Below, piece by piece: positions 1 to 33,142 of a DNA stretch of 33,142 nucleotides. Under the pieces are notes generated by a model. It did no database searches. It was not told where the DNA came from and saw only the letters and a list, made by a program, of their open reading frames with translations. Every line of letters begins with the position of its first letter. Position 1 is the first letter of the stretch. Position numbers and translations under genes: made by a program. The DNA is from Anaerolineae bacterium (GTDB taxonomy: Bacteria; Chloroflexota; Anaerolineae; Promineifilales; Promineifilaceae): positions 1-33,142 of the forward strand of contig WFSA01000183.1 of the NCBI GenBank assembly GCA_015486215.1, read 5' to 3'.

Positions 1-1
1 C

Positions 2-1351
2 CCCGTCTACATCGGCACCCCGACCCCCGATCCGCCGCACGCCATCGTCACCATCAACGACCAGCCGTACCAAACCCATATCATCAGCTACGGCGAAACG
101 CTGGGCTATCTTTCCCAAATTTATGGCAGCGACATCGAAGAACTGTTAGCGGCCAACAATATGCAAGAGAGCGACCTTCTTTATATCGGCCAAGAGATAA
201 TCATCCCTGTGCAAGCGAGCGTAGTCGGCTCCAGCTTCAAACTGATCCCCGATAGTGAATTGATGTATGGCGAAGGGGCACGGGAGTTCGACATCACTCA
301 ATTTGTCAATCAATATGATGGCTATTTGCGCCAATACAGCCAAGATGTTGAAGGGCAGATGCTGGATGGAACGGCCGTTGTCAATTTAGTCGCCCATCGG
401 TTCAGCGTCAACCCGCGCCTGCTGCTCGCCGCTCTCGAATACCGTGCTGGCTGGGTCACACAAGCCGCCCCCGCTGTCGCCTACTACCCGATGGGACATA
501 GCACGGGCGAGGCGGACTTGTACAGTCAACTCGGTTGGGCGGCGAACCAGATGAATTTTGGCTATTACGGCCGTGCAGAAGGCGGCCTCTCGTCCATCCA
601 ATTAAATGACGGCACCCGCGTCACCATCGCCCCCGAAATTAACGACGGGACGGCTGGCGTGCAGCAATGGCTCGCCGCCCATGACGGCGTAACTTACGAT
701 AGTTGGATGATAGAAAGCGGCAGCGACGGCTTCTTCGCCACATACAATGCCCTGTTTGGCAATCCATTCGCCTACACCGTCGAACCGATCCTGCCCGATG
801 ACCTCACCCAGCCGCCATTACAACTGCCATGGACGAGTGACACCCCTTGGTATTACACCAGCGGGCCGCACGGCGGCTGGGCGGCTGGCTCGGCGTGGGC
901 TGCGCTCGATTTTGTGCCCGAAGGGGAGACGCTCGGCTGTGTGCAGGTGGATGATTGGGTCACGGCGATGGCTGACGGCACCGTCACCCGCTCTGATTTT
1001 GGCGCGGTGGTGGTGGATTTGGACAATAGCGGCTACGCGGGGGATGGATGGGCGATCCTGTACATGCACTTAGAACCGCGCGACCGTATTCCCGTCGGCT
1101 TCATCGTGCAGACAGGCGACCAACTCGGCCACCCTTCATGCGAAGGCGGATATTCGGATGGGACGCATGTGCATGTGGCGAGATTGTATAACGGCCGTTG
1201 GATGGCCGCCGACGGCGCAATTCCCTTTGAAATGTCAGGATGGGTCTCGTCCGGCTTAGGCCGCGAATACGACGGCCTCCTCACTCGCGGCGACACCGTC
1301 CGCGAAGCGTGGGTCGGCATCCGTGAAGAGATCAATCGTGTAGACAAGTAG
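2..1351 (+). CDS. LysM domain / M23 family metallopeptidase, 5' truncated
   Basis: The reading frame is open from base 2, so the gene starts outside the window; the ATG at 161 lies inside the LysM domain and is not the true start. The visible part begins with a Pro/Thr-rich linker and a LysM module (about codons 18–70, HIISYGETLGYLSQIYGSDI onward) that should bind peptidoglycan. A middle domain of about 150 residues follows. The C-terminal M23/LytM-type endopeptidase region contains GPHGGW, then ALDF, and the THVHVA motif supplying the HxH zinc ligands. The probable role is cleaving peptidoglycan cross-links outside the cytoplasmic membrane. The gene ends in TAG, followed at once by an octamer tandem repeat. 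The M23 assignment is firm; the substrate is inferred from the family. Confidence 0.88.
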   Translation, partial: PVYIGTPTPDPPHAIVTINDQPYQTHIISYGETLGYLSQIYGSDIEELLAANNMQESDLLYIGQEIIIPVQASVVGSSFKLIPDSELMYGEGAREFDITQFVNQYDGYLRQYSQDVEGQMLDGTAVVNLVAHRFSVNPRLLLAALEYRAGWVTQAAPAVAYYPMGHSTGEADLYSQLGWAANQMNFGYYGRAEGGLSSIQLNDGTRVTIAPEINDGTAGVQQWLAAHDGVTYDSWMIESGSDGFFATYNALFGNPFAYTVEPILPDDLTQPPLQLPWTSDTPWYYTSGPHGGWAAGSAWAALDFVPEGETLGCVQVDDWVTAMADGTVTRSDFGAVVVDLDNSGYAGDGWAILYMHLEPRDRIPVGFIVQTGDQLGHPSCEGGYSDGTHVHVARLYNGRWMAADGAIPFEMSGWVSSGLGREYDGLLTRGDTVREAWVGIREEINRVDK

Positions 1352-1356
1352 AATGG

Positions 1357-1380
1357 GTGTGCAAGTTTGCAAGTATGCCA
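1357..1380 (+). repeat. Octamer tandem repeat after a stop codon
   Basis: Three 8-bp units, GTGTGCAA, GTTTGCAA and GTATGCCA, begin five bases after the TAG of the M23 gene. The same GCAAGTTT-like octamer appears after other stop codons in the same orientation relative to the gene. Confidence 0.7.
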
Positions 1381-1392
1381 ATATATTAGGCA

Positions 1393-2541
1393 TTATTCAA
1401 GAATCCATTCTAGCCAAGGCTGTAGAGTGAACGCTTTTCTACATTGCGTCTCTTTTCCATCGTAGAGTACAAAACTATTACTTTTCACCTTTAATTGCGA
1501 TTGATAATAGAGCAAATTTTTACTCATCCCGCGCTGATACGTCCGTCCTGATTTGATCTCTATCAAATTCAACACGCCATCATCTTCATAAAGTAAATCA
1601 ACTTCATGCCCAGCCTTGTCACGCAGGTAGAAAAATCTCTTATGTGTATATTGATTCAAATCTTTTTTAATGCGTTCACTGATAAGAAAATTCTCAAAAA
1701 TTTGGCCTTTTAGATAATGCCCCTCATACCCTTCAACTGTTTTAATCCCCAAAAAATGAGCCAAAACACCCATGTCGTAAAAATATAATTTTGGTGATTT
1801 ACGTAACTGTTTTTTGATATTTGTGTAGTACGGCTGGAGGGTAAATACTATATAACTTTGACGCAGAATAGAGAGCCAAGATTTAACTGTATTTGGAGAA
1901 ATCCCAACGCTGTTTGCCAAACTTGTATAATTGATGATATTGCCAACATTTGCTGCACAACTGGTCACAAAATGTATAAACCTATCCTTATTCGCAACAT
2001 TAAGCAGTGATGTCACATCACGCTCTACATACGTTTCAACATAGTTGGGATACCAATCTGCGGGATTTAATTGATGGTCATAAATACGCGGATAAAAGCC
2101 TGAAATTAAAAACTCTTTGTAATCATCAAACCAATACGCTGTATCTTTTAGTTCTTGAAGGGAAAAAGGCAATAGGACAAATTTAGCCACTCTTCCCGCC
2201 AATGTCTGCGTAATTCTCTCGTTGAGTTCAAAATTTTGTGAGCCAGACAGCACAACTTTTAGTTTAGGATCGTCATCAACCAATACCTGAATATAAGAGA
2301 AAAGTTCAGGTACACGTTGAACTTCATCTATGATGATTTTTTTGCTTTGTGCCAAGAAACTTTGGGGGTCTTCGAGCGCAAAATTACGCTCCACAGGATT
2401 TTCCAGATTGAAATAACGATAATCGGGGAAGATATTCCTGATTAATGTCGTTTTTCCCGATTGTCTGGGGCCTGTAATCGCGATCACAGGAAATTTGCGG
2501 GATAATTCTAAAACTTTAGGGGTAATTGTGCGCGATATCAT
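1393..2541 (-). CDS. AAA ATPase with C-terminal DUF4143-like nuclease-fold domain
   Basis: This 382-residue protein has a Walker A motif near its N-terminus (GPRQSGKTTL), a Walker B-like segment (KIIIDEVQRVP) and a sensor region (VVLSGSQNF). These are followed by a winged-helix-like segment and a C-terminal region (HEVDLLYEDDGVLNLIEIKSG) that resembles the DUF4143 restriction-endonuclease-like fold. The family is widespread, mobile and functionally unresolved; it is sometimes treated as toxin-like or defence-associated, which is family knowledge and not shown here. The gene is clearly richer in AT than its neighbours and contains no copy of the ACGGCCGT word common elsewhere, which suggests recent acquisition. 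A perfect 17-bp inverted repeat sits 18 bp upstream of the start codon. Confidence 0.85.
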   Translation of the reverse strand: MISRTITPKVLELSRKFPVIAITGPRQSGKTTLIRNIFPDYRYFNLENPVERNFALEDPQSFLAQSKKIIIDEVQRVPELFSYIQVLVDDDPKLKVVLSGSQNFELNERITQTLAGRVAKFVLLPFSLQELKDTAYWFDDYKEFLISGFYPRIYDHQLNPADWYPNYVETYVERDVTSLLNVANKDRFIHFVTSCAANVGNIINYTSLANSVGISPNTVKSWLSILRQSYIVFTLQPYYTNIKKQLRKSPKLYFYDMGVLAHFLGIKTVEGYEGHYLKGQIFENFLISERIKKDLNQYTHKRFFYLRDKAGHEVDLLYEDDGVLNLIEIKSGRTYQRGMSKNLLYYQSQLKVKSNSFVLYDGKETQCRKAFTLQPWLEWILE

Positions 2542-2558
2542 GCAGACATAATAACAAA

Positions 2559-2599
2559 ATTGCGCTAAATCCGCAATGCCACTGCGGATTTAGCGCAAT
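2559..2599. promoter_or_regulatory. Perfect 17-bp inverted repeat upstream of the ATPase gene
   Basis: Arms 2559–2575 (ATTGCGCTAAATCCGCA) and 2583–2599 are exact inverted copies with a 7-base loop. The repeat ends 18 bp from the ATPase start codon. It could be an operator bound by a dimer, an RNA hairpin in the leader, or the end of an acquired segment. There is no T-tract in either direction, so a classical terminator is unlikely. Confidence 0.6.
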
Positions 2600-2642
2600 A
2601 TAGTCAATTTCAAAAAGAAACGGTCAAACTATCGAGATAAAC

Positions 2643-2666
2643 AAACCTGCAAACCTGCAACCCCGC
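2643..2666 (-). repeat. Octamer tandem repeat abutting the typA stop codon
   Basis: Read on the minus strand, the TAG of typA is followed directly by GCGGGGTT, GCAGGTTT and GCAGGTTT. The phase and orientation match the octamers after the M23 and pspA genes. Confidence 0.7.
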
Positions 2667-4499
2667 CTACTTCTTGCGTCGTTTCTCTGCCCGCTGCCGT
2701 TGTGAATGATGCAGCACAACCTTCCGAATTCGCAAAGATTTTGGCGTGACCTCTAGCAATTCATCCTCATGCAAATACTCAATCGCTTCATCTAGCGACA
2801 AGCGGCGTGGTGACGATAACGCTTCCGCAATGGCCTTTGGTACAGCGCGATGTCCCGTCAAATTTTTGGTGCGGTTTATATTGATAACCAGCTCGCTGTC
2901 ATAAATATGCTCACCAACGACCTGCCCGCCATACACATCTTCGGGCGGCCCAACAAAGAATTCGCCGCGCGTGGTCAAGTGCATCAGCGCGTACATACTT
3001 GTCTTGCCCGTCTCCAGCGAAACCAGCGACCCCAATTGATGGCTTACAATTTCGCCTGCATAGGGAGAAAAATTGTCGAATAAAGTGTTGTAGATGCCTG
3101 TCCCGCGTGTTGAGGTCAAAAAGGGTTGACGGAAGCCTAACATCCCTCGCGTCGGCACTAAATACTCGGCATAGACCGTGCCGTCGTCCCCATATTTCAT
3201 CATCTGGGCGATCCCTTTGCGTTTGCCCAGCCTCTCAGCGACCGCACCCCAATGATCTTGATGCACTTCAAGGAAAACGCGCTCAATCGGCTCAACCACT
3301 TTCCCATTTTCATCCTCATGGAAAATGACTTCTGGGCGGCTGATGGCAAGTTCATATCCTTCGCGCCGCATCGTCTCGATCAATATCGCCAAATGCAGTT
3401 CGCCTCGTCCAGACACGATGAATTCTGTTGCTTTATTGGTCAATTCTACCCGCAAAGCAACATTGCTCTCCAACTCATCGAGTAATCGGTTTTTGATTTG
3501 ACGGCTGGTGACGTATTTGCCCTCACGTCCAGCGAAGGGGCTATCGTTAACACGGAATGTCATCCGCACGGTCGGCTCTTCTACTTTGATGGGAGGCAGG
3601 GGGATGGGATTTTCGGGGTCGGCTAAGGTGTCGCCTATGCCGACATCGGCTATGCCAGCGATGGCAACGATGTCGCCAGCCTGCACGCGCTCTTGCTCTT
3701 TGCGCTGCAAGTCGCGGTAGGTGTAAAGGCGATTCACTTTTTCCATTTTCTGGTTGCCATCGGCCAAAATATGCATGATCGGTTGTCCAGAGATGATGTT
3801 ACCGCTATTGAGCCGGCCAATAGCAATTTTACCGACGTAACTGCTGTATTCCAGCGTGGTGACGAGAAGTTGGGTGGGGCCGTCCATATCGACGATGGGG
3901 GCGGGGAGTTTGTTTAGGATGGTGTCGAACAACGGCCGTAAATCATCCTCCATCTCATCCGCTTCAAATCCAGCCCGTCCTTCCAATGCCCGCGTATAAA
4001 CAACGGGGAAATCAGTTTGTTCGTCGCTCGCTCCCAAATCAATAAAGAGGTCAAATGTTGCATCGACAACATAATCGGGACGGGCAGCGGGGCGGTCAAT
4101 TTTATTGACAACGACGATCACCTTCGCCCCTTTTTCGAGTGCTTGACGCAATACAAAGCGCGTTTGCGGCATTGGCCCTTCAACTGCATCCACCAGCAAC
4201 AGCACGCCATCAACCATATTGACGATACGCTCCACTTCGCCGCCAAAGTCGGCATGGCCCGGCGTATCTACAAGGTTGATGGTTACGCCGTCATAGACGA
4301 TGCTCGTATTTTTTGCCAAAATGGTGATGCCGCGTTCCCGTTCTAAATCATTGGAATCCAGTATGCGTTCAGTTACTTTTTGATTGGCACGAAAGACGTT
4401 TGTCTGCTTCAACATACCGTCTACTAATGTCGTTTTGCCATGATCAACGTGGGCGATGATGGCGATGTTTCGTATATCTTCTCTTGGTTTTAATGTCAT
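2667..4499 (-). CDS. typA: Ribosome-associated translational GTPase TypA/BipA
   Basis: The protein is 610 residues, the usual size for TypA. Translation-factor GTPase motifs run in order from the N-terminus: G1 [10 protein letters not shown], the G2 region [12 protein letters not shown]3 [12 protein letters not shown] and G4 NKIDRP. Elongation-factor domains II, III and V and the TypA C-terminal domain follow, ending in a basic tail rich in Lys and Arg. The family binds the ribosome and helps 50S assembly and translation under stress. The start follows from the [21 protein letters not shown]-terminus; no good Shine–Dalgarno sequence precedes it, and the leader is made of octamer repeats. An upstream minus-strand terminator separates it from the carboxylate-amine ligase gene, so it is probably a single transcription unit. 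Confidence 0.97.
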
Positions 4500-4605
4500 G
4501 TTGCCAGTTGCGGGGTTGCAGAGTTACGGAGTTACGGGTTACGATGTTGCGAAAGTTTCTACCCTCGCCGTTTTGTAACCCGCAACTTCGCAGTTCCGCA
4601 ATTCC
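4500..4605. repeat. Two facing arrays of octamer repeats upstream of typA
   Basis: From 4500 to about 4552 the sequence runs in mostly 8-bp units: GTTGCGGG, GTTGCAGA, GTTACGGA, GTTACGGG. From 4582 to 4605 there are GCAACTTC, GCAGTTCC and GCAATTCC, the same kind of unit on the opposite strand. The two arrays can pair imperfectly. They fill the place where a typA leader and ribosome binding site would be expected. Confidence 0.6.
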
Positions 4606-4610
4606 ACCAT

Positions 4611-4637
4611 AAAAAAGCCCGACCATTTTGGTCGGGC
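4611..4637 (-). terminator. Rho-independent terminator, minus strand
   Basis: On the minus strand, GCCCGACCA and TGGTCGGGC form a 9-bp stem with a 3-base loop, followed by TTTTTT. It lies downstream of the carboxylate-amine ligase gene and upstream of typA and should end transcription arriving from the former. A repeat at 4748–4900 lies between that gene and the terminator. Confidence 0.8.
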
Positions 4638-4747
4638 GATTGATTGCTTTTAAGTTGAAAGATTGATTGTATAAGCGGTTTCGGTTTATGGCAAAATAAC
4701 AGTAGGGGCGATTTGCTGAATCGCCCAAGATAATATGAATTATACGG

Positions 4748-4900
4748 GTGTCATTATCGTAAACTTAACGATTTATCATTCCCCCATCTGCATGAGGGCA
4801 GGCTCTGCGAAGGCAGGAATCCACCTCTCAGGGAAGTATGGATTCCCGCCTGCGCGGGAATGACAGTCAAATATATTCGTTAAGTTTACGAATATGATAC
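4748..4900. repeat. REP-like inverted repeat element with CATTCCC core
   Basis: The outer arms contain TCGTAAACTTAACGA at 4757–4771 and its exact inverse at 4877–4891, flanked by GTGTCAT and ATGATAC. The inner part holds CATTCCCCC and GCGGGAATGACAG, a degenerate palindromic core shared with the repeats near 23562 and 27118. It ends five bases before the stop codon of the carboxylate-amine ligase gene. It has no coding capacity and is probably a non-autonomous mobile repeat. Confidence 0.6.
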
Positions 4901-4905
4901 GGGTA

Positions 4906-6048
4906 TTACAATCCCAGTTTTGTCTCTTTTACGAGATGGTCAACAACGGCTATTAAAGCCTCATCTCTATTATCACTTCCGCCATGACGTTTGTATACAG
5001 CCAACTGACGATCCGCACTTGTTCCCCGCGCCAAAATTGTGCGTACAAACTCAACCTCATCCCGTGTATCCAATTCTGTCGTCACATCTTCAAGAATGAT
5101 TAGCAATTCATCCATCAATACTGCAAAGGGGACGGATTTTTGGCGGCCAAAATCAATCATATTGCCATCAATACCGTAACGCACCGCCCGCCATTTATTT
5201 TCTGTGATGTGCATGTGCCGATATTGCCGCCATGACAAATTTTGCTGACGTAATTTGATTAGTTTGGCGCAAATCGCTTGGAATAGAGCCGCGATACTGA
5301 CCGCCTCATCCACGGTCGTACAAATATCATTGATACGGAATTCCAGCGTATCAAAAATTGGATGGGGACGAATATCCCACCAAATTTTTGCTGTCGTATC
5401 CTCTTTGCCAAACGCGCCGACTTTTGCCATCGTCTCCTCAAAGCGTTTGTACTCTGCCCATGAGGTGAAGGTGTGGGGCAGACCAGTACGCGGCATCGCT
5501 TCAAAGATGACGCTACGGTACGATTTTAAGCCTGTGTTACGGCCGTGCCAAAACGGAGAGCTGGTGGAGAGTGCCAACATATGGGGGATGAAGTAACGGG
5601 CTTGATTCATCACATCAATCATCAAATCTTTCTGATTACCAAAGCCGACATGGACGTGCATCCCAAAAATAAGCAGGCGTTGTGCCACCCCTTGCATATT
5701 ATCCAGCAGTTCACGATAGCGCACCCCTTCGGTGATGGATTGCTCATCCCAACGGGCAAATGGATGGGTAGAGGCGGCCGCAATCTGCACCCCATTCTCC
5801 TCAGCCATTTCGATAACAGAGCGGCGCAAGCGTATGATCTCTTTGCGTACTTCTTTAACATCGCTGCACACATTACTGCCAACTTCAACTTGCGACTGCA
5901 TAAACTCAGGCTTGAGATCGATCTTTTTATCGCGTTGCTCATCTAGTGATAAAAATTCACTGATATAAGCGTGCAGGTTGCGTGTTTCTGGATCGATAAT
6001 TTGGTACTCTTCTTCAACGCCTAATGTCAGAGGGGGTAATGAACTCAT
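4906..6048 (-). CDS. Carboxylate-amine ligase, YbdK/GCS2 family
   Basis: The 380-residue protein opens with LGVEEEYQIIDPETRNL, the signature start of the glutamate–cysteine ligase type 2 (YbdK-like) family. It also carries the conserved H-x-H-V segment (FGMHVHVGFGNQ) and EFRINDICTT, which fit the ATP-grasp-like glutamine synthetase/GCS fold. The family joins a carboxylate to an amine using ATP; E. coli YbdK has weak gamma-glutamylcysteine ligase activity, but the natural substrate of most members is unknown. A clear GGAGA lies seven bases before the ATG, supporting the start. It sits 35 bp downstream of pepA on the same strand and is probably co-transcribed with it. A terminator follows at 4611–4637. 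Confidence 0.9.
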   Translation of the reverse strand: MSSLPPLTLGVEEEYQIIDPETRNLHAYISEFLSLDEQRDKKIDLKPEFMQSQVEVGSNVCSDVKEVRKEIIRLRRSVIEMAEENGVQIAAASTHPFARWDEQSITEGVRYRELLDNMQGVAQRLLIFGMHVHVGFGNQKDLMIDVMNQARYFIPHMLALSTSSPFWHGRNTGLKSYRSVIFEAMPRTGLPHTFTSWAEYKRFEETMAKVGAFGKEDTTAKIWWDIRPHPIFDTLEFRINDICTTVDEAVSIAALFQAICAKLIKLRQQNLSWRQYRHMHITENKWRAVRYGIDGNMIDFGRQKSVPFAVLMDELLIILEDVTTELDTRDEVEFVRTILARGTSADRQLAVYKRHGGSDNRDEALIAVVDHLVKETKLGL

Positions 6049-6063
6049 AAGATTCTCCTGTAG

Positions 6064-6083
6064 GACAAGTTTGCAAACTTGTC
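6064..6083. repeat. Perfect 20-bp palindrome between pepA and the ligase gene
   Basis: GACAAGTTTGCAAACTTGTC is its own reverse complement. It begins immediately after the pepA stop codon (TAA, minus strand) and contains CAAGTTTGCAA, the unit of the octamer repeats found after other stops. It fills most of the 35-bp gap before the GGAGA of the next gene. Confidence 0.65.
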
Positions 6084-7577
6084 TTACGGCCAGCTGCGTA
6101 AAAATTGAACGAGCAGGCGTGCGCCAAAACCAGTGCCGCCTTTCGTAATATAGCCTTTGTTTTTATCTGTAAACGCCATTGACGCGATATCGAGATGCGC
6201 CCATGCGTAGTCGGTAAACTCTTGCAGAAAAACGGCCGATGTTCCCACACCGCCATACCGCCCGCCGCCATTTTTCATATCAGCCACATCGGAATCAATC
6301 GTGCGTCGATACTCTTCCCAGAGAGGAAGATGCCATAGGCGTTCACGAGTCGCATCACTAGCAGCCATCAATTTGCCGCGCAGTTCAGCATCGTTGCTAA
6401 ACATGCTGGCCGATACGTCCAGCCCCATAGCGATGATGGAAGCTCCTGTGAGTGTGGCGAGGTCTATGACCGCTTTCGGTTTGTAGTTGGCGGCGTAGAC
6501 AAGACCGTCGGCCAGCACCATGCGCCCTTCGGCATCGGTGCTGATGATCTCTATTGTTTTGCCATTGCTCGCTTTGATGATGTCGGCGGGGCGGTAAGCG
6601 TCTGCGTCGGGCATGTTTTCGGTGGCGGGGACGATGCCGACGACGTGTAGAGGAATATCTAAGATGCCGACCGTTTTCATCGCGCCTAAAACGGCCGCTG
6701 CGCCTCCCATATCTGATTTCATCAATCCCATATTGGCGGATGGTTTGATGGAGATGCCGCCGGTATCAAAGGTGATCCCTTTGCCGACAAGGACGATTGT
6801 GTCTAACTCATCACGGTCTGCGTTATGTTCCAGCACAATAAATTTGGGTTTGAAGCCTGCCCCTTGTGCGACAGCTAAAAACGCGCCCATTTTGCGCTTT
6901 TTTGCCCATTTGCGCCCGCCGACAATGAGTTTCATCCCATGCTCATGGGCGATCTGTTTGGCGGTATCGGCTAATTTTTGCGGGGTGGCGATATTGGGCG
7001 GCATATTGACGAGATCGCGGGCGAGGATGGTTCCTGCGGCGGTGGCAACTGCCGTTTTCACCCCATTCTCAACCGCCGTCATTTTGTCCGCGTCCATTTC
7101 AACCAATGTTAGCGTCTCAATTGCGTTGGACGGCTCTTTCTTTTTGTCGGCATCGTAGGTATAAAGCGCGAGTAGAGCGGATTCGATGGTGGCTTGCACG
7201 GCCGTTTCCACATCCAAGCCGCCCACGCCCGCCCCATGCACGATAGAAGCGACCTGCGTGCCGTTCAATGCGCGGGCGTGTTTGATCGCCGCCGCCGATG
7301 CTTGCCGCACCGCTTCCAGATCAAACGTATCCCGCTTGCCCAAGCCGACGATCAACACCCGCTTGGCAGCCATCGCCCCGCGCGGATAAATCACGCCGAC
7401 TTCGCCCATCTTGCCTGTTAAATCACCAGCCGCGATGAGATCGCTGATCGCGCCATCAAGCGCATGATCAACCGCTCCCGTCGCCCCGCTTGGGGTAATG
7501 ACATCATCAAATAAATTAACAATAATGGTATCAGCATTACTGTTCTGGATATTTCCTTGTTTTGTTTGGATATTCAT
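6084..7577 (-). CDS. pepA: Leucyl aminopeptidase (M17 family)
   Basis: The 497-residue protein has a divergent N-terminal macro-like domain and a C-terminal M17 catalytic domain. The metal and catalytic motifs are present: VGKGITFDTGG with the Lys and Asp ligands, KSDMGGAAAV, and STDAEGRMVLADGL with the Asp-Ala-Glu-Gly-Arg signature. It should be a cytosolic hexameric two-metal enzyme releasing N-terminal residues from peptides. No strong Shine–Dalgarno sequence precedes the ATG. A 112-bp mobile hairpin element lies 42 bp upstream and carries a promoter-like sequence pointing at this gene. The ligase gene follows in the same direction. Confidence 0.96.
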   Translation of the reverse strand: MNIQTKQGNIQNSNADTIIVNLFDDVITPSGATGAVDHALDGAISDLIAAGDLTGKMGEVGVIYPRGAMAAKRVLIVGLGKRDTFDLEAVRQASAAAIKHARALNGTQVASIVHGAGVGGLDVETAVQATIESALLALYTYDADKKKEPSNAIETLTLVEMDADKMTAVENGVKTAVATAAGTILARDLVNMPPNIATPQKLADTAKQIAHEHGMKLIVGGRKWAKKRKMGAFLAVAQGAGFKPKFIVLEHNADRDELDTIVLVGKGITFDTGGISIKPSANMGLMKSDMGGAAAVLGAMKTVGILDIPLHVVGIVPATENMPDADAYRPADIIKASNGKTIEIISTDAEGRMVLADGLVYAANYKPKAVIDLATLTGASIIAMGLDVSASMFSNDAELRGKLMAASDATRERLWHLPLWEEYRRTIDSDVADMKNGGGRYGGVGTSAVFLQEFTDYAWAHLDIASMAFTDKNKGYITKGGTGFGARLLVQFLRSWP

Positions 7578-7618
7578 AATTAATTACATGCAGGGAAAGC
7601 GCATAGAGTGGTTCACTC

Positions 7619-7730
7619 GTATCTTCTCAGTATTCTGGGGAGACTTGACAAATTTTCCTAATGGTACTCGTGTAAAATAAAGTACTGATGAAATTTGTCA
7701 AGTCTTGTACACAATTTGTTGAGAAGATAC
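7619..7730 (+). mobile_element. 112-bp MITE, copy 1, with 8-bp duplication
   Basis: The ends are GTATCTTCTCA and TGAGAAGATAC, and exact copies of GTTCACTC lie at 7611–7618 and 7731–7738. Inside, AGACTTGACAAATTT and AAATTTGTCAAGTCT pair, so the whole element folds into one long hairpin. It has no open reading frame. Removing it and one duplication restores ATAGAGTG-GTT-CACTCTAT, a small hairpin downstream of the kinase-like gene. Confidence 0.92.
7674..7701 (-). promoter_or_regulatory. Promoter-like sequence inside MITE copy 1, pointing at pepA
   Basis: On the minus strand a perfect TTGACA (7696–7701) is followed after 16 bases by TATTTT (7674–7679), a weak -10 match at 4 of 6. The pepA start codon is about 97 bp further on. 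It is a candidate only; the hairpin structure of the element also explains why the sequence is conserved. Confidence 0.35.
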
Positions 7731-7756
7731 GTTCACTCTATCTCTAGCTCCATCCT

Positions 7757-8986
7757 CTAGCTCTCTTCTACTTCTTCTATAAATGTCATCCGCAATTTGC
7801 CGAATCGGATTAAATCACCGTTGCGGATGCGGCTGGGAATACGGGGGGTAAGACGGACATTGTTGACAAATGTGCCATTGGTGCTGTTCAAATCTAATAA
7901 TTGCCATCCTGCCCCCGATCGGCGCAGATAAGCGTGTTCACGAGAAACGCCGGTACTGCTGCCACCATGCGGAGAAAGGTTCACGTCAGGCTGTTTGTCC
8001 ATACGGGAATCTACACGGCCGATTAAAAGTTCATCTTGCAGGGGGGCTGGGACTTTACTATTATCACCTTCAATGATGAAGTAGGAGTTGGTGACGGACG
8101 GGACTGATTGAACTGGATTAAAAACAGTCGTCTCTATCTGCAATTTTTCCAAATCTGTCAATTTAGCGGGAACAGCATTGAGAGCAGAGATGAAGGCGGA
8201 CATTGTGGGATAACGATCAACTGGCTTTATTGATAATGCCCGTAAAATAGCTAAATCTAACGCATGTGGAATAGTTTTATTGTACACAAAAGCTGGTGTT
8301 GGCGGTCTATGCAAACGGTTGAACGTGATGTCTAGTTTGGTATCCCCGCCAAACGGCCATTTGCGCGTCAACAGACGGTAGAGAAGGATGCCAAAGCTAT
8401 AAATATCGGTACGATGATCAACGTCTCGACCACGAATCTGCTCTGGTGATAAATAGAAGGGGGAGTCAGCGATCTCACCACCCTCTATTCCTTCCGTGTA
8501 CAGCGATAATAGTCCAAAGTCGGATAACAACGGCCAATCGGTACGGGGCAGAAAGATATTCTCTGGCTTGATACTGCAATGGATGATATTTTTTGAATGG
8601 GCGTAGGCGATGGAATGGGCGATGGGAAGGGTGTAAACGGCCGTTTCTACCCATGTCAGCGGCTTATAATCGGGCAATGCACCAACCGTCCTGTTTGGCA
8701 CATACTCCATCACAATATACGGCATCCCCTCTGCCTCACCATAATCATAAATGGTGAGAATATGGGGATGATGTAAGTCGCTGATACTATTTGCTTTGTG
8801 GTGGAAGCGGGCAAGAACTTCCTGATTAGCGGTAGGCTCTATTTTTAGGAATTTGATGGCAACCCAGCGTCCAAACTGGGGCTGGAATGCACGATAGACA
8901 ACGGCCGTTTGGCTGCGGCCAATTACAGCTTCGATCTCATATTGACCCAGCTTGCGCCCGATCCAATTCAATTGCCCATTACCCAT
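7757..8986 (-). CDS. Kinase-like protein with FHA domain; probable pseudokinase
   Basis: Residues about 15–285 have the Hanks-type Ser/Thr kinase fold, with VAIK Lys45, DFG at 156–158 and the APE-region equivalent YLSPEQIRGR. Residues about 320–405 form an FHA domain with the LIGR, SREHA and LNSTNGTFVN motifs that bind phosphothreonine. The catalytic loop reads HCSIKPEN at 136–143 instead of HRDLKPEN, so the catalytic Asp is Ser138. The glycine loop (IGRSQTAVVY) lacks its second and third glycines, and the alpha-C Glu position appears to be Lys64. The protein therefore probably binds phosphopeptides and perhaps ATP without phosphorylating. No transmembrane segment is seen, and no kinase or phosphatase gene is adjacent. 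A non-canonical active kinase cannot be excluded. Confidence 0.87.
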   Translation of the reverse strand: MGNGQLNWIGRKLGQYEIEAVIGRSQTAVVYRAFQPQFGRWVAIKFLKIEPTANQEVLARFHHKANSISDLHHPHILTIYDYGEAEGMPYIVMEYVPNRTVGALPDYKPLTWVETAVYTLPIAHSIAYAHSKNIIHCSIKPENIFLPRTDWPLLSDFGLLSLYTEGIEGGEIADSPFYLSPEQIRGRDVDHRTDIYSFGILLYRLLTRKWPFGGDTKLDITFNRLHRPPTPAFVYNKTIPHALDLAILRALSIKPVDRYPTMSAFISALNAVPAKLTDLEKLQIETTVFNPVQSVPSVTNSYFIIEGDNSKVPAPLQDELLIGRVDSRMDKQPDVNLSPHGGSSTGVSREHAYLRRSGAGWQLLDLNSTNGTFVNNVRLTPRIPSRIRNGDLIRFGKLRMTFIEEVEES

Positions 8987-9028
8987 AGATTATGACTTTG
9001 TAACTATACAACTGTAATACCAAAATTG

Positions 9029-9151
9029 GTGTCTTCTCAAAAAATTGGGGACATGAGTACAGCAGATTTGAAAAAGAACAGATTAACTTGACTGACACAA
9101 TCTGTTCCTTTCTTAATTTGCTGTACTCACCCCGAAATATTAAGATCTTAC
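9029..9151. mobile_element. 123-bp hairpin element of a second, related family
   Basis: Exact 8-bp copies of CAAAATTG lie at 9021–9028 and 9152–9159. The ends read GTGTCTTCTCA and, on the other strand, GTAAGATCTTA, which resemble the GTATCTTCTCA end of the 112-bp family. Inner arms starting GAGTACAGCA and ending GAACAGATT pair across a loop of about 14 bases. It has no coding capacity. Confidence 0.75.
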
Positions 9152-9265
9152 CAAAATTGGTTCAATTTTTCTAACGTGGTTGACAAGGACATTATACAAC
9201 GGCTGACAGATAATAATCAACAAAAACAGTATCGTATGAAAATTCCCAATTCTGCTTCACCGTTC

Positions 9266-9472
9266 TAGGGCGATTGCAACCTCCAAATCGCACTGTTAAA
9301 TTCCAAATTTACACCGTTTTTAGCAGCTCTGCAATTGACATAACATGTGGATTGCGGGGAATTTATGCGTTATGATTGCCGTGATCGGTTTCATGATCGG
9401 TTTCGTGATCGGTTTTTTCGATTTTTAATCACGAAAACGATCACGAATTAAGGCGAGGTTGCAATCGCCCTA
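9266..9472. mobile_element. 207-bp palindromic element with 9-bp duplication
   Basis: The termini TAGGGCGATTGCAACCTC and GAGGTTGCAATCGCCCTA are perfect 18-bp inverted repeats. Copies of TCACCGTTC at 9257–9265 and 9473–9481 are an exact 9-bp direct duplication. Inside, GATCGGTTTC-type units repeat three times and are followed by a partly inverse segment (AATCACGAAAACGATCACG). There is no reading frame for a transposase. A single end of the same element is found at 13087–13104. Confidence 0.8.
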
Positions 9473-9563
9473 TCACCGTTCATAGCAGTTAGTAGTCTCG
9501 CCTTCTTTTTGTTATACTGCTATCCAAATTCAACGATAAACAGAAAGGAAACTGTAGAAAAAT

Positions 9564-10145
9564 ATGGATGATGAGTCAGCTTTAATCGAACGCGCCAAGA
9601 CGGATAAGGAAGCGTTTGGTGAACTATACGAACTATATGCAGAGCGTATTTATAAATACATCTATTACCGCACCAGTAATCACGCTGAGGCAGAAGATTT
9701 AACATCCCGCGTTTTTGAACGTGCGCTAAAGCATATCGGCCGTTATGAAAATCGCGGCGTTCCCTTCTCCGCTTGGCTCTACCGCATCGCCCACAATTTA
9801 GTCGCCAATTATCATCGTGATCGTAGCCGACGACAACTCATCTCCTTAGATAACATAAGCCAATGGCATATTCATGAAGACGGCCCCGAGTTAGCCATCG
9901 AAACAGATGAGGATAAAGAGACCTTGTTGAGAGCAGTTCACCGCCTTCCCGCCGACCGACGTGATTTATTACTTATGAAATATGTCGAAAAAATGCCCAA
10001 TGCCGAAATTGGGGACATTATGGGACGGAGCGAAGGGGCGATCAAATCCCTCTATCACCGCACATTACTCACATTACGTGCCGAATTAGGAAAAGACAAA
10101 AAACCAGCCCCCAAACGACGTAGCTTTTCCCGTCGGCAGGGTTAA
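9564..10145 (+). CDS. RNA polymerase sigma factor, ECF-like sigma-70 family
   Basis: The 193-residue protein has region 2 (about residues 8–90; RVFERALKHIGRYE, then PFSAWLYRIAHNLVANYHRD) and region 4 (about 130–180; LPADRRDLLLMKYVEKM, then IGDIMGRSEGAIKSLYHRTL). Regions 1.1 and 3 are absent, as in ECF sigma factors. A basic tail (KKPAPKRRSFSRRQG) follows region 4. It should direct RNA polymerase to a small regulon, but no anti-sigma gene is next to it, so the signal is unknown. An AAAGGAA about ten bases before the ATG can serve as ribosome binding site. The downstream degV-like gene starts 45 bp after the stop. Confidence 0.92.
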   Translation: MDDESALIERAKTDKEAFGELYELYAERIYKYIYYRTSNHAEAEDLTSRVFERALKHIGRYENRGVPFSAWLYRIAHNLVANYHRDRSRRQLISLDNISQWHIHEDGPELAIETDEDKETLLRAVHRLPADRRDLLLMKYVEKMPNAEIGDIMGRSEGAIKSLYHRTLLTLRAELGKDKKPAPKRRSFSRRQG

Positions 10146-10190
10146 TACATCTATCAGTAGTTCATTGTTCATCAATTGTTAGAGGTTAAT

Positions 10191-11036
10191 ATGTCAAAAA
10201 CAGCAATCATTGTGGATAGCACAGCGTATATCCCGCAAGAGTTAGTCGAAAAATATAATTTATATGTCATCCCCCTAGTCGTCAATTGGAGCGGGGAGAC
10301 ACTGAGAGATAATATAGACATCAGTGCCGACGAGTTTTATACACGATTGGATCAAACGTCTGATGCTCCCACAACGTCACAGCCATCGGCTGGAGAATTT
10401 GTGGCAATCTTTACAGAAGCGGCAAAAACGGCCGATTCGGCCGTTGCCATCCTGATTTCTGGCGAACTAAGCGGCACAGTCGCTTCTGCATTAGCGGCTA
10501 GAGATATGATGGAAAATTTCCCCATCGAGATCGTTGATTCACAAAACACCTCAATGGCCTTAGGATTTTTGGCTTTGGCGGCGGCACGAGCGGCAGAAGA
10601 AGGGATGGATCATACTGGTATTGCAAAAATGGTACGGGATGTGATGGAACGGATGAGCATCGTATTTGTGGTTGATTCGTTAAAGTATCTGCATCGCGGT
10701 GGACGCATCGGCGGCGCATCCCGCTTTGTGGGATCGTTACTATCCATCAAACCTGTGCTGCATTTGGCAAACGGCCGTGTTGAGCCATTAACCAAAGTAC
10801 GCACCAAGAAAAAGGCGGTCAAGCATGTGCTGACGATGGCGCAAGAGGCAATGGCTGGCAAGTCCAACGTCCGTGTCGCTATTTTGCACGCCTCCGCGCA
10901 AGCAGAAGCGGAAAAATTAAAGACATCGGTATCAAAGACACTCAACCCCGTTGAAATTTTCATCACCGACATCAGCCCTGTTATCGGCACGCATGTTGGA
11001 CCAGGAACGCTCGGATTAGCGTATTACGCTGATTAA
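10191..11036 (+). CDS. DegV family fatty-acid-binding protein
   Basis: The 281-residue protein begins MSKTAIIVDSTAYIPQELV and has the DegV pattern throughout: an early SAGEF segment after TSQPS, the SGTVASA turn near residue 95, and a late IGTHVGPGTLG motif. The ATG at 10191 was chosen over an upstream TTG at 10176 because AGAGG lies six bases before it and the protein then starts at the family's usual point. DegV proteins bind a fatty acid; related FakB proteins deliver fatty acids to a kinase, but no fakA is visible here. The gene is followed directly by a strong terminator shared with hslO. Confidence 0.93.
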   Translation: MSKTAIIVDSTAYIPQELVEKYNLYVIPLVVNWSGETLRDNIDISADEFYTRLDQTSDAPTTSQPSAGEFVAIFTEAAKTADSAVAILISGELSGTVASALAARDMMENFPIEIVDSQNTSMALGFLALAAARAAEEGMDHTGIAKMVRDVMERMSIVFVVDSLKYLHRGGRIGGASRFVGSLLSIKPVLHLANGRVEPLTKVRTKKKAVKHVLTMAQEAMAGKSNVRVAILHASAQAEAEKLKTSVSKTLNPVEIFITDISPVIGTHVGPGTLGLAYYAD

Positions 11037-11041
11037 GAAAT

Positions 11042-11073
11042 AAAAATGCCGTCTCCAATGAGACGGCATTTTT
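11042..11073. terminator. Bidirectional terminator between degV-like gene and hslO
   Basis: AAAAATGCCGTCTC (11042–11055) and its exact inverse (11060–11073) form a 14-bp stem with a CAAT loop. The A and T runs at the ends give a T-tract in both directions. It lies between converging genes and overlaps the hslO stop codon. Confidence 0.9.
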
Positions 11074-11950
11074 ATGCTGTCGCGTCGTCAATCATTGAGC
11101 GCAAATCATCGCCGTCAAAAATGTAGGATTGACGGCAGAATTGGCAATCGACTTCGGCTTGACCATCCAACTCCAGTAGCTCCTGTAGTCCCCCTTTTCC
11201 CAGAGAGCTTAACGCTTGCGCCATGCGCTCGTAGCTACATGAACATTGAAAGCGCAACGGCCGTTCCTCCAATAAATCATACTCCACATCGCCAAACCAA
11301 CGTGCCAGCACCTCTTTCAGCGTCTGCCCATCAGCCAGCATCTCATCCATCGGCGGCAATGCCTCAACTTTTTTGACCAATTCCACAAAAGCGGGCGCAT
11401 TATGGGGCGGCATAGATTGCAGAAGCATTCCACCAGCATGAACGACGCGTCCATCCTTTCCCACCGTCACCCCAATCCGCACATCCGATGGGATTTGTTC
11501 TGATTGAAGCAGGAATTGGGTAATATCTTGATCGATTTCGCTGGTTGGCAGGGCGACACTGCTCACGTGCAGTTCTTTTAGCTTCACATCTTTAGCCACG
11601 GTCAGCACACCCACTCCAATCGCCTCAGCCACGTTTTGCGTGCCATCAGCCAAAAGGGGCAGATTGAGTGTCGGATCGCCGACATAGCCGCGCAGTACGC
11701 CGTAACTATCGGCCTCCACAATCAGCTTACCCAACGCGCCATTGCCTTCAATCCGCATCGCCAGCCGATGCCCCACTTTGAGCATCGCGCCCAGCAATGC
11801 GCCGCCAGTTAAGGCTTGTGTTAAAGCGGCCGTTGCCGTCGCCGCTGTCCCATGTTTATCACAAATTTTGTTTGCCAAATGGGCATTGCTGCACAACAAA
11901 ACCCGCACATTGGCCTCTTTAGAAATCGCTCGAATGATATAATCGTTCAT
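11072..11950 (-). CDS. hslO: Redox-regulated holdase chaperone Hsp33
   Basis: The 292-residue protein has the full Hsp33 layout: an N-terminal core domain and, near the C-terminus, the zinc-binding cysteines CSC and CQFC separated by 30 residues. Reduced cysteines hold zinc; oxidation releases it and activates chaperone function in the cytosol. The start is MNDYIIRAISKEANVRVLL. Its stop codon lies within the bidirectional terminator, and it is 28 bp downstream of the epimerase gene on the same strand. The spacer between them consists of heptamer repeats. Confidence 0.96.
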   Translation of the reverse strand: MNDYIIRAISKEANVRVLLCSNAHLANKICDKHGTAATATAALTQALTGGALLGAMLKVGHRLAMRIEGNGALGKLIVEADSYGVLRGYVGDPTLNLPLLADGTQNVAEAIGVGVLTVAKDVKLKELHVSSVALPTSEIDQDITQFLLQSEQIPSDVRIGVTVGKDGRVVHAGGMLLQSMPPHNAPAFVELVKKVEALPPMDEMLADGQTLKEVLARWFGDVEYDLLEERPLRFQCSCSYERMAQALSSLGKGGLQELLELDGQAEVDCQFCRQSYIFDGDDLRSMIDDATA

Positions 11951-11960
11951 TTAATACTCA

Positions 11961-12017
11961 CCAATCAATTGTCAATGGTCAATTATCAACGGCTTGTTGC
12001 TCATTGCTCATTGTTAG
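11961..12017 (-). repeat. Heptamer tandem repeats overlapping the epimerase stop codon
   Basis: From 11961 the units are CCAATCA, ATTGTCA, ATGGTCA and ATTATCA, then after nine bases TTGCTCA, TTGCTCA and TTGTTAG. On the minus strand this gives GATAATT, GACCATT and GACAATT units with the TGA stop inside them. The last ten residues of the epimerase (MSNEQQAVDN) are encoded by this repeat region. Confidence 0.65.
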
Positions 12018-12911
12018 TTTTAGTCCTTTTTTTAGGCTGATGCGGGGGCGGTATCCCAGCAGGGCGCGGGCGCGGCTGATGTCGGCGACCAGCCGTGTTA
12101 CACCGCCCGATTTTTCTTTGTTATAAAGGCGATTGACGGAACGGCCACTTACCATTTCGATCAAGTCGGTGAGATCATTAACGGTCGTTTCCACCCCGCT
12201 GCCGATATTGATCACTTGCCGATTGACTCCCTTCACCGTTGCCGCGCTCTTTAATGCCGCCACCACATCTGAAATATGGACAAAATCGCGGCTTTGGCTG
12301 CCATCCCCATAAATGATGACGGAGCCGCCCGTCATCGCTTGCCGCAAATAGCGCGGAACGACGGGTGCGTGCGACGAGGGCAGTGCCTGCCCCGCCCCAT
12401 ACGCATTAAAAATACGCAGGGCGACCGTTTCGATCCCCCATCGCTCCCCAATTGTATGGATATATTGCTCGGCCGCCCATTTGCTGACCGCATAAGGGGA
12501 ATCGGGCGCAGGAATATCGTTTTCGTGGACGGGTTGATGGGGTTGACGGCCGTAAACCGCTCCCGATGATGTGAAGACCACCCGCCCTACGCCGCTGTCG
12601 CGCATCGCCTCCATCAAACTAACTGTGCCGACCACATTCACCTGACTATATTCGCGTGGATGGAGCAACGACTCCGCCACCGACACCCGCGCCGCCAAAT
12701 GATACACGCAATCCACATCATACAAAAGCGACCACAACAAGGGGATATCGTTCACGCTCCCCTGCACGAAATTGATCGCTGGATGTATCCCGTCCGCCGT
12801 CGTGCCGTTACTCAAGTTGTCCAGCACGCAAACGTCGTGACCATCAGCTGCTAATTGATTGGAAACGGCCGTTCCCAAAAATCCTGCTCCACCCGTGACT
12901 AAAAATTTCAT
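11979..12911 (-). CDS. NAD-dependent sugar-nucleotide epimerase/dehydratase (extended SDR)
   Basis: The 310-residue protein starts with the Rossmann motif VTGGAGFLG (GxxGxxG, residues 5–13) and has D31 for NAD preference (VLDNLSNG). The catalytic set is SSGAVYG and YAVSKWAAEQ, supplying Ser, Tyr and Lys. A later RDFVHISDVV segment is typical of UDP-glucose 4-epimerase-like and dTDP-glucose dehydratase-like enzymes. It acts on nucleotide sugars in the cytosol, but the exact sugar cannot be read from sequence. The C-terminal MSNEQQAVDN lies in heptamer repeats and is probably not functional. A truncated MITE upstream carries a promoter-like sequence pointing at it. Confidence 0.9.
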   Translation of the reverse strand: MKFLVTGGAGFLGTAVSNQLAADGHDVCVLDNLSNGTTADGIHPAINFVQGSVNDIPLLWSLLYDVDCVYHLAARVSVAESLLHPREYSQVNVVGTVSLMEAMRDSGVGRVVFTSSGAVYGRQPHQPVHENDIPAPDSPYAVSKWAAEQYIHTIGERWGIETVALRIFNAYGAGQALPSSHAPVVPRYLRQAMTGGSVIIYGDGSQSRDFVHISDVVAALKSAATVKGVNRQVINIGSGVETTVNDLTDLIEMVSGRSVNRLYNKEKSGGVTRLVADISRARALLGYRPRISLKKGLKLTMSNEQQAVDN

Positions 12912-12927
12912 ACCCTAATCATAGCTG

Positions 12928-12953
12928 AATAATTAATAATTAATAATTAATAA
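12928..12953. repeat. AATTAAT heptamer array
   Basis: Three to four 7-bp units of the form AATTAAT stand just upstream of the epimerase start. The period matches the heptamers at the stops of rbfA and the epimerase, though the unit differs. Confidence 0.55.
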
Positions 12954-12961
12954 CGTATCTT

Positions 12962-13045
12962 ATATCTTCTCAGTATTCTGGGGAGACTTGACAAATTTTC
13001 CTAATGATACTCGTGTAAAATAAAGTGCTGATGAAATTTGTCAAG
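12962..13045 (+). mobile_element. MITE copy 2, right end lost
   Basis: The left end (ATATCTTCTCAGTATTCTGG), the middle and the start of the right arm (AAATTTGTCAAG) match the 112-bp element. The sequence then departs abruptly after 13045, losing the last 28 or so bases. No matching duplication is left. The minus strand keeps TTGACA (13039–13044), 16 bases, TATTTT (13017–13022), directed toward the epimerase start about 105 bp away. Confidence 0.82.
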
Positions 13046-13086
13046 CTTTTTATCTGTGTTCATCTGTGCAATCCGTGTCCAATTTT

Positions 13087-13104
13087 GGAGGTTGCAATCG
13101 CCCT
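13087..13104 (+). repeat. Single end of the 207-bp palindromic element
   Basis: GAGGTTGCAATCGCCCT matches the right terminus of the element at 9266–9472. No partner end lies nearby, so this is a solo or truncated copy. Confidence 0.55.
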
Positions 13105-13114
13105 GCCAATCGCC

Positions 13115-13275
13115 CTAGCCAATCGCTCGGCTTATTTTGTTATTTGTTGCGGGAATCGGAATTCCCGCAACGCTCCACCAGATAGGTATCGGGAATTCCG
13201 ATTCCCGATACAGGCAGCGTATATCATCTAAGAACTTCCGCCAAGCTATACTAGCCAATCGCTCGGCTTATTTTG
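13115..13275. repeat. 25-bp direct repeats flanking a segment with two palindromes
   Basis: The 25 bases from CTAGCCAATCGCTCGGCTTA are identical at 13115–13139 and 13251–13275. The 111 bp between them hold GCGGGAATCGGAATTCCCGC and TATCGGGAATTCCG followed by its closing arm, two related GGAAT/ATTCC palindromes. The second copy overlaps the -35 box of the nusA promoter by three bases. It could be a duplication caused by insertion or a tandem regulatory duplication. Confidence 0.65.
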
Positions 13276-13301
13276 CCCGCGCATGACGGCCGTGTTATAC
13301 T
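13273..13301 (+). promoter_or_regulatory. Sigma-70-type promoter for the nusA operon
   Basis: TTGCCC (13273–13278) and TATACT (13296–13301) are separated by 17 bases. They match the consensus at 3 and 5 of 6 positions. The spacer contains one copy of ACGGCCGT. Transcription would start about 30 bp before the leader hairpin. Confidence 0.6.
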
Positions 13302-13334
13302 CTTTATCACATTTTGAATATTTTTAATCTTGAA

Positions 13335-13357
13335 AGTGGGTTCACCCCGCTTTTTTT
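13335..13357 (+). terminator. Leader hairpin with T-tract before nusA (attenuator-like)
   Basis: AGTGGG and CCCGCT form a six-pair stem, including one G–T pair, with a five-base loop, followed directly by seven T bases. It stands between the promoter and nusA. Similar short hairpins with T-runs occur in leaders of rimP–nusA operons in other bacteria, so regulated read-through, perhaps by NusA itself, is inferred. Confidence 0.5.
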
Positions 13358-13429
13358 GTTTCTATGGCAGATTGCCCCTCCCAAATGGCGGGAATGAGGG
13401 CGGTAAGGCCGATAAACTGGACTGATGAA

Positions 13430-15364
13430 ATGAAAAGCGCATTTATTCTGGCATTCAACGAAATTTGTGAAGAACGCGGTCTCTCAAAAGATGACGTTTT
13501 TCACGCTCTGGAAACAGCCCTCGTCTCCGCTTACCGACGGGATATGGGAGTCAGTGCCTCTCAAAATATTGAGGTGGAAATTGATCCGCACACGGGCGCA
13601 CCGACTGTCTACGCAGAAAAAGAAGTGACTGACGAAATATACGACAATCGTACTGAGATTTTGCTTGCCGATGCCCACAAACAAGGGTTGACAGAAGCCA
13701 AACTCGGCGATTTGGTGATGGCCGACAGCACAACAAAAAGTTTTGGGCGCATTGCCGCCCAAACGGCAAAGCAAGTGCTGTTACAGCGCGTCCGCGAAGT
13801 TGAACGGGAACACCTTTTTGAAGATTTTTCGGAACGGGAAGGGGAGTTGGTCAACGGCACGGTGCAAAGCATCAGCGGGCAGCATGTCACCATCGGCTTG
13901 GGACGGACGGAGGCGATTTTGCCCCGCAGTCAACAAGTTCGCCGTGAACGGTATCGCGCCCATGATAAAATTCGGGTGTATGTGCTGGAAGTGCGCCGCA
14001 CCAATCGCGGGCCGCAGATTTTTGTCAGCCGTAATCATCGTAATTTATTGCGCCGTCTTTTGGAATTAGAAGTGCCAGAAATTTATAATGGGCAGGTTGA
14101 ACTCAAGAGCATTGCTCGTGAAGCTGGGCAACGCTCTAAAGTGGCTGTGCAAGCGTTGCAGCCGGGTGTTGATCCTGTTGGCGCATGTGTCGGTATGCGC
14201 GGGGTGCGGATTCAAAGCATCGTGCGTGAACTGAATGACGAAAAGATTGACGTGATCGAGTGGAATCCAGATCAAACACAATTCATCGCCAAAGCGTTAA
14301 GCCCGGCTCGTGTTTCCCATGTCTTTTTAGAAGATCATCCAGACAAGGGAAAAACGGCCGTTGTCATCGTTCCCGACGATCAACTTTCGCTTGCCATTGG
14401 GCGCGAAGGGCAAAATGCGCGATTGGCAGCCAAGCTGACAGGATGGCGCATTGATATAAAGAGCCTGACTGAAGCGGCCGCTGAATCATTGGCGAATCTG
14501 AAACATGCAGATGCCGATCCCGCTATCACTAAAAACAAAGATCTGCTGGACAGAGCGCATGAGATATTGGAGAAGAATGAGGCGGGCCGCCCCATCACTT
14601 CCGAAGATTATCGCGCCCTCAGCCGTATCGTATACGGAGTAGAAGGCAAAATTGTCGCCACGCGGGTCGCTTCTTATGAAGAGGTTCGCCAGCAGCGGGT
14701 GAAGGCACGCAAGCAAGTGCCGGCAGTCGCTTGGACATTGCCATTAGATGCGTTGGATCTGCCCGGCCGCGCTCATAATTTATTGCTCGACAATAAGGTC
14801 GAAACGGTCGGTAGTGTGCTGTACCATTTGGCTATGGGCGATAAACATTTATTGGATTTCAAAGGATTTGGTGAAAAGACATTAGATGATGTGAAGGCGC
14901 ATGTACTGGCGTTTGAGTTCCCTGTGGAAGATGGTGCCGAGGAAGATGCGGAGATGGTGGGTGAGATGGTTGTAACGGTCGTTTCCTCCACAGAAAAGGC
15001 CGAAGAACCGATCGAAGAAGTTGTCGAAGAGCCACTTGAAGAAGATGCCGAAGTTGTCGAAGAAATTGAGGAAGAAGAAATCGTTGAAGAAGAGCCAATT
15101 GACGCAATTGATGATCTTTCTAAATCGTTGGTTGATATTAAACCAAAAGCAAAACCAAGGAAGAAAATTAAACCTTCTGTCATCATTGCACGTAAGCCGC
15201 GTCACGAAATTGGCGGCGATAATGATGACGCTGCTGATGACGGAAGCCGTAAAGGCAAGAGTCTTATCTTCGACGAGAAGATTGGCAAAGTTGTGGTTAA
15301 GCGTAAACGTAAGCGCAATCGCCAGCAAGATGATTGGGACGTGGATGATTGGGATGAATTTTAG
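13430..15364 (+). CDS. nusA: Transcription termination/antitermination factor NusA
   Basis: Domains run in the NusA order: N-terminal RNA-polymerase-binding domain (MKSAFILAFNEICEERGL onward), S1 (GELVNGTVQSISGQHVTIGL), KH1 (GACVGMRGVRIQSIVREL) and KH2 (LAIGREGQNARLAAKLTGW). A helix-hairpin-helix-like region and a long acidic stretch rich in Glu follow, then a basic segment (KVVVKRKRKRNRQ) and an acidic end. ATG 13430 was chosen because the protein then begins at the family start and GGA lies eight bases before it; ATG 13364 in the same frame would add 22 atypical residues. It binds RNA polymerase and nascent RNA. The acidic/basic tail makes it 644 residues, longer than many NusA proteins. 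It heads the operon, without rimP before it. Confidence 0.95.
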   Translation: MKSAFILAFNEICEERGLSKDDVFHALETALVSAYRRDMGVSASQNIEVEIDPHTGAPTVYAEKEVTDEIYDNRTEILLADAHKQGLTEAKLGDLVMADSTTKSFGRIAAQTAKQVLLQRVREVEREHLFEDFSEREGELVNGTVQSISGQHVTIGLGRTEAILPRSQQVRRERYRAHDKIRVYVLEVRRTNRGPQIFVSRNHRNLLRRLLELEVPEIYNGQVELKSIAREAGQRSKVAVQALQPGVDPVGACVGMRGVRIQSIVRELNDEKIDVIEWNPDQTQFIAKALSPARVSHVFLEDHPDKGKTAVVIVPDDQLSLAIGREGQNARLAAKLTGWRIDIKSLTEAAAESLANLKHADADPAITKNKDLLDRAHEILEKNEAGRPITSEDYRALSRIVYGVEGKIVATRVASYEEVRQQRVKARKQVPAVAWTLPLDALDLPGRAHNLLLDNKVETVGSVLYHLAMGDKHLLDFKGFGEKTLDDVKAHVLAFEFPVEDGAEEDAEMVGEMVVTVVSSTEKAEEPIEEVVEEPLEEDAEVVEEIEEEEIVEEEPIDAIDDLSKSLVDIKPKAKPRKKIKPSVIIARKPRHEIGGDNDDAADDGSRKGKSLIFDEKIGKVVVKRKRKRNRQQDDWDVDDWDEF

Positions 15365-15408
15365 CCGCTACTCCCTTTGCATAATTAAGATTGGAAATAC
15401 CTGCTGAC

Positions 15409-15520
15409 GTATCTTCTCAGTATTCTGGGGAGACTTGACAAATTTTTCTATTGATACTCGTGTAAAATAAAGTGCTGATGAAATTTGTCAACTCTTGTCC
15501 ACGATTTATTGAGAAGATAC
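15409..15520 (+). mobile_element. 112-bp MITE, copy 3, inside the nusA operon
   Basis: The ends are GTATCTTCTCA and TGAGAAGATAC, and CTGCTGAC is exactly duplicated at 15401–15408 and 15521–15528. It lies between nusA and ylxR and should be transcribed with the operon. Without it and one duplication, ATACCTGC and GCAGGTAT (15398–15405 and 15538–15545) form a small hairpin that it now splits. Confidence 0.92.
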
Positions 15521-15602
15521 CTGCTGACATGCGTTGGCAGGTATGAAAACAGATGAATAATATCCCGTTTTAGCATGAAAGTTAACAAAAACGGCCGTTA
15601 GT

Positions 15603-15917
15603 ATGGGTAACGCAAAACAACCCACACGTAAACGGCAAAAGAAAAAACCGCAGCGCAGTTGCATTGTTTGCCGCCAAAAGACGGACAAACGGCAATTGAC
15701 GCGCGTTGTAAAAACGCCTAATGGTGTCATCATTGACCACACTGGAAAACAGAACGGTCGTGGTGCGTACCTTTGCACTCAACCCTCCTGTTGGAATGCA
15801 ATCGAAAAAAACAGGCGTATACTGGATCAGGCATTAAAAACAGAAGTCAAAGCAGACGATATTATCGCTATTGTCGCCCATAAGCCGGCCAGTATGAGCA
15901 GTGGAGGGGAAAGATAG
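15603..15917 (+). CDS. ylxR: YlxR family RNA-binding protein
   Basis: The 104-residue protein has the YlxR (DUF448) signature: an early CIVCRQKTDKRQLTRVV with the conserved Cys pair, then GRGAYLCTQPSCWNAIEKNR. The N-terminus is basic. B. subtilis YlxR has been reported to bind and modulate RNase P; that role is only inferred for this protein. It lies between nusA and infB as in most bacteria, 18 bp before infB. ACGGCCGT lies just before its start and no clear Shine–Dalgarno sequence is seen. A transcribed MITE hairpin separates it from nusA. Confidence 0.92.
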   Translation: MGNAKQPTRKRQKKKPQRSCIVCRQKTDKRQLTRVVKTPNGVIIDHTGKQNGRGAYLCTQPSCWNAIEKNRRILDQALKTEVKADDIIAIVAHKPASMSSGGER

Positions 15918-15935
15918 CGAAGGAGCGAACAAGGT

Positions 15936-17732
15936 ATGGCAGAAAACTCCATCCAAATACCTGACTTTATCACCGTGCGCGATTTGGCGCAGACGATGGA
16001 AGTCAGCCCTATCAATGTCATTAAGCAGTTGATGAGTAATGGCATTATGGCGAATATCAATCAAGAGATCGATTATGACACCGCCTCCATCATCGCCGAA
16101 GAGATGGGATTCATTATTGAATCCGCTGTCGAAGTTGCAAAAGTAGAAGAAGCGGCGGCCGTTGTTGAAAAAGCAGGCGAACTCGCCTGGCGCAAAGTGT
16201 TATCCGCTGAGGATGACAAAGACCTCGTCCCCCGTCCCCCTGTGGTGACGATGCTGGGGCATGTTGATCACGGCAAAACATCCTTATTAGATGTGATTCG
16301 CCGCACTAATGTGCAAGAAGGAGAAGCGGGCGGCATTACACAGCATATCGGCGCGTACCAAGCGGTGCAAGATGGACAACTCATCACCTTTTTGGACACT
16401 CCCGGCCATGCGGCGTTCACCGCCATGCGCGCACGCGGCGCACAGGCGACAGATATTGCCATCTTGCTGGTAGCAGCTGATGATGGATTGATGCCGCAAA
16501 CGAAAGAGGCAATTGACCACGCTCAAGCGGCCAACGTGCCGCTCATCGTCGCCCTTAACAAAATCGATCTGCCCAATGCTAACCCGCCAATGGCGATGCA
16601 GCAATTGAGCGAGTACGGTTTGATTCCTGACGAATGGGATGGGGATACGATGGTTATTCCTGTGTCGGCGAAGGAAAAAATCGGCATTGAAGATTTGCTG
16701 GAAGGGATTCTGCTCGTCAGCGAAGATTTAAACCCCCGCGCTAATCCAAAAGCATCACCGACTGGCACGGTTTTGGAAGCACAATTGGCACGCGGACAAG
16801 GGCCGATGGTCACTGTTCTGGTACAGAATGGTACGCTGCGTCAAGGGGATACGATGATTATTGGTCAACATCACGGCCGTATCAAAGCGATGTATGATTT
16901 CAAAGGCAAGAAGGTGAAAGGTGCCGCTCCATCTACCCCTGTATCTGTATCCGGCCTCAATGGCATCCCCAAAGCAGGCGACCAATTCCACACTGTAAAA
17001 AATCCTAAAATCGCACGCAAAGAGATCGCCGATATAGCGTATAATGCGCGGACTCAACCAGCACAAACTGGCTCGTCGGCTAGTTTAGAAGCATTTTTTG
17101 CTAATCTGCAAAATAGTGGATCAAAAACATTGAACTTGATCATCAAAGCTGATGTGCAAGGCTCTGTGGAACCGATCACCCAATCATTGGAAGGGTTGAG
17201 CTATGATGAGATTACGGTCGAAATCATACACGCCTCCACAGGCAATATCACCGAAAATGATGTGATGCTGGCGGCCGCTTCTGACGCGATTATCATGGGA
17301 TTTAATGTGGGTGCGGATGCCATCGCCCGTAACGCTGCTGCCAGTGAGCGGGTGGAGATCAAAGAGTACAGCATCATCTACAAGCTGATTGAGGACGTGG
17401 ATAAAGCGTTGAAAGGGTTGCTCGATCCTGTATTTGAAGAAGTTGTGATTGGTCGTGCTGAGGTGCGTGCTGTTTTCCGTATTCGTGGCGTGGGACAGAT
17501 TGCAGGCTCGTATATGCGTACTGGGGTTGCCAAACGTAATTCAAGTGCGCGGCTTATTCGTGATAATAAGTTATTGCATACAGGCAAACTCTCCAGCTTG
17601 AAACATTTGCAAGATAATGTGCGTGAAGTAAAAACAGGGTTTGAATTTGGCGTTAATATCGTCAATTGGGACGATTATAAAGAAGGTGATATTTTGGAAT
17701 TCTTTGTCATAAAAGAAGTTCCGGTAAGCTGA
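15936..17732 (+). CDS. infB: Translation initiation factor IF-2
   Basis: The 598-residue protein has one IF2_N module (about residues 8–60; [20 protein letters not shown]), then the GTPase domain with [24 protein letters not shown] and SAK motifs. Domain II, domain III ([20 protein letters not shown]) and the C2 domain that binds fMet-tRNA follow. The N-terminal region is short compared with the enterobacterial protein, as in many bacteria. It brings initiator tRNA to the 30S subunit and promotes subunit joining. An AAGG lies close before the ATG. It follows ylxR by 18 bp and precedes rbfA. Confidence 0.97.
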
Positions 17733-17785
17733 TGAGGTAGAGATAGAGACGGTTGTTTCCGCTCTCTATCTCTATGTATAAGAGT

Positions 17786-18151
17786 ATGAGCAAAATTCGT
17801 CGTCAGCGTGTGGCTGATCAGATACAAGTAATTATAAGCGAGCTTTTCCTGCGTGAATTGAGCGATCCGCGCCTGACTGGTTTGTCGGTGACGGATGTGG
17901 CGATTGACCGCGAATTGCAATACGCGGATGTGTATGTCAACACATGGGATCGGGAGATTGATCGAGATAAGACGATTCTCTTATTGGAAAAAGCGACTGG
18001 GTTTTTGCGCTATCAATTAGGGCAGCGCATACGATTACGGACGGTTCCTAATCTACATTTTCATTGGGACACATTGTTAGAACAAGCGGAAGCGGTGGAT
18101 TCGATTTTTGACACATTGGATATTCCACCAGAAGAGCCAATTGATAATTGA
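17786..18151 (+). CDS. rbfA: Ribosome-binding factor A
   Basis: The 121-residue protein begins MSKIRRQRVADQIQVIISEL and continues with LSDPRLTGLSVTDVAIDREL-like sequence, RLRTVPNLHFHWDTLLEQAEAVDSIF and a short C-terminus, matching RbfA. It is a KH-fold protein needed for 16S rRNA maturation in the 30S subunit. ATG 17786 was chosen because the protein then starts at the usual family position; ATG 17774 in the same frame is possible. The stop codon lies inside a heptamer repeat, so the last residues (IDN) come from the repeat. nrnA follows 32 bp later. Confidence 0.93.
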   Translation: MSKIRRQRVADQIQVIISELFLRELSDPRLTGLSVTDVAIDRELQYADVYVNTWDREIDRDKTILLLEKATGFLRYQLGQRIRLRTVPNLHFHWDTLLEQAEAVDSIFDTLDIPPEEPIDN

Positions 18152-18167
18152 TAATTGATAATTGATT
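18140..18167 (+). repeat. Heptamer tandem repeat across the rbfA stop codon
   Basis: Four units, ATTGATA three times then ATTGATT, span the TGA of rbfA. Read as GATAATT this is the same unit and orientation as at the epimerase stop. Confidence 0.7.
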
Positions 18168-18183
18168 TGGAAAGCAGGCATTG

Positions 18184-19161
18184 ATGAAAACAACAACGAA
18201 GGTAATTCAAGATGCGGTTATGGGAGCCGAGCGGATTGCGGTTATTACACATATTGGACCAGACGGGGATGCGCTGGGGTCGTTAACGGCCGTTGGCCTC
18301 TATCTCCGCTCTTTAAGCAAAAGTGCGACGCTGTTTTGTGAGAGCAGCATCTCGCGTCGTTTTGATTTTTTACCTTTGATCAATAGTGTGCGGCAGGATG
18401 TGCTGACGGACTCGGAGTACGATTTGATCATCGCGGTAGATTGTGGTGATGCGGAGCGGATGGGGCAGCCGTTCACAGATATTCCAGAGCCAAAACCATT
18501 CATAATCAATATCGATCATCATATCTCCAATACAAAATTTGGGGATGTTAATGTGGTGGGCAAAACGGCCGTTTCGGCTACCGAAGTCTTATTCGAGATA
18601 TTTAACGAACTGGAAGTCACTTTCACCTCTGAGCTTGCCACCTCGCTGCTCACAGGGTTGGTGACAGACACCCTTGCCTTCCGTACCGTTGGTGTGACAG
18701 GTAATACGCTGAAAATAGCGGGGGCATTGGTCGATGCGGGCGGTGATTTGAGCGTTATCACCATGCAGACGATGATGTTGAAAAAACCATCAACATTGCC
18801 ATTGTGGAAAACGGGCATCAATAAAGCGAAGTTTGTCGATGGTGTTTATTGGACAAGTATCAGCAAAAAAGAGCGTAAAAAAGCGAACCATCACGCCCTC
18901 AGTTCTGACGGATTGGTCAACTTTTTATCTAATTTGGAGGATGCGGCATTAGGCGTTGTTCTTGTTGAGGCGGACAGCGGCATGATTCATGTCAGCTTCC
19001 GCTGCCGTCCTCCGTTTAATGTATCGGAGATAGCTCTTAATTTGGGCGGCGGCGGTCATGTATTGGCTGCTGGATGCAAATTGCCCGGCCCGCTTGTCAA
19101 AGCGGAAAAGCTGGTCGTAGAGATGAGCCGTGACGCTGTTCTTCAGCAGATGCAAGATTAA
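18184..19161 (+). CDS. nrnA: DHH/DHHA1 phosphoesterase, NrnA-like (nanoRNase/pAp phosphatase)
   Basis: The 325-residue protein has DHH-family motifs in order: ITHIGPDGDALGS, IIAVDCGDAERMG, NIDHHISNTKFGD with the DHH triad, and TGLVTDT. A DHHA1 domain ends with GGGGHVLAAGC, and an FRCRP segment supplies the substrate-binding Arg pair. Members degrade 2–5 nt RNAs and dephosphorylate pAp using manganese. ATG 18184 was chosen over the TTG at 18181 because an AGG lies seven bases before it. The position between rbfA and truB is typical. The spacer after it contains GATGNNN heptamers. Confidence 0.92.
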   Translation: MKTTTKVIQDAVMGAERIAVITHIGPDGDALGSLTAVGLYLRSLSKSATLFCESSISRRFDFLPLINSVRQDVLTDSEYDLIIAVDCGDAERMGQPFTDIPEPKPFIINIDHHISNTKFGDVNVVGKTAVSATEVLFEIFNELEVTFTSELATSLLTGLVTDTLAFRTVGVTGNTLKIAGALVDAGGDLSVITMQTMMLKKPSTLPLWKTGINKAKFVDGVYWTSISKKERKKANHHALSSDGLVNFLSNLEDAALGVVLVEADSGMIHVSFRCRPPFNVSEIALNLGGGGHVLAAGCKLPGPLVKAEKLVVEMSRDAVLQQMQD

Positions 19162-19218
19162 CGATGCGCGATGGGTGATGAATAGTATAGTTGTTGCTGA
19201 TTGTTAATTGTCATTCTT

Positions 19219-20088
19219 ATGGAAGGGTTACTGCTCGTTGACAAGCCAGAAGGCATGAGTTCGCACGATGTTGTGAATCGTGTGCGCGGATTGAGCAATG
19301 TGCGCCGTGTTGGACATGCTGGCACGCTTGACCCGTTGGCGACTGGTCTGTTACTGGTCTCGATTGGACGAGTGACGCGCCTGAATGAATATCTTGTCGG
19401 GCATGGCAAGGCGTATCGGGCGACGGTGCGCTTGGGGCAGACGACTGATAGTTATGACGCAGAGGGAGAGATAACGGTTGAACGGCCGTACACCTCCATT
19501 ACCGCTGCCGTCATTGAAGAAGTGCTCCCCGCTTTTCGCGGCACAATTCAACAACGCCCTCCAATTTACTCAGCCATCAAAAAAAATGGGCAGCCGCTTT
19601 ACAAATTAGCACGCAAAGGGATTGAAGTGGATGTGCCAATGCGTGAAGTGACGATCTCCAGCATAGAGATGCTCGACTTCACTCCTCCTTTTTTACAATT
19701 AGAAATTTATTGCTCGTCTGGCACGTACATTCGCTCTATTGCCCATGATTTGGGAGAGGCGTTGGAATGCGGCGGGCATATTACGCAGTTGCGGCGAACG
19801 GCCGTTGACCGTTTTCAAGTCGCCGATGCTGTCCGCCTAAACGATCTGACCCCCGAAACTATCGTTGAGTATCTATTGCCGCCCGATACGGCCGTTTCCG
19901 CCTTTCCTCGTCTCGATCTTTTAGTCGAACAGGCGAACGATTTGTTGATGGGACGTTTCCTAGAACGAACAGATGGGTACGAAATTGGCACATTGGCTCG
20001 CGTTTTTAATGCTGACGGCTTGTTTATTGGTATTGCCGTCGCTGCTGATCGGCTATGGCGGCCAAAAAAGATATTTCACCCCCTATAA
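19219..20088 (+). CDS. truB: tRNA pseudouridine(55) synthase
   Basis: The 289-residue protein begins MEGLLLVDKPEGMSSHDVVN and has the catalytic motif GHAGTLDPLATGLL with the nucleophile Asp38. Later motifs include RPPIYSAIKKNGQPLYKLAR and CSSGTYIRSIAHDLGEAL, both typical of TruB. The enzyme makes pseudouridine 55 in the T loop of tRNAs. ATG 19219 was chosen over the TTG at 19201 because the protein then begins at the family start. The C-terminal PUA-like region is partly diverged. Three ACGGCCGT copies lie in the gene. ribF starts three bases after the stop, implying coupled translation. Confidence 0.95.
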   Translation: MEGLLLVDKPEGMSSHDVVNRVRGLSNVRRVGHAGTLDPLATGLLLVSIGRVTRLNEYLVGHGKAYRATVRLGQTTDSYDAEGEITVERPYTSITAAVIEEVLPAFRGTIQQRPPIYSAIKKNGQPLYKLARKGIEVDVPMREVTISSIEMLDFTPPFLQLEIYCSSGTYIRSIAHDLGEALECGGHITQLRRTAVDRFQVADAVRLNDLTPETIVEYLLPPDTAVSAFPRLDLLVEQANDLLMGRFLERTDGYEIGTLARVFNADGLFIGIAVAADRLWRPKKIFHPL

Positions 20089-20091
20089 ATA

Positions 20092-21027
20092 ATGAGTTTT
20101 ATCCGAATCAACACGCTTAACAACATTGCACAAGCTGGTGAACGTCGCCCTGCCTTTGTGGCGATTGGTTCGTTTGACGGCGTGCATCGCGGACATCAAC
20201 TATTGCTCCGCAAAATGGTGCAAGAAGCGAAGAAGGCGGGGGCGCGAACGGCCGTTCTTACTTTTTTTCCCCATCCCAAACGGGTTATCCAACAGCTAAA
20301 AGGGCGATATTATCTCACCACCATTGAGGAGCGCGTGCAGCAGATCAAAGAAAGCGGCGTTGATATTCTCATTGTTCGTGCTTTTGACGAACAAGTGCGG
20401 TTGACCCGTGCGGCTGATTTTATCGCCCTTTTACAAGATCGATTGGATATGCGTCAATTATGGGGCGGGGATTTTGCATTGGGGTATCAGCGTGAGGGAG
20501 ATATTCCTTTTTTGCGCCAATTGGGGCGCGAACGCGGCTTCACGGTCAGGTTGATGGATGAGATGGTGACGTTAAACGGCCGTTTTATCAGTAGCAGCCG
20601 TACACGAAAAAGTTTAGCCGACGGGGATATGATGGATGTGACCGCTTGCTTGGGACGGCCGTACAGCTTGCGCGGTATCATCGTGGAAGGAAACAAATTA
20701 GGGCGCACCATCAATTTTCCCACCGCCAACATGCAGATTTGGGATGAACAGCTAATGCCCAGCAATGGCGTATACGCCACTTATGCGCGGCTGGGCGAAC
20801 GCAGATTTATAGCGGCGACTAATGTGGGGAACCGCCCTACGATCAACGGTACAAGAATCACAGTGGAAGCGCATTTGCTCGATTTTGATGAAGATATTTA
20901 TGGTGCAGAGATGCGATTGCAATTTATCAACCGCGTGCGGCCGGAAAGAAAATTTGACAGCCTTGATGCGCTGAAAGCGCAAATTCAGACAGATGTGCAA
21001 CAGATTCGGGCGACATTAGATAGGTGA
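20092..21027 (+). CDS. ribF: Bifunctional riboflavin kinase / FAD synthetase
   Basis: The 311-residue protein has an N-terminal nucleotidyltransferase domain (IGSFDGVHRGHQLLL near residue 25 and SSSRTRKSLADGD) and a C-terminal flavokinase domain (LRGIIVEGNKLGRTINFPTAN, then VYATYARLG). It converts riboflavin to FMN and then FAD. It is the last gene of the nusA block, three bases after truB. No terminator was found in the 236 bp that follow. Confidence 0.96.
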   Translation: MSFIRINTLNNIAQAGERRPAFVAIGSFDGVHRGHQLLLRKMVQEAKKAGARTAVLTFFPHPKRVIQQLKGRYYLTTIEERVQQIKESGVDILIVRAFDEQVRLTRAADFIALLQDRLDMRQLWGGDFALGYQREGDIPFLRQLGRERGFTVRLMDEMVTLNGRFISSSRTRKSLADGDMMDVTACLGRPYSLRGIIVEGNKLGRTINFPTANMQIWDEQLMPSNGVYATYARLGERRFIAATNVGNRPTINGTRITVEAHLLDFDEDIYGAEMRLQFINRVRPERKFDSLDALKAQIQTDVQQIRATLDR

Positions 21028-21069
21028 GCAGACACGTAAATGATCAGGATAACTATAAAAAACAATCCG

Positions 21070-21175
21070 CAGATTTCGTAACTACTCAGCCTATCAATTA
21101 TTTCACTACAAAGAAAATCTTAAAAAACTTCATGTCTGTGGTTAATTTGGACAATGGCTAAGTAGTTGCCAGATT
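21070..21175. repeat. Imperfect inverted repeat after ribF
   Basis: AACTACTCAGCC and, inverted, AACTACTTAGCC form arms around a loop of roughly 65 bases between the ends of ribF (+) and the coiled-coil gene (-). Downstream, to about 21232, AATCTGCGCTAATCTGCG and its partial inverse belong to the nonamer repeats also seen near 13050 and 28500. Confidence 0.4.
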
Positions 21176-21263
21176 TCACAGATTGACGTAGATTAAAAAA
21201 TAAAAAATCTGCGCTAATCTGCGAAGTCTACAGAAAAATTCCCTATACGCTATAAACGCATCC

Positions 21264-22073
21264 TTATAGTTCGTCCGCGTACACCTCATCCATAGATAGT
21301 AAAATATCGCCCAGTTCGACCACTTCATCATTGATGGATTGACGCAGGCGGCGCGAACGGCCGTTATCAATATCCTTCACATCTACCAGCATCGTCTGCG
21401 AATAGATGGTTCCCAAATGGGTGAGACTGTTCTCTAGCTGCAAGCGGGCGCGTTCAATCGTGCTGTCTAGTTGGTCGATTGTTTCAAGCTGTGTCTGTTT
21501 GGCAGCAAGATTGCGTCTGAGTTGGGCTTTAACAGCCTCATCTGTTTCTAACGCTAACTGCTCATCAATCTCGTAGATACGTTTTGTTGCCCGTTGTTTA
21601 TCACGTGACATGATCCGTTTTTGTTGTTGATACCGATCAATACGCTGCGCCAATCCGTAGATATTTTGCAGCCACTCATCAATTTTTACGGCCGTATCGC
21701 TCAACTCATCTTTGAGCATAGAATCATCCTGATCGCGGATGTTGGCATCAATGCGGCTGCGGTAATCGAGGGCTGTTTTTATTTGGGATTTCAGCTTGTT
21801 ATCGTGGAGATCGCCGGGTTTGAATTGGTTGGCTAATAATTTAGCGACAACCTGCCGCCCAAATTCAGGGTCTTTCAAGCTACTATACACAAGGCCAGTT
21901 TCGGCCAGCAATCCAGCAATCAACCATAGAATAGGCGAGCCGGGCATATAGTCCCCTACCATACCTGACATGACAGCCAAAAGTAGCGTCAATGAGATAA
22001 GGACGGCACTCTCCCAACGAAAAAAAGACTCTTGTAAAATTGCTTTTTGTGCTTGTTCTTGCAGTTCGTTCAT
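21264..22073 (-). CDS. Membrane-anchored coiled-coil protein, unknown function
   Basis: I do not recognise this 269-residue protein. It has two hydrophobic segments near the N-terminus (about residues 23–42 and 46–63) forming a hairpin in the membrane. A long Gln/Glu/Arg-rich alpha-helical cytoplasmic part follows with heptad-like spacing around QQQKRIMSRDKQRATKRIYE. Its start codon overlaps the stop of the upstream TPR/zinc-ribbon gene by four bases (ATGA), so the two are translationally coupled and probably act together. The pspA-like gene lies upstream on the same strand. A role in envelope stress or scaffolding is a guess from context. Confidence 0.75.
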   Translation of the reverse strand: MNELQEQAQKAILQESFFRWESAVLISLTLLLAVMSGMVGDYMPGSPILWLIAGLLAETGLVYSSLKDPEFGRQVVAKLLANQFKPGDLHDNKLKSQIKTALDYRSRIDANIRDQDDSMLKDELSDTAVKIDEWLQNIYGLAQRIDRYQQQKRIMSRDKQRATKRIYEIDEQLALETDEAVKAQLRRNLAAKQTQLETIDQLDSTIERARLQLENSLTHLGTIYSQTMLVDVKDIDNGRSRRLRQSINDEVVELGDILLSMDEVYADEL

Positions 22074-23413
22074 GTTGTGGTTTGTGGATGTGCAGAATCT
22101 ACCTGCTTTTGTGATTGCCGTTTTTGTGCCTGCTCGTTTGCTCTGAGAACGGCCGTTTTCATCTTTCCCAATTTTTCTTTCATTTCAACACTGCCGCTAA
22201 TTTTTATCGCTCCATTCAAGACGCTGAGACTGCGTTCGTAATGCCCTAAGCGGGCGTATGCGTTAGCGAGGCGGCGTTGATAGGTGATGGTGCTGGGTGC
22301 TTTGGCGGCGGCGGGCTGCCAATGCAAAACGGCCGTTGCCCACCGCCCCTCTTTTGCATGAGTACGGGCGATAGCATCATATCGATCCGCCGCATTAACA
22401 CCCGATTGACGCACGGCCGTTTGCCGTTTCTCATCACATATAAAATCAGGTGAGACGAAGAATAGCGCGTACAAAAGCACCAACCCCAATGTTCCCATCA
22501 ACATGACATAAAGAAGAAGCTGTATTCCAGCAACAGCAATCGCGCTGATAAAAAGTTCACCATCAGCCAATCCAGCATTAGGCACAACTGAATAGGATGC
22601 AAAAATAATCCGATTGAGCAAAGCAACGGCGAGAACCGATCCTGTCAAATAAATAGAGGTAAGATGCGCCCATATTTGTCGTTTGTACACCGCATATGCC
22701 AATACCATATATACGCCCATCAATATAAAGTCAACGACAGCAGCCACGCCAATCCGCCCTTGCACCATACTGAGAATCGCTTGCAGCATAAAAAGTTGCC
22801 CGCTTCCCAGCAATATCACCCAGAAAATATGCAAATGGGCACTTTCTGTGTCATAACGAAACTGTGTATACATCAAATTTCGTTTGCAGCGGGGGCATTC
22901 TCTGTCATCAACATCAATCTGATGGGCGCAATAGGCACAAATCTCATCCCCTCGTGACCATACATCATCAAAAGTGGAGACAGCCGCAAACATTGTTAAA
23001 TCTTTCGTCGATCCTACCGCTTTTCGCTTTATCCTTTTTCGGCGATGGGAGTCGGGATACAGAAGTTGGGCGGCCAAATTCAGAGAAGGAATATCTTCAT
23101 ACTCTACTTCTTCCTCATACTCTTCCTTATCATCTTCTGGTTCTTGGTCTAATTTCCCAGCCGCTTCCAGCCGCGCCATTACCGCTTTTAGGCCGCGTTT
23201 TGCAGCCGCACTATCAGGATTGAGCGATAGCACATTCTCCAAACAGACGCGCTGATCTTCATCTGTCTGCACCGCACCACTCAACCAGAGCCACGCCTGC
23301 TCATGCTCTTCGTTCGCTTCCACGACGCGCAACAGCAACGCTTCGGCCTCTGCCTTATTACCGATCTGCAAAGCGGCCGTTCCGGCCTTAAACCACTCTT
23401 GAACTTCACTCAT
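22070..23413 (-). CDS. TPR and zinc-ribbon multi-pass membrane protein
   Basis: The 447-residue protein has N-terminal TPR-like helices (about residues 2–80), an acidic linker, a zinc ribbon with Cys159-x2-Cys162 and Cys173-x2-Cys176 (CAYC and CPRC), four to five transmembrane helices between about 196 and 320, and more TPR-like repeats near 345–420. ATG 23413 (MSEVQEWFKAG) was chosen over ATG 23434 because the upstream part lies in octamer repeats. Both TPR regions would face the cytoplasm if the number of helices is even. It is probably a scaffold or sensor in the membrane; no enzymatic motif is seen. It overlaps the next gene by 4 bp. Confidence 0.8.
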   Translation of the reverse strand: MSEVQEWFKAGTAALQIGNKAEAEALLLRVVEANEEHEQAWLWLSGAVQTDEDQRVCLENVLSLNPDSAAAKRGLKAVMARLEAAGKLDQEPEDDKEEYEEEVEYEDIPSLNLAAQLLYPDSHRRKRIKRKAVGSTKDLTMFAAVSTFDDVWSRGDEICAYCAHQIDVDDRECPRCKRNLMYTQFRYDTESAHLHIFWVILLGSGQLFMLQAILSMVQGRIGVAAVVDFILMGVYMVLAYAVYKRQIWAHLTSIYLTGSVLAVALLNRIIFASYSVVPNAGLADGELFISAIAVAGIQLLLYVMLMGTLGLVLLYALFFVSPDFICDEKRQTAVRQSGVNAADRYDAIARTHAKEGRWATAVLHWQPAAAKAPSTITYQRRLANAYARLGHYERSLSVLNGAIKISGSVEMKEKLGKMKTAVLRANEQAQKRQSQKQVDSAHPQTTT

Positions 23414-23424
23414 GGGGGGGATGC

Positions 23425-23456
23425 GCGTCTGCATGTCTGCACATTTGCAAGTATCT
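23425..23456. repeat. Octamer array upstream of the TPR/zinc-ribbon gene
   Basis: The units GCGTCTGC, ATGTCTGC, ACATTTGC and AAGTATCT follow each other at 8-bp period. The array covers the upstream alternative start of the gene, which argues for the internal start at 23413. Confidence 0.55.
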
Positions 23457-23498
23457 GTTTCCTACTTAGGGAAGGTTCGTTTTTAACTTTGGACTTTC

Positions 23499-23531
23499 AG
23501 GTGACAGGCACTTGGCAAGTGCCTGTCACCT
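23499..23531. repeat. 33-bp perfect hairpin
   Basis: AGGTGACAGGCACTT and its exact inverse form a 15-bp stem with loop GGC. There is no T-tract in either direction, so it is not an obvious intrinsic terminator; it could block exonucleases or be a repeat. It lies between the pspA-like gene and the TPR/zinc-ribbon gene. Confidence 0.75.
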
Positions 23532-23561
23532 TGGCCACAGTTATTTACGAGTTTTCCCTTA

Positions 23562-23797
23562 GGCCATTTATGAAAAATAATTATACGTTTGTCATTCCCG
23601 TGCCTATCCTCACGAAGGTGGGGATGGGGGCGGGAATGACAATCAAAGTTTTGGATGATTTAAATGTATCTTCTCAACAAATCGTGGACAAGACTTGACG
23701 AATTTCATCAGCACTTTATTTTACACGAGTATCATTAGGAAAATTTGTCAAGTCTCCCCAAAATACTGAGAAGGTACATTTAAATTTAGAAATGGCC
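23562..23797. repeat. GGCCATTT-ended repeat interrupted by MITE copy 4
   Basis: The ends GGCCATTT and AAATGGCC enclose a core with GTCATTCCCG and GCGGGAATGAC. Without the inserted MITE and its duplication it would be 116 bp. Its right arm matches 27118–27166 over 49 bases with one mismatch, giving the uninterrupted sequence. Confidence 0.75.
23666..23777 (-). mobile_element. 112-bp MITE, copy 4, nested in another repeat
   Basis: The ends are GTATCTTCTCA and CTGAGAAGGTAC, and ATTTAAAT is duplicated at 23658–23665 and 23778–23785. The empty site is visible at 27118–27166. The element is inverted relative to copies 1–3. Confidence 0.93.
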
Positions 23798-23801
23798 TTA
23801 C

Positions 23802-23833
23802 TCACTTGCAAACTTGCACACTTGCCGCCTTGC
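23802..23833 (-). repeat. Octamer array after the pspA-like stop codon
   Basis: Four units, TCACTTGC, AAACTTGC, ACACTTGC and CGCCTTGC, end on the first base of the stop codon. On the minus strand the stop TAG is followed by GCAAG-type octamers, as after typA and the M23 gene. Confidence 0.7.
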
Positions 23834-24567
23834 TACATGTCCGCCTGCATCTCATCGGCATCGTCAATGTCTGCTTCGTAGCTAGGAGCTGCGCCCAAGC
23901 CCAGCCGCCGCTTGCGCTCTTCTAATTGCAATTCAATTTCTGATTTACCCAGCGCGTCATCCATTTGGCTGTTCAGACGGTCGGCATACATTTCGCTATG
24001 TGCGCTCGCTTTGTCCAGACGGGAACGAATGGATTCGCCCATGCGTGCCATGTCACCATCTCCCATTCCCATCACATCGTCTAAGCTCTTGATCGCTTTG
24101 ACGGTGGCCTCTTTCGACTTTGCCAATTTTAATAAAGATTCCATCTCCCGTTGTTCTTGACGGATGGTCTTGAGTTTGGATTCTAATTTGAGACGGGCAT
24201 CACGGAGTGCATCATATTCGCGCTGTTGCTGCACCCATTGAGCGTGATATTGCTCTTGTAAACGACGTTTGCTGTTGAGTTCGGTTTGTGCTGCCGATGC
24301 TAAGTCAGTTTTGCCCTGCATGAGCAGTGCGTCAATGTTACGATCTAATTGATCAGCCTCTTTTTTATATTGCTGATATTTACGCTTCATTGTCCGTGCT
24401 TCGCCGCCGATGGTGGCGGCTGCATCTTCTAAATCGTCAAGATTTTTCTCAGCATTACGGACATACTGTTTCATAACGGCAACAGAGTTCTGCTCTAATG
24501 CGGTATCTACCATTTGATGTAGATTTGCTTGAATAAGGGTTCTGGTTTTATCAAGTAATGATGCCAT
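23833..24567 (-). CDS. pspA: PspA/IM30 family membrane-stress protein
   Basis: The 244-residue protein is almost entirely alpha-helical coiled coil with the PspA/IM30 start (MASLLDKTRTLIQANLHQMV) and the family segments RNAEKNLDDLEDAAATI and RLDKASAHSEMYADRLN. The family forms ESCRT-III-like assemblies on the inner membrane that maintain its integrity. ATG 24567 was chosen because AAAGGAG precedes it at ideal distance; a further upstream start would run into MITE copy 5. The C-terminus is acidic. Downstream on the same strand, after 419 bp of repeats, lie two membrane proteins that may act with it. Confidence 0.92.
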   Translation of the reverse strand: MASLLDKTRTLIQANLHQMVDTALEQNSVAVMKQYVRNAEKNLDDLEDAAATIGGEARTMKRKYQQYKKEADQLDRNIDALLMQGKTDLASAAQTELNSKRRLQEQYHAQWVQQQREYDALRDARLKLESKLKTIRQEQREMESLLKLAKSKEATVKAIKSLDDVMGMGDGDMARMGESIRSRLDKASAHSEMYADRLNSQMDDALGKSEIELQLEERKRRLGLGAAPSYEADIDDADEMQADM

Positions 24568-24591
24568 TTTTTCTCCTTTATATACTCGGTA

Positions 24592-24703
24592 GTATCTTCT
24601 CAATAAATCGTGGACAAGACTTGACAAATTTCGTCAGCACTTTATTTTACACGGGTATCATTAGGAAAATTTGTCAAGTCTCCCCAGAATACTGAGAAGA
24701 TAC
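24592..24703 (-). mobile_element. 112-bp MITE, copy 5
   Basis: The ends are GTATCTTCTCA and TGAGAAGATAC. The flanks ACTCGGTA (24584–24591) and ACTCGATA (24704–24711) match at 7 of 8 bases, consistent with an older duplication. It stands between the hybrid kinase gene and the pspA-like gene, 24 bp upstream of the pspA start. Confidence 0.9.
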
Positions 24704-24732
24704 ACTCGATACGTTAAATAGTTCTTTGCATT

Positions 24733-27051
24733 CTATGCCATAATTCCATCTTCTGCATATGACATCTCATAAATGGGCAAAGTAACGATAAATCTATAGC
24801 CATCAGCATCCGTTTCTGTGTGCAGACGGCCGTTGTTTAATTCAATATATCCCTTTGCAATCTTCAAATCAGGGTCACATTCAGCCATATGGGCAGGGTT
24901 TATCCCTGTTGTGGTCAATGCACGTTCAATACTTTCTTGGCATTTATCTGATGGCGGGATCGTGAAATGTGTTGATAATTGTATTTCGTACGCATCAAAA
25001 GTGATGAATTGATGCATCTTTTGCTGTTCTGCATTGGGGAAATAGACCAACCCAACCATTATTATCCGTCGCAATGCCTCAGATAAAAGGATCGCATCAC
25101 CGTAAACAAACGGGATTTCATCCATTATAACAGGAGGGGTGCAGAGGATATTATATTCTTCAATCAGTTTGTATTGTGCCTGCATAGCATCATGAAAAAG
25201 GGTACCGATATTAAAAATTGGAATAGAACGGAGTTGACAGGCAACGGCCGTTTCACCTGCTTCCAACTCTGCCAACCCAATAAAATTCTCGATCAGCCGC
25301 GTTAACTGGCTGTTCCCTTCCTGAATGCCGTGTAAGGACGTTTTTAGATTTTGGTCATTTTCAGCATCAGCCAATAGAGAAGAGTGAAAACTCACGTCAG
25401 CCAATGATGCCTGAAAGTCAGGGCTCATCAAATTAAGGATATGCCGCTTCAGCTCATCAAATCCTTGAGCTTGCTCTTGTTGTTTTTGAAAGAATTTGCT
25501 CAGCTCTGTATCAATCAAATCTAATAGTTCGCCACTGTCATATGGTTTAGTGATATACGCCTCTGCGCCGCCCTGTAATCCCGTAAAAATATCATCACGT
25601 TCACCTCTTGCTGTAAGGAAGATGAAAGGGATGTTTATCCATGCTGGATTTTCGCGTACTGCCTGTAAAAATTTTAATCCATCCATATGAGGCATCATCA
25701 CATCAGACAGAATAAGAGATGGAGTAACTTTATTTAATATCTCAAGAGCTAAAAGGCCATTTTCGGCCATATACGTGCTGATATCATACGTTTTATAGTA
25801 CAGGCTTAATAAATCAACTAATCCTTGTAATAGATCGGGATCATCTTCAACGATCAGAACGGTCGCTTTTCGTCGGCGAACGGCCGCTTTTGATGCAGGT
25901 TTAGCAGAATCCGTATGTATCGGGAAAACGGCCGTGATCACACTACCCTCATCAAGCACACTTTCCACTTCAACCCATCCCCCATGCAACTCTAGCAATC
26001 CATTAACAATAGCTAATCCAATGCCAGCCCCCTGTTGTTCCAGATATTCACGATTATATTGATAGAAAATATCAAATATCTTTCCCTGTGCCTGTTTCGG
26101 AATACCAATCCCTTCGTCACGAACAGAAATTTTTAATACAGACTTATCCGCAGTCACAGAAAGCGTAACATGTCGGCCATCATCCCTGTCTGTAGGCGTA
26201 AACTTAATCCCATTTCCCAGCAAACGGGACACAATTTGCTCTAAGTGGGATGGGACGGCTTGTATGGCGGGCAGATTTTCGGCAATATCTACGTGGATAT
26301 GCACGCTTGATTCATCATTAGCGTGGGCATCTTCTTGTTGCTGGACGACGGGGGTTAAAACGGCCGTTATATCATCAACCCATTTCACCTCTTGCTCATA
26401 CTCTGTTTGCATCTCCCCCGTGCGTAACTCAATCACCATGATCAGATCATCTACCAACCGCGTTAAACGCACACATCCCATTTGAATTCCACGCAGATAT
26501 TCATGAAAGTATTGATCATCCGCGTGCATAGAGACACTTTCCATCAACATCTCATACGAAGCAGTCACATACGTCAACGGTGTACGGAACTCATGGTTCA
26601 AAATTTGCAATATCCCTTTCTTAAGATTCTGGTTCTCCTCCTCCCTTTGCAATTGTCGTTTTTCTGCCTTTTCCAATTGCGTTTTAACCAATTCAATCAA
26701 ATGGATACCATTAAACGGTTTGGTGATATAGAGATCAACACCACTTGTGCGCCCAGCCCTAATCTCATCCTTCTCTCCCTGCGCCGTTAAAAATAAAAAC
26801 GGAATATAAAGCCACTCTGGACGCTGACGCACCGCATCAAAAAAAGCGTATCCATCCATAATTGGCATATTAACATCCGAAATAATGAGGTCTGGTACGC
26901 GTTCACTTATACGCTCTAAACCAACAGCCCCATTTTCAGCTATCAATATCTGCACATCATACATGTCTAAACCCATCACTTCCAATAGATCACTGATGCC
27001 CATAAGCATAGCTTCATCATCTTCTACAACTAAAATTGTAACTGAGCGCAT
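24733..27051 (-). CDS. Hybrid two-component protein: REC–HK–REC–degenerate HK
   Basis: The 772-residue protein contains two parallel modules. Module one has a receiver (residues 4–122; Asp59, Thr89, Lys111), a HisKA helix pair with His153 (LNHEFRTPL), and an HATPase with Asn280, DEGIGIP at 312–318 and GAGIGLAIVN at 341–350. Module two has a receiver (397–515; Asp450, Lys502) and a second kinase-like part. There the His position is Pro544 (SPDFQASL), Asn of the N box is replaced (RRIIMVGLVYFP), and both glycine boxes are gone. No transmembrane or DNA-binding domain is seen, so it is a cytosolic signal hub. The output partner is unknown. Confidence 0.93.
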   Translation of the reverse strand: MRSVTILVVEDDEAMLMGISDLLEVMGLDMYDVQILIAENGAVGLERISERVPDLIISDVNMPIMDGYAFFDAVRQRPEWLYIPFLFLTAQGEKDEIRAGRTSGVDLYITKPFNGIHLIELVKTQLEKAEKRQLQREEENQNLKKGILQILNHEFRTPLTYVTASYEMLMESVSMHADDQYFHEYLRGIQMGCVRLTRLVDDLIMVIELRTGEMQTEYEQEVKWVDDITAVLTPVVQQQEDAHANDESSVHIHVDIAENLPAIQAVPSHLEQIVSRLLGNGIKFTPTDRDDGRHVTLSVTADKSVLKISVRDEGIGIPKQAQGKIFDIFYQYNREYLEQQGAGIGLAIVNGLLELHGGWVEVESVLDEGSVITAVFPIHTDSAKPASKAAVRRRKATVLIVEDDPDLLQGLVDLLSLYYKTYDISTYMAENGLLALEILNKVTPSLILSDVMMPHMDGLKFLQAVRENPAWINIPFIFLTARGERDDIFTGLQGGAEAYITKPYDSGELLDLIDTELSKFFQKQQEQAQGFDELKRHILNLMSPDFQASLADVSFHSSLLADAENDQNLKTSLHGIQEGNSQLTRLIENFIGLAELEAGETAVACQLRSIPIFNIGTLFHDAMQAQYKLIEEYNILCTPPVIMDEIPFVYGDAILLSEALRRIIMVGLVYFPNAEQQKMHQFITFDAYEIQLSTHFTIPPSDKCQESIERALTTTGINPAHMAECDPDLKIAKGYIELNNGRLHTETDADGYRFIVTLPIYEMSYAEDGIMA

Positions 27052-27117
27052 ATTAATTTAACGGAATCGCAAAGCTGAAAACATCTTCATCATTTTGTCA
27101 TTCCACCATTGATCTTA

Positions 27118-27320
27118 GGCCATTTCTAAATTTAAACCATCCAAAACTTTGATTGTCATTCCCGCCTCCATCCCCGCCTTCGTGAGGACAGGCACTTCGT
27201 GAAGGTAAACTCTTTTAGGCGGGAATCCATGATTTCCCAGACTGTAGATTCCTGCCTTCACAGAGCCTGCCCTCATGAAGATGGGGGAATGACAGATCGA
27301 AGTTTCTGATTTTATTTAAT
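27118..27320. repeat. GGCCATTT-ended repeat with CATTCCC core
   Basis: GGCCATTTCTAAATTTAAAC opens a segment identical (one mismatch over 49 bases) to the right arm of the repeat at 23562–23797. The core then holds TCATTCCCGCC, GGCGGGAATCC and GGGGGAATGACAG, resembling the 4748 repeat. The right end lacks the closing GGCC arm. It represents the site before MITE insertion. Confidence 0.65.
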
Positions 27321-27481
27321 CCTCATTCCTTAGCGGCAATGGGTCTATACAGTCGTTCACAAACAACAACAGCCAACCACAGAAAATATATCTTGTGATT
27401 GGCTGTTAGGAATTTAATAATGTTGTACCCTAAAAGGGAATTCTCGCTTTTAACTTGCTAAGAGTGGTTCACTTTTTCATG

Positions 27482-27566
27482 GTATCTTCTCAGTATTCTG
27501 GGGAGACTTGACAAATTTTCCTAATGAAATTTGTCAAGTCTTGTCCACGATTTATTGAAAAGATAC
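27482..27566 (+). mobile_element. MITE copy 6, internally deleted (85 bp)
   Basis: Both ends are present (GTATCTTCTCA and TTGAAAAGATAC), but 27 bases of the loop are missing between two ATG triplets, leaving CCTAATGAAATTTGTC. The flanks TTTTCATG (27474–27481) and CTTTCATG (27567–27574) match at 7 of 8. The outer flanks AGAGTGGTT and AACCACTCT (27461–27469, 27580–27588) form a hairpin that the element splits. Confidence 0.88.
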
Positions 27567-27649
27567 CTTTCATGGAATAAACCACTCTAGGAACTTAAAG
27601 ATTATTTACGAGCGTTCCCCCAGCATATATGCTCTGTCAAGATATAATA

Positions 27650-28366
27650 TCAAGAAAAACGTATTTTTCTAGCTCCTATAAATACGCCAATTAATGCAAG
27701 CGCAATCAATATCGCGCCCCATACACTGATTCCAGTTTCTGGTAATGTGCCCGTACCAGTGCCGCCGCCGCCACTCAATCCTGGGATCGGAGTTGGAGTA
27801 TATACGCCGCCGCTACTACTACTGCCACTATTGCTAACAGTGCCGCTATCACCACTATCACCGCTCTCGCTGGCAACATCTGTACCATCCGCTGCTGGTT
27901 GGAACAGTGGCGTGCTGGTGGGAACAGGTGTATCTGTCGGTTCTATAGTCGGTTCATCTGTTGGCGGAATGTCTGGAGTTGGTGTGGTGGCCGCTTCCGT
28001 TTCCATTGCGATAATTGTTTGTGTTACCGCCGCATTAGTGACAGCGACCTCTGCGTTTCTTGTTTCAATTTGAAATCTCTCAGCCGATAACGCCGATGCC
28101 TGCTCACCATCAGCTGCTGGGTCTGCTCCACGACCACGTATCGCATAAGATGCCCCGCCGCAGAGTAATGATAAGATAAAGATGAACAGTAATAATCCAG
28201 CCGCTTTATAAAAGGGGCTGTTATTCCGTGACTCTTCCTCAACCTCATCCGTATCATCTGGCAATTGGTCAATATCGTCACCACCCAATGCTTCATTATC
28301 AGCATTATCATACTCATTGTAATCGTCATCATCGTCAAAACCAAAACTTTCAAATTCGTCTGCCAT
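27650..28366 (-). CDS. LPETG-motif cell-surface protein, acidic N-terminus
   Basis: I do not recognise a family. The 238-residue protein has an acidic N-terminal part (residues 1–50, many Asp and Glu), a transmembrane helix at about 53–75, a Thr/Pro/Ser/Gly-rich extracellular stretch, and a C-terminal sorting-like signal. This signal is LPETG at 208–212, a hydrophobic helix, then a basic tail (ARKIRFS). Sortases cut between Thr and Gly of such motifs. The N-terminal helix lacks the usual signal-peptide form, so it may stay anchored. ATG 28366 was chosen because GGAGG lies five bases before it. No sortase gene is in the window. Confidence 0.8.
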   Translation of the reverse strand: MADEFESFGFDDDDDYNEYDNADNEALGGDDIDQLPDDTDEVEEESRNNSPFYKAAGLLLFIFILSLLCGGASYAIRGRGADPAADGEQASALSAERFQIETRNAEVAVTNAAVTQTIIAMETEAATTPTPDIPPTDEPTIEPTDTPVPTSTPLFQPAADGTDVASESGDSGDSGTVSNSGSSSSGGVYTPTPIPGLSGGGGTGTGTLPETGISVWGAILIALALIGVFIGARKIRFS

Positions 28367-28378
28367 TATTTCCTCCAA

Positions 28379-28761
28379 TCCACATCAAATCTTGCCGTTC
28401 TAGTTAAAGGCGTGTATTTCGCACGACATTTCAGACCTATATGTGTATCTTTCTTCGTAATCAGCCACCTTTTCTAATGAATCGTACATCAATTGCACAG
28501 ATAAACACAGATAAAAAATAAGCGGAGCTAATCAGTGTAGTCAGTACGATCAATGCCCTATTTTAGGCAGGGGAATGATTGCATATCTCTTTTTGTGTCT
28601 TCTCAATAAATCGTGGACAAGAGTTGACAAATTTCATCAGCACCTTATTTTACACGAGTACCATTAGGAAAATTTGTCAAGTCTCTCCAGAATACTGAGA
28701 AGATACCTCTTTTTGTTATACAGCTGTCTGTTCCTGCATAAAACGCAAGAATGCGCTGAAC
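28379..28761. other. 383-bp spacer with MITE copy 7 and nonamer repeats
   Basis: It holds a mobile element (28595–28706) and CACAGATAAACACAGATAAA near 28497–28516, an inverted version of the ATCTGTGTT nonamers near 13050. No gene is supported. Confidence 0.6.
28595..28706 (-). mobile_element. 112-bp MITE, copy 7, with exact 8-bp duplication
   Basis: The left end reads GTGTCTTCTCA (one change from consensus) and the right end TGAGAAGATAC. CTCTTTTT is duplicated exactly at 28587–28594 and 28707–28714. Confidence 0.9.
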
Positions 28762-29829
28762 TTATCCAATAATAGCGTCAAGATTTGCATAAGGCACAAA
28801 CACAATTTGCTCATCTTCTAATTGAACGGCCGCTCCATACGCCATGATACCTATCGGCATACGTTGTATTTTATCATATATCTTGATAATTTTGCCTGTT
28901 TTACCATAATATGGTGCCTGCAAAACTCGAACAATCTGCCCTGCTTCTGCTATTGCAGGCGGCGGGGTATGCGTTGCGGTGACAACACCACCGTCTGAGG
29001 ATGCGATGATAATTTCAGGGCGCGGTTGCTGCCCCAATAGGGAGGTCAACTGCGTATCTGCATTTTGCAATAGTTGCAGAATTGGTTCTGCCATCGGCTG
29101 GTGACCGATCCCATCGGTGATAATGACGGCATACGGAAGCCGTTTAACGATTGATGTTAAATCGGCCGTGATACTGCCCGCAATTAGACCGCGAATGCCA
29201 ATGTCAGCCGCCATTTCGAGCGGCTTTATATCGGTTAATCGGCCGGTTGCGATGATATGATCGGCAAGATCGTCATTAAGTTGGAAGGGAGCCAGAGGCA
29301 TACTGCCTTTATGTGACAACACTTTTAAATTGCCGAATGCTTCGCGCTGTGTACTCCACACGCCTTCAATACGTGAGCCGCTTAATTCTATGGTGACTCC
29401 TCGCTCTGGGGTGCGGGATACGACTTTGCCAGCGACTATCGCCCGTACTTCGATCCAGCCCGTGCGGTATTGAACGATGAGACGGCCGTTGTTGATGTCA
29501 TATAAACGGCCGTCTAGCGGTGATGTATATTCACGAGTACGGAATCCCTTCACACGTAATAAAGGCATTCCCTCTTTGATACGATCCCCTTTTTTGACCA
29601 ACAGATGCTTCTTGAAACTTTTTAGCGAAATGCCCAACGCTTTAGCAACGGGCAGCGCACGAAAATTACCCCGTTCAGGCGTGCGGGCGATGATTTGGGC
29701 GGGCGAGATAGCTTGTCCAGTCCGCGCGATCACCTTGCCCTTGCTTGGCAGCATTCGTTCCACGCGAATCATTGCGGCGGCTTGAACCGCTGTTGAATGT
29801 GTGTATTGTTTCACTTTATCCACCCACAT
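28762..29829 (-). CDS. Unknown protein paired with a MutL-like gene; possible barrel-sandwich domain
   Basis: The 355-residue protein has no family I can name with certainty. Its first half has short beta-strand units with glycine turns (LLVKKGDRIKEGMPLLRVKG, TSPLDGRLYDINNGRLIVQY) like biotinyl/lipoyl or RnfC-type barrel-sandwich folds. The second half has repeated alternating hydrophobic segments (YAVIITDGIGHQPMAEPILQ) of alpha/beta type, and the C-terminus (GQIVRVLQAPYYGKTGKIIK) is KOW-like. ATG 29829 was chosen; GTG 29844 is possible. It overlaps the MutL-like gene by 14 bp, so the two are probably coupled. The neighbouring pair of membrane proteins suggests a membrane-linked complex. Confidence 0.75.
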   Translation of the reverse strand: MWVDKVKQYTHSTAVQAAAMIRVERMLPSKGKVIARTGQAISPAQIIARTPERGNFRALPVAKALGISLKSFKKHLLVKKGDRIKEGMPLLRVKGFRTREYTSPLDGRLYDINNGRLIVQYRTGWIEVRAIVAGKVVSRTPERGVTIELSGSRIEGVWSTQREAFGNLKVLSHKGSMPLAPFQLNDDLADHIIATGRLTDIKPLEMAADIGIRGLIAGSITADLTSIVKRLPYAVIITDGIGHQPMAEPILQLLQNADTQLTSLLGQQPRPEIIIASSDGGVVTATHTPPPAIAEAGQIVRVLQAPYYGKTGKIIKIYDKIQRMPIGIMAYGAAVQLEDEQIVFVPYANLDAIIG

Positions 29830-31555
29830 CCCGTATCCAATCACGAATCAAGGATTGCCGCTCTTCATCATCATCGGGAAGTGTCAACGGCCGTCCGCGT
29901 GCGTCGATCAATAATCCAACAGAGCTTGACTGTATACTGATTTTTTTAGCAACGCCCTGTCCTAATCCAATATCAAAACGACGTGCTGGTGTTAATAACA
30001 CCTCTGTTTTTCTATTTGGCTCCAATGGAATAATCTCAATTGTGCCGTAGGCGACTTCAACCTCTATTTTGCTGTCTGAGCCAGCATTTAACGTCACATT
30101 CAAGACGATCTGGTCTGGCTGCCCTTTGCCGACAGGGACGACAACCCAGCCTAGATTTTGTAAAACGCCGTTTTCTAATGTTTGTACCGCTGCCAACGGA
30201 TCCAGCGTCGCCAATGTACCTAAGGCAGACAATACGCCATACGTATCTAGCGCAACCGCAAAAATTCCCGTCGGCTGGAGCGCGTCAAGCAGCATCAAGA
30301 GAGCCTGCCCCGTTCTAGGAGCGTTGGTGAGCATTCGCCCGCGTACCAATAAGAGTTGGAAGGGGGGCAGACGGCCGTCGTCCGATTGCAGCCACTGTTT
30401 CGTGGTATCATTGACCACATGGCGCATCATTTCACGAGCAAACGCCTGCTCCAAAAGAAGCTCCGCCTCTGTCGCTGGAATAATGCGCGGGTGCAATGAT
30501 TTATTGTAAATGTAATCACGAACGGCCGCTTCTTTAATCTCATACGGAAGCCAGCGCGTGATATCCTGCACCGTAGACACTGCCAGCACCTTCGCCGCAT
30601 AGCCGCTCCCCATATCCGCATTGATCGTCAAATCATGCAGATCAGGATCGGCGACAAGCAAGGTTACACTATGACTGCCTAAATCAATACCAACAACGGT
30701 GCCGCCATTTAAGGAAGCAAAATAATCACTACTGATGGCAAACGCTTGTGCTGTTAGTAATGGGGCAAGATCGCTCCATTTCTTTAATGTGTCGATACCC
30801 GCCAGCGTGGATAATTGCTCTGTATATAAGGCGGACACCGTTTTGATCGCGTCATCTAAATTTTCATGGTTCAGTTCGGGACGCACATTGTCGGTGACAA
30901 TTAGTTTGACTTTGCTGCCTATGATATGCTGTACCCGTTCGCGCAGCTCTTTGTTACCTGCAAACACAAGATGAGGCGTTTTGATGGAGCGCAGGACATT
31001 GATGCCTAAATTAGCACTCTTGATCAATGTTAAAAGGCGTTTCTCTGCCCCGCCATCCGTGCCGCCAGTGATGAAAATTAGATCGGGCTTGAGTTTCAAG
31101 AAAGCTTTGACCATCTCTTTCTCATCACGATCATCAGATAGGTCGAATTTGTCAATTTCGTTGGTATACACATTGTCCAAAGCGCGTCGTGCGCTGGACA
31201 AGCTGACATCATCAGATAATCCGATCAAAATCGTTTGCAAGGGAGCAGCCGCGCTGGTGCTGAAGGCAAAATGATCAACGCCAGAGCCGTTGGCGCGGGC
31301 AGGTTTGATGAGATTCTCTTTTCGGTCGAGCAACGGCCGTCCGCTAACGGCCGTCAATCGGTGTATCGCCTGCCGCACGCCGAGCGTAATGTCATTCCAC
31401 GGCGGTTCGGCCGTTGTGCCAACAGTGGCGCGGGCGATAAGATGATATGAATCAACAGCCACATCAAACAGCGCGACAGTCGTATTGACATGGCCGCAGT
31501 CAGCAATCAAGAAAGATTGTGGTGTTGCTTGTTGTTGCGATCCGTTATCAGTCAT
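29816..31555 (-). CDS. MutL/GlmL-like ASKHA-fold protein
   Basis: The 579-residue protein starts with FLIADCGHVNTTVALFDVAV, has FITGGTDGGAEKRLLTLI near the middle and VVGIDLGSHSVTLLVADP with MGSGYAAKVLA further on, giving two phosphate-binding-like loops as in the sugar kinase/Hsp70/actin superfamily. The pattern fits the MutL family linked to glutamate mutase. The roughly 130-residue C-terminal part, ending in GLLIDARGRPLTLPDDDEER, extends beyond the core. No cobalamin mutase subunit genes are present, so a glutamate-mutase role is unlikely here. ATG 31555 was chosen; an upstream TTG at 31576 is possible. The gene follows two membrane-protein genes and overlaps the next gene. Confidence 0.82.
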   Translation of the reverse strand: MTDNGSQQQATPQSFLIADCGHVNTTVALFDVAVDSYHLIARATVGTTAEPPWNDITLGVRQAIHRLTAVSGRPLLDRKENLIKPARANGSGVDHFAFSTSAAAPLQTILIGLSDDVSLSSARRALDNVYTNEIDKFDLSDDRDEKEMVKAFLKLKPDLIFITGGTDGGAEKRLLTLIKSANLGINVLRSIKTPHLVFAGNKELRERVQHIIGSKVKLIVTDNVRPELNHENLDDAIKTVSALYTEQLSTLAGIDTLKKWSDLAPLLTAQAFAISSDYFASLNGGTVVGIDLGSHSVTLLVADPDLHDLTINADMGSGYAAKVLAVSTVQDITRWLPYEIKEAAVRDYIYNKSLHPRIIPATEAELLLEQAFAREMMRHVVNDTTKQWLQSDDGRLPPFQLLLVRGRMLTNAPRTGQALLMLLDALQPTGIFAVALDTYGVLSALGTLATLDPLAAVQTLENGVLQNLGWVVVPVGKGQPDQIVLNVTLNAGSDSKIEVEVAYGTIEIIPLEPNRKTEVLLTPARRFDIGLGQGVAKKISIQSSSVGLLIDARGRPLTLPDDDEERQSLIRDWIRDVGG

Positions 31556-31597
31556 AAAAAATATGCAGATGGACAAAACGACTTGCCATCTGCGCCG

Positions 31598-32254
31598 CTA
31601 CATACCGCCCGCTTGTCCGACAAAATAGGTGATGCGTTCGATAAATAAGGTGATGCTGCTGGTCAAAACGGCCGTAAATACAGCCCCAAACGTGATTGTC
31701 AATAAAATTTGACCGATGAATTGTACCGTTTGCCGCCATTTAGATGGAGTCCACTCGGCATCCATCCCAGCCGTAACCGCTTTTCCCTTTGTCTGTTTTT
31801 TTGCCGACGTAAATTGAAAAGAGAGCAAAGTAACAGCCGTGAACAACGCCGTCACCAAGCCACCCCATGCAGGAGTTGCCCGCCCGCTGCTCAAAATTTG
31901 CGGGAACAACGTGCCTTGAACAGCACCGGCCAATCCAATCGCCGCCCCCACCCCGATCAGATAAGCGATGGGGATATTGCCCAGCCATGCAATTGGCAGC
32001 CGTTTGATGATCAACAGCAGTGCCATCACCATCGGAACAAGCCATAATAACGAGTCAGGGGCAGACGGGTCAAGTTGAATTTGGGCATAAATCGGCAGTA
32101 AAACCTGCTGTACAATAAAAATAGCGGTGTAAGCAGCCGACACGCCGACCAGTAGATGCACCGCTAACCGATACAATGGATTGTCGCCAAATAGGTAGCT
32201 GTAAATGAACAGCGTCAGGATAAAACCGATGAGAACTCCACTCAATTCTGTCAT
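31598..32254 (-). CDS. Six-helix membrane protein, unknown function
   Basis: The 218-residue protein is very hydrophobic with about six transmembrane helices (starting around residues 5, 30, 68, 92, 130 and 182) and a short polar loop rich in Lys and Thr near residue 155. No catalytic motif was seen. Its start overlaps the stop of the upstream gene by four bases (ATGA), and the MutL-like gene starts 42 bp after its stop. Three or four of these genes are therefore likely one operon. Confidence 0.78.
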   Translation of the reverse strand: MTELSGVLIGFILTLFIYSYLFGDNPLYRLAVHLLVGVSAAYTAIFIVQQVLLPIYAQIQLDPSAPDSLLWLVPMVMALLLIIKRLPIAWLGNIPIAYLIGVGAAIGLAGAVQGTLFPQILSSGRATPAWGGLVTALFTAVTLLSFQFTSAKKQTKGKAVTAGMDAEWTPSKWRQTVQFIGQILLTITFGAVFTAVLTSSITLFIERITYFVGQAGGM

Positions 32255-33138
32255 GCGCGTTTACCGTCCGTTTGTTCGCTCTTCTTCATCATGCCGTAAT
32301 AGATGCCGCCGCCGATGAGCAGCAGTACTGCACCCAATTGCAACAACGCTTGTGCATTTAAGCCGGCAAGTGTGCCGCTCTCTTGTTCGGCGAGCCATTG
32401 TTGCTGATAAACGGCCGTTTCTCGCCATCCAATCATCATCCCCGCCAATTGCCCGCTGTCATAATACGGCAACGCTAATGGGGCGATAGATTCTGTCAAC
32501 CCAGTGATTAACGGGATATTATTTGGCGTACTAACCTGCTCAATCCAGTTGACCATAGTGTCCCGTTCACCCGTCAACAGCAGGATGAGCGCGACATCGC
32601 CCAGCATCTCTTGTTCATCAGCAGGCAACGCTCGACCGAGCAACGTTGTACACCCTGTATCGTTTATGCACTCTCCCAATTGTCGCAGCCCAGCTGTGCC
32701 GCCGCTCACCATTCCTATCTGCATTCCATCATCAACCGGCAGATGGGTGCGGGCGATGGTTGAGCCTGCGGCCGATTGACTGACAACGATAACGGGGGTT
32801 CCATTCTCGGCAAAGGCAGCCAGTAATGTCTCCGCTTCAGCGTTTAACTCGCCAGCCGTCGCGGGGGTGTACTCAAAAGCGATGAGGACGGGCTGGGTAG
32901 AAACGGCCGTTATCTCTTCATGCAGCGCAGTCAACGCTAGAGACGGCTCTGTCGGCAGATTCACCAGCGAAGGGCCGAATAAACCAACTAATGCCAGCAG
33001 CAACAAGATGATAACCAACGCGATCCGCATCCGTGCCGATGTTGTGCTGTCTGTCTGCACGATGTCCGAGGCCAGTTTGCGTTCGCCTTGTGTTAATTGG
33101 CGCAATAAACGCGCTTGCTGTTGATGGGCATCGGTCAC
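32251..33138 (-). CDS. Membrane protein with extracytoplasmic domain, unknown function
   Basis: The 295-residue protein has a cytoplasmic N-terminal helix rich in Gln, Arg and Leu, a transmembrane helix at about residues 38–58, a globular external domain with a Cys pair (CINDTGC), and a C-terminal transmembrane helix at about 263–285 followed by a charged tail. The external domain has alternating beta and alpha segments (TPVIVVSQS, ALILLLTGERD). The start GTG at 33138 is four bases from the window edge, so the true start may lie outside. It overlaps the next gene by 4 bp. Confidence 0.72.
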   Translation of the reverse strand: MTDAHQQQARLLRQLTQGERKLASDIVQTDSTTSARMRIALVIILLLLALVGLFGPSLVNLPTEPSLALTALHEEITAVSTQPVLIAFEYTPATAGELNAEAETLLAAFAENGTPVIVVSQSAAGSTIARTHLPVDDGMQIGMVSGGTAGLRQLGECINDTGCTTLLGRALPADEQEMLGDVALILLLTGERDTMVNWIEQVSTPNNIPLITGLTESIAPLALPYYDSGQLAGMMIGWRETAVYQQQWLAEQESGTLAGLNAQALLQLGAVLLLIGGGIYYGMMKKSEQTDGKRA

Positions 33139-33142
33139 GACA

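Follow-up and report, generated by a model that had tools for sequence, protein, structure and literature searches.

Inverted ends that start with GG, together with a TWA duplication, are features of IS5/PIF-Harbinger-type elements. Elements of the IS66 family are marked by ends that begin with GTAA and by repeats of 8 bp (PMC11946415; PMC12888890), and among prokaryotic MITEs copy numbers of 169 for MITECca01 and of up to 711 for ERIC have been given (PMC9769881; PMC10969869). The locus described here lies on contig C183 of a 4.13-Mb, 341-contig, 96%-complete Anaerolineae MAG, and we refer to the whole stretch of 33,142 nucleotides that was analyzed as the window. It is a case of nesting, in which one non-autonomous element has been inserted into another, and this is an already known phenomenon; what rises above routine is the density of elements and the repeated use of one octamer. 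In the explanation that we favor, with a probability of about 0.75, a MITE (MITE-A), moved by an IS66 transposase, would have entered an older repeat, of what we call the GGCCATTT family, at a preferred octamer.

The host repeat occupies 23562-23797 on the minus strand (GGCCATTT...AAATGGCC), with TTA duplicated at 23559-23561 and 23798-23800. An earlier note on this DNA had read it as interrupted by a MITE, and so it is: a 112-bp non-autonomous element, MITE-A (GTATCTTCTCA...TGAGAAGGTAC, 23666-23777, plus strand), lies between two copies of ATTTAAAT (23658-23665 and 23778-23785, plus strand), inside the outer TTAs. It has imperfect TIRs (GTATCTTCTCA / GTACCTTCTCA), forms a nearly full-length hairpin and is 96.4% identical to the consensus of its family. 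A third small repeat, GGGAAGGTTCG...CGAGTTTTCCC (23469-23558, plus strand), has TTA on either side, one of them in common with the host repeat. These two repeats adjoin in the same way at L012 (~6980-7088) and L039 (~10254), a recurring neighborhood which suggests that the duplication made by one TWA-type element serves as an insertion site for another.

The window holds a second repeat of this kind at 27118-27329 (plus strand; GGCCATTT left end, ...CCTCATTCC right end, TTA at 27115-27117 and 27330-27332). When 23666-23777 (112 bp) and one ATTTAAAT are deleted in silico, the left flank of the filled copy matches the reverse complement of 27130-27195 over 66 bp with 93.9% identity (E 3e-24), and the right flank matches 27117-27136 over 20 bp with 100% identity (E 4e-7). 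The earlier note had named 80% identity as the level below which its observation would fall; because both flanks clearly pass this level, the interruption stands, far beyond chance, and the exact element ends expected from the comparison are indeed 23666 and 23777. The same note took the 27118 repeat for the uninterrupted sequence, and this is right in that it carries no insert, but its octamer reads GTTTAAAT (on the strand of the filled copy), one base off ATTTAAAT, and it is homologous to the host repeat only to ~27195, from where a different right half runs to CCTCATTCC at 27329. It is thus a chimeric relative of the host repeat, and similar chimeras are found elsewhere in the genome (e.g. 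L023:511). The idea that the pair would give the 8-bp duplication without any outside genome needs a similar amendment: the duplication is real, but because the comparator reads GTTTAAAT, the window pair alone fixes seven of the eight bases. For the eighth, certainty comes from the identical flanks, from the presence of ATTTAAAT in 82 of ~100 host copies (a count that includes the few filled copies) and from the 8-bp duplications seen across the MITE-A family.

The last 31 bases of MITE-A have 598 matches in the genome with at most three mismatches, against none for the reversed control. Among the 70 copies with both ends in 327 kb, 60 have a length of exactly 112 bp, and in 55 the 8-bp flanking repeats are perfect (38) or differ by one mismatch (17); full copies have a median identity of 98% to the consensus. 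The 11-bp TIR and an inner stem fold into an almost complete hairpin (z -3.3 for the copy at 23666 and -6.3 for the one at 24592). MITE-A has the general features of a MITE, being short, without coding capacity (112 bp are too short to encode a transposase), bounded by TIRs with a hairpin, and multi-copy with a target duplication. Within the window, copies are also found at 7619-7730 (minus strand, duplication GAGTGAAC), 15409-15520 (minus, GTCAGCAG), 24592-24703 (plus, ACTCGGTA/ACTCGATA) and 28595-28706 (plus, CTCTTTTT), along with a truncated copy at 12963-13045 (minus) and an internally deleted one of 85 bp at 27482-27566 (minus, CATGAAAG/CATGAAAA). The copy at 24592-24703 overlaps the start region of a PspA/IM30-like gene (23833-24627, minus strand), whose leader it could affect. 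A related 123-bp subfamily, MITE-B, is represented at 9029-9151 (plus, CAAAATTG). The sister subfamilies (123 bp, 143 bp, 114 bp starting with GTAACATCTCA, and 120 bp starting with GTAACTACTCAGCC) all have this end type and the 8-bp duplication in common, and they are found nested in one another. Diverged relatives of MITE-A (74-86%) occur in two genomes of the same family (G010 and G012); viral contigs gave no match, and a search of Rfam found nothing.

The MITE-A-type subfamilies and two TWA-type repeats make up 3.6% of an unselected 477-kb sample (the window together with those of contigs C1-C23 and C44-C64 that had not been taken before). This is a minimum value, since no more than seven consensus sequences went into it. 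Densities are drawn exclusively from this sample because the 0.77-Mb one includes contigs picked for carrying MITE-A. A coverage of at least 3.6% by small non-autonomous elements is high for a prokaryote. The window is also rich in the palindrome AACGGCCGTT, found 20 times (at 370, 1190, 8636, 8900, 11256, 12864, 14353, 15590, 18285, 18564, 19797, 20247, 20575, 21356, 22148, 22328, 25243, 26359, 32410 and 32902) and 3261 times in the genome (reversed control 7). Its copies run into the thousands in ~10 further genera of this family; other genera have few or none, and genomes beyond the family have 0-9. It resembles the cyanobacterial HIP1, and the literature searched contained no description of AACGGCCGTT as a HIP1-like palindrome.

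The host family counts ~100 GGCCATTT left ends genome-wide, and of the 35 genomes searched practically only this one has it. Identical 3-bp flanks are found in 57 of the 69 copies with both ends (TAA in 33, TTA in 24), and it is a non-autonomous, TWA-duplicating family with ends and a target like those of IS5/PIF-Harbinger. The search for a related transposase covered PF01609, which has two matches in the genome. Several host subfamilies exist: the window copy is of the type CATCC...CTTTG, and the other filled copies are CACCC...TTTTG, as most of them are, or diverged. At 4742-4906 the window has a repeat with 30-bp inverted ends (ATACGGGTGTCATTATCGTAAACTTAACGA) and a core of the same GTCATTCCC...GGGAATGAC type as the GGCCATTT repeat. 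At L067 (15513-15920) and L159 (on C180), GCCATTTC-flanked GTAACTACTC copies and part of the host repeat follow one another much as in a tandem, which recombination near contig ends may have brought about.

What is new here is that the octamer is filled in eight host copies and its neighbor, one base away, in six, by several subfamilies and in both orientations. Seven of the eight loci came from a search for filled junctions and the eighth, L168, from reading all of the ~100 host copies. MITE-A itself sits at the octamer in one orientation in the window and at L121, and in the opposite one at L122, L123 and L127; at L124 the site is filled by the 143-bp subfamily (MITE-C) and at L126 by the 120-bp GTAACTACTC subfamily (MITE-II), this last element having been invaded in turn. 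L168 (501-830) is a triple nesting, with a diverged A-like element at the octamer and a 114-bp A2 element four bases from its end. The octamer variants ATTTTAAT (L127) and ATTCAAAT (L168) are duplicated as such. The six insertions one base over, at TTTAAATC, are those of L016, L106, L139, L145, L149 and L152, and the host repeat has received four more at CCAAAAC and two adjoining it.

Since inserts, orientations, host subfamilies and octamer variants differ among the filled copies, the octamer is a recurrent target that was entered independently at least five times, in different GGCCATTT copies. One could suppose instead that a single filling took place and that the filled GGCCATTT repeat spread from there as a composite, as the presence of MITE-A at the same octamer in several copies, with the window and L121 agreeing in orientation, might lead one to think. 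This is very improbable, for the inserts at that octamer are MITE-A both ways, MITE-C, MITE-II, and an A-like element with a nested A2, and this variety of inserts at one site largely refutes a single filling; host subfamilies and octamer variants differ as well. Nor do we give more than the slightest credit to the idea that the 27118 copy is a site of precise MITE-A excision rather than an original empty site. It is uninterrupted, with one base change within the target octamer; but a single substitution is unusual as an excision footprint, and with most of the ~100 host copies uninterrupted and ATTTAAAT in 82 of them, precise removal of the element and one duplication is superfluous. Among the host copies, none was seen with a residual duplication at the octamer.

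As for the machinery, an IS66-family transposase acting in trans would move the 112-bp element through its IS66-type ends. IS66 elements (PF03050) of genomes of the same family or class end in GTAACTATTCAGG, GTAACTATACAGG, GTAACCGTTCAG or GTATTTGTTTAG, those with the first three being described as intact, and three of the IS66 loci (L078, L082 and L084) have perfect 8-bp duplications. Because these ends and duplications agree with the published hallmarks, IS66 parentage is the best inference, and we file MITE-A as IS66-type rather than as a proven derivative. The rival here is another transposase family with an 8-bp duplication, e.g. ISL3, IS1595, ISAs1 or IS256 (the last being the one searched for). 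In its favor, MITE-A starts with GTAT, unlike the GTAA of IS66 (the subfamilies A2 and II, GTAACATCTCA and GTAACTACTCAGCC, do start with GTAA), and the assembly lacks the parent. The IS66 elements of the same family share GTAAC....CA ends and 8-bp duplications, and we hold such a source to be unlikely. PF00872 is absent from the genome, which rejects IS256, and the one long DDE_Tnp_1 gene, at C289, was discarded as it lacks MITE-A-type ends. Neither PF03050 nor a protein search (best E 0.18) detected an IS66 transposase in the assembly. A search of ~0.77 Mb for a full-length parent of up to 5 kb, with paired GTATCTTCTC ends and matching 8-bp flanks, returned only MITEs and nested MITEs, all of ~380 bp or less, with no transposase-bearing MITE-A copy among them. 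Fragmented MAGs often lose multicopy IS, and for this reason the missing IS66 gene is weak evidence.

As for the choice of this octamer, the targets of 164 insertions outside the host family are AT-rich, with flanking T-runs and A-runs, and by a matrix of this preference it ranks within the top 0.2% of genome positions. Chance clustering is rejected under a uniform null, although this is a weak null that ignores the AT bias of the targets, and the matrix test is fairer. Yet other positions of the host repeat outscore the octamer and are less used, so that the modelled sequence preference explains the hotspot only in part. The octamer lies where the GGCCATTT repeat is AT-rich and nearly palindromic; it would be a preferred target, possibly through a structural cue. 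We tentatively entertain the thought, without giving it much weight, that the GGCCATTT repeat is a structural landing pad, in which the near-palindromic AAATTTAAAT or an extruded hairpin is recognized by an IS66-type transposition complex. One or two positions would then receive several subfamilies independently of each other, and one mobile family would shelter another from genes. A single genome offers IS66-type sites in numbers, with eight copies filled at the octamer, six filled one base further on and ~80 empty there, so that one can read without experiments how a little-studied transposase family chooses its targets.

The order of events proposed in the earlier note, repeat before MITE, is supported by one-way nesting and by the difference in divergence. 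MITE-A or a close relative lies intact inside GGCCATTT repeats ~10 times (some of these being diverged relatives, with 76-78% identity, or nested deeper), and the reverse never occurs; a GGCCATTT repeat lies inside the 120-bp subfamily once. The median identity to the consensus is 89% for the GGCCATTT family, albeit from only three full-length hits sampled, versus 98% for MITE-A, and judged by this divergence the MITE-A family would be the younger of the two. The element would thus have entered a pre-existing GGCCATTT repeat and duplicated the 8-bp ATTTAAAT.

Among known systems, the IS66 family and its non-autonomous derivatives resemble MITE-A in the 8-bp target duplication and in the GTAA-type inverted ends of the sister subfamilies. 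They differ from it in that MITE-A has no transposase gene, a GTAT start and no parent in the assembly; the literature searched gave no IS66-derived MITE family. The host repeat is closer to the IS5/PIF-Harbinger MITEs (Tourist-like, TWA duplication), through its GG-starting inverted ends and its TAA/TTA duplication, but it is bacterial, has no transposase tied to it, and has in common with other repeats a central GTCATTCCCG hairpin. Like MITE-A, the prokaryotic MITEs (MITECca01 of Cardinium, ERIC, Correia and Chunjie) are short and non-coding, with TIRs and direct repeats, and land in other mobile elements. What sets the present case apart from them is that sister subfamilies have been co-amplified, one of them to ~600 right ends, and lie both within one another and within repeats of a second class, which duplicates TWA.
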